From Winogradskyella schleiferi (GTDB lineage: Bacteria; Bacteroidota; Bacteroidia; Flavobacteriales; Flavobacteriaceae): a stretch of 64,000 nucleotides of DNA. Under the pieces are notes generated by a model. It ran no database searches, was not told the DNA's origin, and was given only the letters and a program-made list of their open reading frames with translations. Position numbers and translations under genes: made by a program. Within the stretch, counting starts at the first letter, position 1. Every line of letters starts with the position of its first letter. The stretch spans positions 4,442,001 through 4,506,000 of the forward strand of contig NZ_CP053351.1 of NCBI RefSeq assembly GCF_013394655.1, in the 5' to 3' direction. Positions 1 to 64,000 of the stretch are shown piece by piece.

Positions 1-220
1 TGTTTAATACTTCAACTAGGTATTTACTAGATTCTTGTCTGATGAAATAAAGTTCGTCAATTGTTGTCGGTAAACCCAATTCCCTTATCATCAACTTAGC
101 CCAAATTCTTTGCACGTAATTTGGGTGCACATGTCTATGTACAATGGTATCGTAGTAGTCTGTGAAAAGAAATTTTATATTCTTTTCCTTCAGCTGTTTG
201 TGTAGTTGGTTAAGTGACAA
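1..220 (-). CDS. HAD-like hydrolase, N-terminal part (runs off the window)
   Basis: Only the first 73 codons are inside the window; the C-terminus lies to the left of position 1. The visible translation contains FTDYYDTIVHRHVHPNYVQ, which resembles the D-x-x-D-T nucleophile motif of HAD hydrolases followed by the R-x-V-H-P segment seen in a subgroup often linked to polysaccharide genes. There is no ATG; an in-frame stop lies just upstream, so a TTG at 220 is the likely start. It follows the prolyl oligopeptidase gene by about 30 bp on the same strand. Family assignment rests on this one motif and the substrate is unknown. Confidence 0.6.
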   Translation of the reverse strand, partial: MSLNQLHKQLKEKNIKFLFTDYYDTIVHRHVHPNYVQRIWAKLMIRELGLPTTIDELYFIRQESSKYLVEVLN

Positions 221-251
221 ATACTTTGGTTTGGTTAATAGCTAAATAATG

Positions 252-2417
252 TTATCCTTTTATTTTTTCTTCGGTCTTTGTGGGTAAAACTTCAAATCCC
301 ATGTTATAAAATGTAAATCCAAAAATATCGGCATACTGTTCAATAGTTTTGCTTACAGGTGTACCTGCCCCATGACCAGCGTCCGTTTCTATTCTTATAA
401 GTGTTGGGTTGTTGCCCGGTTGTTTGTCTTGTAATTCTGCAGCAAATTTAAAACTGTGTGCAGGCACCACTCTATCATCATGATCTCCTGTAGTCACCAT
501 TGTTGCAGGATAGGCTACACCTTCCTTTACGTTATGGACAGGTGAGTAACCTTTAAGGTAATCAAACATTTCTTCGCTGTCTTCTGCAGTACCGTAATCA
601 TAAGCCCATCCAGCACCAGCAGTAAATGTATGGTAGCGAAGCATGTCTAAGACACCAACAGCTGGTAAAGCCACTTTCATCAATTCTGGACGTTGTGTCA
701 TGGTCGCTCCGACTAATAAACCACCATTAGATCCTCCTCTAATCGCTAAGTAATCTGAAGACGTATATTTTTCTGAAATCAAGTATTCTGCGGCTGCGAT
801 GAAATCATCAAATACATTTTGCTTTTGAAGTTTTGTACCAGCAATGTGCCATGCTTTTCCATATTCGCCACCACCTCTTAGATTAGGTACCGCATAGATG
901 CCACCTTGCTCCATCCAAACCGCATTGGCGATACTGAAACTTGGGGTTAAGCTGACATTAAATCCACCATAACCGTAAAGAATCGTTGGGTTTTTACCAT
1001 TAAGCTTTAAGCCTTTTTTATGGGTTATAATCATCGGTACTTCAGTACCATCTTTAGATTTATAAAATACTTGTTTGCTTTCGTAATCTTCTGGGTTGAA
1101 ATCGATACTCGGTTTTCTGTATAATTCTGAAGTGCCTTTTTCTATATCATATTTATAAATACTACCAGGCGTTACATAATTTGTAAAAGAGTAATATAAC
1201 TCTTTCTCTTCTTTCTTTGCACCAAAACCGCCTGCGCTTCCTACACCAGGTAATTCTACCTCTCTAACTAAATTACCATTATAATCATATTGTAATACTT
1301 TTGAAACGGCATCGACCATATAATTGGCAAAAAAGTAGCCTCCTCCTGTTGATGGACTTAAAACGTTTTCAGTTTCTGGAATAAAATCCACCCAGTTTTC
1401 AGGACTTGGGTCAGAAGCATCAACTGTTACAATTTTTTTATTTGGAGCATTCAAATTGGTTACCAGAAAAAGTTTTGTTCCTTCGTTTTCTAGAACACCT
1501 GTATCGCTATCCGTATGGTTTAAAACTGTGGTAAAATTGCTATTTGATTTCGTTAAATCTTTAATAAAAAGCTTATTTCCAGATGTGGATACGCTTGCTG
1601 ATATCATAAGATATTTGTTATCTTCAGAAACTCTACCGCTAACATATCTGTGTTTTTCTTCCGGTGTACCACCAAAAATTAATTGATCTTCAGATTGTTT
1701 TGTGCCTAATTTGTGATAATAAACTTTATGCTGATCTGTTTTTGCAGAGAGTTCGCTTCCTTTTGGTTTGTCGTAGCTAGAGTAGTAGAAGCCTTCATTT
1801 TTGTACCAAGACATGCCACTGAATTTGATATCAACCAGAGTATCTTCTACGATTTCTTTGGTGTCGGTATTCATAATCAGAATTTTTCTCCAATCACTGC
1901 CGCCTTCAGAAATGGCATAAGCTAAGGTTTTACCGTCTTTTGAAAAACTGGTGCCTCCTAAAGAAATAGTACCATCTTCTTTAAACGTATTAGGATCCAA
2001 AAATATGGATGCTGTACTTGGGTCATCTCCAGTTTTGTATCTGTAAATGACATATTGGTTTTGTAAACCATCATTTTTATAAAAATAGGTGTAATCTCCT
2101 TCCTTAAATGGCGAACCGATTTTTTCGTAATTCCAAAGTTTGGTCAGTCGTTCTTTTAATTCTTCTCGGTAAGGAATGTTTTCCAAATAGCCAAAAGTCA
2201 CTTCGTTTTGTGCTTTTACCCAAGCTTCGGTTTCTTTACTTCGGTCATCCTCTAACCATCTGTAAGGGTCATCTAAAGTCTTACCGAAGAAAGTATCAGT
2301 AACGATAACTTTATTGGTTTCTGGATAATCTACAGTAATAGTTTTCAAAGTTTCAGCTTCGTTTTTACAGGAAACAAAAATACTTAGTACTAATGCCACA
2401 AGAAGTAAATTTTTCAT
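252..2417 (-). CDS. Prolyl oligopeptidase family serine peptidase (S9A), lipoprotein
   Basis: A 721-residue S9A peptidase, expected to cleave short proline-containing peptides after Pro. The N-terminus ([20 protein letters not shown]) is a lipoprotein signal with Cys at about residue 17, so it is probably anchored in the cell envelope. An N-terminal propeller domain is followed by the alpha/beta hydrolase domain. The catalytic triad is visible as Ser563 in GGSNGG, Asp647 in GDHDDRVVP and His682 in AGHGAGTP. Length matches the family (about 700-730). It is the first of two genes read leftward; the HAD gene follows about 30 bp downstream. No frame damage is seen. Confidence 0.95.
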
Positions 2418-2615
2418 ATTTGGTTTTTTTTTGAAATAAATATCATTTACTCCAAATATAAGGCTTTCGTTATTTGACTAATATCAATAAACAAAAAACT
2501 TAACGGTAAAACAGAAGGGCAATATAGATACTATAACAACTAACTAAATAATTAATTAGTTGAAATACACAAATTTATCGCTATTTTGAAAAATATACTT
2601 TTACTCTAAACGGCT

Positions 2616-3605
2616 TTATACTAAAGCATTATCAATAAGATATTCAGCTATCTGAACGGTATTGGTTGCAGCGCCTTTTCTAAGATTATCACTAACAACC
2701 CACATATTTAACGTGTTTGGTTGTGAACCATCACGTCTTATACGACCAACAAATACATCATCTTTTCCGTTGGCATACATTGGCATAGGATAGACATTGA
2801 CGTCTAAATTATCTTGAATGGTAACACCATCAGCTTCATCGAGCAATTGTCTTACTTCGGTAATGTCGAACTCATTTTCAAATTCGACGTTAATCGCTTC
2901 GCTATGTCCACCAGCTGTTGGAATCCTAACCGCAGTTGCTGTTACAGCAATAGTACGATCATCTAGGATTTTTTGGGTTTCGTTTACCAATTTCATTTCT
3001 TCTTTGGTATAACCGTTGTCCTCAAAAACATCGCAATGAGGTATGGCATTCTTATGAATTGGATGTGGATAAGCCATAGCGCCTTTTTTACCTAAAATCT
3101 CATTTTCCATCTGTTCTACAGCTTTTACGCCAGTACCAGATACGGATTGATAGGTAGAAACCACAATTCGTTTGATTTTATATTTTTTATGAAGTGGCGC
3201 TAAAGCCATTACCATTTGTATGGTTGAGCAGTTTGGATTAGCGATTATCTTGTCGTTTTTAGATAATTGATGGGCATTAATTTCTGGAACCACCAATTTT
3301 TTGGAAGCATCCATTCGCCATGCTGAAGAATTATCGATAACCGTTGTACCAACTTCTGCAAATTTAGGAGCCCATTCTAAAGAGGTGCTGCCGCCTGCAG
3401 AAAACAATGCAATATCTGGACGTGCTTCAATCGCACTTGGTATACTAATGACACTAATGTCTTTCCCTTTATATTTTATTTTTTTACCAACAGAACGTTC
3501 TGAAGCTACTAATAATAATTCATCCATTGGGAAATTACGCTCTTCTAAAACTTTGAGCATCACATTTCCTACCAAACCTGTTGCACCTACAATTGCTACT
3601 TTCAT
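2616..3605 (-). CDS. asd: Aspartate-semialdehyde dehydrogenase
   Basis: Reduces aspartyl-4-phosphate to aspartate semialdehyde with NADPH, the branch point to lysine/diaminopimelate, threonine and methionine. The 329-residue protein has the N-terminal nucleotide-binding motif GATGLVG (7-13), catalytic Cys126 in NPNCSTIQ, and the substrate-binding Arg228 and His234 in RIPTAGGHSE. Length and motifs are normal for the bacterial enzyme. It stands alone, with about 200 bp before prolyl oligopeptidase and 380 bp after mscL, so it is probably a single-gene transcript. Confidence 0.97.
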   Translation of the reverse strand: MKVAIVGATGLVGNVMLKVLEERNFPMDELLLVASERSVGKKIKYKGKDISVISIPSAIEARPDIALFSAGGSTSLEWAPKFAEVGTTVIDNSSAWRMDASKKLVVPEINAHQLSKNDKIIANPNCSTIQMVMALAPLHKKYKIKRIVVSTYQSVSGTGVKAVEQMENEILGKKGAMAYPHPIHKNAIPHCDVFEDNGYTKEEMKLVNETQKILDDRTIAVTATAVRIPTAGGHSEAINVEFENEFDITEVRQLLDEADGVTIQDNLDVNVYPMPMYANGKDDVFVGRIRRDGSQPNTLNMWVVSDNLRKGAATNTVQIAEYLIDNALV

Positions 3606-3922
3606 GTGTGTGTTTATTTATCGTTATTCAAAAATTACATTCCTAAAATCACTGTTCTAAATGATTAAGAAAATGGGTGTTTTATAGACAAAAATTTAAA
3701 GTTGTCAAAATTATAGTATTTCTTTAAGGAAATCAGATAATTGGGTCTTAAAAATGTGATAAAAATTAAGGGTTTATTTTATTAGATATGTAATTCTTAG
3801 TGAATTTCGTACCATGAATAGACGAATTTTGTGTTAAGTATAGGGTGAATTGTTACGAGTTCTTTCTTCTTTCTCATTCAGAGCAAATTCGAAGTATGAA
3901 AGAGTAAAGGGTTGAAAAATAA
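3606..3922. other. Intergenic stretch with no gene recognised
   Basis: About 320 bp between the start of asd and the mscL terminator hairpin. All six frames break quickly and no translated piece resembles a family I know. It must hold the leftward asd promoter, but no convincing -33/-7 pair stands out. Confidence 0.5.
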
Positions 3923-3948
3923 AAACCCAAACGTTTCCGTCTGGGTTT
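3923..3948 (-). terminator. Rho-independent terminator of mscL
   Basis: On the minus strand an 11-bp stem (AAACCCAGACG paired with CGTTTGGGTTT, one G-U pair) closes a GAAA tetraloop and is followed by a T-rich run. It lies about 40 bp downstream of the mscL stop. Confidence 0.8.
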
Positions 3949-3986
3949 AGTTAAAATAATAGTGTAGCGATGATGCTAAACGTATT

Positions 3987-4388
3987 TTATTTTTTCAATG
4001 AATCTCTGATTTCCTTTAAGATATCAAGTTCAGATGGTCCTGCTGGTGCAGCTGGTGCAGGTGGCGTTTTTGTTTTGTTATAAGCCTTTACAATCATAAA
4101 CAATACAAAACCAACAATAATCAAGTTGATTATAGTATTAATCCACTTACCATACATAATGGCATTTTCCGGTTTAGTAACTACACCATCAGCTCCAACA
4201 ACTGCAGGAGATAAAACATGCTTCAGGTCTGCGAAATCTACGCCTCCAGCAAAATTTCCAACAATAGGCATCATAATATCAGATACAAACCCGTTGACAA
4301 CCATACCTACAGCTCCTGCAAGTATTACAGCGACTGCCAAATCAATGACATTACCTGTCATTATAAAATCTTTAAATTCTTTTAACAT
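3987..4388 (-). CDS. mscL: Large-conductance mechanosensitive channel MscL
   Basis: A 133-residue inner-membrane channel that opens under membrane tension and releases solutes on hypo-osmotic shock. The N-terminus (MLKEFKDFIMTGNVIDLAVA) is the classic MscL amphipathic helix running into TM1, with TM2 near residues 84-103 (INLIIVGFVLFMIVKAYN). A Pro/Ala-rich linker (about 106-117) precedes the C-terminal helix SELDILKEIRDSL that forms the cytoplasmic bundle. Single gene with its own terminator downstream. Confidence 0.97.
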   Translation of the reverse strand: MLKEFKDFIMTGNVIDLAVAVILAGAVGMVVNGFVSDIMMPIVGNFAGGVDFADLKHVLSPAVVGADGVVTKPENAIMYGKWINTIINLIIVGFVLFMIVKAYNKTKTPPAPAAPAGPSELDILKEIRDSLKK

Positions 4389-4474
4389 TGTTAATGTGTT
4401 TTAATAGTTAGTAATTAGTAAATAAGACACTAAGGTAAATAAAAAAGTCACATATTTGTTAAAAAATAGTATGT

Positions 4475-5581
4475 TTAGGGTATAAAAACACGCTTAACAC
4501 GCTGGGAAACGGCAGTAATAATTTCATAGGAAATAGATTTTGCCGATTCCGATAACGTACTCGCTTTATATTCAGAATTAAAGATAACTACTTCGTCACC
4601 TTCTTTACAATCTATATTAGTAACGTTTACCATGATCATGTCCATACAGACATTGCCAATTATTGGTGCTTTTTGTCCGTTGATAATTACAAAACCATTG
4701 CCTTTACCATAAATTCGGTTAATGCCATCTGCGTGACCAATTGGTATGGTTGCCGATTTTTCATGTCCATTGGAGGTATAAGCTCTATTATAGCCTACTG
4801 TTTCGTCTTTTTCGATCTCGTGAATTTGAGAAATTACAGATTTTAAGCTGGCTATGGGTTTTAGGTTTTTGTCTTCTTTAGCAGAATTACCAAAGCCATA
4901 AAGTCCAATACCGCATCTAACCATGTCAAAATGTGCTTTGGGATAATTGAGAACACCAGAAGTATTGCAAAGGTGTAACCAAGGTTTTATGCCTGATTTA
5001 GTTTCAAACGTTTTTGCTATGGCATTAAACCTTTCAATTTGAAGCTTGCTAAAGTCTAGTTCGTTAAAATCTTCACTCGCCGCTAAATGAGAAAATAAAG
5101 ATGTCACTTTAATTGAATCGTTGTTTTTAAGTTTAGAAACTATCCCATCAATATCATTCTCTTTAAACCCAAGTCTATTTAATCCTGTATTGAATTTTAG
5201 GTGAATTGGGTAATTCTTTTGGGATTGTGCTACAGCAATTGTTCTAAATTCATTTAAAATATGAGTACTATAAATACTGGGCTCTAAGCAGCGTTCTATA
5301 ATAGTTTTAAAATTTATCGGTTGCGGATGAAGCACTAAAATAGGAGTGGTAATTCCAGCATCCCTTAAAATGACACCTTCTTTGGCATAAGCCACAGCAA
5401 AATAATCGACATTTAATTTTTGAAGATGCTTGGCGATTTCTACCGAGTCACTGCCGTAAGCAAAGGCTTTTACTACAGCTAAAAATTTAGTTTGCGGTTG
5501 TAATTTCGATTTTAAATAATTGAAATTATGGGTCAGTGCACTCAAATCAACTTCGAGAACAGTTTCATGGGCTTTAGGCAT
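4475..5581 (-). CDS. alr: Alanine racemase
   Basis: A PLP enzyme that interconverts L- and D-alanine for peptidoglycan. The 368-residue protein carries the PLP lysine Lys38 in [11 protein letters not shown] (most homologues read KANAYGHG, so this is a divergent version), and the second-subunit tyrosine region [10 protein letters not shown] near residue 300. The C-terminal beta domain ends in ISQRVKRVF, typical of Alr. The start overlaps the end of tdk by 8 bp (5574-5581), so the two are almost certainly one transcript with translational coupling. Confidence 0.95.
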
Positions 5582-6221
5582 TCCGTTTTTGGTCTTTAGA
5601 ATCTATTTCCTCGGCATCATTCACTTTCATTTGTCGTACTTTATCGCGTTGCATACTTTTATAATAGGCAGCTCTGCTCAAAGGTTCGTATTCATCCACT
5701 TCGCCAAGTAACACCAAATCGTCGCTCAATGCTTTTCTGTAACTGTATTGCGCTAAATTTCCTGTTTTGGTGCAAACCGCATGTACTTTAGTGACGTATT
5801 CTGCGGTTGCCATAAGATTTGGCATTGGACCAAACGGATTGCCTTTAAAATCCATATCCAAACCAGCAATAATAACTCGAATCCCCTTGTTTGCCAAATC
5901 ATTACAGACACGTACAATCTCATCATCAAAAAATTGCGCTTCGTCAATACCAACGACATCACAACCATCTGCTAAAATCGGGATATTAGCAGCTGCAGGC
6001 ACTGGCGTGGAGCGGATTTCATTGGCATCGTGAGAAACCACCATGTCTTCATCATAGCGTATATCTACGGCTGGTTTGAAAATCTCAACCTTCTGTTTAG
6101 CAAATTGCGCACGCTTTAGTCGTCGGATTAATTCTTCGGTCTTTCCTGAGAACATGGAACCACAGATGACTTCAATCCACCCAAATTGTTCTTTCTGATT
6201 TACTGTATTTTCGAGAAACAT
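5574..6221 (-). CDS. tdk: Thymidine kinase (type II)
   Basis: Phosphorylates thymidine in the salvage pathway. The 215-residue protein has the P-loop [18 protein letters not shown] (residues 22-39) and the Walker B-like DEAQFFDD. The usual Cys-x-x-Cys zinc site before the lasso loop is reduced to a single Cys ([16 protein letters not shown]), and I see no second Cys pair, so structural zinc binding is doubtful. It is the first gene of the tdk-alr pair, divergent from the gene at 6314. Confidence 0.95.
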
Positions 6222-6313
6222 TTTGTAATTTTAGCACTAAATGAAGTCGGACTTCGTTTTTTTATAAAGGTCTCGCAAATTTATTAAAAATCAAAAGTAA
6301 AATTCAGGAAAAG

Positions 6314-7069
6314 ATGAAAAAGAAATTAGAATCAGAATTAGTTAGTATAGCGCATAGAATTCTGAAACTGACAGGTCGAGAAGATGTTGATCAACTGCAC
6401 GAAGAAGTGTCTAAACTTTACGAAAAATTGACAGTTTTGAAATTTGCCCAAGAAAATTTTGAAGATAAAATGCCAACTATTGGTCATGATTCTTCGTTTT
6501 TTGATATGTTGGATACCGCTTTTAATAATAAAGTAAGCGACAATATTGAAGTTGAGGATAAAACCTATATTAACTTAGATGAGGTAGAAAATGATGACAT
6601 TATGGAACCTGTAATGACAAAAATCAAGGATATGTTTGAACATATGCCTAAAGAAACCAAACCAGTTGATCCTGTTTTGGAAAAAGCCCTCGCAAATAAA
6701 ACAGAATCATCTTCGTCTTCCACAGAATTTGAAACGATTACATCAGGCTTTGATTCGATCCCAGAATTTGAACCTATTGAAGCCGCTAAAAAGCGTGAAG
6801 CAGAATCAGAAAAAAAATCCCTTAACGATAAATTAAAAGGAAAACGTTTAAATATTGGACTCAACGATAAATTGGCATTTATAAAACATTTATTTGAAGG
6901 TAAAAGCGAAGATTACGATCGTGTAATTTCTCAGATAAACACGACGAATTCTTTAGAAGACGCAAGAAAATTAATCTTCGACATGGTAAAACCAGACTAT
7001 AATAATTGGGAAGGAAAGGAAGCATATGAAGTGCGCTTTATTGAGGCTGTTGAGGGACGGTTTAGTTGA
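6314..7069 (+). CDS. Conserved hypothetical protein (cytoplasmic, acidic)
   Basis: A 251-residue protein that I cannot assign to a named family. It has no signal peptide or membrane segment. The N-terminal 60 residues look helical (ESELVSIAHRILKLTGREDV), the middle (about 80-165) is acidic, Ser/Glu-rich and probably disordered, and the C-terminal 80 residues look compact and conserved (LNDKLAFIKHLFEGKSEDY through WEGKEAYEVRFIEAVEGRF). It is divergent from tdk and about 145 bp ahead of rsmI. The disordered-linker arrangement suggests a scaffold or adaptor, but that is a guess. Confidence 0.75.
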   Translation: MKKKLESELVSIAHRILKLTGREDVDQLHEEVSKLYEKLTVLKFAQENFEDKMPTIGHDSSFFDMLDTAFNNKVSDNIEVEDKTYINLDEVENDDIMEPVMTKIKDMFEHMPKETKPVDPVLEKALANKTESSSSSTEFETITSGFDSIPEFEPIEAAKKREAESEKKSLNDKLKGKRLNIGLNDKLAFIKHLFEGKSEDYDRVISQINTTNSLEDARKLIFDMVKPDYNNWEGKEAYEVRFIEAVEGRFS

Positions 7070-7189
7070 ATTAGTGAGTCCTTCCATTCGCGTTAAATAG
7101 TTCAATTTTTTTTAATTGACTATTTGTTATTTTGCTATCATATTTCAGGATAAGCCCATTAAAGTCTAAAGTTAGAATATTATAAAAGA

Positions 7190-7207
7190 TTCCCGCTTTC
7201 TCGGGAA
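7190..7207 (+). repeat. Short TCCCG palindrome ahead of rsmI
   Basis: TTCCCG and CGGGAA are separated by 6 bases and end only 6 bp before the rsmI start codon. It has no downstream T-run, so it is not a terminator. It resembles the TCCCGA palindromes at 11592, 13019 and 22649. Confidence 0.6.
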
Positions 7208-7213
7208 ATTAAT

Positions 7214-7885
7214 ATGAGTAAACTTTATATCGTTCCAACACCAATAGGAAATCTAAAAGACATCACATTTAGAGCCATTGAAGTGCTTAAAGATGTGGAT
7301 TTAATTTTAGCTGAAGACACCAGAACTTCGGGAAAACTGTTGAAGCATTATGAAATCACTACGCAAATGCAAAGCCACCACATGCACAACGAACATAAAA
7401 CGGTGGATGGCTTAATCGAAAAATTAAAATCAGGATTAACCATTGCCGTAATCAGTGATGCAGGAACACCTGCCATTTCGGACCCTGGATTTTTATTGGT
7501 TAGAGCTTGTGTAGAACATAACATTGAAGTCGATTGTTTACCTGGAGCCACAGCATTCGTGCCAGCATTGGTCAATAGTGGTTTGCCCAATGATAAGTTT
7601 GTGTTTGAAGGTTTTTTACCTGTAAAAAAAGGAAGACAAACCAGATTATTTTTACTTGCCGAAGAAACCAGAACCATTATTTTTTATGAAAGTCCACATA
7701 AATTAGTAAAAACCTTAGGACATTTTTGCGAGTATTTTGGAGAGGACAGACCTGTTTCTGTATCAAGGGAAATAACCAAACTTTACGAAGAAACCATTAG
7801 AGGCACCGCCAAATCCGTTTTTGAACACTACACCAATAAACCACCAAAAGGAGAAATCGTTATTGTGGTTGCTGGAAAAAAGTAA
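7214..7885 (+). CDS. rsmI: 16S rRNA (cytidine(1402)-2'-O)-methyltransferase RsmI
   Basis: Methylates the 2'-hydroxyl of C1402 in the decoding centre of 16S rRNA using SAM. The 223-residue protein starts with the family hallmark LYIVPTPIGNLKDITFRA, then AEDTRTSGKLLKHY, the SAM-loop region AVISDAGTPAISDPGF, and PGATAFVPALVNSGLP. It ends soon after KPPKGEIVIVVAG; many homologues carry about 40-50 more residues, so this is the short form. A palindrome sits immediately before the start codon and could affect ribosome access. Confidence 0.96.
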   Translation: MSKLYIVPTPIGNLKDITFRAIEVLKDVDLILAEDTRTSGKLLKHYEITTQMQSHHMHNEHKTVDGLIEKLKSGLTIAVISDAGTPAISDPGFLLVRACVEHNIEVDCLPGATAFVPALVNSGLPNDKFVFEGFLPVKKGRQTRLFLLAEETRTIIFYESPHKLVKTLGHFCEYFGEDRPVSVSREITKLYEETIRGTAKSVFEHYTNKPPKGEIVIVVAGKK

Positions 7886-7959
7886 ATGGGTTAACCTTTA
7901 AGCCCACAGCATCATCTTTTACCAATAAGAAGTCATAATTTACTGTTCAAATTAAAATT

Positions 7960-9321
7960 ATGAAAACCAAACACTATAATGTCTTTGTTATTGGTAGCGG
8001 AATTGCAGGTCAGACGGCAGCAAAAGCTTGTGTAGAAGCAGGCTTGACAGTTGCCATTTCAGATAAAAGAGAATTTGGAGGAACTTGCTCAACTAGAGGT
8101 TGTGACCCTAAAAAAGTACTCATACAGTTTGCAGACTTGATGCAAAACTCAAAACAACTTGAAAGTTTAGGGATTAAGAAAACACCAAAAGTTAAATGGA
8201 AAGCGGTTCAAAAATTTAAAAAGTCATTTACCAAACCCGTACCAGTAAATACCGAAAAAACTTTAAAGGCTCTAGGCATTGATTTATATCATCAATCACC
8301 AAAATTCAAAAATGAAAACGAATTGGTGGTTGAGGGCAAGACCATATCTGCAGATACATTTGTGATTGCCACAGGTTATGTACCAAGAGATTTAGAGTTT
8401 AAAGGTGCAGATTTATTAAAAACGAGCGATACGATTTTAAAGTTAAAAAAGATTCCGAAGTCGGCCATATTTATAGGTTCTGGTTATGTTGGTATGGAGT
8501 TTTGCTTTATGCTCTCCACAATGGGTTGCAATGTGACGATGATTGAAGAAGGCGAAAGAGCACTTACGCAATTTGATGCATTTTTAGTTGAAAAACTGAC
8601 CAAGGTTTTAGAAAAGAATGGTGTAGAATTTATATTCAATGCAACACCTACAAAAGTTGAAAAGCTAAAGAAGAATAAGAAATTAACCTACGAAAAAGGC
8701 GGTAAAACAAAAACGGTTAAAGCCCGAAAAATATTTAATACGGCTGGTAGAGTTCCAGCTATTGACATGCTAGATTTAGTAAATGCCAATATAAAAGCAG
8801 ATGAAACAGGTGTGTTGGTCAATGATTTTATGCAAAGCGTAAGTCATAAAAAGGTGTATGCTTGTGGCGACGTATCCAGTAAATCGTTGCCATTAACTCC
8901 TCTCTCTGGATTGCAAGGTTATATTGCAGGCTATAATATTGTGCATGGTAATAAAAAAGAATTTAAGGATCCATTAGTACCATCCGTAGTATTTACCAAA
9001 CCGCAATTGGCGAGTGTTGGCTATTCTGAAGAAGAAGCGAAAAGCAGATATAAAAAGGTAAGCGTGTATAAAGGCGATGCTTTAAATTGGTACAATGCCA
9101 AAAAGGAAAACGCAGAAGCTTATGCCTATAAAATTTTAGTAAATGAACGTACACAAAAAATTGTAGGCGCTCATTTATTGAGTTCACAGGCAAATGAAAC
9201 CATAAACATTTTTGCGACTGCGATAAATAATGACATGACTGTCGGTGATTTTAAACAAATGATTTTTACTTATCCATCTTATGCCAATGATTTAAAGAGT
9301 ATGTTGAAGGATGAAGACTAG
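7960..9321 (+). CDS. FAD/NAD-dependent disulfide-reductase-like oxidoreductase
   Basis: A 453-residue member of the class I pyridine nucleotide-disulfide oxidoreductases (glutathione, mercuric and dihydrolipoamide reductase group). The FAD motif GSGIAG is at 12-17, the redox-active pair is Cys43/Cys48 in GGTCSTRGCDPKK, the NAD(P) motif GSGYVGMEF is near 170, and the second FAD contact is YACGDVSS near 305. The C-terminal dimer-interface motif, normally H-P-T-x-x-E, reads FTYPSYANDLK here, so the catalytic His-Glu pair is missing. The two-cysteine centre is kept but the proton relay is altered, so the substrate cannot be named. The gene downstream begins 3 bp after its stop. Confidence 0.85.
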   Translation: MKTKHYNVFVIGSGIAGQTAAKACVEAGLTVAISDKREFGGTCSTRGCDPKKVLIQFADLMQNSKQLESLGIKKTPKVKWKAVQKFKKSFTKPVPVNTEKTLKALGIDLYHQSPKFKNENELVVEGKTISADTFVIATGYVPRDLEFKGADLLKTSDTILKLKKIPKSAIFIGSGYVGMEFCFMLSTMGCNVTMIEEGERALTQFDAFLVEKLTKVLEKNGVEFIFNATPTKVEKLKKNKKLTYEKGGKTKTVKARKIFNTAGRVPAIDMLDLVNANIKADETGVLVNDFMQSVSHKKVYACGDVSSKSLPLTPLSGLQGYIAGYNIVHGNKKEFKDPLVPSVVFTKPQLASVGYSEEEAKSRYKKVSVYKGDALNWYNAKKENAEAYAYKILVNERTQKIVGAHLLSSQANETINIFATAINNDMTVGDFKQMIFTYPSYANDLKSMLKDED

Positions 9322-9324
9322 ACC

Positions 9325-9894
9325 ATGCAGGATTTTCTCAAGGATATAAGAAATTGTACTATTTGCAAAGCAAATCTACCATTGGGACCTAACCCAATTG
9401 TAAGCGCACATAGGAATTCTAAGATTATATTATTGAGTCAAGCGCCTGGGCGCATTGCTCATGAAAAAAGTAAAGCTTGGGACGATCCTAGCGGAAGACA
9501 ATTACGCCAATGGCTGAATGTTTCTGAAGAACAATTTTATAATCCTGAAAACTTCGCTATTGTTCCTATTGGATTTTGTTATCCTGGCAAAGCAAAAACA
9601 GGAGATTTACCACCAAGACCAGAATGTGCGCCGCAATGGCATCAACAATTATTGGATAAAATGGGGCATGTTGAGTTGATTATTTTAATAGGTGCGTATG
9701 CACAAAATTATTATTTGAAGGATAAAAAGAACTTGACAGAGCGCGTTGGAAATTATAAAGACTATTTACCAACGTATTTTCCAATTCCGCATCCTTCGCC
9801 GACTAATCGGTTTTGGAGAAGCAAGAATCCTTGGTTTGAAATGGATATTATCCCAGTTTTACAAGATAAAATTGAAAGATTATTAAAAGTTTAA
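9325..9894 (+). CDS. Uracil-DNA glycosylase superfamily protein
   Basis: A 189-residue protein of the UDG fold. Motif 1 is LLSQAPGRIAHEKSKAWDDP with SGRQLRQWL following, and the C-terminal histidine motif is IPHPSPTNRFW near residue 155. Two N-terminal Cys (CTICKANLP) could be metal or Fe-S ligands, but the full four-Cys set of family 4/5 UDGs is not visible. The expected role is removal of uracil or another damaged base; activity is not proven for this subgroup. It is translated 3 bp after the oxidoreductase, so the two are co-transcribed, and a terminator follows. Confidence 0.85.
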   Translation: MQDFLKDIRNCTICKANLPLGPNPIVSAHRNSKIILLSQAPGRIAHEKSKAWDDPSGRQLRQWLNVSEEQFYNPENFAIVPIGFCYPGKAKTGDLPPRPECAPQWHQQLLDKMGHVELIILIGAYAQNYYLKDKKNLTERVGNYKDYLPTYFPIPHPSPTNRFWRSKNPWFEMDIIPVLQDKIERLLKV

Positions 9895-9909
9895 GTCCTT
9901 TTAAAACAA

Positions 9910-9933
9910 AAACCTCGCAAATACACGAGGTTT
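9910..9933. terminator. Bidirectional terminator between convergent genes
   Basis: AAACCTCG and CGAGGTTT form an 8-bp perfect stem with an 8-base loop, flanked by A and T bases. It separates the plus-strand UDG-like gene (ends 9894) from the minus-strand plug-repeat gene (ends 9958). Confidence 0.75.
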
Positions 9934-9957
9934 AAACATTACATTGGGAGTAACCAA

Positions 9958-10431
9958 CTATTCCTTCTTAGTCGTTATTATAATTACGCCATTTGGCGAA
10001 TTGTATTTTTCCAGTGCTTGTTCTCCTTTTAAAACCTCCACTTTTTCTATTTGTTGTGGTTCAAGCTCTTCTAATGCTGCTTGGGAAGCTATTTCTCCAT
10101 CAATAATTACAATTGGTTTTTTTTGATTTTCAGACTTTTCATCTGTTACGGAAAGGCTCATTTTATCATTGAGATTTGTTGTAATTAAAATCACACCATT
10201 TGATGTGTTATATAATGCTTCAGCTTCTTCACCTTTTATAACATTAACCGATTCTATTGTACTCTGATCTATTAAATCCATTGAAAAATCAAATTTTTTC
10301 CCGTCAACAAAAATTAATGGTTTTTTGTCTTCCTTAACCTTTACCAGCAATTCTGTTTTATTCTGGTTTTGAGCAAAAATGCTAAAGCTACATAATGCTA
10401 GAAAAGTTAAAGTGAATGCTATTTTTTTCAT
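9958..10431 (-). CDS. Secreted protein made of two TonB-receptor plug-like repeats
   Basis: A 157-residue protein with a signal peptide (MKKIAFTLTFLALCSFSIFA) and two tandem copies of a short motif from TonB-dependent receptor plug domains. Repeat 1 (about 38-85) has LIFVDGKK, IESVNVIKGEEA and NGVILITT. Repeat 2 (about 106-155) has IVIIDGE, IEKVEVLKGEQA and NGVIIITTKK. There is no barrel. Similar pieces occur at the C-termini of BlaR1-type membrane proteins in Bacteroidota, and here they stand alone. It is the last gene after an ECF sigma factor and a one-pass membrane protein, so a role in periplasmic sensing or protein interaction is inferred, not shown. Confidence 0.8.
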   Translation of the reverse strand: MKKIAFTLTFLALCSFSIFAQNQNKTELLVKVKEDKKPLIFVDGKKFDFSMDLIDQSTIESVNVIKGEEAEALYNTSNGVILITTNLNDKMSLSVTDEKSENQKKPIVIIDGEIASQAALEELEPQQIEKVEVLKGEQALEKYNSPNGVIIITTKKE

Positions 10432-10455
10432 AATATTTAATTTTAAAGTTTAAGT

Positions 10456-10890
10456 TTATTCCTTTGTTGCATATACGGTAACTAAATCACTGTCAAAAAT
10501 TATTTCTCGATTCGCGTTTTGTTCAATGTCAGAAAACATACTTTTGGCTTCCATTAATAACGCTTCCTTTTCCCAAAGACTTTGAGTGTTTTCTTGCTTA
10601 TTTTTGTTGTATAACGTAAAAAGTAATACAATTGAAGCTGCAGCGATTACGACTCTTTTTAATAGCCTTGTCTTGGGTTGTGTTTTTTTCTCAAAGGACT
10701 GCCAAAGCCTTTCATTGAAATCATCTGTGATTTGTTTTTTATTTTTTTTCTCAAATTTTATCCAATCCAATAACGGAAAATTAAAATTAATAGAAGCGTT
10801 CTTAAGTAAAAACCGCTCTTCTTCCAAAGACGTTAGTCCGTTTTTATATTTTTCAAAAATTTCTTTAGTATGCTCCTTTTTCATAATCAT
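10456..10890 (-). CDS. One-pass membrane protein, probable anti-sigma factor
   Basis: A 144-residue protein with a soluble N-terminal domain (about 1-75), one membrane segment (LLKRVVIAAASIVLLFTLYN, about 78-97), and a 45-residue periplasmic tail. The topology and its overlap of 26 bp with the sigma factor gene fit a sigma-anti-sigma pair. It lacks a recognisable zinc-binding anti-sigma motif, so the role is inferred from position and topology. The start may be the first ATG (10890) or the third codon (10884). Confidence 0.7.
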   Translation of the reverse strand: MIMKKEHTKEIFEKYKNGLTSLEEERFLLKNASINFNFPLLDWIKFEKKNKKQITDDFNERLWQSFEKKTQPKTRLLKRVVIAAASIVLLFTLYNKNKQENTQSLWEKEALLMEAKSMFSDIEQNANREIIFDSDLVTVYATKE

Positions 10891-11374
10891 ATGTTTTTAG
10901 AAGTACGCTACCTATTTGTTTTCTTGCTCTAGAAATTAAAACTCGTGCATGCGTTTGTTTAATGTTTAATGCTGCGGCAATTTCTGTAAATTCATAACCA
11001 TCTATATCTCTCATTAAAAAGACTTCTTTCTGTTGTAATGGTAAAGTTTTTAAAATTTCAGTTATAATTTGATTAAGCTCTTGCCATTCAATACTGTTTT
11101 CGTCTTTAGACGTCATAATTTTTAGATGTGCTCCATCATAAGGTTCAATTTTCTTTTTTCTAAGAACATCCAAGCAATAATTACGAGCAGTTAAAAAAAC
11201 AAAGCCATTGATATTCGGATGATTTTTAAGTTTCCTTCTTTTTTGCCATATTTTAATCATTATCTCTTGGATGGCATCTTCAGCCTTTTCATGAGAACCT
11301 AAAATTCTTGAAACCATTGGAAATAGCTTTTCTGATAAGACAAAAACAGTATTTTTAAATTCTAACTTGGTCAT
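10865..11374 (-). CDS. ECF-type RNA polymerase sigma factor
   Basis: A 169-residue sigma-70 family factor with only regions 2 and 4. Region 2 (about 15-85) includes GSHEKAEDAIQEIMIKIWQK and NINGFVFLTARNYCLDVLRK. Region 4 (about 108-160) includes LPLQQKEVFLMRDIDGYEF and the helix-turn-helix TEIAAALNIKQTHARVLISR. It is the first gene of a three-gene leftward set. A 10-bp palindrome ATAACGTTAT at 11384-11393 lies just ahead of the start and may be an operator. Confidence 0.93.
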   Translation of the reverse strand: MTKLEFKNTVFVLSEKLFPMVSRILGSHEKAEDAIQEIMIKIWQKRRKLKNHPNINGFVFLTARNYCLDVLRKKKIEPYDGAHLKIMTSKDENSIEWQELNQIITEILKTLPLQQKEVFLMRDIDGYEFTEIAAALNIKQTHARVLISRARKQIGSVLLKTYDYEKGAY

Positions 11375-11591
11375 CTTACTTTAATAACGTTATAGAAGTG
11401 GAATGTGTAACAGTAAAAGGTAATTATTTAAAAAATTTGAGTCTATCGTAAACAGAAACAGATGACAAACTTTATTTGATAGTCCCTATTTTAAAGACAA
11501 AATAGTTTAGGTATGAGCAAAAAAACCTCACTATCACTAGCAAGGCTCATTTAATTTTTAAAACGAATTATTAGTAACAGTGAGCAATTGA

Positions 11592-11609
11592 TCCCGATAG
11601 CTATCGGGA
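11592..11609. repeat. Perfect 18-bp palindrome TCCCGATAGCTATCGGGA
   Basis: The palindrome lies between the sigma factor gene and the AhpD-like gene, 18 bp past the latter's stop. It has no T-run of terminator quality. The same TCCCGAT...ATCGGGA ends are found at 22649-22665 inside a decayed tRNA. Confidence 0.8.
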
Positions 11610-11626
11610 GCGACTGAGACTGTAAA

Positions 11627-12229
11627 CTAATACTGTGACCCATCATGCTTACCAACCTCAAATCCATGTTTCCCCAAATATTGATTCCCACTTTCCACAG
11701 CACCTTCTTCGATATCAGTTCCCATAGAATCATTCCAACGGTTCAAATAGCCAAAGAGTGAAATCACACCTAACATTTCAACAATTTCACCTTCATCCCA
11801 ATGTTGATATAAGCGCTCTTTAATTTCTGCATTTACAGCGTTTGGCACTTGCGAAGCAGCCAAACTAAAATCCAATGCCGCACGTTCGGCTTCATTAAAA
11901 GCAGGATGTGTTTTATAGTCCCAAATATGATCCAGTTGGTCTTGTTCTGCACCATAGCGGTCCGCAGCTCTAATGGCATGTGCTTGGCAATAACGGCATC
12001 CCGTAGAATTACTACTGACCCAAGCAATCATGCGTTTTAAAGCTGAGGTCACACGACCTTCATTGGCCATAACGGCTTTATTCAAATTGATAAACGCTTT
12101 ACTTATTGCAGGTCTACGTTGCATGGTCAATACCGAATTTGGGCAAAACCCAAGCGTTTCGTTAAAGAATTCTGCAAGTTCTTTGGTTTCTAAATCGTGT
12201 TCTGCAGATAAAGGAGTTACTAGTGCCAT
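11627..12229 (-). CDS. AhpD-like carboxymuconolactone decarboxylase family protein
   Basis: A 200-residue AhpD-fold protein with the redox motif Cys78-x-x-Cys81-x-x-His84 in TGCRYCQAHAIRAA, the signature of alkylhydroperoxidase-type members ('peroxidase-related enzyme' group). The fold is all-helical and usually trimeric or hexameric. The expected activity is thiol-dependent peroxide reduction, but the natural substrate and electron donor are unknown. It is divergent from the OsmC-like gene at 12554, which is also a thiol peroxidase candidate. Confidence 0.88.
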   Translation of the reverse strand: MALVTPLSAEHDLETKELAEFFNETLGFCPNSVLTMQRRPAISKAFINLNKAVMANEGRVTSALKRMIAWVSSNSTGCRYCQAHAIRAADRYGAEQDQLDHIWDYKTHPAFNEAERAALDFSLAASQVPNAVNAEIKERLYQHWDEGEIVEMLGVISLFGYLNRWNDSMGTDIEEGAVESGNQYLGKHGFEVGKHDGSQY

Positions 12230-12237
12230 TTTATAAG

Positions 12238-12535
12238 GACTTAAAAGTTAGGAGTGCCTAAAATACTTAAAGTTTATAGAAGTGCCTAAAGTGCGCTAAA
12301 GTTATAAGTACTTAAAGTTGATGGTAAATCACATTTATTATTCATATGCAGCTAACTTTAGTGTTTCTAAGTACTTGTAATTTTTTAAATGTTAAGCTAA
12401 CTTTAGGCACTCTAAGTACTCTAGGCACTTTTAACTTCTAAAGATGATTTTAAAGTAAAAATAAAACCTGTCAATTTAATCAGTTATAGTTAACTTTAGG
12501 CACTCTAAGTACTTATAACTTTCTAACTTCTGAAA
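12238..12535. repeat. Array of imperfect repeats in inverted orientation
   Basis: This fills the 324-bp gap between the AhpD-like and OsmC-like genes. From 12238 to 12320 there are about six forward copies of a core like AGTRCYTAAAGTT; from 12351 to 12437 and 12487 to 12532 the same core runs in reverse (AACTTTAGGCACTC). A 23-bp segment is repeated exactly at 12398-12420 and 12491-12513. The left arm (AAGTTATAAGTACTTAAAG) can pair with the right arm near 12503-12522. No ORF is present. Confidence 0.8.
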
Positions 12536-12553
12536 CAATTTAAAACTTCAAAC

Positions 12554-12985
12554 ATGGCAGATAAAATAACAACACATTGGAAAGGAAACATGGTTTTTGA
12601 ATCTGATAATCCAAGATGGCCATCGATTATGATGGATGCTTCCGAAGAATTTGGTGGTACAAATTCGGGAATGGCACCTAAAGCGATGATGTTATCGTCT
12701 TTGGCTGGTTGTTCTGGATTGGATGTCATCTCAACACTCAATAAAATGAAAGTCGAAATTGACGATTTTAAAATGGATGTTTCTGGCGAATTAACTGAAG
12801 AGCATCCTAAATATTACCATTCGGTCGTTGTGGATTATCATTTTTATGGTTCAGATTTAAATAAGAAAAAATGTGAGCGCGCTGTCAACTTATCGGTTGA
12901 AAAATATTGTGGCGTTATGGAAATGTTTAGACGATTTGCTAAGGTTGAAACTAACATTCATTTTCATATTATTTTAGAGGGATAA
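12554..12985 (+). CDS. OsmC family peroxiredoxin-like protein
   Basis: A 143-residue OsmC/Ohr-fold protein. The two redox cysteines are Cys53 (SLAGCSGLDV) and Cys119 (VEKYCGVMEM), as expected for OsmC-type thiol peroxidases that reduce organic hydroperoxides; the upstream segment DASEEFGGTNSGMAPK supplies the usual helix. It is cytoplasmic with no signal. It is divergent from the AhpD-like gene and separated from it by the repeat array, so both peroxide-related promoters lie in or next to the repeats. Confidence 0.92.
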   Translation: MADKITTHWKGNMVFESDNPRWPSIMMDASEEFGGTNSGMAPKAMMLSSLAGCSGLDVISTLNKMKVEIDDFKMDVSGELTEEHPKYYHSVVVDYHFYGSDLNKKKCERAVNLSVEKYCGVMEMFRRFAKVETNIHFHIILEG

Positions 12986-13018
12986 TTGTCAATATTTACC
13001 TGACCCATAAGCTTTTTA

Positions 13019-13036
13019 TCTCGAAAACTTTCGGGA
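13019..13036. repeat. Imperfect TCCCGA-type palindrome ahead of recJ
   Basis: TCTCGAAA and TTTCGGGA flank two bases; one mismatch breaks the outer stem. It is a degraded relative of the palindromes at 11592 and 22649, 45 bp before the recJ start. Confidence 0.5.
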
Positions 13037-13081
13037 CTACAGGTCTAAAATTTTAGAAAAAAGAGAAATTAAAAGGGGATT

Positions 13082-14773
13082 ATGCGTTGGACACTTAAAC
13101 CAAAACCACAAGCATCAAAAGTTGAAGAACTAAAAACGACACTTCAAGTCGATGACATCATTGCTACCTTATTATTGCAACGAGGTATCGATAGTTACCA
13201 AGCCGCCAAAACATTTTTCAGGCCCAGTTTTGAGGACCTTCATGATCCATTCTTAATGAAAGATATGGCCATTGCTGTTGCTCGAATCGAAAAGGCTATC
13301 GAAAACCAAGAGAATATTATGGTTTATGGTGATTATGACGTTGATGGTACAACCTCTGTGGCTTTAATGTCTTCCTATTTAAAAACGAGAACCCAAAATG
13401 TGGCAACCTACATTCCAGATCGTTATGATGAAGGTTATGGGATTTCATATAAAGGTATTGACTTTGCTGACGATAATGGCTTTTCATTGATAATTGCATT
13501 GGATTGTGGTGTAAAAGCCATTGATAAAGTCGCTTATGCCAAAGAAAAAGGTATTGATTTTATTATCTGCGATCATCATAGACCAGGAGAAACTATTCCA
13601 GATGCTGTTGCGGTATTAGATCCAAAACGAGACGATTGCGACTATCCGTTTAAAGAATTATGTGGTTGTGGAGTAGGTTTTAAATTAATAACCGCTTTGG
13701 CTTCAAATCAGGGACAAACCGTTGAAGATTTAGTGGAATATCTCGATTTGGTGGCTACTGCGATTGGTGCGGATATTGTTCCTATTGTGGATGAAAATAG
13801 AGCTTTGGCATATTTGGGGTTACAGGTCATAAACACCAATCCAAGACCAGGCATGAAAGCTATAATAGCTGAAGTGAAAAAAGACGAACTCACGATTACA
13901 GATGTCGTTTTTATCATCGCTCCAAGGATCAATGCCGCAGGACGAATGAAACACGGTAATCATGCTGTGACACTTTTAACTGAAACGGACTTTAATCTTG
14001 CCGCTGAGTATGCGGTTGATATTGATCAATTTAATACAGACCGAAGAGAAACAGATAAACGCATTACGCAAGAAGCTTTAATTCAAATTGAAGAAAAAAA
14101 CGAACAAGAAGGATTTACCACAGTCGTTTATGACGAAACTTGGCACAAAGGTGTCATTGGAATTGTGGCTTCGCGTTTAATAGAAACCTATTACCGACCA
14201 ACATTGGTATTTACTAAAAGTGGCGATAAATTGGCGGCATCTGCGCGTTCGGTTTCTGGTTTTGATGTCTATAATGCTTTGGAAGCGTGTTCGGAACATA
14301 TAGAGCAATTTGGTGGCCATAAATACGCAGCAGGATTAACCTTGTTGCCAGAAAATTATGAAGCGTTTAAAGCAAAGTTTGAAAGTGTGGTAAAAGAAAC
14401 CATAGATCCAAAATTATTAACACCAGAACTTAAAATCGATTTAAATATTGAGTTGAGCCACGTTAATAATAAACTATTACGCATTATCCGCCAGTTTGCA
14501 CCGTTTGGTCCAGGCAATATGTCGCCTGTATTTATGTCGCAAAATATAAAAGATACGGGTTGGGGAAAATGTGTTGGTGAAGATGATAAGCACCTGCGCT
14601 TAACGGCAACACAATCATTTAATGATAAAATCGTCTGTATTGGATTTGGTTTAGGCGATAGAATAAACATCATAAAGGATAAAAAATTATTCAGTGCAGC
14701 CTATTCCATAGATGAAAACCATTGGAATGGTAATGTGAGTTTGCAGTTAAAATTGAAGGATATCAAGGCTTGA
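13082..14773 (+). CDS. recJ: Single-stranded-DNA-specific exonuclease RecJ
   Basis: A 5'-3' ssDNA exonuclease used in recombination and mismatch repair. The 563-residue protein has the DHH phosphoesterase motifs in order: YGDYDVDGTTS (metal-binding Asp84/86/88), ALDCG with Asp141, and CDHHRPG (164-170). The DHHA1 domain includes GVIGIVASRL and FGGHKYAAGLTL, and the OB-like C-terminal domain includes RQFAPFGPGN. Length is normal. It appears to be a single gene, followed by a large palindromic terminator. Confidence 0.97.
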   Translation: MRWTLKPKPQASKVEELKTTLQVDDIIATLLLQRGIDSYQAAKTFFRPSFEDLHDPFLMKDMAIAVARIEKAIENQENIMVYGDYDVDGTTSVALMSSYLKTRTQNVATYIPDRYDEGYGISYKGIDFADDNGFSLIIALDCGVKAIDKVAYAKEKGIDFIICDHHRPGETIPDAVAVLDPKRDDCDYPFKELCGCGVGFKLITALASNQGQTVEDLVEYLDLVATAIGADIVPIVDENRALAYLGLQVINTNPRPGMKAIIAEVKKDELTITDVVFIIAPRINAAGRMKHGNHAVTLLTETDFNLAAEYAVDIDQFNTDRRETDKRITQEALIQIEEKNEQEGFTTVVYDETWHKGVIGIVASRLIETYYRPTLVFTKSGDKLAASARSVSGFDVYNALEACSEHIEQFGGHKYAAGLTLLPENYEAFKAKFESVVKETIDPKLLTPELKIDLNIELSHVNNKLLRIIRQFAPFGPGNMSPVFMSQNIKDTGWGKCVGEDDKHLRLTATQSFNDKIVCIGFGLGDRINIIKDKKLFSAAYSIDENHWNGNVSLQLKLKDIKA

Positions 14774-14786
14774 AGATATAAATTTG

Positions 14787-14825
14787 ACAAGACCTTTCAG
14801 GTTTTTAAAACCTGAAAGGTCTTGT
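14787..14825. terminator. Large palindrome/terminator after recJ
   Basis: ACAAGACCTTTCAGGTTTT pairs perfectly with its 19-base complement across a single-base loop. It follows the recJ stop by 13 bp and would terminate in both directions. Its sequence resembles the palindrome at 16031, suggesting a dispersed repeat family rather than a private terminator. Confidence 0.75.
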
Positions 14826-14926
14826 AAATAGAACCTCGAAGGCATTTTGTGTGGAATTAATTTCAGTATCTAGAAACTGACATATTCAAAATATAATCCA
14901 CTATCTTTAAGTTGATTATAAACCTT

Positions 14927-15988
14927 ATGAAACGGCTCATTTTATTTCTCTTCAGTCTTAGTTGTCTTATTTCAACAAGTCAAAATTTGGTATTAAACCC
15001 AAGTTTTGAAGAATTTCATGACTGTCCATTAGAAGTGAGTTTGTTTGATCAAAATGTTACAAACTGGACCATACCCAATAGCGGAACAACAGATTATTTT
15101 AATTCGTGCAGTGAAAAAATGGCGTTTAAGAACTTTAATGGGTATCAAAACGCTAGAACAGGACAAGGATATGCCGGAATTTATATGCATTTCAAGAATG
15201 ATTATAGGGAATATATTCAAGGCACCTTAAAATCGACCTTAAAAAAAGGGGAAAAGTACCAGGTTGCATTTTATATCAGTTTAGCAGAAAATTCGAGATA
15301 TGCCCTTAAAGAATTTGGGATAATGATGACGTCTGAAAAGTTCAATACTTTTAAAAGCAAGGTTAATTTAAATGCTAAATTACTTGCTAAGCGAATTCCC
15401 AATTTAAAATTCCGTCCAACGTTTAATAAAACGTTTTATGATAGTTCTAAAGATTGGATGGAAGTTACATTCACTTATACGGCAGATGGATTTGAAAACT
15501 ATTTTGTCATAGGAAATTTCAACACCAATGCAGATACTAAAAAAAAGCAAACCAGAACATCCAAATATGAGCCCTTTTCATATTATTACATCGATGATGT
15601 TTCAATTGTACCACTTAAAAATTTAAAAGAAACCATTGAGACTAATGCCATTTATACCGTTAAAAATGTTTTGTTCGAATTTGATAAAGCTGAATTATTA
15701 GAGGTTTCTATAATAGAACTCGATAAGCTTTACGAGCATCTAAAGGAAGAATTTATTTTAAATATTGAAATTTACGGTCATACGGATACTATTGGTCTAG
15801 AAATGAGAAACCGAGAATTATCAGAAGAAAGAGCAAAAGCTGTCGCTGATTATTTAATTGCAAAAGGGATCGATTCCAAAAGAATTAAATATTATGGTTT
15901 TGGAAGTACACAACCTATTTCAAGCAATGAAACAAAAGAAGGCCGGCAATTAAATAGACGTGTTGCATTTAAGTTGATACAAAACTGA
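14927..15988 (+). CDS. Secreted OmpA-family protein with N-terminal carbohydrate-binding-like domain
   Basis: About 353 residues from the ATG at 14927; that start gives a clean signal peptide (MKRLILFLFSLSCLISTSQ), whereas the ATG five codons upstream would lengthen its N-region. The first domain (NLVLNPSFEEFHDCP onward, to about 220) looks like a beta-sandwich of the kind found in flavobacterial surface proteins. The C-terminal domain (about 240-353) is OmpA-like, with VLFEFDKAEL, EIYGHTDTIG and LSEERAKAVADYLIAKGI, which binds peptidoglycan. It is bracketed by two related palindromes. No operon partner is visible. Confidence 0.88.
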   Translation: MKRLILFLFSLSCLISTSQNLVLNPSFEEFHDCPLEVSLFDQNVTNWTIPNSGTTDYFNSCSEKMAFKNFNGYQNARTGQGYAGIYMHFKNDYREYIQGTLKSTLKKGEKYQVAFYISLAENSRYALKEFGIMMTSEKFNTFKSKVNLNAKLLAKRIPNLKFRPTFNKTFYDSSKDWMEVTFTYTADGFENYFVIGNFNTNADTKKKQTRTSKYEPFSYYYIDDVSIVPLKNLKETIETNAIYTVKNVLFEFDKAELLEVSIIELDKLYEHLKEEFILNIEIYGHTDTIGLEMRNRELSEERAKAVADYLIAKGIDSKRIKYYGFGSTQPISSNETKEGRQLNRRVAFKLIQN

Positions 15989-16030
15989 AATAAGACCACA
16001 GCTTATTTTACATTTGCAGTAAACTAACGT

Positions 16031-16066
16031 AAGACCTGTCAGGTTTTTTGAAACCTCACAAGATCT
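16031..16066. repeat. Decayed palindrome related to the one after recJ
   Basis: AAGACCTGTCAGGTTT is followed by AAACCTCACAAGATCT, an inverted copy with a substitution and an insertion. It lies 43 bp after the OmpA-family gene and 18 bp before the MFS start, and probably still acts as a weak terminator. Confidence 0.6.
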
Positions 16067-16083
16067 ATTAACTGGAAACAAAA

Positions 16084-17352
16084 TTGTCAAAAAACGACCC
16101 ATACGCAGCACTGAGAATTAAAGAATTCAATATTTTTTTATTGGTACGTTTTGCTTTGGTTTTTGGGTGGTCTATGCAATTTGTGGTTATAGAGTGGCAA
16201 GTGTATGCGCTTACTGAAAATCCGCTAGCTTTAGGAATAATAGGACTTTGCGAGTTTTTACCAGCATTTTTGCTTGCACCTTTTGCAGGCCATATTGTAG
16301 ACAAAAAAGAAAAACGAAACCTGTTTACCATTTGTATTGCGTTATTTTCATTAATTAGTTTTGGATTGTTTTGGTTAACCTCTGAACAAATTGAATCCTC
16401 TTGGGAAACGACTTCTATTTTATATGGAATTTATACATTGGTATTTTTTGGAGGTGTTTTAAGAGCGTTCTTTGGTCCAACGATTTTTTCGCTAATAGCA
16501 CTTATTGTACCCAAAAAAATATATCCTAATGCAGCTACATGGAGCAGTAGTACATGGAAAGGAGCCAATGTTTTTGGTGCCTTGTGTGGTGGGTTCTTAA
16601 TTGCTTGGATAGGTGTTCATTATACACTGGGTGTCATATTTTTTTTAGTGATGATGGCATTTGTTTTGGTATTCCGGATAGGTAAAAAACCGATTCTTAA
16701 TAAAGGATCCATAGAGTCAGTAACGGAAAGCCTGAAAGCCGGTATTCGTTTTGTGTTTAATGATAAGGTCATTTTAGGAGCATTGACCTTAGACATGATT
16801 GCGGTTTTGTTTGGTGGAGCGGTCGCTATTTTTGCCGTATTTGCAAAGGACATTCTGGATGCAGGACCTAAAGGATTTGGTATATTGAATGCGGCTTTGT
16901 CTTCAGGAAGTATTTTAACTATGTTGGCAACAACCTATATTCCCATTACAAAAAACACAGGAAAGAAATTATTGGTTTCAGTTTTCGGATTTGGATTTTG
17001 CATGATAATTTTTGGAGCTTCAAAATTGATGTGGCTTAGTGTTATAGCACTGTTTTTTTCAGGTGTTTTTGATGGTATTTCAATGGTAGTGCGCCAAACA
17101 ATTCTTCAACTTAAAACACCAGATCACATGAGAGGTCGCGTAGGTGCTGTAAATTCCATGTTTGTTGGATCGTCTAATGAGCTAGGAGCATTAGAAAGCG
17201 GAATTGCAGCAAGAATTTTTGGTGCGCCTTTAGCTGTTATACTTGGTGGTACGGCAACACTTATAATTGTTTCCATAATAGGTTTAAAAAACAAGCCGTT
17301 GCGAGAACTTGATTTACGTAAGGATATTGCGGAACATGAAAGGGAAGAATAG
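16084..17352 (+). CDS. MFS transporter
   Basis: A 422-residue major facilitator of the MFS_3/EntS-like exporter type, with about 12 membrane segments. The motif GHIVDKKEKRNL after TM2 matches the conserved loop of the superfamily, and HMRGRVGAVNSMFVGSSNELGALESG is the matching region in the second half (seen at about 348-373). The start is a TTG at 16084 (SKNDPYAALRIKEFNIFLLV follows); the first ATG is about 30 codons in and would remove TM1. Substrate unknown. Single gene, convergent with lpxH. Confidence 0.88.
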   Translation: MSKNDPYAALRIKEFNIFLLVRFALVFGWSMQFVVIEWQVYALTENPLALGIIGLCEFLPAFLLAPFAGHIVDKKEKRNLFTICIALFSLISFGLFWLTSEQIESSWETTSILYGIYTLVFFGGVLRAFFGPTIFSLIALIVPKKIYPNAATWSSSTWKGANVFGALCGGFLIAWIGVHYTLGVIFFLVMMAFVLVFRIGKKPILNKGSIESVTESLKAGIRFVFNDKVILGALTLDMIAVLFGGAVAIFAVFAKDILDAGPKGFGILNAALSSGSILTMLATTYIPITKNTGKKLLVSVFGFGFCMIIFGASKLMWLSVIALFFSGVFDGISMVVRQTILQLKTPDHMRGRVGAVNSMFVGSSNELGALESGIAARIFGAPLAVILGGTATLIIVSIIGLKNKPLRELDLRKDIAEHEREE

Positions 17353-17358
17353 GTTGAT

Positions 17359-18135
17359 TTAATATTTCTTCAATTCAAAAGACTTTCCATCAAAAACACC
17401 ATACGTATAATACTGAATCCAATCGCCAAGATTAATGTATTTTGATTTCTCGTTCAATTGAATTTCCAAAGGCAAATGTCTGTGCCCAAACACAAAGAAA
17501 TCGCGATGCTTTTCTTCAAGTTTGCGTTTGCTATAAATCGCTAACCATTCGTTTTCTTCGCCTAAAAATTTTGCGTCGTCATCGCCAGAAATCATTTTAT
17601 TTTTTACGGACATATATTGACCAATCTTAACGCCAATATCTGGATGAACCCATTTGAATAACCATTTAAAAAGCGGATTGGTAAACACTTTTTTCATACG
17701 TTTATAGCCTTTATCTTTTGGTCCTAAACCATCGCCATGCCCAATAAAAAATGTTTTATTGTGTAATGTAAATTCCTTTGGCTTATAATAAACAGGAATA
17801 CCTAGTTCTTCTTCAAAATAACCGTTCATCCATAAATCGTGATTGCCCACAAAATAATGAATAGGAATGCCTGAATCACTTATTTCTGCAAGTTTCCCTA
17901 AGGTTCTGGTAAATCCTTTTGGGACCACAGTTTTATATTCAAACCAAAAATCAAATAAATCGCCTATCAAAAAAATTGCTGCGGCATCATGCTTAATGTC
18001 ATCTAACCAAGCCACAAATTTTTTTTCACGAGGTTTTGAAGCATCATTTGTTGGTGCCCCTAAATGATTATCTGATGCGAAATAAACTTTTTTTCCTTTG
18101 GGAAGATGTATGTGATTTGGATTAGTCATTATCAC
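17359..18135 (-). CDS. lpxH: UDP-2,3-diacylglucosamine diphosphatase LpxH
   Basis: A metallophosphoesterase that cleaves UDP-2,3-diacylglucosamine to lipid X in lipid A synthesis. The 258-residue protein shows the metal-binding series SDNHLG (Asp22, His24), GDLFDFWFEY (Asp59), GNHDLW (Asn98, His99), GHGDGLG and GHRHLP. Length is typical of Bacteroidota LpxH-like enzymes. It overlaps queD by 14 bp (18122-18135) and is probably translated by coupling. The start could be ATG at 18135 or at 18129. Confidence 0.9.
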   Translation of the reverse strand: MIMTNPNHIHLPKGKKVYFASDNHLGAPTNDASKPREKKFVAWLDDIKHDAAAIFLIGDLFDFWFEYKTVVPKGFTRTLGKLAEISDSGIPIHYFVGNHDLWMNGYFEEELGIPVYYKPKEFTLHNKTFFIGHGDGLGPKDKGYKRMKKVFTNPLFKWLFKWVHPDIGVKIGQYMSVKNKMISGDDDAKFLGEENEWLAIYSKRKLEEKHRDFFVFGHRHLPLEIQLNEKSKYINLGDWIQYYTYGVFDGKSFELKKY

Positions 18136-18574
18136 TAGCGTACCATTCTGCGAAAGAAGATGCCGTTTCTTGAAGTTTTAATGAAAATAATTTTATGTTA
18201 TTAGGTAATCGTTTTTGTATTTTTTCAGCAAAATCAATAACCATCATTTCACTAGTGGGTTGGTAATCGACAAGTAAAACATTGTGGTCTCGGGCTTCTA
18301 GCTCTTTAGCCAATTCAACATGTGGTGTGTTTTTATTGAAAACGGTAGCATGGTCAAATACATCTACAATTTCTTCTTTTACAATTTTTTTTAAATCGCC
18401 AAAATCAATGACCATACCGTATTTCACATTGTTCGAATCAGAAATAGGCTTGCCAATTACCGTAACATTTAAGCGGTAGCTATGGCCATGAACGTTTTTG
18501 CACTTGCCATCATAGCCGTAAAGCGCGTGACCTGTTTCAAAAGAAAATTGTTTTGTAATCCTAATTTTGCTCAT
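18122..18574 (-). CDS. queD: 6-carboxy-tetrahydropterin synthase / PTPS family (QueD)
   Basis: A 150-residue T-fold enzyme converting dihydroneopterin triphosphate to 6-carboxy-tetrahydropterin for queuosine. Zinc ligands are His16 (ETGHALYG), His29 and His31 (NVHGHSY), the catalytic Cys is Cys25, and the Asp74-His75 pair and Glu136 (LKLQETASS) complete the site. It is the first gene of the queD-lpxH pair. A 6-pyruvoyl-tetrahydropterin synthase role is the alternative reading. Confidence 0.92.
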   Translation of the reverse strand: MSKIRITKQFSFETGHALYGYDGKCKNVHGHSYRLNVTVIGKPISDSNNVKYGMVIDFGDLKKIVKEEIVDVFDHATVFNKNTPHVELAKELEARDHNVLLVDYQPTSEMMVIDFAEKIQKRLPNNIKLFSLKLQETASSFAEWYASDND

Positions 18575-18687
18575 CCTATTTTATTTGTGTTGCAAAGATA
18601 TTATAAATGTAAAACGAATTGGTTTTTAAACTACATTTGCCTACTTTTTTTAGAGACTATGATCTATAATTTTTACCCTAGCCAAAC

Positions 18688-19317
18688 GTGAGCAGGCTAT
18701 TTGAAGCTATTCCGTTTGTTGAAAATGTACTGTATGAAAAAATCATTTCAGATATTTCGACTCAAAAATACAGTATTATAGACAATTTTTTTACCAATGC
18801 TGAGGTTTTAGCATTGCGTGAGTCTTTGCTACATAAATACGAGGAAGATACCTTTAAAAAATCTGCAATAGGTAATAAAGTAAATGAGGTGGTCAAAAAA
18901 GCGGTAAGAGGCGATATTATTCTTTGGATTGATGAACGTTTTATTAATGCTGCTGAGCAATTGTTTTTCAACAAAATAAATGATTTAAAAGACTATCTTA
19001 ACCGAACCTGTTTTTTGGGCATTAACCAGAAAGAGTTTCACTATGCCATATATCCTAAAGATACATTTTATAAGAGGCATTTAGATACTTTTCAGAATGA
19101 TGACAGACGCAAATTATCGTTTGTTTGTTATCTTAACAGTGAAGATTGGAAACCTGAAAACGGAGGAGAATTAGTTTTATATTTAGATAAAGAAGACAAA
19201 ATTATTTATCCTTTTCCTGGTAAGATTGTAATTTTTGAAAGTCAAATTATTGAGCACGAAGTAAAACCAGTAAACACGCCAAGAATGAGTATAACAGGCT
19301 GGCTAAAAACACGTTAA
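18688..19317 (+). CDS. 2OG-Fe(II) oxygenase superfamily protein
   Basis: A 209-residue double-stranded beta-helix dioxygenase. The iron triad is His131-x-Asp133 (YKRHLDTFQNDDR) and His190 (IIEHEVKPV), and Arg199 would hold 2-oxoglutarate. ENGGELVLY is typical of prolyl-hydroxylase-like (SM-20/PKHD) members. The start is a GTG at 18688: an in-frame TAG lies three codons upstream and the next ATG is near the C-terminus. The target is unknown; protein or small-molecule hydroxylation is possible. Confidence 0.9.
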   Translation: MSRLFEAIPFVENVLYEKIISDISTQKYSIIDNFFTNAEVLALRESLLHKYEEDTFKKSAIGNKVNEVVKKAVRGDIILWIDERFINAAEQLFFNKINDLKDYLNRTCFLGINQKEFHYAIYPKDTFYKRHLDTFQNDDRRKLSFVCYLNSEDWKPENGGELVLYLDKEDKIIYPFPGKIVIFESQIIEHEVKPVNTPRMSITGWLKTR

Positions 19318-19424
19318 ATAATCTTTTCGTCTCTTATTTCGGCTATGGATATAGACCACAATAAGAATAATTTCTAAAATCAGGAATAAGCCGTTTTTCG
19401 CCTAAACAGACAAGAACATGCATT

Positions 19425-19601
19425 TTAACTGTCTTTATATCTGTTTTTGTTATATCTATAAATTACAAAAGCTATGATGACCAAAACCACAAATGGTAGA
19501 AGTGTACCAATAAAAATACCAATACCATAACTGCTGTCTGGCGCTTCCTTTAATTTTTCGTTTATATCAACGTCCTGAAGGATGGCAATTAAAAAGTTCA
19601 T
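19425..19601 (-). CDS. Small single-pass membrane protein, 58 residues
   Basis: An ORF read on the minus strand from ATG at 19601 to TAA at 19425. The translation starts MNFLIAILQDVDINEKLKEA, has a membrane segment at about 26-48 (YGIGIFIGTLLPFVVLVIIA) and ends in a charged tail RYNKNRYKDS. The hydrophobic-then-basic layout and clean start and stop suggest a real gene. It is the gene just downstream (3') of the MATE exporter on the same strand, 29 bp after its stop. I do not recognise the family. Confidence 0.6.
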   Translation of the reverse strand: MNFLIAILQDVDINEKLKEAPDSSYGIGIFIGTLLPFVVLVIIAFVIYRYNKNRYKDS

Positions 19602-19630
19602 TTACAATAATAGAATTTTATCAAACAAAT

Positions 19631-20983
19631 TTAAGTGTTTTGAGCAAGGGTATTAAATGTTTTACGGAATTTTATAATTAATGGCAAGCCACGTGCAACC
19701 ATCCAAAGCGTAAATGTTATAAAAATACCGTAGAGTTTATAGTCTAAACTATCTGTCCAATAAATAACGGGAACAAAAACTATAAGTGTAGAAAAAAGAA
19801 GTACGTTTCTGAGATATTTCATTTTACCAAGCCCTTTAAAAACACCATCGAAAATAAAGGCTAAGGCACATAGAGGTTGCATGGCCAGAATAATCCAAAA
19901 TATGTCGTAGAATTTAGAGAGCACCTTTTCGTCATTACTGAATATGTTTCCTAGTGGGTAATAAAAGATAGCACCTATTAATCCCATAAAAACTCCAATC
20001 AGAATGCCATATTTAATCAATTTATTACTTAAATCAATAAGGCTTTTGTAATCTTTTGCTCCAAATAATTTTCCTGATAAGATATTACCGGCACTTGCAT
20101 AACCATCTATAAGAAAAGCCCCTAAAAACCAAAGGTTAATGGCAATAGTATAGGCTGCAATATAACTTTCGCCATATTTTGTGGCAAAGCTAGTTCCAAA
20201 ATACAAGGCAATATTTAAGGCTATGGTTCTGACGAATAAATTAAGAATCATTAAAGTAAAACGTTTCATTTCTGTATTGAAAGGCAAGGTAACCAATAAG
20301 GGAATTTCTGTTTTTTTAAGTAAATAAAAAGCCGAAAGTACGGCCATAATCAGTTGCGCAATAACACTTGCATAAGCAGCACCTTTGATGTGCATGGCAG
20401 GTATAACATCTTCAACACCATAAACAAGAATGACATCTAAAGCTATATTGGAAATCGCACCAGAAATCGCAATCAACATGGGATAGTAGGTATTTTGAAG
20501 TCCTCTAAACGTGCCAAATACAGCAATGGTAAATAAGGTAAACGGAAAGCCAAAAACCCGAATACGATAATAATCCACACTAAAATCCAAGACACTTCCA
20601 GAAGCATTGTAAAGTTTGAAAATCTGTGATGCTAATGGAAAAGTAACAGCTATAATAATGAAGCTCAAACCTGTAATGACAAAAATTGCTTGGGCAGGTA
20701 GATTTTTGACGGCTTCAACATTTCCTGCACCTAAATATTGTGAGATAATGGAAGAAATGGCACTGCGAGTTTGTCCTAAAACCCATATTAACATGGATAG
20801 AAATGTGGTAACAATGCCTACTGCAGCTAAAGATACTGTGGCATTCTGTTCCATATTACCAATTATGGCAGCATCGGTTAACGATAAAATAGGTTCCGAC
20901 ACTCCAGAAATCAATGCAGGAATAGCGAGTTTGTTGATTTGTTTTAAGGTTATAGTTGTGCTCACAATATTAACTCGTAACAA
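19631..20983 (-). CDS. MATE family efflux transporter (DinF-like)
   Basis: A 450-residue cation-coupled multidrug/toxin exporter with 12 predicted membrane segments in two six-helix halves. The start region reads INKLAIPALISGVSEPILSL, close to the DinF branch; GNILSGKLFGAKDYKSL near residue 300 is the second-half counterpart of the first-half loop SSIISQYLGAGNVEAV. The ATG at 20983 lies inside the end of the GNAT gene (22-bp overlap); a GTG at 20965 is an alternative start. The substrate cannot be told from sequence. Confidence 0.9.
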   Translation of the reverse strand: MLRVNIVSTTITLKQINKLAIPALISGVSEPILSLTDAAIIGNMEQNATVSLAAVGIVTTFLSMLIWVLGQTRSAISSIISQYLGAGNVEAVKNLPAQAIFVITGLSFIIIAVTFPLASQIFKLYNASGSVLDFSVDYYRIRVFGFPFTLFTIAVFGTFRGLQNTYYPMLIAISGAISNIALDVILVYGVEDVIPAMHIKGAAYASVIAQLIMAVLSAFYLLKKTEIPLLVTLPFNTEMKRFTLMILNLFVRTIALNIALYFGTSFATKYGESYIAAYTIAINLWFLGAFLIDGYASAGNILSGKLFGAKDYKSLIDLSNKLIKYGILIGVFMGLIGAIFYYPLGNIFSNDEKVLSKFYDIFWIILAMQPLCALAFIFDGVFKGLGKMKYLRNVLLFSTLIVFVPVIYWTDSLDYKLYGIFITFTLWMVARGLPLIIKFRKTFNTLAQNT

Positions 20984-21462
20984 TGAAAAGGAAACTTACT
21001 TTGCTTTGGAAAGAAAATATCACCTAATCGTTTATAACCGCGAAGTTCGTAAAACTTTTGGTTTCTTTTATTCTGTGAAAAGGTGTCTAATCGAATGAAA
21101 CTATAGTTGTTATCTATAGCAAAATGCTCGGCAAAGGCCATAAGTTGTTGCGCATAACCCAATCCTTGATACTTTGGATGAATAGCCAAACGATGAATGT
21201 AAATATTGTTTTTATTTGGTGTTAACCATTTCATAGGAACATATTCTTTATCCATTACAGTAGAAATCACAATGCATCCAGAAACGTGATGGTTGATTTC
21301 CAATACATAAAGCTCATTTCTTTTTATATCTTTTTCAAATGCTTTTGAAGTGGGATAATATGCGTTCCATTGATAAATTCCTTTGGAAATCATACGTTTA
21401 GCACAGGCTTTTGTGATGCTTATAATACAATCAATATCTTTATCTTCTGCCTTACGAATCAT
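20962..21462 (-). CDS. GNAT family N-acetyltransferase
   Basis: A 166-residue acetyltransferase. The acetyl-CoA pyrophosphate loop is visible in YIHRLAIHPKYQGLGYAQQL (about 110-129), preceded by the beta-bulge region HHVSGCIVIS and followed by FIRLDTFSQNKRNQKFYELR, where GNAT motif B lies. The substrate is unknown. It overlaps and precedes the MATE gene, so the two are probably one transcript; a link such as drug modification plus export is possible but not demonstrated. Confidence 0.88.
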   Translation of the reverse strand: MIRKAEDKDIDCIISITKACAKRMISKGIYQWNAYYPTSKAFEKDIKRNELYVLEINHHVSGCIVISTVMDKEYVPMKWLTPNKNNIYIHRLAIHPKYQGLGYAQQLMAFAEHFAIDNNYSFIRLDTFSQNKRNQKFYELRGYKRLGDIFFPKQSKFPFHCYELIL

Positions 21463-21508
21463 TTATAATGTTTACTTTTGTGCCAATATAAACTTCAATT
21501 TTCTAATT

Positions 21509-22306
21509 ATGAAAACGATATTAGTTCCTGTTGGTTCCTCGAAAAACGCACAATCGCATTTACAATATGCTGTAGATTTTGCAAAAGCGTTTGGTGCAAA
21601 AATATATGCAGTTCAAATATATAATGTTTATACTAAAGCTGGTACAATGATTAAGATAGATCATATTTTAGAAGCTGAATCTAAATCGTTTTTAGAAAGT
21701 CATATTGCATCAATTGATAAAAAAGGTGTGGAGGTAATTGCTAGAACGTTTAAGGGGAAATTAGTAGACACGTTAGAAAAGGTGTGTAAAGCATTGGAAG
21801 TTGACTTAATTGTTTTAGAACCACGCACCAACTCCATAAAAGAGGAAGTTTATTTAGGAAAAACGTCTGGTAAGATTATAAAGCAAACGCAGATTCCGGC
21901 TTTAATTGTTCCTGAAGGTTATACGTTTAAACCATTTTCAAAACTTTTGTTAGCCCTAAAATCCGCAACGATTAAAAAAGAAAATGTCTTATATCCTTTG
22001 CAAGCTATTAAAGCGCAATTTAAAGCTGATGTCTCACTACTTTTAGTGAAAACACCATATCATAAAAAACATGATTTTGATATCAATGATGAATTGAAAT
22101 CGCTCATTACTACAACTTCAAAAGCAGAAAGCCCTACAACATTCATGGCTTTTTTAGAGCATTACAAGGAAAATAATCCTGATTTGTTGTGTGTAGTAAG
22201 GCGTAAAAGAGGATTTTTTACTAAGCTTTGGGAAAAAAACACCATTTTAAAGAAGGATTTTCATAGTACTAAAATGCCTGTTTTGGTTTTAAGTGGGTTG
22301 AAATAA
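21509..22306 (+). CDS. Universal stress protein (tandem UspA domains)
   Basis: About 265 residues from the ATG at 21509; the reading frame stays open upstream to 21383, but that part overlaps the GNAT gene on the other strand and lacks Usp character. The first UspA domain (1-140) begins MKTILVPVGSSKNAQSHLQY and carries VDLIVLEPRTNS and GKIIKQTQIPALIVPEG. The second half (about 150-265) is a degenerate Usp repeat ending in STKMPVLVLSG. The G-x2-G-x9-G-S/T ATP motif is not clearly kept. Divergent from the GNAT gene. Confidence 0.87.
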   Translation: MKTILVPVGSSKNAQSHLQYAVDFAKAFGAKIYAVQIYNVYTKAGTMIKIDHILEAESKSFLESHIASIDKKGVEVIARTFKGKLVDTLEKVCKALEVDLIVLEPRTNSIKEEVYLGKTSGKIIKQTQIPALIVPEGYTFKPFSKLLLALKSATIKKENVLYPLQAIKAQFKADVSLLLVKTPYHKKHDFDINDELKSLITTTSKAESPTTFMAFLEHYKENNPDLLCVVRRKRGFFTKLWEKNTILKKDFHSTKMPVLVLSGLK

Positions 22307-22327
22307 GTTATATTTACAAAATTATTT

Positions 22328-22401
22328 GGGGATGTAGCTCAGTTGGCTAGAGCGCTTGACTGGCAGTCAAGAGGTCGTCGGTTCGAGCCCGATCTTCTCC
22401 A
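22328..22401 (+). tRNA. tRNA-Ala (anticodon GGC)
   Basis: The 74-base sequence folds as a cloverleaf: acceptor GGGGATG/CTTCTCC, D-arm with AGCTCAGTTGGCTAGAGC, anticodon arm CTTGACTGGCAGTCAAG with loop CTGGCAG (anticodon GGC), and T-arm GTCGGTTCGAGCCCGAT. The discriminator is A and CCA is not encoded. Acceptor pair 6-67 is T-T, a mismatch. A strong terminator follows at once. Confidence 0.93.
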
Positions 22402-22402
22402 C

Positions 22403-22426
22403 AAAAGCGTGTTTCGGCACGCTTTT
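22403..22426 (+). terminator. Terminator of tRNA-Ala
   Basis: AAAAGCGTG and CACGCTTTT flank the loop TTTCGG, followed by more T. It begins two bases after the tRNA end. An identical hairpin follows the decayed tRNA copy at 22698. Confidence 0.88.
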
Positions 22427-22593
22427 TTTATGCCAATAATTTTGGTTTACTGACTATACTAATTTTGGAATTGGAAAGTATCCTAGAATAGTACCAAACA
22501 ATATTGATGTTAAAAACATGTTCACCACTTTTTATGATGTTAAATTACAAGTCAGATTCCAATTTTGTATAAGGTGATGAATAAATTAATTTT

Positions 22594-22696
22594 TAGGATG
22601 TAGCCCGCCTGAATGAATTCATTCGGGCAGGCTCAGTTGGCTAAAGCGTCCCGATGACATCGGGAAGGTTCGTCGGTTCGAGCCCAATCTTCTCCA
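22594..22696 (+). pseudogene. Decayed tRNA-Ala copy carrying two palindromic inserts
   Basis: This aligns base by base with the tRNA at 22328 except in three places. A 28-bp palindromic insert (22604-22631, core GAATGAATTCATTC) splits the D-stem. The 17-base anticodon arm is replaced by the 17-base palindrome TCCCGATGACATCGGGA (22649-22665). The first two acceptor bases are changed. The T-arm, acceptor 3' half and the following terminator are nearly identical to the intact gene. It cannot make a working tRNA-Ala. The DNA between the intact tRNA terminator and this copy (22434-22593) holds nothing recognisable. Confidence 0.85.
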
Positions 22697-22697
22697 C

Positions 22698-22721
22698 AAA
22701 AGCGTGTTTCGGCACGCTTTT
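22698..22721 (+). terminator. Second copy of the tRNA terminator
   Basis: This hairpin (AAAAGCGTG, TTTCGG, CACGCTTTT) is identical to the one at 22403, showing that the tRNA and its terminator were duplicated together. Confidence 0.8.
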
Positions 22722-22797
22722 TTTATGTCCAAATATCAGGAAAAAAGCTAATTAGATTATTTTTTTTGTATGTTAGCATCAGTTTAATGCCCCAAAC

Positions 22798-24342
22798 ATG
22801 AAACGAATTTTACTACTAACCTACGTATTAGCATCAGCTTTGTATGCTCAAAAACCAGCTTTCGATCCTAAAAGTTCATCTGGTCAACTCTTTGAATATT
22901 CTGAATATGCCCATGTAGATAAAGCAAATTACTCCATTGAAGAGGTTTTAAATAATGAACAGTTATCCTATAAAAAACTGGAATCCGCCAACCATGATTT
23001 TGGTTTTACCTCTGATAATTATTGGGTAAGATTCCGATTGAAAAACACCTCGGATTCTGAGAAATCTTATTATCTAAAAACAGGACGGCCAGTAACCGAT
23101 GTTATTAATTTGTATGAAATTAAACCTGAAATTAGAACATTCAAAAATGGTGACCTAAATGCTTTTAGCGAGCGTGATGTAGAACATCGTGAGATTATTT
23201 TTAAAATAGATTTGCCAGCACAAGAAGAGCAGTTGTTTTATATGGAAATTTCGAGTGATGGTGAAGCCATAAATCTCCCACTTACATTATATGATGAATC
23301 CTCATTTTTTATTAATAACTATAAGCAACAGTTATTTCTAGGTCTTTTTTATGGTGTTTTATTATTAGCAGGTTTTATATACCTCTTTTTTTATAGTAGT
23401 TTAAAAAACAGAACTTTTTTATACTATGGTATTTACGTGTTTTCTATTGCATTGATGCAAGCGGCTTTAGATGGTTTCATCTATCAATATTTATTTCCAA
23501 ACGGTGGATTTTTTAATAGCCGAATGGTGCTTATAACAGCCATCTCATCAAATTTCTTTTTGCTTAAATATTGTGAACATTTTTTAAAGGTAAATATCAA
23601 CTTAGCCCATTTTAAAAAAGCATACAATGCAATTTATGCAAGTTTAGCTATGGTGTTTTTCATGATTTTTATGAGCCCAAAGACCTTTGAGTTGGCTTAT
23701 CCAATTAGTAACATCAATGGTTTGTTCAGTTTATTGCTCATTTTAGCTACTGTATTTACGATGTGGTACAAACGAATTTCTGTAGATATATATTTCAGCT
23801 TGGGCATATTGTTTTTGGTTATTGGATTACTTGGTTTTGTAATGAACAATTTAGGACTCTTACAAAGTAATTTCTACACCTTAAACAGTTCTAAGTTTGG
23901 TTCTGGTATAGAAGTGGTTCTATTATCACTATCAATGACCAATCTTATTAAAAAATTAAGGCAAGACAACGAAAAATCCCAAGCCTTAGCGCTGAAAAAG
24001 TCTGAAGAAATTAGTGAGCTCAAAACGTATTTTATGTCTAATATTAGTCACGAATTACGCACACCTATCAATGCCATTATGGGAATGGCAGAATCCGCAC
24101 TTTCTGATACAAATAATGACAAAGAAAATATAGAGAAGTATCAAATCATTAAAAATGCTTCCATGAGTTTGCTTAGTAATGTAAATGATGTTTTAGATTT
24201 TGAACGTATTGAGAAAAATGAACTTCAACTTAAGGAAGAAGAATTCAACCCTGTTTCAATTTTAATGGACATTAGTAATAATTGGAAGTTTGAAGCACAG
24301 AAAAAAGAATTGAATTATATGTATGTCCCTAGTATAGGTTGA
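22798..24342 (+). pseudogene. Hybrid histidine kinase, N-terminal part (interrupted by IS)
   Basis: The first 514 codons of a membrane sensor kinase. It has a signal peptide (to about 17), a periplasmic 7TMR-DISMED2-like beta domain (about 20-160), a seven-helix DISM membrane domain (about 175-385), a coiled coil, then HisKA with the phospho-acceptor His418 in SNISHELRTPINA. The frame ends at a TGA supplied by the IS. The ATPase and receiver domains continue at 25652. Removing 1294 bp (IS plus one AGG repeat) restores one frame, reading VPSIGKYNSFEMDSEIP across the junction, so the break is the insertion itself and the rest is intact. The fragment may be made but lacks ATPase. Confidence 0.9.
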
Positions 24343-24366
24343 CCACTTTAAACAAAGTGTAAACTT

Positions 24367-24765
24367 ATGAAAGCAAACATTAAACTATTAAAAAAGAAAC
24401 GAATTTATTCTGAAGAATTTAAACGACAAATCGTAAAAGATTTTGAATCTGGTCAATTTAGCGTGCCTCAATTGGAAAAATTACACAACATAAGCAATAC
24501 ATCAATTTACAGTTGGATCCATAAATTTTCTACCTTTAACGAAAAAGGTTCAAGAGTTGTAGAGATGAAAAACAGTAGTGCCCAAAAGATGAAAGAACAA
24601 CAAGCCCGAATAAAAGAGCTTGAAGCCATAGTTGGGCGTAAACAGATAAAGATAGATTATTTGGAGAAGCTAATTGATATTGCAGAAGACGATTTAAGTA
24701 TAGATATCAAAAAAAATTCCAACACTCCGCAATCAACTGGTTCAGAACACATAAAGAAACACTAA
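24367..24765 (+). CDS. IS3-family transposase OrfA
   Basis: A 132-residue protein with an N-terminal helix-turn-helix (YSEEFKRQIVKDFESGQFS, then VPQLEKLHNISNTSIYSWIH) followed by a leucine-zipper-like coiled coil (about 75-105, KMKEQQARIKELEAIVGR). This is the DNA-binding subunit that recognises IS ends. It ends 8 bp before orfB and in the frame from which a -1 shift gives the OrfAB fusion. Confidence 0.93.
   Translation: MKANIKLLKKKRIYSEEFKRQIVKDFESGQFSVPQLEKLHNISNTSIYSWIHKFSTFNEKGSRVVEMKNSSAQKMKEQQARIKELEAIVGRKQIKIDYLEKLIDIAEDDLSIDIKKNSNTPQSTGSEHIKKH
24709..24716 (+). other. Possible -1 frameshift site (A8 run) in the IS
   Basis: Eight A residues lie near the end of orfA. The -1 frame is open from here through the orfB start, so slippage would make an OrfAB fusion (KKFQHSAINWFRTHKE, then the OrfB start). 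IS3 elements commonly use an A-rich slippery site; the fusion here is inferred. Confidence 0.6.
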
Positions 24766-24773
24766 GTTTTAGT

Positions 24774-25610
24774 ATGAACCAGCTTTATAAAACCATAGGC
24801 ATCAGTAAACAAGCCGTTAACCAGTATGCAAAGCGGCAAGCGGTTTTCGATAGTCGAGTGTCTCAATTAATATTAGAGGCAGATGATCTTCGGGAGGATC
24901 ATCCTGGTTGTGGAGTAGAAAAGATGTACAATATATTAGATCCGGATTTTATAGGTCGAGACCGTTTTATAGAAACCATGATGGGTCTTGGTTACAGAAT
25001 TAAAAAGAAAAGGAATTATAAACGCACAACAATAGCAGGTAAAAAGTTTTATCCCAACCTAATAAAAGGTCTAAGGGTAAACGCACCAAACGTGGTATGG
25101 CAATCGGACATAACCTATCTGCCGCTCAACGGAAAACACTATTACGCTGTGTTTATAATAGATGTTTATACAAAAAAGATTGTTGGGTTTATCGTATCTG
25201 ATAACATGAGAGCGCAAGCGAATGTAGAAGCACTTAAAATGGCAATCAAGGAAAATAATGCACCCGAGATCCATAACTCGGACAGGGGAAGCCAATACAC
25301 TTACAGTAAATACATAGACTTACTGGTAAGCAATGGCACTAAGATAAGTATGTCTTTAAGTGGACTGGACAATGCATATGCAGAACGAATCAATAGAACT
25401 ATAAAAGAAGAATATTTAGATTATTGGAAACCAGAAACCTTCTTTCAATTAAAAAAATGTGTAGCAAAAGCAGTTAAGAATTATAATGAAAAAAGAACAC
25501 ATAAAAGTTTACCAAAAATGAGCCCAGACAATTTTGAGAAATATTGGTCAACCTTAAAACCAAAAAATAGACCCATAATTACTATTTTTAACAATGAAGT
25601 AAATAACTAA
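24774..25610 (+). CDS. IS3-family transposase OrfB (DDE catalytic subunit)
   Basis: A 278-residue transposase with a helix-turn-helix-like HTH_21 region (DDLREDHPGCGVEKMYNIL) and an RNase H-like rve domain. The catalytic residues are Asp112 (WQSDITYLP), Asp170 (HNSDRGSQY) and Glu204 (NAYAERINRTIKEEY). Length and spacing are normal. It is functional as far as can be seen, probably made as OrfAB by frameshifting. Confidence 0.95.
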   Translation: MNQLYKTIGISKQAVNQYAKRQAVFDSRVSQLILEADDLREDHPGCGVEKMYNILDPDFIGRDRFIETMMGLGYRIKKKRNYKRTTIAGKKFYPNLIKGLRVNAPNVVWQSDITYLPLNGKHYYAVFIIDVYTKKIVGFIVSDNMRAQANVEALKMAIKENNAPEIHNSDRGSQYTYSKYIDLLVSNGTKISMSLSGLDNAYAERINRTIKEEYLDYWKPETFFQLKKCVAKAVKNYNEKRTHKSLPKMSPDNFEKYWSTLKPKNRPIITIFNNEVNN

Positions 25611-25651
25611 AAAACGGTCAACTCTATTCAGGGAAGTACAATAGTTTTGAA

Positions 25652-26482
25652 ATGGATTCTGAAATTCCGCTAAAAGTTTGTGGTGATGCAGATCGTTTTG
25701 CCCAAATTATAAATAATGTTTTAGCGAATGCAGTAAAATTTACAAATGAAGGCCATGTATATTTAAAATTAAAATGTTTAGCACAACCTAACGATATCAC
25801 TCGATTTTATTTTCAAATTTCAGATACAGGAATTGGAATGGACGAAGAAAGTAAAAACCATATTTTTGACAGTTTTAACCAAATGCGCTTAAACAATAAA
25901 CGTCAATTTGGTGGCATAGGACTTGGGCTTACCATTTCAAAGCATTTAATAACCTTGTTTAATGGAACACTACAAGTAGAAAGCGTTGCGGGCGAAGGAA
26001 CTGATGTCTTTATCGAAATTCCTCTAGAACGTATAGCAAGTGAATTAGTTGAAGATACATCTAAAGTCATAAAAACTATAGATACTAAGTTAAATATTCT
26101 TATTGTTGAGGATAATAAGCTCAATCAAATGGTCATAAAAAAATTGTTGAGCAGTTACCCTGACGCTAGCTTTACAGTGGCTGAAAATGGAAAAGAAGCT
26201 ATTACAGCACTAAAAAATGATGTTTACAATTTAATTCTCATGGATTTACAAATGCCCATTATGGATGGTTATGAAGCTACTGCTATAATTAGAAGTGGTG
26301 ATTTAGGGAAGTCAATTACTTCTATTCCAATAATTGCCGTGACTGCAGACGCAACCGAAGCAACCAAGAAACGTGCTTTAGCCTTGGGAATGAATGATTA
26401 CATGACCAAACCTGTAAGAAAAGATTTGCTTTTTGAAAAAATCAGTTCTTGTATCAATACGCATAATTTAAACGTGGCTTAA
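25652..26482 (+). pseudogene. Hybrid histidine kinase, C-terminal part (ATPase and receiver)
   Basis: The distal 276 codons of the kinase split by the IS. The HATPase_c domain has the N box NNVLANAVKFT, G1 box DTGIGM and G2 box GGIGLGLTISK. The receiver domain (about 148-270) begins LNILIVEDNKLNQMVIKKL and has the phospho-acceptor Asp in LILMDLQMPIMDGYE and the lysine in MTKPVRKD. No HisKA precedes it here, so it cannot be phosphorylated by its own partner. The frame continues upstream to the IS junction; internal translation from the ATG at 25652 is possible. Confidence 0.9.
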
Positions 26483-26493
26483 AACAGTCATTT

Positions 26494-27333
26494 TCATTTT
26501 AAAAAGCTTATAACAGCATCAACGGTTTGGTGTAGTTCAGTTGAAAGCTTATTTTTATTCCAAGGATGTTTGGTATTAAAAACATGGTCTGCATCTTCAA
26601 TAATCTTCAATTTACTATCAGGATTCCATTTATGTAAGGCTTTTGCTTCACTAATACTTACGGAAGTGTCATTCGTTCCATGAATTATTAAATGTGGAAT
26701 TTTCAAACGTTTCTCGGCAGATTCAATATGAAGCCGATCTTCGTTGACTTTGAAATCTTCGTAAAATTGATAGAAGTGTGGCATTTGCTGTTTGGTTCTG
26801 CCATTTAAAACATACTTAACACCTTTTTCTTTCCAATCTTTTAAATCACCAATAGTTGAAGTGCGACTACCAAAATCGCTCACACTTGCTAGAGAAATAA
26901 GCTTTTTGACGCTCTGGTCTTCCGATGCTTTAAGAATTGTAATTCCGCCGCCACGACTATGACCAATTAGGTTGATGTCTGAGATGTTGATGTTTGGATT
27001 CGTTTCGAAATGATTTTGGGACCAATTGATAATAGCATCTAAATCTTCAAGTTCCTTAGTGTAATTGTTGTTTCCAAAAGCTTCCAAATCTGGAAAATCA
27101 ATGGGATTTTCCATAGTGCCGCCATTGTGTGAAAAATTAAACTTTATAAAACAAAATTCAGCTTCAGCAATGCGTTCTCCCATAACGTTCCAAGCGCCCC
27201 AATCTTTAAATCCTTTATAACCATGGCAAAATATGACGATTGGTTGATCTGTTTTTTCTTCAGAATAAAATGCGTCAATTAAAATGGGCTTTTTATCCTT
27301 TCGTTTTAAAATTATGTTTTTGTTTATATTCAT
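26494..27333 (-). CDS. Alpha/beta hydrolase (dienelactone hydrolase-like)
   Basis: A 279-residue cytoplasmic alpha/beta hydrolase. The nucleophile is Ser126 in LIGHSRGGG, with Asp222 (IHGTNDTSVS) and His250 (EDADHVFN) completing the triad; FCHGYKGFKDWGAWN supplies the oxyanion region. Substrate unknown. It overlaps the AddB-like nuclease gene by 4 bp and so is the last gene of that transcript; whether it shares a function with DNA repair is unclear. Confidence 0.9.
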   Translation of the reverse strand: MNINKNIILKRKDKKPILIDAFYSEEKTDQPIVIFCHGYKGFKDWGAWNVMGERIAEAEFCFIKFNFSHNGGTMENPIDFPDLEAFGNNNYTKELEDLDAIINWSQNHFETNPNINISDINLIGHSRGGGITILKASEDQSVKKLISLASVSDFGSRTSTIGDLKDWKEKGVKYVLNGRTKQQMPHFYQFYEDFKVNEDRLHIESAEKRLKIPHLIIHGTNDTSVSISEAKALHKWNPDSKLKIIEDADHVFNTKHPWNKNKLSTELHQTVDAVISFLK

Positions 27334-30095
27334 CTTTCCAGTGCTTTTTCAATAAAATTAATTTTTGGATTACAGATTTCCGAGATGAGTTTTTTTAGTT
27401 CAATTTCAAAATTATCTAAAGTTTCATCAGTTATTAATTGGTCTTTTATTCTGGCATGGGACGATGGTTTTTTTCCGAATTTTAAAAAGCCTCCATTTAG
27501 GTTTTTAAAGGATATAATGCCTGCTTCAATCGGTAAATTGATGAGATTCTTTTGGCGCATCATATACGCATAGCACAAAATCTGAAACGATTTACTGTAT
27601 TTATCATAATCTGTGGTTATAGCTTCCCAATCAATAATTTCTACTTTGTTTTGCTCTACTTTTCCAGATTTATAATCAATTACTCTTATGACGCCGTTAA
27701 AGCTATCGATTCTATCTACTTTTCCTTTTAATTTAATAGGGAAATCTAAACCTTCAATATTTATTTCTATAGTTTCATCGGCTTCAATCAACAAGATTTT
27801 AATCTCATTACCGCTTTTAAGACTCTCAATTTCTTGATTCAGGAAATTCGAAATGTAACGTTGAGCGATTTCAAAAATGATCAGGTTTTTACCGCTTGAA
27901 AATCCACCTTTGTTATAAAGCTTTTCAAAATGCTTGGTAACCATACCCTTGATTTGACTTTTAAAGGCTTTGAGATGTTCAACTGTTAGAATGGAGCCTT
28001 CCAAAGGTTTGTAAAAATCTTCCAGCGAATTGTGAATAACGGAACCTAAAGTATTAGCTGCAATATTTTCTTCGACTTCTTCAAACTCTTTAATACTCAA
28101 TATTTTTTCATAATAAAAATCGATAGGGTTTCGCATATAGTTTGTTAAAGAAGAAGGCGAATAACCTTTTTTAGAAAGTACCTTTATTTCTTCAATAACT
28201 AAAGGTGTTTTAATAATTTCAGTTAATTTTTGTTCTATTATCGGAATTTCTGGCGTGATAATTTTGTGATTAATATCATGAATACCTTCAATATCAAGCT
28301 GTGTGATAAACCTACTTTTTTCACCTCCTTTTAAGGCGTCTATTTCTGTGTTGTATAAAATATAAACATTTTTCGCACGCTGAAGAAGCCTATAAAAGTG
28401 ATAGGTGTATACAGCATCCTTTTCTTTAAAAGTTGGTAGCTTATTTTCAATTTTAACATCAAAAGGAATAAAGGAATTATTGGTTTTTCCCGAAGGCAAA
28501 ATACCTTCATTGACGGAACTGATTATCACGGTCTCAAAATCCAAGACACGGGATTCTAGCATACCCATAATTTGAAGTCCTTCTAACGGTTCGCCTTTAA
28601 AATCTAAAGTTTCTGAACTCAACAGTTCTTTGTAAATGGTCTGTAAAGCTGCAATTGAATTGAGATAGTTATAATTGATATTTAATTCAGTCAATTGATT
28701 GAATAAGGTATGGAATCGGTAGAGATATTCTAATTCTAGACGATGACTTTGTTTGTCCTTATCAAAGTGGGCTTTCATTTCAAAAATGAGTTCCGAACAC
28801 TGTTTTAAGGCGATTTCAGGTTGATCCTTCCAAGATTTAAAAATTAAATTGATGCAACCTGAATGTGAGTTAGCAATTTGATTGAGCTCAGAAACCGTTA
28901 GATAAACTAAATTATGTTGTTGAATATGGGCAATAATAGCGCTTGAAACATTATGAGTATCAGTATCAAATAATGGATAAATAGAAGGATGAGAAAGCAA
29001 ACTTATGACATCTTTGAAATAAAACTGGCTTGGATTATTTTTATGGGTGACAAACAACTGTTCAAAGAATGAGGCCAAAGGCACAAACTGCAAAGCTAAA
29101 CCCATAGTTACATTGAGTTTAGTAATAGTTTTAGGGATTGAATTAAGAACAGGAAGCAAAAGTTGTTCTTCTCCTAAAACGACCGCAATTTTTGACAAAT
29201 TGGTATCTTTCTCAGTTAATTCTTCTAAAATCTGACCAATGTATTTTGCTTGTCCAATCAGTTTTGGGATACCAATAACTTGTATGTTTTTTTCTTCCTT
29301 ATAATGGGAAGTTACCCAATTAAATGGTTGAGTTTTAAAATAAGGCCATTGCGTTCTATGCTGTCTGGTAAACCATCCTGCATCGTGGATAGTATCATCA
29401 ATAAAAGAGGTGTCAATATCCCAATAAATGTGGGCTAAATCATTATTAAGTAAGCCTTGTATAATTTCGGTTTCAGCGGTATTCAAAGCGTTGAAACCTA
29501 AAAATATATGGGTTTTATCATTGGGTTTATCAATATAGGGTTCTAAGTTTGAAACCGCTTTTCTATAAATAAGACCTTGATAGCCTTGCTTTGATTGTAA
29601 CAGGTTTGCTGTAAATGCAGTATAATAGGTTTTAAGTTGTTTCCAAAACTTAAGATGGTTCTTTATGAGTTCCGTAGGGTTGTTGGTTTCTAAAGACCAA
29701 TGATTAAGCTCTTTAATGGCGCTTAAATAATCGAAAATATGTTCTTGTGGAATAAGGTATCGATCAATTTCATTAAAATCCTGTAATAAAATTTGTGCCC
29801 ATTTTGAAAAGGACTCGAAAGTTTCTTGTTCATTTTCAGGAGTGAGGCTTTTATAGGTTTCGTAAAGTCTAAATATTAAATCTGTATTAGGTAATGTTTG
29901 TAAACCCGAAAGGTCTTCCACAAATTCTTCAATACTGAGTATTTGCGGTGTAAAAATGGGTTGGGTTATTAATGTTGAAAGATGGTGTTTTAGAAAAACA
30001 CCAGCACGTTTACTGGGAAGTATAAAATATAAATCTTCTAAATTCAACTTTTTAGATTGAATATCTAGAAGTACGGTTTTTATAAAAGCTATCAT
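27330..30095 (-). CDS. AddB-like PD-(D/E)XK nuclease, double-strand break repair
   Basis: A 921-residue protein of the AddB type. The N-terminal helicase-like part starts with LYFILPSKRAGVFLKHHLS; the C-terminal nuclease has IHNSLEDFY, KVDRIDSFN and IDYKSGK (about 685-815), the His-Asp-Asp-x-Lys site. Only one Cys is near the C-terminus, so the four-Cys Fe-S set of B. subtilis AddB is not visible. Partner of the AddA-like helicase at 32931, which is separated from it by ompA and kbl. A 4-bp overlap joins it to the alpha/beta hydrolase. Confidence 0.88.
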   Translation of the reverse strand: MIAFIKTVLLDIQSKKLNLEDLYFILPSKRAGVFLKHHLSTLITQPIFTPQILSIEEFVEDLSGLQTLPNTDLIFRLYETYKSLTPENEQETFESFSKWAQILLQDFNEIDRYLIPQEHIFDYLSAIKELNHWSLETNNPTELIKNHLKFWKQLKTYYTAFTANLLQSKQGYQGLIYRKAVSNLEPYIDKPNDKTHIFLGFNALNTAETEIIQGLLNNDLAHIYWDIDTSFIDDTIHDAGWFTRQHRTQWPYFKTQPFNWVTSHYKEEKNIQVIGIPKLIGQAKYIGQILEELTEKDTNLSKIAVVLGEEQLLLPVLNSIPKTITKLNVTMGLALQFVPLASFFEQLFVTHKNNPSQFYFKDVISLLSHPSIYPLFDTDTHNVSSAIIAHIQQHNLVYLTVSELNQIANSHSGCINLIFKSWKDQPEIALKQCSELIFEMKAHFDKDKQSHRLELEYLYRFHTLFNQLTELNINYNYLNSIAALQTIYKELLSSETLDFKGEPLEGLQIMGMLESRVLDFETVIISSVNEGILPSGKTNNSFIPFDVKIENKLPTFKEKDAVYTYHFYRLLQRAKNVYILYNTEIDALKGGEKSRFITQLDIEGIHDINHKIITPEIPIIEQKLTEIIKTPLVIEEIKVLSKKGYSPSSLTNYMRNPIDFYYEKILSIKEFEEVEENIAANTLGSVIHNSLEDFYKPLEGSILTVEHLKAFKSQIKGMVTKHFEKLYNKGGFSSGKNLIIFEIAQRYISNFLNQEIESLKSGNEIKILLIEADETIEINIEGLDFPIKLKGKVDRIDSFNGVIRVIDYKSGKVEQNKVEIIDWEAITTDYDKYSKSFQILCYAYMMRQKNLINLPIEAGIISFKNLNGGFLKFGKKPSSHARIKDQLITDETLDNFEIELKKLISEICNPKINFIEKALER

Positions 30096-30107
30096 TTTAT
30101 AAAAATA

Positions 30108-30136
30108 AAAAACGCTCCGAATTTCGGAGCGTTTTT
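30108..30136 (-). terminator. Terminator of the OmpA gene
   Basis: AAAAACGCTCCGAA and TTCGGAGCGTTTTT form a 14-bp stem around a single T, giving a strong hairpin with a T-run on the minus strand. It lies 27 bp past the OmpA stop and before the AddB-like gene, so that gene needs its own promoter or read-through. Confidence 0.85.
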
Positions 30137-30162
30137 AAAATATATTTTAGAGGTGTTTGTGA

Positions 30163-31560
30163 TTAGTTTTTCAACTTCACTTCTACACGTCTGTTTTCTT
30201 TTTTACCAGCTCTAGTTTTGTTAGACGCGATTGGATTTTCCTCACCGTAACCTTTAGCTGATAATCTATCTGAATTAATACCATTAGCAATTAAATAGTC
30301 TCTAACTGCATTAGCTCTTCTATCAGATAACGCTAAGTTCATCGATTTAGAACCATCACTATCTGTATGACCTTCTATTGTAAAGTTAGCTTGTGGATAT
30401 TCTTTAAAGATAGCCACCATTGATTGTAATACTTGATCTGTTTGCTTTTGGAAAGTTGCTTTACCTGAATTAAACAAGATAGATCTTGAATACTCGTTTA
30501 AAGTAGCCATCACTTCTTTAGTTGGCTCAACTTTAGGACATCCATTATTTGAAACTTCTCCAGCTTCATTAGGACACTTATCATCTTTGTCTAAAACGCC
30601 GTCACCATCAGTATCAGGCCAAGGACAACCATTATTTGCAGCAGGACCGGCTTCGTTAGGACAGTTATCGTCGCCATCAGCAACACCGTCACCATCAGCA
30701 TCAGGACATCCCATTAATGCTTTTAAACCAGCAACATCTGGACATTTATCATCTTTATCAACAACGCCATCACCATCAGCATCTGGACAACCATTAAATT
30801 CAGCTAAACCAGCAGTGTTAGGACAGTCATCTTTTGAATCTTGGATACCATCGTTATCAGAATCTGGACAACCATTAAAGATTTCTAAACCAGCTTCTTC
30901 TGGACATGCATCGTCTTGATCATAGATACCATCACCATCTGTGTCAGTACCACCAAACTTAAATGTAAGACCAACTGAATGTTGGAAATGTTTTGGTAAA
31001 TAATCTTCAAAAGCATGCTTGTATGTAGATTCAAGTGATAAACCTAAATTTTCTGTAAACCAAAGATTTAAACCTACGGTTCCGTTTAAAGTTCCAGCTC
31101 CAATTTCATCTACCCAAGTGTAACCACCACCAACGCCTAAATAAGGGTCGAAAACTTTACAGTCCAAAGCTTCCATAAAGCTGTAAGAAACTCTACCGTC
31201 AAGTCCGTAATAAGTTAAATCATCAACATTGTTTGTAGTTTCTACACCTGTTACAGGATCGAAATTAGAACCAAACTTGTCAATTCTATTGATAGAACCT
31301 TTAGCAGTAAAGGTGAAACCATCACTAAGATATCTAGAAATTGAGACCGTAGAAAGCGAAGGAAGAATGTTCCAATGGTCTGATACATTAAAGTACTCGT
31401 CAAAATAGTCACCTTGTGGTGTGTCTTCTCCTACTGGGTAAACGTCAACTGCGTTAGCTCCAATTGTAATAGCCCAGGGATTGTTCTTGTCTTGAGCATT
31501 AGAAGTGCTAAAACTTGCGATAAGCACTGCAACAAAAAATAATCTGCTAAGATTTTTCAT
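30163..31560 (-). CDS. OmpA-family outer membrane protein with TSP3 repeats
   Basis: A 465-residue protein with signal peptide (MKNLSRLFFVAVLIASFSTSN, cut after Ala-Gln) and an N-terminal beta-barrel domain (about 25-205). Five calcium-binding thrombospondin type 3 repeats (about 205-340, units such as DADGDGVVDKDDKCP) follow, and an OmpA peptidoglycan-binding domain (about 355-465, with IEGHTDSDGSKSMNLALSDR) ends it. This is an abundant envelope linker type in Flavobacteria. It has its own strong terminator. Confidence 0.95.
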   Translation of the reverse strand: MKNLSRLFFVAVLIASFSTSNAQDKNNPWAITIGANAVDVYPVGEDTPQGDYFDEYFNVSDHWNILPSLSTVSISRYLSDGFTFTAKGSINRIDKFGSNFDPVTGVETTNNVDDLTYYGLDGRVSYSFMEALDCKVFDPYLGVGGGYTWVDEIGAGTLNGTVGLNLWFTENLGLSLESTYKHAFEDYLPKHFQHSVGLTFKFGGTDTDGDGIYDQDDACPEEAGLEIFNGCPDSDNDGIQDSKDDCPNTAGLAEFNGCPDADGDGVVDKDDKCPDVAGLKALMGCPDADGDGVADGDDNCPNEAGPAANNGCPWPDTDGDGVLDKDDKCPNEAGEVSNNGCPKVEPTKEVMATLNEYSRSILFNSGKATFQKQTDQVLQSMVAIFKEYPQANFTIEGHTDSDGSKSMNLALSDRRANAVRDYLIANGINSDRLSAKGYGEENPIASNKTRAGKKENRRVEVKLKN

Positions 31561-31631
31561 ATTCTAATTAATTTTAATTTTTAAGTGTTAATTGTTGGTA
31601 AAAGTAAGATGTTAAATTTTATTAACAAAGA

Positions 31632-31639
31632 CAAATATA
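31632..31639 (-). promoter_or_regulatory. Possible -7 promoter element of the OmpA gene
   Basis: TATATTTG on the minus strand matches the Bacteroidota -7 consensus TAnnTTTG, about 70 bp ahead of the OmpA start. No TTG at a proper -33 distance is visible, so this is a weak call. Confidence 0.35.
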
Positions 31640-31696
31640 TAAAATTATTGGGAAATCGCCCTAAAATGGCGTGTTTGAATCAATAATTATATGATA

Positions 31697-32890
31697 TCAG
31701 ATAATATTAAGTGATTTTCCAACTTTAATGAAAGCAGAAATCGCTTTATCCAACTGATCTTGGTTATGTGCAGCGGATAATTGTACCCTAATTCTAGCTT
31801 TATCTTTTGGCACCACAGGATAAAAGAAACCAATAACATAAATACCTTCTTCCAATAACATGTTCGCCATATTCTGCGATAGTTTTGCATCGTATAACAT
31901 TACTGGGACAATAGCAGAATCGCCATCTATGATATCAAAGCCAGCTTCTTTCATGCCTTTTTTGAAGTATTTTGTATTCCAATCTACTTTATCTCTCAAG
32001 GTTGTATCGTTTTTGAGCATATCAAATACCTTAATAGATGCGCCAACAATTGCTGGAGCCAAAGAGTTTGAAAATAAATAGGGTCTAGAACGTTGACGCA
32101 ATAACTCTACAATTTCTTTTTTTGCTGTAGTGTAACCTCCCATCGCACCACCCATTGCCTTCCCTAAAGTTCCGGTAATGATGTCAATTCTGCCTAAAAC
32201 GCCTTTTTCTTCAAGTGTACCAATGCCAGTTTCTCCAATAAAACCTGTGGCATGACATTCATCTATCATAACCATAGCATCGTACTTGTCTGCCAAATCA
32301 CATATTTTATCTAAAGGTGCAACCAAACCGTCCATAGAAAATACACCATCGGTTACAATAATTTTGAATCGAGCACCATTTGCATTTGCTTCAATTAATT
32401 GCGTTTCTAAATCCGTCATATCATTATTTTGGTAACGATATCTTGCGGCTTTACACAATCTAACACCATCTATTATAGAAGCATGGTTTAAAGAGTCTGA
32501 AATTATAGCGTCTTCCTTCGTTAATAAGGGTTCAAAAACACCTCCATTGGCATCAAAAGCAGCAGCATATAATATCGTGTCTTCAGTGCCATAGAAATCA
32601 GCAATCTTTTGTTCCAATTCTTTATGAATATCTTGAGTACCACAAATAAAACGAACAGAGGACATCCCGAAACCGTGTGTATCCAAAGTGTCTTTTGCGG
32701 CCTGAATAACCTCTGGATGTGAGGACAAGCCTAAATAATTATTAGCACAAAAGTTCAGTACTTTTTGACCTGTGTTTAGAGTTATTTCCGCGCCTTGAGG
32801 CGAAGTGATTATACGCTCTTCCTTAAAAAGCCCAGCGTCTTTTATAGATTCTATTTCTTGTTGTAAATGATTTTTTATATCTCCGTACAT
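31697..32890 (-). CDS. kbl: Glycine C-acetyltransferase (2-amino-3-ketobutyrate CoA ligase)
   Basis: A PLP enzyme that splits 2-amino-3-oxobutanoate with CoA to glycine and acetyl-CoA in threonine breakdown. The 397-residue protein has the PLP lysine Lys244 in [15 protein letters not shown] (the same number as E. coli Kbl), [10 protein letters not shown], and [15 protein letters not shown]. Length and motifs are standard. It lies between the two AddAB-like genes; no threonine dehydrogenase gene is in the window. Confidence 0.95.
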
Positions 32891-32930
32891 CTTTTTAATT
32901 TTGATTGTTAAGCAAAGATACTAGGATTAT

Positions 32931-35900
32931 TTAGACTTCAAGAACTTCAATTGTATCATTTATATAAACCAATAGTTTATGAGTCACCGTTAAATTCATC
33001 TTATTTAAAATAGCTTCATAATCGTTAAGTTGATTTGCATGAAATTCCTTAGCATCACCAGTTTTGTAGTCAATTATTATCGCTTCATTTTTTGAATTGA
33101 TATTTAAACGGTCAGGCCTGAGAAGTTGACCGGAGCTGGTAATAATATCTCGTTCATTATAAACCTTAAAATCATCTTGAAAATAAGGTTCTAATTTAGG
33201 GTGTTTTATGACCTCTATAACTAAGCTTTTTAAGGCTTCACTATTTTCAGAGGTCACATCACCTGAAACCAATAAATTGTTAAACGCAACATCGAGATCT
33301 CCAACCGTTTTGATTTTCGATAAAATTAAATGCACCAAATTACCACGTTCAATGGCTACTTCTTGTTGTGTATTCCAAAGTAAGCCAGATTTAGTTACAA
33401 TATTCAAATTATGGTCTTCTTTCGGAACTGAAATTAATTTTAGGGCACTTGAAGTAATTTCTTTTTCTATGATAGTTTCATTTGTTTTTAACGTACCATA
33501 ATTATAATTCAATTGGTTATCGTTCCATTTATTGTCCTTAATCAAAAAATTAATAAACTTGCCTGCATAGGTGTTTTCATTCACAAGGCCTTTTGAACTC
33601 ATATCCTTTTTAGAAATGATATACAATTGCTCAACAGCTCTAGTTAAAACCACGTAAAGTAAATTGAGATTGTCTAATTCTAATTGCGATTGATGTGTTT
33701 TGTAAATTTGATTTCCTAAATCCCCAAAATGTTCGACATCCTTATTATAGTTAAGTAGCAACATATCGAAACCATTATAATCTTCAGCTTTAACAGGAAA
33801 CCAAACCTTAGGCTCCAGTTCTTTATATATATTAAGGTCTGCATAAGGAAAAATAACCACTTGAAATTCCAAACCTTTCGATTTATGAATGGTCATAATC
33901 TGAACCGCATTCATATTTTCTGGAGTTACTACAGTTAATTTGTCCGCTTTATTTTCAAAATAATTGATAAACCCGCCAACATCTGCATTTTGCTTTTGTG
34001 TGAATTCCAAAACGACATCTAAATAAAACTGAAGATAGGCATCGGGCTCAGTATTCAAATTAAATTGTCTAACGACATGTTCTACCAATTCATAAAGCGG
34101 TAGTTGAAGACATTGGTTTTTGTCGATATAAATATTTAAATGCTTTAGTTCTGAAAACATCTCGTCAAGATTTTTCTTGAGATACGCCATGAAAAATTGA
34201 TGTTTATCTCCAACTTGATGTTGTTCTGCTAAATAGGAAAGAATGTCGATTTTTAAACTATCATTTGTAGGTTGAATGAGTAGTTTTAAAAACGAATTAA
34301 TAAAATTAACCTTATCCGAATTCTTTAAGAGCAAGGTTTCCGAAGAGGTGATTTTTATGCCATTTTCATTCAAATAATTCGCAATGGCAACACCTTCTTT
34401 TCGTTTTCTGACCAAAACACAAATGTCATCTAGTGGAAAACCATTTTCTTGACATTGTTTTATGGTGTTTAAAACTTCTTTAGCATATAATTGATGGATA
34501 TCGTCGTCTTTCTGAACATCTAAAAAATTAAGATTCACATAACCTTCGGAAGCATTATGATTTTTTTGCTTTGCTTTTTTGAAAAGGTCAGCGTAAGCAT
34601 CTTCACTAAAAGCAGTTTCACTGAGATAGGCGAAAAACGAATTATTAAATTCAATAATCGCTTTTGCACTTCGGTAGTTGGTTTCCAATGGCAATACTTC
34701 AGCTTCAAGTTGAAAAGGATTATCGACCTTATTATATAGTTTAATAAATTGTTCTGCTTCGCCGCCTCGCCATCTATAAATCGCTTGCTTGGCATCACCA
34801 ACCAACATGGCATCACCATTGGCTGCTGAAAGTGCATTATCTAATAGTGGTACTAAATTGTCCCATTGCATTTTTGAGGTGTCCTGAAACTCATCTATAA
34901 AATAATGTTTGAATTTCTCACCCAAACGTTCATAAATGAAAGGTGTAGGTTGATTTTTAATTTCTTTACTTATGATGGTGTTGAATTCTGAAATCAACAT
35001 TTTATTTTGGTCAGATTTTAAAGTATCCAATTCAAGTTTAATGGCATTTAGAACTGAAAGTGGTGTGATATTTCTATAAAATCCTTTTTTAAGCTTTACC
35101 TCGAAAATAGACCTTTTTGAATTAAAAAAATGGTCCGCTAATTGTGGTTGAATACTTTCTATGGTTGAAGCAACATGTTCAGAAACACGTTTTGGATACA
35201 GGGAATTGCCTTCAATTAGATCATTCTGCCAAGCGGCTTCAAAACCAACCGAAAATTGCTTATCACTTAATTTCTCAAAATGCTTGGGAAGTGAACTTCT
35301 GTTGAAATCATCGAATTGTAAGCCTGATTCCTGAATAAGCGTTAAGGCTGTATGGGCAATTTTTACGATAGCTTCTTCTAGTTGAAGAATTTCTTTTGAT
35401 AGTTGTTGTTTTAAAACCTTAAAATCTTCTAGCGTTTTGGAGCTTAAAGTATTAATAGCAAAAAGATCATTTTCATTGACCAATAATTTCGAAATTTTAT
35501 TAAAGTCATAACTAATGTCCCAGCTTTTATCGTCATCGGCTTTTTCAATCGCAAAATCTACAAGGACTTTGGTTAAGGTTTTGTCACTTCCTGCTTTAGC
35601 TATAAGACTATCAACGGCTTCGTTTAATAAACGCTCTTGATCTAATTCGACTTCAAAATTTACTGGTAATTTTAAATCGTGAGCAAAAGTTCTAATCACT
35701 CTGTGTGTAAAACCATCGATGGTAGAAATATCAAAAGCTCCATAATTATGAATGATATGTTTGAGGATGTGTTTTGATTTATTGTGAAGAATTTCTGGTT
35801 GAATGTCTAACTCTTCACAAATCGCAACAAACATTGGATGTGGATTAGTTAGGCTTTCTTCTGAAGAAAAAGATTTCAACATGTCTATAATCCGTTCTTT

Positions 35901-36062
35901 CATTTCACCAACGGCTTTGTTGGTAAACGTTATGGCTAATATGGATTTGAATTGGTCGTAGCTTTTAGACTGAATAAGTATTTTTAAATAGGCTTTGGCT
36001 AGTGTAAATGTTTTTCCACTACCGGCAGAGGCATTATATATTTTGAAGGCTGAATTTAGCAA
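32931..36062 (-). CDS. AddA-like UvrD/REP helicase-nuclease
   Basis: A 1043-residue superfamily 1 helicase fused to a RecB-type nuclease. Motifs in order: ASAGSGKTFTLAKAYLK (Walker A, about 11-27), IDEFQDTSKMQW (Walker B/motif II), VGDAKQAIYRWRGGEA (motif III), IMTIHKSKGLEFQVVIFPYA (motif V), YVVLTRAVEQLYI (motif VI), and C-terminal AIIIDYKTGDAKEF of the PD-(D/E)XK nuclease. It resects double-strand breaks together with the AddB-like protein. It is the first gene of the leftward cluster and is 40 bp upstream of kbl. Confidence 0.93.
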   Translation of the reverse strand: MLNSAFKIYNASAGSGKTFTLAKAYLKILIQSKSYDQFKSILAITFTNKAVGEMKERIIDMLKSFSSEESLTNPHPMFVAICEELDIQPEILHNKSKHILKHIIHNYGAFDISTIDGFTHRVIRTFAHDLKLPVNFEVELDQERLLNEAVDSLIAKAGSDKTLTKVLVDFAIEKADDDKSWDISYDFNKISKLLVNENDLFAINTLSSKTLEDFKVLKQQLSKEILQLEEAIVKIAHTALTLIQESGLQFDDFNRSSLPKHFEKLSDKQFSVGFEAAWQNDLIEGNSLYPKRVSEHVASTIESIQPQLADHFFNSKRSIFEVKLKKGFYRNITPLSVLNAIKLELDTLKSDQNKMLISEFNTIISKEIKNQPTPFIYERLGEKFKHYFIDEFQDTSKMQWDNLVPLLDNALSAANGDAMLVGDAKQAIYRWRGGEAEQFIKLYNKVDNPFQLEAEVLPLETNYRSAKAIIEFNNSFFAYLSETAFSEDAYADLFKKAKQKNHNASEGYVNLNFLDVQKDDDIHQLYAKEVLNTIKQCQENGFPLDDICVLVRKRKEGVAIANYLNENGIKITSSETLLLKNSDKVNFINSFLKLLIQPTNDSLKIDILSYLAEQHQVGDKHQFFMAYLKKNLDEMFSELKHLNIYIDKNQCLQLPLYELVEHVVRQFNLNTEPDAYLQFYLDVVLEFTQKQNADVGGFINYFENKADKLTVVTPENMNAVQIMTIHKSKGLEFQVVIFPYADLNIYKELEPKVWFPVKAEDYNGFDMLLLNYNKDVEHFGDLGNQIYKTHQSQLELDNLNLLYVVLTRAVEQLYIISKKDMSSKGLVNENTYAGKFINFLIKDNKWNDNQLNYNYGTLKTNETIIEKEITSSALKLISVPKEDHNLNIVTKSGLLWNTQQEVAIERGNLVHLILSKIKTVGDLDVAFNNLLVSGDVTSENSEALKSLVIEVIKHPKLEPYFQDDFKVYNERDIITSSGQLLRPDRLNINSKNEAIIIDYKTGDAKEFHANQLNDYEAILNKMNLTVTHKLLVYINDTIEVLEV

Positions 36063-36129
36063 AAGATAAATTTTATACCAAAATAAGGAATCTTAATAGT
36101 TTATTAAGAGAAAATTATGGACAAAATTG

Positions 36130-36137
36130 TAAATTTG
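36130..36137 (+). promoter_or_regulatory. Possible -7 promoter element of superoxide dismutase
   Basis: TAAATTTG matches TAnnTTTG, 40 bp before the start codon. No TTG is seen at the -33 position, so confidence is low. Confidence 0.35.
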
Positions 36138-36176
36138 AATTCAAACAATTTATTAACCAATTAAAATAAAAATATT

Positions 36177-36785
36177 ATGGCTTTCGAATTACCGAAATTA
36201 AAATATGCTTACGATGCTTTAGAACCTAACATTGATGCTCGCACAATGGAGATTCATCATACTAAACATCACCAAGGCTACACAAATAAATTAAACGATG
36301 CTATTAAAGGCACGGATTTAGAAGGAAAAACAATTGAAAATATTCTTATCAATTTGGATAAGGATAACAAAGCTGTTAGAAATAATGGTGGTGGATTTTA
36401 CAATCACTCGTTGTTTTGGGAGGTTATGAATCCTGAAGGAAAAGGACGTTTGTCTGGAGACTTAAAAGATGCAATTGAATCAAAGTATGGTTCATTTGAG
36501 GCGTTTAAAGACGAGTTTTCTAAGGCGGCTGCAACACAATTCGGCTCAGGTTGGGCTTGGTTATGCGTACACAAAGGCGGAAAGGTTGAAGTTTGTTCGT
36601 CGCCAAACCAAGATAATCCATTAATGCCAGGCGTTGGTTGCGGAGGCACACCGATTTTAGGACTGGATGTTTGGGAGCATGCTTATTATTTAAAGTATCA
36701 AAATAAAAGACCAGAATATATTGAGGCGTTTTTTAATGTCATTAATTGGAACGAAGTTGAGAGACGATATGCTGAAGCTAAGTAA
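36177..36785 (+). CDS. sodA: Fe/Mn superoxide dismutase
   Basis: Converts superoxide to hydrogen peroxide and oxygen. The 202-residue protein carries metal ligands His27 ([14 protein letters not shown]), His77 ([11 protein letters not shown]), Asp164 and His168 ([19 protein letters not shown]). A Gln in [10 protein letters not shown] and the overall pattern favour manganese or cambialistic use, but the metal cannot be settled from sequence. No signal peptide, so it is cytoplasmic. Single gene with a terminator downstream. Confidence 0.95.
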
Positions 36786-36842
36786 CAATATATAAAAAAT
36801 ATTGCTGTAAGATTTTTTAATCCTTGCAGTTATCTTGAAACA

Positions 36843-36880
36843 AAAAATCCGAGCCTAAATAAAAAGGCTCGGATTTTTTT
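36843..36880 (+). terminator. Terminator of superoxide dismutase
   Basis: AAAAATCCGAGCC and GGCTCGGATTTTT flank a 10-base A-rich loop and run into seven T. It lies about 60 bp past the stop. Confidence 0.85.
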
Positions 36881-36943
36881 ATAGTATGAATTTGAATTTT
36901 TACGTGAAATTAATGAGACACCTATTTTCGTTGGTATAAAATG

Positions 36944-37014
36944 AAAAAGGGCGAACAGATGTTCACCCTTTTTGCCCCAAATCTACCATAAACTTAACCT
37001 ACTTATGTTATGGT
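36944..37014 (-). ncRNA. Putative small RNA, copy 1 (about 71 nt)
   Basis: Read on the minus strand it starts ACCATAACATAAGTAGGTTA, which forms an 8-pair stem ACCATAAC/GTT-ATGGT with one bulged base. It then has GATTTGGGGC and ends in a terminator hairpin GGGTGAAC/GTTCGCCC with a G-U pair and a T-run. A promoter with TTG and TATATTTG lies just upstream (37019-37053). A second copy is at 37176. I do not recognise a named RNA family. Confidence 0.55.
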
Positions 37015-37018
37015 GAGT

Positions 37019-37053
37019 CAAATATAAGAGGACATTGTGAACGCATTCAATTT
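37019..37053 (-). promoter_or_regulatory. Promoter of putative small RNA copy 1
   Basis: On the minus strand there is TTG (-33), a 21-bp spacer, and TATATTTG (-7, at 37026-37019), close to the Bacteroidota consensus. Transcription would begin near 37013-37015, the first base of the small RNA element. Confidence 0.55.
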
Positions 37054-37175
37054 TTTGGACAAACGACCTATAAATTAGTCTAAGCGTGGAAAGTACCGTG
37101 TTTATGACTAAATAACTGTAAGATTAGGTCTTAATAGAAATTATAACTTAAAGTATTACTTTAATTAAAGGGCAT

Positions 37176-37247
37176 AAAAAAAGGTGAAACAAGTTCACCT
37201 TTTTTTGCCCCAAATCTACCATGAACTTAACCTACTTATGTTATGGT
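37176..37247 (-). ncRNA. Putative small RNA, copy 2 (about 72 nt)
   Basis: Closely related to copy 1: the hairpin ACCATAAC/GTTCATGGT keeps all 8 pairs with a bulged C in place of T, and GATTTGGGGC is identical. The terminator stem AGGTGAA/TTCACCT has changed bases but still pairs and ends in seven T. The promoter is weaker (TTG, 22-bp spacer, TACATTGG at 37259-37252). Lies between superoxide dismutase and the PurF-like gene. The 160 bp between the two copies holds nothing recognisable. Confidence 0.5.
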
Positions 37248-37358
37248 GATACCAATGTAGATGTAATTTGTTAAAATGAATCAAAAATCGGACAAAGTGC
37301 ATTAAAATCCGATGATATACGTATTTTATCGGATAAAAAGCTTTTTTTATGTTAATAT

Positions 37359-39257
37359 CTAGTAGGCACGCTCTTTATTCCCTTCGTAAAAATTAATAAA
37401 AGCTCTATTTACAACTCTATTACCACCAGGAGTTGGATAATTCCCTGTAAAGTACCAGTCGCCTAAGTTTTTTGGACACGCTGTATGTAAATTTTCAACA
37501 GGTTGAAAAATAATTTTAACTTCGGAGTTTATATCTTCTCCACCAAGTAATTCAGAAATCTTATCTGAAATCTCTTCATCTGAAAAACTATCGTATATTT
37601 CTTTTACGTAGTTAACCACATTTTTGTCTTTCATGTTTACTTGTTCGAGACATTTATTATAGACCTCTTCAACAATATGGTATTTGTTATTGTCTTTTAA
37701 TAATTCCAAAGCTGCCCTAAAAGCGATTAAAGTTTCTAGGTTTGCCATATCTATACCATAACAATCTGGATAGCGTATTTGAGGTGCAGAAGAAACCACT
37801 ACTATTTTTTTAGGGTTTAATCTATCCATCATTTTAATGATACTTTTTTTCAACGTTGTACCTCTTACAATACTATCGTCAATAATCACTAGGTTATCGG
37901 TCGGTTTAATTACGCCATACGTTACATCATAAACGTGTGCTACCAAATCATCTCTACTGCTATCTTCAGTAATAAAAGTTCTTAGCTTAACATCTTTAAT
38001 GGCTATTTTTTCAATTCTCGGTCGTTCAGATAAAATTTCGGTAACCTTTTCTGCCGAGAGTTTACCACCTCCACTGAGAATGGATTTCGTTTTTCGTTGG
38101 TTGAGATGTTCTTCAACCGTTTCAATCATACCATAAAATGAGGTTTCTGCAGTATTAGGTATATATGAGAACACGCTATTCTTGGTGTCATTATCAATGG
38201 CCTCAAGAACTTTTGGCATTAATAATCGACCTAGCTTTTTTCGTTCTTGGTAAATTTCGGCATCACTACCACGAGAAAAATAAATACGTTCAAAAGAACA
38301 AGCCTTACGCTCTAAAGGTTCTAATATTTTCTTGATTTTAGTAGTACCAGATTTTTTAGTGATAATCGCATGACCAGGATCTAGTTCTTTTACCGATTCA
38401 AAAGGCACATTAAAAACTGTTTGAATAACAGGACGTTCTGAGGCAACCACAACAATTTCATCGTCTTTATAATAATAAGCTGGTCTTATTCCTGAAGGAT
38501 CCCTTAAAACAAAAGAATCACCATGACCTAATAATCCTGCCATGGCATAACCACCATCCCAATTCTTTGCTGCTCTTTTTAATATTTTACCAACTTTTAA
38601 GCGCTCTGCAATTAATGGAGAACATTCGTTTTTATTATAACCCTCTTTTTTTAAATCTTTATAAATTTTTGAAACCGCATCATCTAAAAAATGACCGATT
38701 TTTTCCATTACAGTAATGGTATCGGCCTTTTCCTTTGGATGCTGACCGATTTCAATAAGGTTGTCAAAAAGCTCGTTAACATTGGTCATGTTAAAGTTAC
38801 CAGCCACAATGAGGTTTCTGTGCATCCAATTGTTTTGTCTTAAAAACGGATGAACACTTTCTACACTGTTTTTTCCAAAGGTTCCATATCGTACGTGACC
38901 TAAGAATACTTCACCTATATATGGAATGTTCTTTTTTTGTAAATCAACATCGTCTTGGTATTCCGGATTTTTAGTTAATTCATCATTAATCCGTTCATTG
39001 ATTTGGGCAAAAATATCCTGTATAGGTTGTTGTGCTATAGAACGCACCCGACTGATATAACGTTCCCCAGGTTTTACGTCTAATTTTATACTTGCAAATC
39101 CAGCACCATCCTGTCCACGATTGTGCTGTTTTTCCATCATTAAGTACATCTTGTTAACACCATAAAAAGCACTTCCATACTTTTCTTTATAGTAATCTAA
39201 AGGTTTTAATAGCCTAATAAGTGCAATTCCACACTCATGTTTTAACGCGTCACTCAT
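37359..39257 (-). CDS. Amidophosphoribosyltransferase-like class II glutamine amidotransferase
   Basis: A 632-residue PurF-type protein: N-terminal Ntn glutaminase plus phosphoribosyltransferase domain, which would make phosphoribosylamine from PRPP and glutamine. The glutaminase Cys is at residue 9 (KHECGIAL), implying an 8-residue leader to be removed. HNRGQDGAGFASI follows, and the PRPP loop is VIIDDSIVRGTTLKKS. It is about 120 residues longer than normal PurF, with insertions such as NERINDELTKNPEYQDD. It may be a paralogue with a special role; the PfkB kinase lies upstream. Confidence 0.8.
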   Translation of the reverse strand: MSDALKHECGIALIRLLKPLDYYKEKYGSAFYGVNKMYLMMEKQHNRGQDGAGFASIKLDVKPGERYISRVRSIAQQPIQDIFAQINERINDELTKNPEYQDDVDLQKKNIPYIGEVFLGHVRYGTFGKNSVESVHPFLRQNNWMHRNLIVAGNFNMTNVNELFDNLIEIGQHPKEKADTITVMEKIGHFLDDAVSKIYKDLKKEGYNKNECSPLIAERLKVGKILKRAAKNWDGGYAMAGLLGHGDSFVLRDPSGIRPAYYYKDDEIVVVASERPVIQTVFNVPFESVKELDPGHAIITKKSGTTKIKKILEPLERKACSFERIYFSRGSDAEIYQERKKLGRLLMPKVLEAIDNDTKNSVFSYIPNTAETSFYGMIETVEEHLNQRKTKSILSGGGKLSAEKVTEILSERPRIEKIAIKDVKLRTFITEDSSRDDLVAHVYDVTYGVIKPTDNLVIIDDSIVRGTTLKKSIIKMMDRLNPKKIVVVSSAPQIRYPDCYGIDMANLETLIAFRAALELLKDNNKYHIVEEVYNKCLEQVNMKDKNVVNYVKEIYDSFSDEEISDKISELLGGEDINSEVKIIFQPVENLHTACPKNLGDWYFTGNYPTPGGNRVVNRAFINFYEGNKERAY

Positions 39258-39309
39258 TGTTTTTCCCCTCTTTATTTTAGAGATTCTGAAACTAATTCAG
39301 AATAAAAAA

Positions 39310-39331
39310 ATGCGCTCAATTATGAGCGCAT
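39310..39331 (-). terminator. Terminator of the PfkB kinase gene
   Basis: ATGCGCTCA and TGAGCGCAT form a 9-bp stem around a 4-base loop, with a T-run on the minus strand. It follows the PfkB stop by only 4 bp. Confidence 0.85.
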
Positions 39332-39335
39332 AGGT

Positions 39336-40265
39336 TTAATTTAATTCGATATCAAATTGTGTTAGACTCTTAAATTGGTCTAATCGTTTATAAATTTCTT
39401 TATCTGTTAAGTTTTGCATGCGCTCAGTTCCAAACTTTTCAACGCAGAAGGATGCAAGTGTTGAACCATAGATGACGGCTGTTTTCATGCTTTCAAAAGA
39501 AAAATCGCCTGTTTTTGCCAAATAACCAGCAAAGCCACCAGCGAATGTATCACCAGCTCCAGTTGGATCAAAGACTTCTTCTAACGGAAGGGCAGGAGCG
39601 TAAAATACATTATCATCATGAAACAATAAAGCGCCATGTTCACCTTTTTTGATTACTACATATTTTGGTCCCATATCATGAATCTTTCTAGCTGCAACGA
39701 CCAGTGAATATTCACCGGTTAATTGTCTAGCTTCTTCATCATTTATAGTGATAACGTCAATATGCTTAATTGTGTTGTGTAAATCTTCTAAGGCACAATC
39801 CATCCAAAAGTTCATAGTATCTAAAATGACCAATTTTGGTTTTTTAGACATTTGGTTTAACACACTCATTTGTGTACTTGGATGCAAATTACCTAACATG
39901 ACCACTTCGGCATCTTTGTAGTTTTTGGGCACTACAGGTTCAAAATCAGCGAGTACATTTAGTTCCGTGGCCAAGGTATCGCGAGAATTCATATCGTTAT
40001 GGTATTTCCCGCTCCAAAAAAACGTTTTTCCTTCCTTTACGATTTCGATACCAGAGACATCAATTTTTCTATCAGACATTAAGTCTAAATATTTTTGTGG
40101 AAAATCGCCTCCAACTACAGAAACAACTGCAGCATCTACATTAAAATTTGAAGCTGCTAAACCTATAAAGGTGCCAGCCCCTCCAAGGATTTTGTCTGTT
40201 TTCCCAAAAGGGGTTTCAATAGCATCAAAAGCTACCGTACCAACAATCACTAATTTACTCATCAC
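39336..40265 (-). CDS. PfkB family carbohydrate/nucleoside kinase
   Basis: A 309-residue ribokinase-fold enzyme. The N-terminal motif GGAGTFIGLAASN and C-terminal DPTGAGDTFAGGFAGYLA (catalytic Asp in GAGD) define the family. The sugar or nucleoside substrate cannot be read from the sequence; adenosine, inosine or ribose are possible. It is next to the PurF-like gene on the same strand but has its own terminator, so the functional link is only by proximity. Confidence 0.92.
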   Translation of the reverse strand: MMSKLVIVGTVAFDAIETPFGKTDKILGGAGTFIGLAASNFNVDAAVVSVVGGDFPQKYLDLMSDRKIDVSGIEIVKEGKTFFWSGKYHNDMNSRDTLATELNVLADFEPVVPKNYKDAEVVMLGNLHPSTQMSVLNQMSKKPKLVILDTMNFWMDCALEDLHNTIKHIDVITINDEEARQLTGEYSLVVAARKIHDMGPKYVVIKKGEHGALLFHDDNVFYAPALPLEEVFDPTGAGDTFAGGFAGYLAKTGDFSFESMKTAVIYGSTLASFCVEKFGTERMQNLTDKEIYKRLDQFKSLTQFDIELN

Positions 40266-40475
40266 CTAATTTTGTATTAAGTTGCAAAAGTACGTGAATT
40301 TTTTTATTTGAAAATTCTTAACTATCAAATTAAAAAAAATCACATATTAACAAAGAGGTTCTTTAAGTAAAAGAAAATTTCTTGCTTTTTTAAAGTGAAA
40401 TTTTGTCCTTACAGAAAAAATTTACGTAAAATTAAATTCTTGTGAAATATTGAATTTTCTGAGGTACAAATAAAA

Positions 40476-41264
40476 TTAAAGATGCCTTAAATAAGCGTCT
40501 GGATTATTCAAAAAAGACTTCATAACCATATAATGTTCTGTATCTTCTAAATTGGTTTTTTCCATGCTATGCGGTGTGATTTCATAAATTGTTGCATCAG
40601 GATAAGCCATCAACAGTGGTGAATGCGTGGAAATAATAAATTGTGAATTATGTATTTTTAAATGTTGGTTCAAAAACGAAATAAGGGTTAATTGCTTTGC
40701 AGGCGACAACGCTGCTTCAGGTTCATCCAATAGGTAAATGCCTCTGGAGTTGATCATTTCATTCATAATATGAAGATAAGCTTCGCCATGCGAAAACGCA
40801 TCGAGTTCTTGTCCATAATTTTGGCGCATTCTCCGTAATTGATAATTGGCGCTATCTTTCATGTCTTTAATAATTTGGCTAGGGATGTCCTCTCCAATAT
40901 CTCCCATTTGGTATTCAATTGTGGTACCAACACGATGCACGCTGTTGAGATAATCCCCAAAATCTTCAGCCCTAAAAAAGAAACCGACCGAACGTTCAAT
41001 TTGCCAAGTTAATTCTAAATATGGCAATAAGGTTTTTGCGCCATCGAAACTGTTTTTAGAATAGCCAACACCATCCATGTGCGGCAATTGCAATCTGCAG
41101 GCAATAGCTTCTAAAAGGGTGGACTTACCAGAGCCATTTTCGCCCACCAGAAAACTGATTTTGTTAGAGAAATCTAGATGCTTAGCATGTTTAATGGCAG
41201 GAATATCGTACGGAAATGGATGCGTACGATCGGTATTGATATTTAGGGTTTTTAGGTATGGCAA
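40476..41264 (-). CDS. AAA/ABC-type ATPase (stand-alone)
   Basis: A 262-residue ATPase with ABC-like signatures: Walker A VGENGSGKSTLLEA (about 39-52), an S-x-G-E-like signature SHGEAYLHI, Walker B IYLLDEPEAALSP and switch His in STHSPLLMAY. There is no membrane or helicase domain. The family is seen as single genes in many bacteria, function unknown. It is divergent from a toxin-antitoxin pair, with a 34-bp palindrome in the 55-bp gap. Confidence 0.85.
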   Translation of the reverse strand: MPYLKTLNINTDRTHPFPYDIPAIKHAKHLDFSNKISFLVGENGSGKSTLLEAIACRLQLPHMDGVGYSKNSFDGAKTLLPYLELTWQIERSVGFFFRAEDFGDYLNSVHRVGTTIEYQMGDIGEDIPSQIIKDMKDSANYQLRRMRQNYGQELDAFSHGEAYLHIMNEMINSRGIYLLDEPEAALSPAKQLTLISFLNQHLKIHNSQFIISTHSPLLMAYPDATIYEITPHSMEKTNLEDTEHYMVMKSFLNNPDAYLRHL

Positions 41265-41277
41265 TTTTAGGTGTCTA

Positions 41278-41311
41278 ATTTACGATAAATATACGTATAT
41301 TTATCGTAAAT
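41278..41311. promoter_or_regulatory. Perfect 34-bp palindrome, probable antitoxin operator
   Basis: ATTTACGATAAATATAC at 41278-41294 is followed by its exact reverse complement. It sits 9 bp before the antitoxin start and 13 bp from the start of the divergent ATPase gene. No T-run of terminator kind. RHH antitoxins bind such sites to autoregulate; here the ATPase could be under the same control. Confidence 0.7.
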
Positions 41312-41319
41312 ATTCTGTT

Positions 41320-41568
41320 ATGAAAACAAATAATAAACGAAAAGAAGTTGTATTGGATGAACAAACCATTACCATTCTTAAAGAAAAGGCGAAGCAACAA
41401 GGTAGAAATTTAAAAAATTACATGGAGTTTATACTTAAGGAAAATGCTTATGCTTTCGAACCTTCTGAAGACTATAAGTTGATGATGGATAGGATGATTG
41501 ATGACCATGAGAAAGGCAAAACAAATTACACACCTTGGGAAGATGTGAAAAAAGAACTTTTAAAATAA
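41320..41568 (+). CDS. Antitoxin, RHH-like
   Basis: An 82-residue protein from ATG 41320. The reading frame stays open upstream, but that part overlaps the ATPase on the other strand. EVVLDEQTITILKEKAKQQG followed by RNLKNYMEFIL is a ribbon-helix-helix-like N-terminal region, and the charged C-terminal tail (DYKLMMDRMIDDHEKGKTNY) probably wraps the toxin. The stop TAA overlaps the toxin ATG (TAATG), so translation is coupled. Control is probably by the 34-bp palindrome just upstream. Confidence 0.8.
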   Translation: MKTNNKRKEVVLDEQTITILKEKAKQQGRNLKNYMEFILKENAYAFEPSEDYKLMMDRMIDDHEKGKTNYTPWEDVKKELLK

Positions 41569-41846
41569 TGGGATTTGAAATTGAATTAAGTCATTTCTCA
41601 AAAATTGATTTAAAAGAAGCACGTGATTATTATTTTGTGATATCTCCAGTTGTATTAAAACGGTTTGATAATGAGTTATCTGAAACAATGGAAAGAATTG
41701 CCATAAACCCTCAACATTTTCAAAATCGTTATCGCAACATAAAAATTGTGTTTACTAAAGAATTCCCTTTTGGTATTCATTATTTGGTTGACGGAAACAC
41801 AGTTTATATTCAAAGAATCCTACATCAAAAACGATATTATCAATAA
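41568..41846 (+). CDS. Type II toxin, RelE/ParE family
   Basis: A 92-residue toxin starting at the ATG that overlaps the antitoxin stop. The fold is predicted from ARDYYFVISPVVLKRFDNEL, PQHFQNRYRNIKIVF and FGIHYLVDGNTVYIQRILHQ, in the order seen in ParE/RelE proteins. The basic C-terminus (HQKRYY) is typical. Whether it cuts mRNA like RelE or poisons gyrase like ParE cannot be told. The frame extends 11 codons upstream, inside the antitoxin gene, and this part is not used. Confidence 0.8.
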   Translation: MGFEIELSHFSKIDLKEARDYYFVISPVVLKRFDNELSETMERIAINPQHFQNRYRNIKIVFTKEFPFGIHYLVDGNTVYIQRILHQKRYYQ

Positions 41847-41966
41847 AACACCATAAGTTTAATTTTAAAAATTTTAAAAAGTGTATGGAAATTCCAAATA
41901 CTTAATAGTGCTATATTTTTTCAATAAGCGTCCCAAACTCAATAACCTAATACTCTTTTTATAAAA

Positions 41967-42620
41967 TTACTTCCTCCCAAAATCAGCAGGTATTTCTCCC
42001 CAAGCCTTAGTTTCCCATTTTACAATTGTTGTGGAATAGTCATTAGTCTTTAACCATTGTACAGCACGATCTACCAAATCGTAAACAGGTTTGTTTTTAG
42101 CATTACGTTCTAGCTTAGAATTACATGTTTTTTTCCGCACCCAACTCATAGCGGTTCTAGAATCTGTGTACATAATACGGTCGCTATTGTGATTTTTTAA
42201 AAAAGCTAGGCCGTGAACCAAAGCTAAAAATTCGCCTATATTATTGGTGCCTTGTTCAAAGGGTCCTTGAATGAAAAGTTGCTTTTTAGTTTTGGTATCC
42301 ACACCTCTGTATTCCATGATACCAGGATTGCCACTCGAAGCTGCATCAACAGAAATAGAGTTGAAGTTGGGTTGTCCTATTTTTTTAAGTTCTGCTTCGG
42401 AAAGTCCGCTGGTAAATGATTTGTTTTTTCCAGCGTAGTCAAAATAATTTCCTTTTAGTGCTTTTTTTGCGGTTTCAAAAGTTGAAAACGATTTATACTG
42501 TGCACCATCAAAACCTTTGATTTGGGCTTTGCAGTCGTCCCACTTTTCAAAAACTCCTGTTTTATGGCCTTTCCATACGGTGTAATATTTTTTTTTCTTT
42601 TTTTTTGACACGTGTTTCAC
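41967..42620 (-). CDS. rnhA: Ribonuclease H1 with viroplasmin-type N-domain
   Basis: A 217-residue protein with an N-terminal RNA-DNA hybrid binding (viroplasmin) domain (about 10-60, YYTVWKGHKTGVFEKWDDCK) and a C-terminal RNase H fold. Catalytic residues appear in SVDAASSGNPG (Asp), TNNIGEFLAL (Glu) and YTDSRTAMSW (Asp). It cleaves the RNA in RNA-DNA hybrids. A poly-lysine run (KKKKKK) follows the start. It lies just downstream of purN on the same strand, 6 bp away. Confidence 0.93.
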   Translation of the reverse strand: MKHVSKKKKKKYYTVWKGHKTGVFEKWDDCKAQIKGFDGAQYKSFSTFETAKKALKGNYFDYAGKNKSFTSGLSEAELKKIGQPNFNSISVDAASSGNPGIMEYRGVDTKTKKQLFIQGPFEQGTNNIGEFLALVHGLAFLKNHNSDRIMYTDSRTAMSWVRKKTCNSKLERNAKNKPVYDLVDRAVQWLKTNDYSTTIVKWETKAWGEIPADFGRK

Positions 42621-42626
42621 GGATTT

Positions 42627-43535
42627 TTACTGTTTACTAAAACTCCTTAACCAATCTCTTACATAAATATCATTGTAATAATACCATTGTGTTGAAATGG
42701 CATAAGAAAAACCGTTTTTATCAATTTTATATTTCCAAGTCCACCTATTGTTATTAGTATGGATAATAGCTTCTTTTCTTTTAATACTGTCCCAATGCTT
42801 AGGAACCTTAATTAAAATCGGAAAATTATTATTAAATGTTTTTTTACTGAAATCTTTATCGCAATATTTATCCAATTCTTCAGAAGTCAAGTTTTCTAGG
42901 ATATTATGTATTTTCTGTTGTATTTCTTTATTGGAAAACAGTCTGTCTTTCTTATTGGAATTTGGATTTTGAGATTTCAAAACATCCTCAACAACTTTAG
43001 GAAAATGCTCCATCTCCAACAAATGAATCTTTCCAGCGACATCTTCTGCCGAATCCGTAGCTAAAACCTCACATTTTGCTTGAAATATAATAGCTCCTTC
43101 ATCATAATTCTCATTGACATAATGAATGGTTATGCCTGTTTCGGACTCTTTATTTTTAACTACAGCTTCGTGCACATGCATGCCGTACATCCCTTTTCCG
43201 CCATATTTTGGCAATAGTGCAGGATGGATATTAATCACTTTATTTTCAAATTCTTTCAAAATGAATTCAGGAAATTTCCAGAGAAAACCCGCTAATACAA
43301 TGAGGTCTGGTTGTGATGCTTTTAAAATATTCAACACATCTTCAGACTTAGAAAAGGCGATTCTATTAAAAGATAATGCGCTAACATTCAATTTTTTACA
43401 ACGCTCTAAAACTTTGGCATGAGGATTGTTAGTTAGTACCTGAATAACAGTCGCATTATCGCTGTTGTGAAAAAACTTTATTAAATTTTCAGCATTACTC
43501 CCACTTCCGGACGCAAAAATTACCACTCGTTTCAT
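42627..43535 (-). CDS. purN: Phosphoribosylglycinamide formyltransferase PurN with C-terminal extension
   Basis: Residues 1 to about 190 match PurN, which formylates GAR in purine synthesis: ASGSGSNAENLIKFF, LAGFLWKFPEFIL, the catalytic INIHPALLPKYGGKGMYG and the Asp in ENYDEGAIIFQ. The protein is 302 residues, about 110 longer than usual. The extra C-terminal part (about 192-302; SNKKDRLFSNKEIQQKIHNI, later WYYYNDIYVRDWLRSF) has no family I can name and is richer in Lys and Asn. No stop or frame change separates the two parts, so it is a true fusion or extension. purN-rnhA are co-transcribed. Confidence 0.88.
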   Translation of the reverse strand: MKRVVIFASGSGSNAENLIKFFHNSDNATVIQVLTNNPHAKVLERCKKLNVSALSFNRIAFSKSEDVLNILKASQPDLIVLAGFLWKFPEFILKEFENKVINIHPALLPKYGGKGMYGMHVHEAVVKNKESETGITIHYVNENYDEGAIIFQAKCEVLATDSAEDVAGKIHLLEMEHFPKVVEDVLKSQNPNSNKKDRLFSNKEIQQKIHNILENLTSEELDKYCDKDFSKKTFNNNFPILIKVPKHWDSIKRKEAIIHTNNNRWTWKYKIDKNGFSYAISTQWYYYNDIYVRDWLRSFSKQ

Positions 43536-43681
43536 TTTACAGCTATATAGGTTTCTATTTATTCAAACAAAAAAAAGAATAATAATTAACAATTAGTGCA
43601 AAACCAAAATACTTTATCTTTATTTTTACTAAATTACAAACACATTTTAACGGTAAAGATGAATATTCAAATAAAGTTTTT

Positions 43682-43689
43682 TATTTTTG
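43682..43689 (+). promoter_or_regulatory. Possible -7 promoter element of acpP
   Basis: TATTTTTG matches TAnnTTTG, 31 bp before the acpP start. No clear -33 TTG. Confidence 0.35.
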
Positions 43690-43720
43690 CCATCTAATTA
43701 AAACTTAAAATTAAAAAATT

Positions 43721-43954
43721 ATGTCAGACATTGCATCACGAGTAAAAGCGATTATCGTAGATAAATTAGGTGTTGATGAAAACGAAGTTGTAACTGAAGC
43801 TAGCTTCACTAACGATTTAGGAGCGGATTCATTAGATACTGTAGAATTAATAATGGAATTTGAAAAAGAATTCGATATTCAAATCCCAGACGATCAAGCT
43901 GAGAACATTGCAACAGTTGGTCAGGCTGTTTCTTATATAGAAGAAGCAAAATAA
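43721..43954 (+). CDS. acpP: Acyl carrier protein
   Basis: A 77-residue acidic carrier of fatty acid synthesis. Ser37 in [15 protein letters not shown] receives 4'-phosphopantetheine. The whole length is the four-helix fold ([20 protein letters not shown] at the start). It is followed after 13 bp by fabF and then rnc, the order common in Flavobacteria. Confidence 0.98.
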
Positions 43955-43967
43955 TAACTCTATTTTT

Positions 43968-45218
43968 ATGGAATTAAAGCGAGTCGTAGTAACGGGTTTA
44001 GGTGCACTTACGCCAATAGGTAATACCAAAGATGAATATTGGGATGCTCTTGTTAGTGGAAAAAGTGGTGCTGCAACTGTCACACATTTTGATCCGGAAA
44101 AGTTCAAAACACAATTCGCTTGCGAAGTAAAAAACTTTGAAGTTACTGACTTTATTGATAGGAAATTAGCGAAGCGAATGGATAAGTTTTCGCAGTATGC
44201 AATGGTCGCTTCTGATGAAGCTATTGTAGACTCAAAACTAGATCTTGATGCCTTAAACAAATTGAGGGTCGGAGTGATTTGGGGAGCTGGTATTGGTGGT
44301 TTAGAAACGTTTCAAGAAGAAGTGTTAAACTATGCTGCTGGTGACGGAACACCTCGTTTTAATCCGTTCTTCATTCCAAAAATGATTGCTGATATAGCAC
44401 CTGGAAACATATCTATTAAATATGGTTTTATGGGTCCTAACTATACCACAGTATCTGCATGTGCTTCCTCTGCAAATTCAATGATCGATGCCTTAAACAC
44501 TATACGTTTAGGTCATTGCGACGTGATTATTACAGGTGGAAGTGAAGCTGCAGTAACTATTGCTGGTATGGGTGGATTCAATGCTATGCATGCGATGAGT
44601 ACTCGTAACGATGATCCAAAAACAGCCTCTAGACCATTTGATGCTAACCGTGACGGTTTTGTGTTAGGTGAAGGTGCTGGCGCGATTGTTTTGGAGGAGT
44701 ATGAACACGCTAAAGCAAGAGGTGCTAAAATCTACGCAGAAGTCGTAGGTGGAGGTTTATCTTCGGACGCGTATCATATGACAGCGCCACATCCTGATGG
44801 GATAGGTGTTGTTGCAGTGATGAAAAACTGTTTGGAAAATGCTGGTTTAAATCCGGAAGATGTAGATCATATTAATACACACGGTACATCGACACCTTTA
44901 GGTGATGTTGCCGAGTTAAAAGCTATATCTGAAGTATTTGGCAAACACGCTAAAAACATAAATATTAATTCCACTAAATCTATGACTGGTCACTTGTTGG
45001 GTGCTGCTGGAGCTATTGAGGCAATTGCTTCAATATTGGCGATGGAGCATGGTATAGTACCACCAACAATAAACCATGAAACGGCTGACGAAAACATAGA
45101 TCCAGAATTAAATTTAACGCTCAATAAAGCTCAGAAACGAGATATTAAAGTCGCAATGAGTAATACCTTTGGATTTGGCGGTCACAACGCTTGTGTATTA
45201 TTTAAAAAACTAGATTAA
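43968..45218 (+). CDS. fabF: 3-oxoacyl-ACP synthase II (FabF)
   Basis: Condenses acyl-ACP with malonyl-ACP in fatty acid elongation. The 416-residue thiolase-fold enzyme has catalytic Cys165 (TVSACASSANSM), His305 (NTHGTSTPLGD) and His342 (MTGHLLGAAGA), and the FabF Phe-rich C-terminal FGFGGHNACVLF. Second gene of acpP-fabF-rnc. Confidence 0.98.
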   Translation: MELKRVVVTGLGALTPIGNTKDEYWDALVSGKSGAATVTHFDPEKFKTQFACEVKNFEVTDFIDRKLAKRMDKFSQYAMVASDEAIVDSKLDLDALNKLRVGVIWGAGIGGLETFQEEVLNYAAGDGTPRFNPFFIPKMIADIAPGNISIKYGFMGPNYTTVSACASSANSMIDALNTIRLGHCDVIITGGSEAAVTIAGMGGFNAMHAMSTRNDDPKTASRPFDANRDGFVLGEGAGAIVLEEYEHAKARGAKIYAEVVGGGLSSDAYHMTAPHPDGIGVVAVMKNCLENAGLNPEDVDHINTHGTSTPLGDVAELKAISEVFGKHAKNININSTKSMTGHLLGAAGAIEAIASILAMEHGIVPPTINHETADENIDPELNLTLNKAQKRDIKVAMSNTFGFGGHNACVLFKKLD

Positions 45219-45225
45219 ATCCCGA

Positions 45226-45966
45226 ATGAGCTTCATTCGTAACATATTAAATTCCCGCTCTCATGAGAACGGGGATTTTTTTTTGCAACTCAAAAAAATT
45301 CTGGGGTTTAAGCCCAAAACAATATCAATTTACATTAAGGCCTTTACACATCGTTCCATGAATATAAAGGACGATAAAGGCAATGTTATTAACTACGAGC
45401 GCCTAGAATTTGTTGGTGACGCCATTCTTGGTTCTGTAATTGCTGCCTACTTATTTGAAAAAGTGCCACATGGTGATGAAGGTTATCTTACAAAAATGCG
45501 TTCTAAAGTGGTCAGTAGGGAACATCTTAATAAGTTAGGTAAAGAACTGGGTCTTATTGATTTTGTAGAAAGTAAAATTCCGAAGTCAAATTTTGGAGAC
45601 AATATTCATGGCAATCTTTTTGAAGCTTTAGTTGGTGCTATTTATTTAGATAAAGGTTACAGTTTCTGCGAAAAATTCGTCTATAAACGTGTTATAAATC
45701 CGCATGTGGATATTGAAGCTTTAGAAGGAAAAGTAATTAGTTACAAGAGTTTACTGATAGAGTGGTGCCAAAAGGAGAAAAATACATTTGATTATCAAGT
45801 CTATGAAGATACTGGTAATGACGAGCTAAAACATTTCTCTGTAAAGTTGTCCATTAATGACAAAGTGGTTTCAAAAGCAAGAGCGACTTCAAAGAAAAAG
45901 GCCGAAGAAAAAGCGTCAAAACGTGCTTTTTTTGCCTTTCAAAATGAAATAACAAGACTACATTAA
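45226..45966 (+). CDS. rnc: Ribonuclease III
   Basis: Cuts double-stranded RNA in rRNA and mRNA processing. The 246-residue protein has the signature ERLEFVGDAILGSVIAAYLF (about 58-77, metal-binding Glu/Asp), HGNLFEALVGAIYLDKG with the second acidic pair, and a C-terminal dsRNA-binding domain (about 175-240, SYKSLLIEWCQKEK, then KKKAEEKASKRAF). Start 7 bp after fabF stop, so translation is probably coupled. A palindrome at its 5' end encodes normal residues. Confidence 0.96.
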   Translation: MSFIRNILNSRSHENGDFFLQLKKILGFKPKTISIYIKAFTHRSMNIKDDKGNVINYERLEFVGDAILGSVIAAYLFEKVPHGDEGYLTKMRSKVVSREHLNKLGKELGLIDFVESKIPKSNFGDNIHGNLFEALVGAIYLDKGYSFCEKFVYKRVINPHVDIEALEGKVISYKSLLIEWCQKEKNTFDYQVYEDTGNDELKHFSVKLSINDKVVSKARATSKKKAEEKASKRAFFAFQNEITRLH

Positions 45967-46151
45967 CATAAGATCAATTCAAATTATAGAATTTCCTCTA
46001 CTATAACGTTTTCGTAAATATTTGCACTCAATCTTAACCTATTCTTAATAAAATTGCCCTTTTATTGTACTATATTTACGAATTATACAAGTTAGATTTT
46101 CAAATTTTCATGCAACGTTTAAAATTTAATTGGTTTTAAGGTTATAATCGT

Positions 46152-46631
46152 ATGGCTTTACACAAACTTCAGGTTGATGATTTTTATGATGATTCCTTTA
46201 AGCTAATTGCGATACATTGTAGATTAGAAGATTATCGATTGGCCTATTTGCTAAACAAACATTTAGGGCTTAAGTTAGAACGTAATGATAAGGACATAGA
46301 CTTAAAATATTTAGAGTCATCTTACAGTATTTTTGAATGGGATAATGAGACCGAATACGTGGTTTGGAATTTAATTTCCAACATGTGCAAGAAAGAAGAG
46401 GATGGTTTATCCAGTACAGGAACTTTATTTAACGAGAGTGAGAAAGTACTGAAAACATTCAATTTAATATCTGAATTCAAAAAAGTGGATTATTTCATTA
46501 AGATTTCAGACGAAATACAGAATGTAAATGAAAAACTTATCGTAAATAAATTACAAGCCATTCCACAAATAATTACAAGTTATACGGTAGATCCGTTAAA
46601 AATAAAGTCGAAAGACCATTTAATTTTTTGA
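46152..46631 (+). CDS. IPExxxVDY family protein
   Basis: A 159-residue protein of the Flavobacteriales IPExxxVDY family, named for a motif that here reads LISEFKKVDYFIKI (about 114-127), a divergent form. The N-terminal part (RLEDYRLAYLLNKHLGLKLE) is well kept. Function unknown; it lies immediately before pyk, as is common in this group, with a 4-bp gap. Confidence 0.8.
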   Translation: MALHKLQVDDFYDDSFKLIAIHCRLEDYRLAYLLNKHLGLKLERNDKDIDLKYLESSYSIFEWDNETEYVVWNLISNMCKKEEDGLSSTGTLFNESEKVLKTFNLISEFKKVDYFIKISDEIQNVNEKLIVNKLQAIPQIITSYTVDPLKIKSKDHLIF

Positions 46632-46635
46632 ATTG

Positions 46636-48075
46636 ATGTCAAACAAGAAAACAAAAATAGTAGCGACCTTAGGTCCTGCAACAAGCACAAAAGAAGTATT
46701 GAAAGCGATGCTAGATGAAGGTGCAAATGTATTTAGAATTAACTTCTCACATGCCGATTATGCAGCCGTTGAAGAGCGCATAAAAATGATAAGAGAACTC
46801 AATGAGGAGTTTGGCTATAATGCGTCTATTTTAGGTGATTTACAAGGACCAAAATTACGTGTCGGCACCATGAAAGGTGAAGTGATTGTGAATGAAGGCG
46901 ACGAAATTATTTTCGCTACAGGAAAGCGTTTCGAGGGTACAAAAGAACGTGTTTACATGACTTACGACAAGTTTCCTCAAGATGCGCAGCCTGGAGAACG
47001 TATTTTATTAGATGACGGAAAATTGATTTTTGAAGTCGTTTCTACAGATAAAAAATCTGAAGTTAAAGCTAGAGTGATACAAGGTGGACCATTAAAATCC
47101 AAAAAGGGGGTAAACTTACCGAACACTAATATTTCTCAACCAGCATTAACTGAAAAGGATGTCGAAGATGCTATTTTTGCATGTAAACAAAAAGTAGATT
47201 GGATAGCCTTGTCTTTTGTGCGTCATGCAGAAGATTTAATGGAGCTTGAACAGTTAATAAGTGAACATAGCGACCATAAAATTCCTATTATTGCAAAGAT
47301 TGAAAAGCCAGAAGCGGTTGAGAATATCGATAAAATTGTGGCGTACTGTGATGGTTTGATGGTAGCTCGTGGTGATTTGGGCGTTGAAATTCCTGCTGAG
47401 GAAGTGCCGTTGATTCAAAAGCAATTGGTGCTTAGAGCAAAACGAGCTAGAATTCCTGTAATTATCGCTACCCAAATGATGGAAACCATGATTACAAGTT
47501 TAACACCAACACGTGCTGAGGTAAACGATGTTGCCAATTCTGTAATGGATGGAGCAGATGCTGTAATGCTATCTGGTGAAACCTCTGTTGGGCAATATCC
47601 TGTTCAAGTGATTCGTCAAATGGCAAATATAATTCGTAGTGTTGAAGATTCGCCTTTGATTGAAGTGCCGCAATCGCCACCACACATTAGAACTAAGCGT
47701 TATATCACAAAGGCGATTTGTTACCATGCCGCCAATATGGCGAATGAGATAAATGCAAAGGCGATATCCACATTAACCAATAGTGGTTATACGGCCTTTC
47801 AGATTTCGGCTTGGAGACCCTCTGCACATATTTTAGTATTTACGTCAAATAAACGTATTTTGACCCAATTAAGTTTGCTTTGGGGAGTTACAGCATTCTA
47901 TTATGACAGATTTGTAAGTACGGACGAAACCATTGAAGATGTAAATGCCATTGCATGTAAAAAAGGCTATTTAGAAGTTGGTGATATGTTGATTAGTTTA
48001 GCGGCAATGCCAATTCAAGAAAAAGGAATGGTCAATACGTTGCGGGTTACTGAGATAGAGAGTTGTAGTTTTTAG
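46636..48075 (+). CDS. pyk: Pyruvate kinase
   Basis: Makes pyruvate and ATP from phosphoenolpyruvate and ADP. The 479-residue protein from ATG 46636 (a TTG one codon earlier is not preferred) starts SNKKTKIVATLGPATSTKEV; VFRINFSHADYA, IIAKIEKPEAVENI, VARGDLGVEIP and ATQMMETMI carry the substrate, metal and ADP sites. The C-terminal regulatory domain is present. Follows the IPExxxVDY gene by 4 bp, so they share a transcript. Confidence 0.97.
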   Translation: MSNKKTKIVATLGPATSTKEVLKAMLDEGANVFRINFSHADYAAVEERIKMIRELNEEFGYNASILGDLQGPKLRVGTMKGEVIVNEGDEIIFATGKRFEGTKERVYMTYDKFPQDAQPGERILLDDGKLIFEVVSTDKKSEVKARVIQGGPLKSKKGVNLPNTNISQPALTEKDVEDAIFACKQKVDWIALSFVRHAEDLMELEQLISEHSDHKIPIIAKIEKPEAVENIDKIVAYCDGLMVARGDLGVEIPAEEVPLIQKQLVLRAKRARIPVIIATQMMETMITSLTPTRAEVNDVANSVMDGADAVMLSGETSVGQYPVQVIRQMANIIRSVEDSPLIEVPQSPPHIRTKRYITKAICYHAANMANEINAKAISTLTNSGYTAFQISAWRPSAHILVFTSNKRILTQLSLLWGVTAFYYDRFVSTDETIEDVNAIACKKGYLEVGDMLISLAAMPIQEKGMVNTLRVTEIESCSF

Positions 48076-48178
48076 GAAGTATTTTTATCTTTTTTATGCG
48101 ATTGAGTATAAAAAGTAATTAATCAGGTTTTTAAGAGGATAAGTGTAAATTTTATGTGATATCCAATTTTGCATACTT

Positions 48179-49282
48179 TCAAAACTCAAACTTTAACTGT
48201 ACACTAACAGCTTCTTTTTCCTCGTTTTTAATTTTTTTAGAATCTGTATTCAAATTAGATAACGAAATTCCTAATAGTCTAACCGAATTATTCAGTATGT
48301 CTTGGTACAATAAATCTTTTGCAGTTTCAAGGATAATGGCTTTTTCACCTACAAAATAGGGTAGGGTTTTGCTTCGGGTTTGTAAGGTGAAGTCGCTATA
48401 TTTTATTTTAAGGGTAATGGTTTTTCCAGATACTTTACTTTTAGTTAAACGTCTTGAGACTTCTTCTGCTATATGCTCTAGTTTTTCTAGCATAAAAATT
48501 TCTGAGGACAGATTTTCACTAAACGTACGTTCTGCAGCTAACGATTTACGAATGCGATTGGGTTTTACTTCACTGTTATGAATACCTCTTACGACATCAT
48601 AATAATAGCGACCTGATTTTCCGAAATTTTCGTCAAGATATTCAAAACTTTTAGCCTTTAAATCTTTACCAGTAAAAATGCCTTTTTGATACATTTTTTC
48701 GGCAGTAACTTTACCTACTCCATAAAATTTACGAATGTCCAAATCTTCTAAAAATTGGAGAACATCTTCTGGATTAACCGTTTTTTGCCCATTGGGTTTG
48801 TTATAATCACTGGCTACTTTTGCAATAAACTTGTTAATGGAGATACCTGCGGAAGCCGTTAAGCCAACTTCATCGTAAATCCTGGCTCTTATCTTTTGTG
48901 CCAGAATAGTGGCACTAGGCAAGCCTATTTTGTTTTCCGTTACATCCAAATAAGCTTCGTCTAAGGATAATGGCTCAACCAAATCGGTATAATCGTGAAA
49001 AATTTTACGGACTTGGTTAGAAATCGTTTTATAACGATCAAAATCGGTTTTAACGAAAATAAGTTCAGGGCATAATTTTATAGCCAATCGCCCAGACATG
49101 GCGCTTTTAACTCCAAATTTTCGGGCTTCATAACTTGCTGCACTTATGACACCTCTTGTGCCTCCGCCGCCAACAGCTATGGCTTTACCTCTAAGTTCAG
49201 GATTATCCATTTGTGCTACAGACGCATAAAAGGCATCCATATCTACATGAATTATCTTTCTTATAGGAAAATCGTTAAGCAT
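48179..49282 (-). CDS. dinB: DNA polymerase IV (DinB)
   Basis: A Y-family translesion polymerase of 367 residues. Metal-binding Asp14 and Asp16 (HVDMDAFYASVAQMD), SLDEAYLDVT (about 105-114), and ASAGISINKFIAKVASDYNK in the palm and fingers define it. The little-finger domain runs from RTFSENLSSEI on. The C-terminus is short and does not show a clear beta-clamp motif of the QLxLF type; the ending VSVQLKFEF may serve. Single gene. Confidence 0.95.
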   Translation of the reverse strand: MLNDFPIRKIIHVDMDAFYASVAQMDNPELRGKAIAVGGGGTRGVISAASYEARKFGVKSAMSGRLAIKLCPELIFVKTDFDRYKTISNQVRKIFHDYTDLVEPLSLDEAYLDVTENKIGLPSATILAQKIRARIYDEVGLTASAGISINKFIAKVASDYNKPNGQKTVNPEDVLQFLEDLDIRKFYGVGKVTAEKMYQKGIFTGKDLKAKSFEYLDENFGKSGRYYYDVVRGIHNSEVKPNRIRKSLAAERTFSENLSSEIFMLEKLEHIAEEVSRRLTKSKVSGKTITLKIKYSDFTLQTRSKTLPYFVGEKAIILETAKDLLYQDILNNSVRLLGISLSNLNTDSKKIKNEEKEAVSVQLKFEF

Positions 49283-49332
49283 GGTGTAAATTTAGGCATT
49301 AAATGCCTTTTAATAATTTATTTTTAATGTAT

Positions 49333-49803
49333 ATGGCGATAGAAATTGAACGAAAATATTTAGTGAAATCAAAAGCTTTTAAAAAAGAGGCGTTTAAAAG
49401 TTATACTATAAAACAAGGGTTTTTAAATACCCATAAAGAACGAACCGTACGTGTAAGGTTGAAAGAAGATAGTAGTTATTTAACCATTAAAGGAAAATCT
49501 ACAGTTAACGGATTATCCCGTTTTGAATGGGAGAAAGAGATTACTAAAAATGATGCAGAACATCTCTTAAAACTTTGCGAAGAAGGTATTATTGAAAAAA
49601 CACGCTATGAAGTAAAGTACGGAAACCACACGTTTGAAGTTGATGAATTCTTTGGTGCTAATCAAGGTTTAATCATTGCAGAAATTGAATTAAATTCTGA
49701 AAGTGAACATTTTGAGAAACCGAAATGGTTGGGTAAGGAGGTTACAGGAGAGACTAGATACTATAATTCTCAGCTGAGTAAAAATCCTTTTAAGGATTGG
49801 TAA
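49333..49803 (+). CDS. CYTH domain protein (triphosphate tunnel metalloenzyme)
   Basis: About 156 residues from ATG 49333 (MAIEIERKYLVKS), with the ExExK signature EIERK at the start and basic residues along the tunnel such as KERTVRVRLKEDSSYLTIKG; ATGs at 49303 and 49327 would only add non-conserved residues. Members act on triphosphate-containing substrates such as inorganic triphosphate, thiamine triphosphate or ATP. It is close to the short bacterial ygiF/CYTH-like group; exact activity unknown. A shared terminator separates it from the convergent OmpA gene. Confidence 0.88.
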   Translation: MAIEIERKYLVKSKAFKKEAFKSYTIKQGFLNTHKERTVRVRLKEDSSYLTIKGKSTVNGLSRFEWEKEITKNDAEHLLKLCEEGIIEKTRYEVKYGNHTFEVDEFFGANQGLIIAEIELNSESEHFEKPKWLGKEVTGETRYYNSQLSKNPFKDW

Positions 49804-49826
49804 AAAATATCAAAGTTTTTCGAAAA

Positions 49827-49862
49827 AAAAAGCCTATCCTTTTTTCAAAGGATAGGCTTTTT
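49827..49862. terminator. Bidirectional terminator between CYTH and OmpA genes
   Basis: AAAAAGCCTATCCTTT and AAAGGATAGGCTTTTT make a 16-bp stem around TTTC, with A and T runs on each side, serving both convergent genes. Confidence 0.88.
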
Positions 49863-49878
49863 ATCTTTTATATGTAAA

Positions 49879-51801
49879 TTACTCTTCGTACATATTTTGC
49901 TTATCTTCATTTACTATTATAAATTCTGAACGTCTGTTTTCAGCATGTTGTTCTTTAGTACAACCAGATGAACAATCAATTTTAGGCTCTGATTCGCCTT
50001 TACCTATTCCAGAAATACGAGATTCGTCAATACCTTGAGAAATCACATATTGCACCGTAGTTTTAGCTCTGCGGTCAGAAAGATTCATATTATAAGATTC
50101 AGAACCTCTTTCGTCCGTATGTGATGTAGCCTGAATAACAAGTTCTGGATATTTCTTCATGACTTGGACGAGTTTGTCTAATTCAAAAGCAGCTTGCGCT
50201 GTTATATTAGATTTATCGAATTCGAAGAAAATTGGAGCTAAGACAATTTTTTCATCTTCCATTATGTTTTCAATTGGATCTAAAGAAATTTGAACGTTAT
50301 TTACCTCGTCGTCTGTACCTTCGACAGGAACTTTTTTACTGTCGAATCCGTCCATAACAACTTCTAGTTCAGAATCTTTATCACATTCTACGATAAATTC
50401 AGCAATACCTTCGTCATCGGTCATTTTTGAGGATACTTTATTGCCTTCTTCATCAAATAAAGAGACCGAAGCACCTGAAATCGGTTCCCGGTTCTTATCG
50501 TCTAGAACAGTTGCGCTAATAACAACATCACATAGAGGTTGTAGTTTTTTGAACTCATAAATGTCATCACTTCCTTTACCGCCTTCCCTATTAGAAGATA
50601 CAAAGCCATTATTGTTTTCCTCATCAATTATAAAAGCGAAATCATCGGCATTACTATTTATAGGGATACCAACATTACGCGCATTTGCTAAAGTACCATC
50701 GATTTCTTTAGTGTAAAATACATCAAATCCACCAAGTCCTAAGTGACCATTCGATGAAAAATATAGTGTGTTATTACTGCTTATATATGGGAAGCCTTCT
50801 TCGCCTTCAGTATTGACTTTTTGACCTAAATTTTCTGGTACGCCTAAAGTACCATCAGCGTTTATTGGAGCTTTGTAAATATCATAGTCGCCAAAACCAC
50901 CTGGCATATTTGATGTAAAGTATAACGTTTTTCCATCCGCACTTACAGATGGGTTTTTAACAGAATAGTTTTCGCTATTAATACCTACATCTTCTATGGT
51001 GTCCCAATCATCTCCTAATTTTGTCGCTTTAAATAAATAAAGCTGACTAAAACGTGTACTACTCAGAGAATCCTTTTCGTAATCTTTTTCATAAAAACTT
51101 TCACGTGAGAAATACATGGTATTCCCATCAGGTGAGAAAGACACTAAACCTTCATGGTATTTCGTGTTTAGTTTTTTATTTGCTAAAGTAGCTTCTTGAT
51201 ACGTACTGTCTGAATTTTTAACAATGGTGTAAATGTCTAAAAAAGGCTGTTCGTTCCATCCATAAGTTTTACGACTATCATTACGAGCAGAAGTAATATA
51301 TAACTTGCCATCATTTAGGGTACCACCAAAGTCGGATTGTTCAGAATTAAAAGAAGCATTCTGCACGTTGAACTTTTTACCTTGTTCTAAAATTTTAGGA
51401 AGATAATTTGGATTTTTCTTATATGCTATAGCTCTATTGTCTCCTGGACGCATAGAAGCAAATTTTTCCATTTGTTGATTGGATGCTTCATACTTTCCAT
51501 TAGCTTTTAACATTTGTGCATACTTATAAACCATTTCTGGCTTATCGGAAGTTTCTAAAGCTTTAGCATACCAGCGTTCTGCTGCTTCTGTATTAAAAAT
51601 GTTATAGTAGCTTTCGGCAAGTTGGCTATAAACATAGGTGTCTCCTTTACCTTCATTTACAAGTTCCTCGTAGTTTTCTGCGGCATCCACATATTGGTAT
51701 CTAGCAAATTGTTTATCTGCTTTCTTTGTATCGCTATTTTGAGCAGTTAAGCATAAGCTACTCATCAACGTAATAAATAATAATGTTTTAAAGTTTTTCA
51801 T
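49879..51801 (-). CDS. OmpA-family protein with TPR and PD40 repeats (T9SS-associated)
   Basis: A 640-residue secreted protein: signal peptide (MKNFKTLLFITLMSSLCLTA), TPR-like helices (about 25-130), PD40/WD40-like propeller (SFSPDGNTMYFSRES, SVSADGKTLYFTSNMPGGFG, YISSNNTLYFSSNG; about 140-420), a carboxypeptidase-regulatory-like beta domain (about 430-500, VISATVLDDKNREPISGASV), and C-terminal OmpA (IFFEFDKSNITAQAAFEL, ATSHTDERGSESYNMNLSDR). Such proteins sit with PorP/SprF and gliding-type adhesins. It is the last gene of the triad. Confidence 0.92.
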   Translation of the reverse strand: MKNFKTLLFITLMSSLCLTAQNSDTKKADKQFARYQYVDAAENYEELVNEGKGDTYVYSQLAESYYNIFNTEAAERWYAKALETSDKPEMVYKYAQMLKANGKYEASNQQMEKFASMRPGDNRAIAYKKNPNYLPKILEQGKKFNVQNASFNSEQSDFGGTLNDGKLYITSARNDSRKTYGWNEQPFLDIYTIVKNSDSTYQEATLANKKLNTKYHEGLVSFSPDGNTMYFSRESFYEKDYEKDSLSSTRFSQLYLFKATKLGDDWDTIEDVGINSENYSVKNPSVSADGKTLYFTSNMPGGFGDYDIYKAPINADGTLGVPENLGQKVNTEGEEGFPYISSNNTLYFSSNGHLGLGGFDVFYTKEIDGTLANARNVGIPINSNADDFAFIIDEENNNGFVSSNREGGKGSDDIYEFKKLQPLCDVVISATVLDDKNREPISGASVSLFDEEGNKVSSKMTDDEGIAEFIVECDKDSELEVVMDGFDSKKVPVEGTDDEVNNVQISLDPIENIMEDEKIVLAPIFFEFDKSNITAQAAFELDKLVQVMKKYPELVIQATSHTDERGSESYNMNLSDRRAKTTVQYVISQGIDESRISGIGKGESEPKIDCSSGCTKEQHAENRRSEFIIVNEDKQNMYEE

Positions 51802-51821
51802 AATTGTTTTAGCTTAACTGA

Positions 51822-52727
51822 TTAAAAGTATCTTGGTGAACGTGAAACACGCTTAGGGAAATTAAGATCGAATAATAACATGATTTCATGTGATGCTGGT
51901 GCGTAAGCTTTTATATCCGAGGATATAGCATCGTATGCATAGCCAATTCTTAAACCATCTGTAAGTGCAAAATTTACTAAGCCAGAAAATGAATCATCTA
52001 AGCGATATGATGCTCCAATTTCAAACTTCTTAAAAAACCGTGCATTTAAGTTGACATCAAATGATGTTGGTGCATCAAATGCAGATTTTACCATAACCGA
52101 TGGCTTTAACTCCGTATTTGGTGAAAGATCGAACACGTAACCACCAGTTAAGAAATAGTGCTGTGTTTCTGATCCTATTTTACGACCATCATTATCTAAA
52201 TGTACCGATGATAATAAATTTGGAACGGACAATGACACATAATATTTTTCTGTATAATAAAAGAATCCAGCACCAATATTGGGTGTCGTTGAATTTATAT
52301 TTTGATTGAGGAAGGGATCATCTTCATCAACAATATCAATACCAGCTAATCCGATATCGTGAAACGTGGCACCTCCTTTAACACCAAAGGCCAATTTATG
52401 TTCGCCACCTAAATTTAAGGTGTATGAAACATCCACATAGGCATTGGTTTCTTTTACGGGACCAATTTGATCTGAGATAACTGAGAGACCTAATCCAAGA
52501 TTACTTCCAATTGGTGTGTGACCGAAAAATGTTCCTGTTTCTGGACCACCTTCAATTCTAGACCATTGGTTTCTGTATAGTAATCCAAAAGAAAGACCTT
52601 CTCTTGATCCTGCATAAGCAGGGTTTACTATATTCATATTATACATGTACTGTGTGTACTGAGGGTCTTGTTGCCCGTGCATTTGAAATGCTAAGAGCAA
52701 AACCGCTATAATAGAGAGTTTTTTCAT
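51822..52727 (-). CDS. PorP/SprF family type IX secretion outer membrane protein
   Basis: A 301-residue outer-membrane beta-barrel of the PorP/SprF family (signal MKKLSIIAVLLLAFQMHG). The hallmark QDPQYTQYMYNMNIVNPAYAG begins the mature protein, and SFGLLYRNQWSRIEG follows. SprF-type proteins help display or secrete particular T9SS substrates. It lies between the giant T9SS protein upstream (26 bp) and the OmpA gene downstream (20 bp), as expected. Confidence 0.95.
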   Translation of the reverse strand: MKKLSIIAVLLLAFQMHGQQDPQYTQYMYNMNIVNPAYAGSREGLSFGLLYRNQWSRIEGGPETGTFFGHTPIGSNLGLGLSVISDQIGPVKETNAYVDVSYTLNLGGEHKLAFGVKGGATFHDIGLAGIDIVDEDDPFLNQNINSTTPNIGAGFFYYTEKYYVSLSVPNLLSSVHLDNDGRKIGSETQHYFLTGGYVFDLSPNTELKPSVMVKSAFDAPTSFDVNLNARFFKKFEIGASYRLDDSFSGLVNFALTDGLRIGYAYDAISSDIKAYAPASHEIMLLFDLNFPKRVSRSPRYF

Positions 52728-52753
52728 TATATTAAGTTGATTCTGTTAGTTGA

Positions 52754-55700
52754 TTATCTGTTAATGTACACCCAAGCACTTTTTGATTTTGCACCACCTT
52801 CGTAAATAACGGTATAGAAATAGGTTCCTACTGGTAATTCCTCACCATCATCGGTTTGTCCATGCCACTCGTCAACATAGTTGGTTTTAGAGTATACAAG
52901 TGTTCCGTTTCTATTGAATATTTCAAGTTTAGTAACGTTGAAACTACTTAAATCAAAAGTATCATTCATCATATCATCATTTGGTGAAATACCCTCAGGG
53001 AAGACGCAGGACTCAAGCTCCACAACTTCTACTGGGATCTGATTTAAACAGCCACTATCATTAAAGGTTATGGTAGCCACATATTCACCAGCGACTACAA
53101 CATTATCCAATATTAGGCCACTTCCGCTAAAAGGATTGCCATCTAAAGTCCAACTTATAGATACTTCATCTTCCGTAAAGTTGGTTGGCACAATACCAAT
53201 AGTTACTTCTCCTGTTGAAGGCGCAGGGCATACTTCATAATCATATTGTTGTTCATCTATTGTTGCTAAAGGCACTATATTTATTTCTAAGCCGAATGAT
53301 GTGGTCTCATAACATCCAGTCGTAGCATTTTCAGCTCTTACATAAATGGTTTCTCCACTACTTGAATATGCCGAACTTGAGACATCACCAGTTCCAGCGT
53401 CAGCATCTTCTTGAGACGTATGATAAGTCACTGTATGTGTCGGGTCCGTAGTCACTTCACTATTGATAGATAATAAATCAAATTCCGTAACACCATCAAC
53501 CGCACCATCCAAATCATCACAAACTATAAAATCCATTGGTTGGTCAATAATTATGGTAGGATTAACTACTAATGAAACCACTACTAACTCACGACAGCCA
53601 AAGTAATAAGGGTTATCGATTTGGTCCGTGTCTTCTATTCGCATAATTAAGTCTTCACCTGTTGAGGTATATGGTGAAGTAACAGGATTCATTGTGGAGT
53701 TTGCATCTCCTGTATTGGTATAGAAACTTACTGTAAATCCATCCGGTAAACCTAAGTTGTCTGAAAAAGCAACTAAATCGAACGACTCAGAACCATCATT
53801 TTCAGGTCCATCGCAAAGGTCAAAAGTCATTGGCGCCATAGCATCTGGATCTGTGTATAGATTAACAACAATTGGCTCAGAATCGGCAGTTGCCTCGCCA
53901 CAATTGGTATTGTAAACGCGGGATATATACGTGCCGCTTTCCGTCACTAAAAGTGAGCTAGAGGTTTCGCCTGCTATTAGTTCACCATCTTTTAACCATT
54001 CATACTCGTTGGCAGCAAGTGAATTGGAGTCCAAGATTAAGGAATCAGCACAGGCATTTAGCTCATCTGGAGTTGCAGGATCATTATCTGTATCAAAAAT
54101 AGGATAGCCTAAAAGGTTCACAATTTCTGTTTCTACAGTGGCATCTATCGCACCAGCACCTGTTTCATCTTCATTAGTTTGTTGTACCTGAATGATACCC
54201 GCATCTTGCGCAAAATTTGTTATTAATAAAAGATATATTTCACCCTGTACAGCTCCTGGCAGCACTGAATCTTCGATAGGAGCCGCAGAATAACTACAAT
54301 CGACAGGCGCTCCTAACACACATAAATCGTCACCTGGTGCATAAGGACCCCAAAGTAGAAAATCGACATCTAATCCGTTACCAATAGGTTCATTATTTGC
54401 GTTAAAGGCACTATTTTGTGTCATGGTAATTAAAATATCACCAGATTCTACAATTGGCAATGTAAAGTAAGTAGGGTTAGGCGTTGAAAATAAACATTCT
54501 ATAGTTCCATCTCCGGGAAGTAAATTTATGGTGTTGTTCAAATAAAGAAAATTACTATCATCAGAACTACCACTACAAAAGTCTTGAGCTGTGGTACAAT
54601 CAATGTTGGTTGGAGCAATGTATGGTGTAATACAAAGATCAAAAGTAGTATCTTCCATATCTGTGTCGCCCGAATAAATTCTAATAAAATAGGTTTCTCC
54701 AATTGTAAGTTGAGGTGTAGCACTAGACGTTTCATCAAAACCATTTACACATGAGATTTCTGTTAAGTTATCACATGCACCTTCATAAATGCTGTGATTA
54801 ATGTCCGTGGTATTACTTCCTGTTAAATTAGCTATAGCAATTAATTGGAATTCACTCTGTGCTACAAACTGAAACCAAACATCATCATCTGCATCACCTC
54901 CACAAGAAGGGTCAGCCACACCAGATGCAGTAGCACCTGAAAGGGTACCAAACGTGCTGGTCTCACAAAGATAGTTGTCGTTTACTGTAGCAACTGTTGC
55001 TGCACAAGGTACGTCATTTAAAGGCGGACATATGACCAGGTCGAGTGGTTGACTGCTAATGGTACATAATGTTTCTTGTTCATGAGCAACAAAAATATTT
55101 ACAGCTTCAGTTCCAAAATCGAAAGGACCAGCTTGGAACGTACCTGTCGCTGTTACTGGTATAGTTGTAGCATCTAAACTATTAGATATTTCTAAAGAAG
55201 TAGCATCCCCTAAACTTGTTATCTCTACATCTACAAAGTATTGATAGTTTGGACAGTCATAAACAGGTGTATATGTTGCTTCAGGAAGTGTACACGGTAA
55301 GGTCTCAATATTTACCGTAAAATCTAAGGTTACACCAAAAGATCCATTATAACACGGGTTTGGTGTTGCTTGTCCACTATCAGCAGTTCCTATTCGCATT
55401 CTGTGTTCTCCAGGAGTTGCCGTTACTGGCATAACAAAGGAGGCGTCTAAAGTTGTGGGATTATCACCTAAAGATACACCTTGATACACAAGTTCTGTGT
55501 CTTCAAATACAAGGTTATCATTAAAATCTATCCAAATATTTGTCCCATAGGTAAAACCTGTGGCAAATGTAATCTGCACATTGGTATTTATTGCTGGAAA
55601 AAGATTCACTACAGTTGCCGTATGGTTTTCATAAGTTTCGTCTGGTCCAAAACTTGGAAAATCTGTTGTATCAATAGTCACGTTAGTTACACCATCACCA

Positions 55701-58102
55701 TCATTACTTGATGGAATGGACTCACAATAGCCTGTAAAGAATTGAAACGGGCCTGACCATGTACTTTCATCTCCAGGACCACATACAGCCTGTACGTAAA
55801 ATTCATAACTAGTGTCTGGCATTAAACCAGTAAGTACATAAGGGTTGGTTGTTACACCAGATTCAATGGTACCAGCACCTTGGGTAAAACCAGTGATACC
55901 GTATTCTATGTTCCAAGAAGATTGTGGTACGGCCTCTGTCCATCCTATTTCGGTTGATGTTGTGCTTAAATTGTTTGCTGTTAGCATGGTTGGTGCAAAA
56001 CAACTTGGAGCCTCATCAAAAGTAACATCATCGATTGCAATATCGTCAGTAAAATCACCAGGTACGGTTTCAGAGATTATAAAACGTGCTTGCACGTCTC
56101 CTGTTATGGTTAAGATACTTAAATCTAATATTATAAGTTCCCATCCATCAGTGTTAGTATTGAAAGTACCCATAAGGTTCCAAGCTGCGCCATCCCATAC
56201 CTCAACTTCTAATGTACTGTTGGCATCACCTTGATTATTGCTAATTTCATAGAATGAAAGTGCAGGTGCTGCCAAGCCACTAACATCTACGAAAGGACTC
56301 GTTAAAGTACTAGGACCATCATCTCCAGATGCATCTACCCAAGCAAAATAGTTATTGGTGGCAGTAGATCCGGTAATGACACCATCGTTACCAATATTAT
56401 CAAAACCTGTATCATCAGCAAATTCCCATTCATTATCCATAGACCAACATAAAGGAATATCACCAGCATTTTCAAAACCTTCTGTATAAGGTGCTACAAA
56501 GGTGGTACATTCTGTAGCAAAAATCACCGGTCCTGTCCATGAACTAAGGTCGCCTGGGCCGCAATTAGCTTGGTAATAGACATAATAAGTAGTTGCCGGT
56601 GTAAGACCTGTTAGTGTGGTATTAGGCGTCGTGGTTACAGGTACCGAACCCTCTTCTTCCCCATTTCCAGGTGTAAAGTCAGCACCACCATTAAATTCAA
56701 TGATCCAATCTGTTTCTACGTCACCTGCAAGCCAATCTAAAATAGCTGAATCTGCTGTAATACCAGAAACACTCATGTCTGAAGGTTCAGGACATGATGG
56801 TATATTTCTAACTTGAAAATTATCTACGAAGACATCTACATCTATACCAGTTGCAGCATTAGCAGTTCCTTCAGAAGCATAAATGGCAAACTGTACGGTT
56901 TGTCCAGAATATGCCGTCAAATCCACAACCGGATGAATGCCAGGAATTGGCACAACAGAAGTACTATCATATAATAATAGCTCAGTCCAAGTAGTTCCGT
57001 TATCGGTAGTTATTAATAATTGAACAGTATCATCAGCGTCTAAAGCTTCGGTAGAATCACTTTGATTCCATTCGGTTATTGCAAAATCAAATTCTACTTG
57101 AAAAGGACCACCAGTTAAATCGAAAAGTGGTGAAATAATCCAATCATTTAAATTTGCTGTACCAAACATGTTTATTTTATAGGCACCGTCGTCAGTTCCA
57201 ATATTAAGAAACTCATCAGCTGTCCATGAACTAGCCCCTAAATCTGTTGGACCAGTTGTTATGTCTCCATTATCTGCTTCTTCCCAGCAATCAGGCGCAA
57301 CCGTAAAAGTAACAGTTGAGAAATCTTCCAAATAATCTGGAATAAACACATCACAAAGTGTTGTGAAGGTAAAAGGACCAGCCCATAGACTAAGACCATC
57401 AGTTCCACAATTAGCTTGGTAGTATATATAGTAAGTTGTCACCGGTGTTAAACCTGATAACATTGTATTTGGCGTTCCTGTTACAGAAAATGCATTTTCT
57501 TCTTCACCGTTCCCAGGTGTAAAATCGGCACCACCATTATATTCAATATTCCATTCTGTTTCAGAGTCACCAGCAGTCCAATCTAGAGTTGCAGAATTTG
57601 AAGTTACACTCGAAGAAGTAATTCCGGTTGGCTCAAGACAAGTTGGTGTTTCAAACAATGTCACAACAATATTAGACCAATCGGCATCCGATCCAGTCCA
57701 ACTTTGATTCAATATAACCTCTAAGAAGCCATCCGTCGCCGGCACATAAAGATCTGCGAAATCGCCTTCAAAGGTAAGTGTAGTATCAGCACCACTAGTA
57801 AGTCCACCTGCGGTAGCTGGATCTATTACAATGGAACCGCTTGTAGTGTTTACTGTAATATCTGCCTCAGAAGAAAATGGATTTCCTCCTCCAGCAACCC
57901 AATCGGCCGATACGGAAAAGGATTCATATGAACCTGTTGAAGAAGCTGGAACACCCGCTCCATTCGCCACATCGTTGAGATTAATAGTAACTGGTGATCC
58001 TTGGGCCACATTTGTAGGGCCTGCAATCGTAGGAAAATTATACTGAGCACTAGCCGTTAGGAAAAACCCAAGCATAATTAAAAATAGAGTAATCTTTTTC
58101 AT
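52754..58102 (-). CDS. Giant T9SS type B sorted protein with fibronectin type III repeats
   Basis: A 1782-residue secreted protein, probably a cell-surface adhesin. Signal peptide (MKKITLFLIMLGFFLTASA), at least three fibronectin type III domains (about 155-248, 436-533 and 708-800), a GEVED-like domain with DFNDNLVFEDTELVYQG, several IG-like or SprB-like beta domains, and a C-terminal gliding-motility-associated (type B) sorting domain: GISPNDDMMNDTFDLSSF with KLEIFNRNGTLVYSK. It needs PorP/SprF-like export. DNA of the fibronectin units is repetitive. First gene of the triad, read leftward. Confidence 0.94.
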   Translation of the reverse strand: MKKITLFLIMLGFFLTASAQYNFPTIAGPTNVAQGSPVTINLNDVANGAGVPASSTGSYESFSVSADWVAGGGNPFSSEADITVNTTSGSIVIDPATAGGLTSGADTTLTFEGDFADLYVPATDGFLEVILNQSWTGSDADWSNIVVTLFETPTCLEPTGITSSSVTSNSATLDWTAGDSETEWNIEYNGGADFTPGNGEEENAFSVTGTPNTMLSGLTPVTTYYIYYQANCGTDGLSLWAGPFTFTTLCDVFIPDYLEDFSTVTFTVAPDCWEEADNGDITTGPTDLGASSWTADEFLNIGTDDGAYKINMFGTANLNDWIISPLFDLTGGPFQVEFDFAITEWNQSDSTEALDADDTVQLLITTDNGTTWTELLLYDSTSVVPIPGIHPVVDLTAYSGQTVQFAIYASEGTANAATGIDVDVFVDNFQVRNIPSCPEPSDMSVSGITADSAILDWLAGDVETDWIIEFNGGADFTPGNGEEEGSVPVTTTPNTTLTGLTPATTYYVYYQANCGPGDLSSWTGPVIFATECTTFVAPYTEGFENAGDIPLCWSMDNEWEFADDTGFDNIGNDGVITGSTATNNYFAWVDASGDDGPSTLTSPFVDVSGLAAPALSFYEISNNQGDANSTLEVEVWDGAAWNLMGTFNTNTDGWELIILDLSILTITGDVQARFIISETVPGDFTDDIAIDDVTFDEAPSCFAPTMLTANNLSTTSTEIGWTEAVPQSSWNIEYGITGFTQGAGTIESGVTTNPYVLTGLMPDTSYEFYVQAVCGPGDESTWSGPFQFFTGYCESIPSSNDGDGVTNVTIDTTDFPSFGPDETYENHTATVVNLFPAINTNVQITFATGFTYGTNIWIDFNDNLVFEDTELVYQGVSLGDNPTTLDASFVMPVTATPGEHRMRIGTADSGQATPNPCYNGSFGVTLDFTVNIETLPCTLPEATYTPVYDCPNYQYFVDVEITSLGDATSLEISNSLDATTIPVTATGTFQAGPFDFGTEAVNIFVAHEQETLCTISSQPLDLVICPPLNDVPCAATVATVNDNYLCETSTFGTLSGATASGVADPSCGGDADDDVWFQFVAQSEFQLIAIANLTGSNTTDINHSIYEGACDNLTEISCVNGFDETSSATPQLTIGETYFIRIYSGDTDMEDTTFDLCITPYIAPTNIDCTTAQDFCSGSSDDSNFLYLNNTINLLPGDGTIECLFSTPNPTYFTLPIVESGDILITMTQNSAFNANNEPIGNGLDVDFLLWGPYAPGDDLCVLGAPVDCSYSAAPIEDSVLPGAVQGEIYLLLITNFAQDAGIIQVQQTNEDETGAGAIDATVETEIVNLLGYPIFDTDNDPATPDELNACADSLILDSNSLAANEYEWLKDGELIAGETSSSLLVTESGTYISRVYNTNCGEATADSEPIVVNLYTDPDAMAPMTFDLCDGPENDGSESFDLVAFSDNLGLPDGFTVSFYTNTGDANSTMNPVTSPYTSTGEDLIMRIEDTDQIDNPYYFGCRELVVVSLVVNPTIIIDQPMDFIVCDDLDGAVDGVTEFDLLSINSEVTTDPTHTVTYHTSQEDADAGTGDVSSSAYSSSGETIYVRAENATTGCYETTSFGLEINIVPLATIDEQQYDYEVCPAPSTGEVTIGIVPTNFTEDEVSISWTLDGNPFSGSGLILDNVVVAGEYVATITFNDSGCLNQIPVEVVELESCVFPEGISPNDDMMNDTFDLSSFNVTKLEIFNRNGTLVYSKTNYVDEWHGQTDDGEELPVGTYFYTVIYEGGAKSKSAWVYINR

Positions 58103-58327
58103 TATTAATCGATTTGTTATAAATTATTTAATTCCCTTATAATCATTGGATTAAAAGGAGTTTTATAAGTGTTTTAATAAAAATGTGTTGTAATGTACAT
58201 GGCTAGCGTTGGTTGGACGATTTGGCTATGCAAATTCGAATATATAAAAAATGCCTATTAACAAGAGCCTAACAATGTTATAATAGATTAACTACCTTAA
58301 TAATCGACAAATGGTACAGGTGGATTT
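58103..58327. other. Intergenic, no gene recognised
   Basis: About 225 bp upstream of the giant T9SS gene on its start side. It must hold that gene's promoter; no clear consensus is evident and no coding likeness is seen. Confidence 0.4.
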
Positions 58328-58567
58328 TTAGGTTGACTTCAATTGAATATAAACGGGCAAATGGTCGCTATATTCCCCTTTATATTTTTTACCGACATAG
58401 GTTCTAAAAGGCTGTCCTTTGTATCTACTGTGATACTGTTTTAGAGACTTGATATTAAATACTTTAGCCTTACTAAATACTAAGTTGGTTGATTGTGTGT
58501 TAAAAAAATTTGTAGAGAATAGTATATGATCAAAAATATTCCATTGAAAATTATGATTTTTTAAAAT
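58328..58567 (-). pseudogene. C-terminal remnant of an endonuclease/exonuclease/phosphatase (EEP) gene
   Basis: On the minus strand a frame of about 79 codons ends at TAA 58328. It reads NFQWNIFDHILFST, KAKVFNIKSLKQYHSRYK and YKGEYSDHLPVYIQLKST. The final SDHLPVY is the catalytic SDH-x-P-V motif of EEP-family nucleases, and FDHILFS is a usual preceding strand. A stop lies upstream in frame and no N-terminus remains, so this is a truncated gene. No start codon supports it as a functional ORF. Confidence 0.65.
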
Positions 58568-58591
58568 TTATATGGACAGCCACTAATTGCT

Positions 58592-58599
58592 TAACTTTG
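58592..58599 (+). promoter_or_regulatory. Possible -7 promoter element of hflX
   Basis: TAACTTTG matches TAnnTTTG and lies 15 bp before the start codon. No -33 TTG at the proper distance, so tentative. Confidence 0.3.
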
Positions 58600-58614
58600 T
58601 ACTTTAATGTATTT

Positions 58615-59826
58615 ATGATAGAAAAAAAAGATATAGATTTAGAAAAAACAGTCTTAATAGGTATTATTACACAAGACCAAGATGAAGAAACATCAAAAGA
58701 ATATTTAGATGAACTCGAATTCTTAACTTACACGGCTGGTGGTGAGGTCATAAAACGCTTTACTCAAAAAATGACTATGCCAAACCCTAAAACCTTTATT
58801 GGTACAGGGAAAATGGAAACAGTTACCAAATTTGTAAAAGAAAATGACATTGGGACCGTAATTTTTGACGACGAGTTATCGCCAGCTCAAGAACGAAACA
58901 TCAGTAAAATACTGAATTGTAAGATTCTGGATAGAACGAATCTTATTCTGGATATTTTCGCACAACGTGCCCAAACAAGCTATGCAAGAACCCAAGTAGA
59001 ATTGGCACAATGCGAATATTTATTGCCAAGGCTTAAAGGGATGTGGACACACCTTGAGCGGCAAAAAGGTGGTATTGGTATGCGTGGACCTGGAGAAACG
59101 GAGATTGAAACCGATCGACGTATTGTTCGTGATAAAATAGCTTTGCTAAAATCAAAGATCAAAACCATTGATAAGCAAATGGCTGTTCAGCGTGGCAATC
59201 GTGGAAAAATGGTACGTGTGGCGCTGGTCGGTTATACCAATGTTGGAAAATCAACATTGATGAATGTGATTAGTAAAAGTGATGTTTTTGCAGAAAACAA
59301 GTTATTCGCTACACTAGACACAACCGTGAGAAAAGTGGTTATTGGAAACTTGCCTTTTTTAGTTAGTGATACCGTGGGATTTATTAGAAAACTACCAACA
59401 CAATTGGTAGAGTCTTTTAAAAGTACGCTAGATGAAGTTCGGGAAGCCGATTTATTGCTTCATGTCGTTGATATTTCACATTCCAACTTTGAAGAACATA
59501 TAGATTCCGTCAATCAGATCTTAGACGAAATTGATAGTAAGGATAAACCCACCATCATGGTGTTTAATAAGATTGATGCCTATGAACCAGAACCTTTTGA
59601 TGAGGATGATTTAGTTGAAGAACGTACCAAAGCCAATTTTACTATTGAGGAATGGAAAAAAACTTGGATGTCACGGTTAGATGGCAATGCGTTGTTTATT
59701 TCGGCTTTGAACAAGGAAAATATGGATGAATTTAGAAAAAGGGTTTACGAAGAAGTCAGGGAAATCCATGTGACTCGCTTTCCATACAATCATTTCTTGT
59801 ATCCAGACGTTGAAGATATAGAATAG
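58615..59826 (+). CDS. hflX: GTPase HflX
   Basis: A ribosome-associated GTPase of about 403 residues that splits stalled 70S ribosomes. The N-terminal HflX domain includes FIGTGKMETVTKFVK; GMRGPGETEIETDRR is the family core; the GTPase has G1 GYTNVGKST (about 205-213), G3 DTVGFIRKLP and G4 NKID. Start chosen at ATG 58615 rather than the TTG six codons upstream, because FMIEKKDIDLEKTVLIG begins the family domain. Single gene. Confidence 0.96.
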   Translation: MIEKKDIDLEKTVLIGIITQDQDEETSKEYLDELEFLTYTAGGEVIKRFTQKMTMPNPKTFIGTGKMETVTKFVKENDIGTVIFDDELSPAQERNISKILNCKILDRTNLILDIFAQRAQTSYARTQVELAQCEYLLPRLKGMWTHLERQKGGIGMRGPGETEIETDRRIVRDKIALLKSKIKTIDKQMAVQRGNRGKMVRVALVGYTNVGKSTLMNVISKSDVFAENKLFATLDTTVRKVVIGNLPFLVSDTVGFIRKLPTQLVESFKSTLDEVREADLLLHVVDISHSNFEEHIDSVNQILDEIDSKDKPTIMVFNKIDAYEPEPFDEDDLVEERTKANFTIEEWKKTWMSRLDGNALFISALNKENMDEFRKRVYEEVREIHVTRFPYNHFLYPDVEDIE

Positions 59827-59976
59827 ATAAAAGATATCAGACCGCTTCGCTTTTAGATGTTAGAATTTAGACTTGGTTCTAACTAGCTGACAAAAATTTG
59901 TATTTAAATTGAAAAATAATTTTTTCTTTTAGAATGATTTTCGAAAAAGTATGATTGACATAGAAATAGCTTCAAT

Positions 59977-62250
59977 ATGAATTCTAATTCAAATCAGATT
60001 ACATCTAGATTAAAAAAAGTGTTGCAGAATAAGTGGATAAAATGGTCGCTTATTCTAGCTAGTATTGTTGTACTATTTCTTCTAGGGCTTTACATCAGCA
60101 TTTATCTTGGGGTATTTGGAAAGCTTCCTACTTTAGAAGCTATCGGTTCCATAAAGCAAGAGCAGGCCACACAGTTGTTAGATAAGGATGAAAAATTAAT
60201 TGGCAAATATTATATCTACGATAGACAACCCGTAAAATTTGAAGATTTCCCAAAACACCTTATTGATGCGCTCGTTGCTACAGAAGATTCAAGATTTTAT
60301 AAACACGATGGTATTGATAATATCAGTTTGATGCGCGTGTTTGTCAAAAATTTAATTCTTCAGGATAAGTCAGCAGGAGGCGGAAGCACTATAACACTTC
60401 AATTGGCTAAAAATCTTTATGGTAGGAAGAATTATGCTCTATTCAGCATGCTCATCAATAAATTTAAAGAATCTATTGTTGCCAAACGTATCGAATCGGT
60501 TTATTCCAAAGAAGAGATTTTAACCCTGTACCTTAATACCGTTCCTTTTTCCGATAATACCTATGGTATAGAAAGTGCCTCCCGTAAACTCTTTAATAAA
60601 TCGGTAACAGATATTTCATTGAATGAAGCTGCCACTTTAGTTGGCACCTTAAAAGCCAATACATATTACAATCCAAGAGTACATTTGGAGCGTAGTAAAG
60701 ACCGAAGGAATGTGGTTTTAAGTCAGATGGTAAATTACAATTATTTGGCACAAGATTCATTAGACCATTATTCAAATCAAGATTTAAAATTAGAATACCG
60801 GTCGTTTAAGCATGATTTAGGTTTGGCACCTTATTTTAGGGCTGAAGTCAAAAAACAATTGGAATCGATTTTAGATACCTTAAAAACTCCTGAAGGAGAG
60901 CGATATAATTTATACAAAGATGGCTTAATCGTCCACACGACACTTGATTATAAAATGCAGGAATTGGCAGAAGAAGCCATGAAAGAACACATCAGCAAAC
61001 TTCAAACTGATTTTGAGAATTCATATGGTAAAAGCGCACCTTGGGAAACCAACAAGAAACTACTCGAAAATGTCATTAATAATCTACCCAAAGTCAAATT
61101 ATATAAAGAACAAGGTTTATCCGAAAGTCAAATCAACGACTCTTTGAGTCTTAAAAAATTGACTGATGTATTTAGTTGGAAAGGTGATACCATCAAAAAT
61201 ATATCGACTATAGATAGTTTAAAACATTATCTCAAATTTTTAAACACAGGAATGCTTTCAATAGAACCTGCAACAGGCGCTGTGAGAACTTATGTTGGAG
61301 GTATAGACTACAGGTATTTTAAATACGACCATATTTCACAAAGTGAACGGCAAGTTGGCTCTACCTTTAAACCTTTTGTTTATACAGCGGCTATCGAGAA
61401 TGGCTTGGATCCGTGTACTTATTTTTCGCTAAACAAGGTGACTTACACCGATTATGATGATTGGACACCAAGCAATTCTGGTAGTGATGAAGACGAAGAT
61501 CCTTACATCAATTATACATTGGAAAATGCATTAAGCAATTCGATAAACACCATATCTGTTAAGGTTATGGAAAGGGTTGGAATTCCAAAGGTTTTAGAAC
61601 AGGTTGAAAAATTAGGCATCTCAAAAAAATTACCAAATGAACCGTCCTTAGCTTTAGGTGTTGCAGAAATCAATTTGAAGGATTTAACAGGTGCATATGC
61701 CAGTTATTTAAATAACAACAAATCCGTAAAACCCTATTACATCACTAAAATTGAAGATAAATCTGGAAACGTCATCGCTACGTTTCAACCTGAAATTTCA
61801 GAAAAAGAAGCTTATAATGACTATACAAGACAGGTGCTTTTAGAAATGATGAAATCTACAGTCAATAAAGGAACTGCTTCAAGATTACGAAGCACCTATG
61901 GTCTAAAAAATCAAATTGCTGGTAAAACAGGAACGACACAGAACAATAAAGACGGTTGGTTTGTGGGTTTAACGCCAAAATTAGTAACCATTACTTGGGT
62001 AGGAAATGATAATCATTCCATAGGATTCAAATCTACTGGAATGGGACAAGGCGCCAACTCGGCCTTACCTATTTTTGCTAAGTTTTTTCAAAAATTGAAT
62101 ACAGACAATGATTTTAATTCAATTACCAGAGCTCAATTTGAAAACCCTTCACAGCAAGTCTTAGAGGATCTGGATTGCGAGCCCACTAAACGTGATGGAT
62201 TTATTAAGCGCTTATTCAAGAAAAAGAATAAGAAGAAAACATTTAATTGA
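59977..62250 (+). CDS. Class A penicillin-binding protein (PBP1A-like)
   Basis: A 757-residue bifunctional peptidoglycan synthase with one N-terminal membrane anchor (about 23-45). The glycosyltransferase has Glu103 in ATEDSRFYKHDG and GGSTITLQLAKNLYGR. The transpeptidase has the SxxK motif Ser462-TFK465 (RQVGSTFKPF), a SxN motif near 522-524 (LSNSINT) and KTG at 650-652 (AGKTGTTQNNKDGW). Both activities look intact. Single gene with a strong terminator. Confidence 0.94.
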   Translation: MNSNSNQITSRLKKVLQNKWIKWSLILASIVVLFLLGLYISIYLGVFGKLPTLEAIGSIKQEQATQLLDKDEKLIGKYYIYDRQPVKFEDFPKHLIDALVATEDSRFYKHDGIDNISLMRVFVKNLILQDKSAGGGSTITLQLAKNLYGRKNYALFSMLINKFKESIVAKRIESVYSKEEILTLYLNTVPFSDNTYGIESASRKLFNKSVTDISLNEAATLVGTLKANTYYNPRVHLERSKDRRNVVLSQMVNYNYLAQDSLDHYSNQDLKLEYRSFKHDLGLAPYFRAEVKKQLESILDTLKTPEGERYNLYKDGLIVHTTLDYKMQELAEEAMKEHISKLQTDFENSYGKSAPWETNKKLLENVINNLPKVKLYKEQGLSESQINDSLSLKKLTDVFSWKGDTIKNISTIDSLKHYLKFLNTGMLSIEPATGAVRTYVGGIDYRYFKYDHISQSERQVGSTFKPFVYTAAIENGLDPCTYFSLNKVTYTDYDDWTPSNSGSDEDEDPYINYTLENALSNSINTISVKVMERVGIPKVLEQVEKLGISKKLPNEPSLALGVAEINLKDLTGAYASYLNNNKSVKPYYITKIEDKSGNVIATFQPEISEKEAYNDYTRQVLLEMMKSTVNKGTASRLRSTYGLKNQIAGKTGTTQNNKDGWFVGLTPKLVTITWVGNDNHSIGFKSTGMGQGANSALPIFAKFFQKLNTDNDFNSITRAQFENPSQQVLEDLDCEPTKRDGFIKRLFKKKNKKKTFN

Positions 62251-62264
62251 GTGTTAGATATAAA

Positions 62265-62300
62265 AAAAACCTATCTAAATTTGAATTTAGATAGGTTTTT
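62265..62300. terminator. Bidirectional terminator between PBP and DUF3078 genes
   Basis: AAAAACCTATCTAAATT and AATTTAGATAGGTTTTT pair across a TG loop. The genes on each side converge here. Confidence 0.85.
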
Positions 62301-62322
62301 ATTTTAAAACTATTAAGTATGA

Positions 62323-63252
62323 TTAGAACTTGTAGCTCAAGCCAATAGTGTAATAGGATTGTAATTTGTTGTCTAAATCTTCAAAAGAAGTTGCTGCAGG
62401 AGGATCTTGAGCCAACGCATAGCTTAATGCTTCTTGCTTGTTATTTCTTAAAGCAAAATCGAAACCAACACCAATCATTTTCCAAAGCGTGTAGCTAAAA
62501 GAGTTGGTCCATGTCCAGTTAGATAAATCGCTAGATTCGTAGCTTTGAAAGGTTGAGAAGTTGGATTTAAAAGCAATTGCACCAATTTGTCGTGTATAAT
62601 CTGCAACAATTTTTGCACCTAATGAAGATTCAAAAACGGCATCGTTATCGGCAAATACAAAGTTATAGTTCAATGGGTGAATTACCACGATAAGATTTTC
62701 TAATGGCGTCCATGTAGCACCAACACCAAGATCTAAATAACCTGGATCGTTAAAGTTATCCAAAAGCGTAGTTCTGTATTCCATTAAACCAGATACTGCC
62801 CAAGTTTTGCTTATGTTTCTACCGTAAAGGGAGGATAAGTTAAAAACATCAGTCGTTGGTTCAAAATTATCACTGTCTGTATCAGTATCTTTATTATCTA
62901 ATTTTACCCATGAAAGGTTTGTGTTTAAAGAGTTTCTCCAAAAATATTTGTCTTCGATTTTATTGGCAAAAGCATTAAAGGTAATCCCAATATTTCCAGA
63001 ACTATTATTAGGTACTCCTTGTGCATACCAATTGTTGAAGTTAGATAAGCTACCACCAATAGTACCGAATGCACCTACTCTCCAACCTGGTAAGGCATCA
63101 ATTTGTTTTTGCAAAGCATCAGCTTCTGCTTGAAACTTGTTTGCTTCAGCTTGTTTTTCCGCTTTTTGGGCTTGAAGTTCTTCTTTTGTTTGAGAAAAAC
63201 CAATTGTAATGGCAAACATTAAGAATGTTGATAAAAGTAATTTTTTATTCAT
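62323..63252 (-). CDS. DUF3078 domain protein, outer-membrane type
   Basis: A 309-residue secreted protein with signal peptide (MNKKLLLSTFLMFAITIGFS) and a coiled-coil stretch (about 22-50, KEELQAQKAEKQAEANKFQA). The rest is a beta-rich domain of the DUF3078 family (GWRVGAFGTIGGSLSNFNNW, AQGVPNNSSGNIGITFNAF), likely an outer-membrane barrel. No function is known for the family. Convergent with the PBP. Confidence 0.88.
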   Translation of the reverse strand: MNKKLLLSTFLMFAITIGFSQTKEELQAQKAEKQAEANKFQAEADALQKQIDALPGWRVGAFGTIGGSLSNFNNWYAQGVPNNSSGNIGITFNAFANKIEDKYFWRNSLNTNLSWVKLDNKDTDTDSDNFEPTTDVFNLSSLYGRNISKTWAVSGLMEYRTTLLDNFNDPGYLDLGVGATWTPLENLIVVIHPLNYNFVFADNDAVFESSLGAKIVADYTRQIGAIAFKSNFSTFQSYESSDLSNWTWTNSFSYTLWKMIGVGFDFALRNNKQEALSYALAQDPPAATSFEDLDNKLQSYYTIGLSYKF

Positions 63253-63382
63253 AAGAGATTAATTTTAAATAAATTATAGTTGTTAAAAGTTCGCAAATAT
63301 AAATGTTTTCTGATTTTTGTTAAATTAAAAAAATCATAATATCATTATCTTTAAGACACCAATACTTCGCTAAGGTCACATT

Positions 63383-63895
63383 TTAATTCTTTGGTTTTTT
63401 ATAAAGTGGCACCGAAGAACAAGCTTCTCCAAACATAATGGATTTAGCTAAGGGCTTTAATTTTTGGGATAATAACACTAAAGCATTTGACGGCACGGGT
63501 TTATGGGAACAACCTTTTATAATGACAGGAAAATCTTCAAATTCTGAAACATCTAATTTTGAAATAATATCAGCATATAAAATAGACTCTAAATCGCCTA
63601 AAGAACCAATAATGGCTACTTTTGAAAACGGCTGTAGTGCAATCGAAATTAGCATGTAAGCCCAATCTGGTACAATGGCATCCGTGGAGCAATGCAACGC
63701 CACATAAGTATCTTGGTATTGCGACCAGTCATGTGCCGAAACATGAGCTCTAAACTCTTTTTCCCGCAACACTAAACCTTCAAGCAACCAATCTTTAATA
63801 TCAAAAAGAATACGATCGCCTTTTGGATAGTAGTCTTCTAAATCTATAACTTTGAGTTTGCTAATTGCGACTCTATTAATAATCTCTTCTGCCAT
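63383..63895 (-). CDS. DUF2480 family protein
   Basis: A 170-residue cytoplasmic protein of the DUF2480 family, widespread in Bacteroidota. Matching segments are EIINRVAISKLKVIDLEDYY, VALHCSTDAIVPDWAYMLIS and FPVIIKGCSHKPVPSNALVL. The Cys and His in HCSTDAI, KGCSH and EACSSVP are notable and could bind a metal, but this is inferred. Function unknown. It is the gene after the ABC exporter, on the same strand, about 17 bp past its stop. Confidence 0.88.
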   Translation of the reverse strand: MAEEIINRVAISKLKVIDLEDYYPKGDRILFDIKDWLLEGLVLREKEFRAHVSAHDWSQYQDTYVALHCSTDAIVPDWAYMLISIALQPFSKVAIIGSLGDLESILYADIISKLDVSEFEDFPVIIKGCSHKPVPSNALVLLSQKLKPLAKSIMFGEACSSVPLYKKPKN

Positions 63896-63912
63896 AATAC
63901 AAAGATACTATT

Positions 63913-64000
63913 TTACTGATAGCCTTCGGCTTGTAACGTAAACAATTCGGAATACAAATCTTGGTTTTTTATAAGTTCTTGATGCGTACCAATTTCTAAA
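63913..64000 (-). CDS. ABC exporter, C-terminal end (runs off the window)
   Basis: The final 28 codons of an ABC transporter ATPase: LEIGTHQELIKNQDLYSELF ending TLQAEGYQ and TAA. The G-T-H-x-E-L-I tail after the ATPase H-loop is typical of fused ABC exporters (MsbA-like). The rest lies beyond position 64000, so neither the transmembrane part nor the substrate can be seen. Confidence 0.7.
   Translation of the reverse strand, partial: LEIGTHQELIKNQDLYSELFTLQAEGYQ

Follow-up and report, generated by a model that had tools for sequence, protein, structure and literature searches.

Integrative elements that target tRNA genes are bounded by an intact tRNA copy at one end and a partial one at the other, and Rickettsia palindromic elements form one family of dispersed palindromic inserts within protein genes. 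SegB of T-even phages is described as a free-standing GIY-YIG homing endonuclease that is encoded beside tRNA genes, cuts inside them and drives recombinational tandem amplification of a tRNA segment (PMC13096335). Short dispersed palindromes are also described as occurring without a dedicated transposase, as in the CGTC-tagged REPs (PMC3733652). We compared with these systems a broken tRNA-Ala copy of Winogradskyella schleiferi, which lies in a 64,000-nucleotide stretch of contig NZ_CP053351.1 (positions 4,442,001 to 4,506,000, hereafter the window). Our analysis indicates that this copy is probably the nuclease-less remnant of an element targeting tRNA genes and encoding a GIY-YIG nuclease, whose cleavage and mobility we infer. 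Judged by comparison of loci, the complete element consists of a GIY-YIG gene, one intact tRNA and, across the ORF, a palindrome-broken partial copy of that tRNA. Its architecture, recurrence and palindrome positions are established by sequence, as are covariation in the tRNA-Met palindromes, purifying selection on the Ala-linked nuclease genes, one tandem array and empty sites, and the adjacent tRNA would be the target of the nuclease.

The only tRNA called by ARAGORN in the whole window is an intact tRNA-Ala(GGC) on the forward strand (22328..22402, +; 64 bits against Rfam RF00005), which is followed by a terminator hairpin recognized as an inverted repeat (22403..22426, +). The start of a second copy, at 22594, lies 191 bp past the end of the intact gene at 22402. 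This copy (22594..22697, +) is of full length and broken by two palindromes, and the first two bases of its acceptor stem are changed too. A 28-nt palindromic insert follows tRNA position 9, directly 5' of the 5' strand of the D stem (22603..22630, +, a placement equivalent to 22605-22632), and the 14 nt at its core, GAATGAATTCATTC, form a perfect palindrome. The original 17-nt anticodon arm, CTTGACTGGCAGTCAAG, has been exactly substituted by the 17-nt palindrome TCCCGATGACATCGGGA (22649..22665, +), a 17-mer that occurs once in the genome, which is one 4.56-Mb contig. A terminator copy (22698..22721, +) closes the locus. An earlier sequence-only reading of this DNA had described the D-arm insert, the exact arm replacement and the identity of the two terminators, and all three were confirmed, the first two at 22594-22697 and the last as 22403-22426 = 22698-22721. 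The broken copy 22594-22697 was called as a tRNA neither by ARAGORN in the window nor by Rfam (E <= 1, searched over 20000-25000), and it folds more stably than its shuffles (z -4.2, with 0/200 shuffles as good).

GIY-YIG homology is undetectable in the spacer between the two copies (22429..22593, +). Comparison of 22429-22601 with the GIY-YIG ORF gave no local alignment above shuffles, a GIY-YIG HMM had no match in 21501-23500, and PF01541 had none in the whole window. A GIY-YIG remnant in the spacer was thus rejected, on alignments no better than shuffles and the lack of an HMM match. Further downstream, at 22798-26482, a gene which we take to encode a sensor kinase is apparently split into ORFs 22798-24342 (514 aa) and 25652-26482 (276 aa), with a two-ORF, presumably IS3-like, transposase (24367-24765 and 24774-25610) between the halves.

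The sequence-only reading had looked to close relatives for an uninvaded ancestor, and in four congeners (G019, G004, G007 and G020) a single intact tRNA-Ala does follow the same upstream gene, presumably a universal-stress-like one. It would also have been undermined by relatives without a duplicate tRNA; duplicates are present in G011, G008 and G017. In G011 and G008, the site holds a 5' half of tRNA-Ala carrying the D-arm palindrome, then a GIY-YIG ORF, then an intact tRNA-Ala, and the palindrome splits the half copies at the same base as in the window. In G017, the half copy and the start of the ORF lie at one contig end and the end of the ORF and the tRNA at another. Gelidibacter salicanalis shares the layout of G011 and G008, with each of the two D-stem strands preceded by its own palindrome. 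The base of insertion is identical, and the sequence nearly so, in the window, G011, G008, G017 and Gelidibacter. The key partner, absent from the sequence-only reading, is a GIY-YIG gene that accompanies such broken tRNAs in relatives. The order of the copies differs, the dead half lying upstream of the intact tRNA in G011 and the dead copy downstream in the window.

A search of the whole W. schleiferi genome (G000) for GAATTCATTCGGGCAGGC with up to two mismatches found matches only at the window locus, on both arms, and G011 has one exact copy and one site with two mismatches. The D-arm palindrome is thus single-copy in G000 and is not, here, a copy of a dispersed family. Winogradskyella relatives and Gelidibacter carry it at an identical base, which indicates that it travels with the locus. 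In G012, the D arm of the tRNA at the same site is replaced by TCCCGATAGCTATCGGGA; within this stretch ARAGORN called no tRNA, and scoring of the vicinity revealed no second copy. At the same locus in a genome of another genus (G348, L136), ARAGORN called a tRNA-Ala(GGC) with the anticodon arm TCCCGATGGCATCGGGA, which is one base different from the dead arm of the window.

Elements of this kind recur within the same two genomes, where GIY-YIG matches number 19 in G000 and 26 in G011. In G000, an intact tRNA-Asn is followed by six tandem units of 427 bp, each comprising a GIY-YIG ORF and a piece of tRNA-Asn broken by TCCCGAAAGCTTTCGGGA, so that tandem amplification of a tRNA segment is present at this locus and absent from that of the window. 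A tRNA-Val locus of G000 begins with a 5' tRNA copy in which TCCCGATTTCATCGGGA forms a 17-nt anticodon arm; this is followed by intact tRNA-Val(TAC), then a GIY-YIG ORF and finally tRNA-Val(GAC). At a tRNA-Arg(TCT) locus of G011, two such arm replacements, of 17 and 18 nt, flank an intact tRNA together with a stop-bearing GIY-YIG frame. Other loci of G011 provided further observations. Two GIY-YIG ORFs (L129:677-934 and L033:2104-2373) extend into the adjacent tRNA, with their last codons or stop inside it. At L125 (G011:C1:1150400-1152800), a GIY-YIG gene lies beside a gene which we take to resemble sucB, the 5' end of which recurs as a second copy bearing a palindrome, a protein-gene analogue of the tRNA architecture. 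Two GIY-YIG tandem arrays, L113 and L114, share the same sequence before their first unit, a pattern that a single insertion sequence entering each of them could have produced.

In a wider survey of such loci, scanning named genomes with three tRNA-adjacent nucleases gave 219 relatives, and the analysis was restricted to the 80 best. A tRNA was present within 700 bp in 65 of these best 80 of 219, a proportion that is not valid for GIY-YIG genes at large because the queries were chosen for lying beside tRNAs. A stricter adjacency rule gave 63/80, leaving 17/80 without an adjacent tRNA; similarly, 16/20 stretches around GIY-YIG matches of G000 and G011 had no ARAGORN tRNA. As ARAGORN may call broken copies, the 63 include L171, whose 'SeC' call is probably a dead Met copy, and the 'Lys' call at L135 is a dead Val copy. 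The hosts are bacterial genome contigs, mostly of Bacteroidota, with some records from candidate phyla, Ignavibacteriota and Balneolota.

Across the nuclease ORF, 50 of the 63 tRNA-linked loci have a partial copy of the adjacent tRNA, and 13 have none above threshold, eight of these being Arg loci. Two layouts were apparent: half tRNA, ORF and intact tRNA, mostly for Arg and Ala; and intact tRNA, ORF and 3' part of the tRNA, for Met, Val, Leu, Asn and others. Many of the dead copies are halves that are unable to fold as a whole tRNA. Using a mismatch-tolerant palindrome score with real-sequence controls, scores of at least 20 were obtained for 20/50 dead copies, 2/50 intact tRNAs and 2.2% of control windows, with medians of 19, 13.5 and 11, respectively. 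Dead copies fell in the top tenth of the 40 control windows of their own locus in 38/50 cases; the remaining 12 were not outstanding, in the case of L146 because the scored piece omitted the insert. The length of the perfect inverted repeat, by which 24/50 dead copies exceeded 95% of shuffles and 11/50 the shuffle maximum, was rejected as too strict a score because the palindromes contain mismatches and loops. In Arg(ACG/TCG) and Ala copies, most palindromes adjoin the D-stem strands within the D arm, while some occupy the D loop or a position beyond it. At Leu(CAA) loci, at several loci of Val and Arg(TCT) and at one of Asn, the palindrome replaces the anticodon arm, and the exact replacement noticed in the window recurs in other tRNAs and genera.

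The nuclease is one GIY-YIG domain of about 80-95 codons. The same-locus proteins of G011 and G008 match PF01541 (E 3.8e-13 and 3.4e-14), matches to solved structures were only to UPF0213 (1ywl, E 2.9e-6; 1zg2, E 0.006), and a tblastn search of a phage collection with the G011 protein gave no match. By a dN/dS of 0.15-0.23 between them, the three Ala-linked nuclease genes are under purifying selection. On a quick tree (about 74 columns; 77 of the 80 proteins, of which 62 have a tRNA label), the isotype of the tRNA is retained within nuclease lineages, with 12 changes compared to at least 24 in 200 shuffles, and so is its side, with five changes compared to at least 15. A Cytophagales member is placed among Flavobacteriia sequences and candidate-phylum members are present, a pattern that is compatible with horizontal spread.

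The palindromes linked to tRNA-Met are fixed in position and covary. In 23/27 of these loci, the dead copy reads CATA (CTTA in two) and then TCCG..CGGA, a count made without a shuffle control using a pattern drawn up after inspection of the loci, with matches on either side of the tRNA accepted. The intact Met gene reads CATA-ACC-CNNA-GGT at this point, and in those 23 loci the palindrome stands at a single base, on the 3' side of the anticodon loop. Among 19 distinct palindromes, 114/114 pair cells are Watson-Crick, and nine changes are two-sided and none one-sided (0/500 shuffles); the outer four pairs were for the most part dictated by the search pattern, which left two inner pairs free, and the sequences are related. 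One copy each was taken from 18 of the 23 loci together with L228. Omitted were L200 (an exact duplicate), L209 and L214 (same 16-mer) and L205 and L206, whose palindromes are shorter; weaker second copies, for example the badly pairing downstream copy of L219, were left out too. The lack of G-U intermediates would favour a DNA-level cause over an RNA hairpin.

A reciprocal approach started from the DNA pattern of the broken tRNAs. The anticodon-arm pattern TCCCGA-N5-TCGGGA was present in 8/397 family genomes (control 0). G348, with its working tRNA-Ala, and G395, a non-tRNA site, were set aside before counting, and the other six are broken tRNA copies, with a GIY-YIG ORF in the fetched stretch for 5/6. 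The sixth, in G467, is at contig ends. As this pattern was derived from G000 and G011 loci found via the nuclease, the figure without these two is 3/4. A Met-type pattern was present in 7/149 class genomes (control 0), with a GIY-YIG ORF in 5/7 and a possible overlap with the 80 loci. The HMM used to find these ORFs contains the G000, G213 and G447 proteins, so those matches arise by construction, and the G011 match consists of three fragments. Separately, we observed pieces of tRNA-Asn or tRNA-Met, broken by palindromes and arranged in short tandem units, at L134, L143 (G467) and L232 (G492), with no nuclease gene in the fetched stretch, as with the window copy.

The sequence-only reading had regarded the palindromes of this locus as a likely mobile family that targets or replaces hairpins, a view that would be weakened by their absence from the rest of the genome. 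For the D-arm palindrome, which is single-copy and locus-bound, that absence was found; for the TCCCGA family, dispersal was clear and a leaning to hairpins was detected. TCCCGA-N3-8-TCGGGA has 35 sites in G000 (reversed-pattern control 0), one of which, TCCCGATAGCTATCGGGA, was located in the window by pattern search outside any tRNA (11592..11609, +). Only 2/35 are 17 nt long, and each of these two forms the anticodon arm in a copy of a tRNA (window 22649; 3418429). Setting aside those at the Asn array, at the Val locus and in the window copy leaves 27 sites, 23 of which were examined. For these 23, ARAGORN found no tRNA within about 600 bp on each side, and the longest stop-to-stop frame across any site is 139 codons. 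A flank stem score of at least 14 was reached at 5/23 sites compared to 1.3 expected (p about 0.013); at one of the five, L250, the stem merely prolongs the palindrome itself. A second dispersed family, TTCCTGC-N4-GCAGGAA, has 38 sites in each of G000 and G011 (control 1 each). Within 1 kb of GIY-YIG genes are 7/35 TCCCGA sites of G000, six of them in one array, compared to 0.27 expected (p 0.0005). TTCCTGC sites near GIY-YIG genes number 5/38 in G011 compared to 0.33 expected (p 0.001), with a weak excess in G000 (2 of 37 listed, of 38; p 0.055). Most dispersed palindromes are more than 1 kb from GIY-YIG genes, and hence the idea that the nuclease moves them is no more than a lead. A RAYT was rejected as mover, as the single Y1_Tnp match in the genome (3988101) is about 476 kb from the locus.

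These patterns may have arisen through the following steps. The nuclease would act on, and presumably cut, a tRNA gene, and repair by homologous recombination would copy the nuclease gene and a piece of the tRNA beside the target. The host would retain one working tRNA, and the palindrome in the other copy may mark or block the nuclease site and so prevent recutting. In the window, the nuclease gene would have been lost, leaving behind the dead copy and the duplicated terminator. Simple homing leaves unexplained that an intact tRNA survives beside the nuclease, the interruption being confined to the partial copy that it adjoins. More than one event is needed for the window copy, since it bears palindromes in both the D arm and the anticodon arm. 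The reversed order of the copies relative to G011, and a window that has neither a nuclease gene nor a recognizable trace of one, also count against the remnant reading. So do the tRNA-linked loci with no partial copy above threshold (13/63), the dead copies whose palindrome does not stand out (12/50) and the GIY-YIG genes with no tRNA beside them (17/80 loci of the survey and 16/20 stretches of G000 and G011). A broader proposal, which we put forward only tentatively, is that the window represents a nuclease-less derivative of a widespread, undescribed mobile element, mainly of Bacteroidota but with scattered members in candidate phyla and in Ignavibacteriota. Its minimal GIY-YIG nuclease would recognize hairpin-forming DNA in tRNA genes and move by break repair, carrying a palindrome that replaces the targeted arm, and may mobilize dispersed palindromes.

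Alternatively, REP-like mobile palindromes may insert into or replace hairpins, the dead tRNA being one of many targets and the nuclease either the mover or incidental. The 35 sites of the TCCCGA family, the stem-forming flanks (5/23 versus 1.3 expected) and the proximity of palindromes to GIY-YIG genes above expectation (TCCCGA in G000, TTCCTGC in G011 and, weakly, TTCCTGC in G000) speak for this explanation. However, the D-arm palindrome is single-copy, the Met palindromes share one position and one sequence class, and most dispersed copies are more than 1 kb from any GIY-YIG gene, so we consider it unlikely. A role at the RNA level, in which a tRNA-shaped hairpin without a usable anticodon guides the processing or stability of the nuclease transcript, would fit the 17-nt replacement, which keeps the length of the anticodon arm, and the strong fold of the window copy (z -4.2). 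This seems improbable given that many dead copies are halves with no whole-tRNA fold, that the two-sided Met changes lack G-U intermediates and favour a DNA-level cause, and that in the window there is no nuclease transcript on which the copy could act.

A cleave-and-rescue system, in which naive tRNA genes fall to the nuclease while a recoded, resistant tRNA comes with the element, the palindromic arm being the resistance allele, appears more doubtful still. The tRNA-Ala(GGC) that ARAGORN called in G348 at the same locus does itself carry the arm TCCCGATGGCATCGGGA, but this is one of the 397 genomes searched and has no nuclease gene in its stretch, and elsewhere, at the loci inspected, it is the dead copy that carries the palindrome. 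We retain as probable the reading of the window copy as a remnant of a tRNA-targeting GIY-YIG element.

This reading turns an odd broken tRNA gene into a recognizable landmark of a tRNA-linked nuclease element in many Bacteroidota, and the element would account for tRNA-adjacent GIY-YIG genes, pseudo-tRNAs and tandem arrays in such genomes. The fixed, covarying palindromes offer a direct test of whether the nuclease recognizes sequence, hairpin or both, and the element offers a candidate enzyme for palindromic repeats without a known transposase. No earlier description of it appeared in the titles or abstract openings among the matches listed, which cover the literature in part.

Like tRNA-targeted integrative elements, these loci combine intact and partial tRNA copies; they differ in being a few hundred bases long, with no integrase seen and with a dead copy that is broken by a palindrome. 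With Rickettsia palindromic elements they share palindromic inserts inside genes, whereas ours are tied to a tRNA copy and, in relatives, to a nuclease gene. Spread of the Rickettsia type through coding genes was not seen, the D-arm palindrome being single-copy and frames across the 23 TCCCGA sites spanning at most 139 codons. The resemblance to REP/RAYT systems is in the short dispersed palindromes, of which TCCCGA has its 35 sites; our D-arm palindrome is, however, single-copy, and the sole Y1_Tnp is about 476 kb away. UPF0213 and stand-alone GIY-YIG proteins provide the only solved-structure match, and the link to tRNA genes is seen in ours. By analogy, the nearest characterized case is phage SegB, in that both involve a small GIY-YIG nuclease beside tRNA genes and a tandem array of a tRNA segment, ours being at the tRNA-Asn of G000. 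SegB is phage-borne and, in the sections of its report covered here, no palindrome-broken partial tRNA copy is described (PMC13096335), whereas our elements carry such copies and reside on bacterial contigs.
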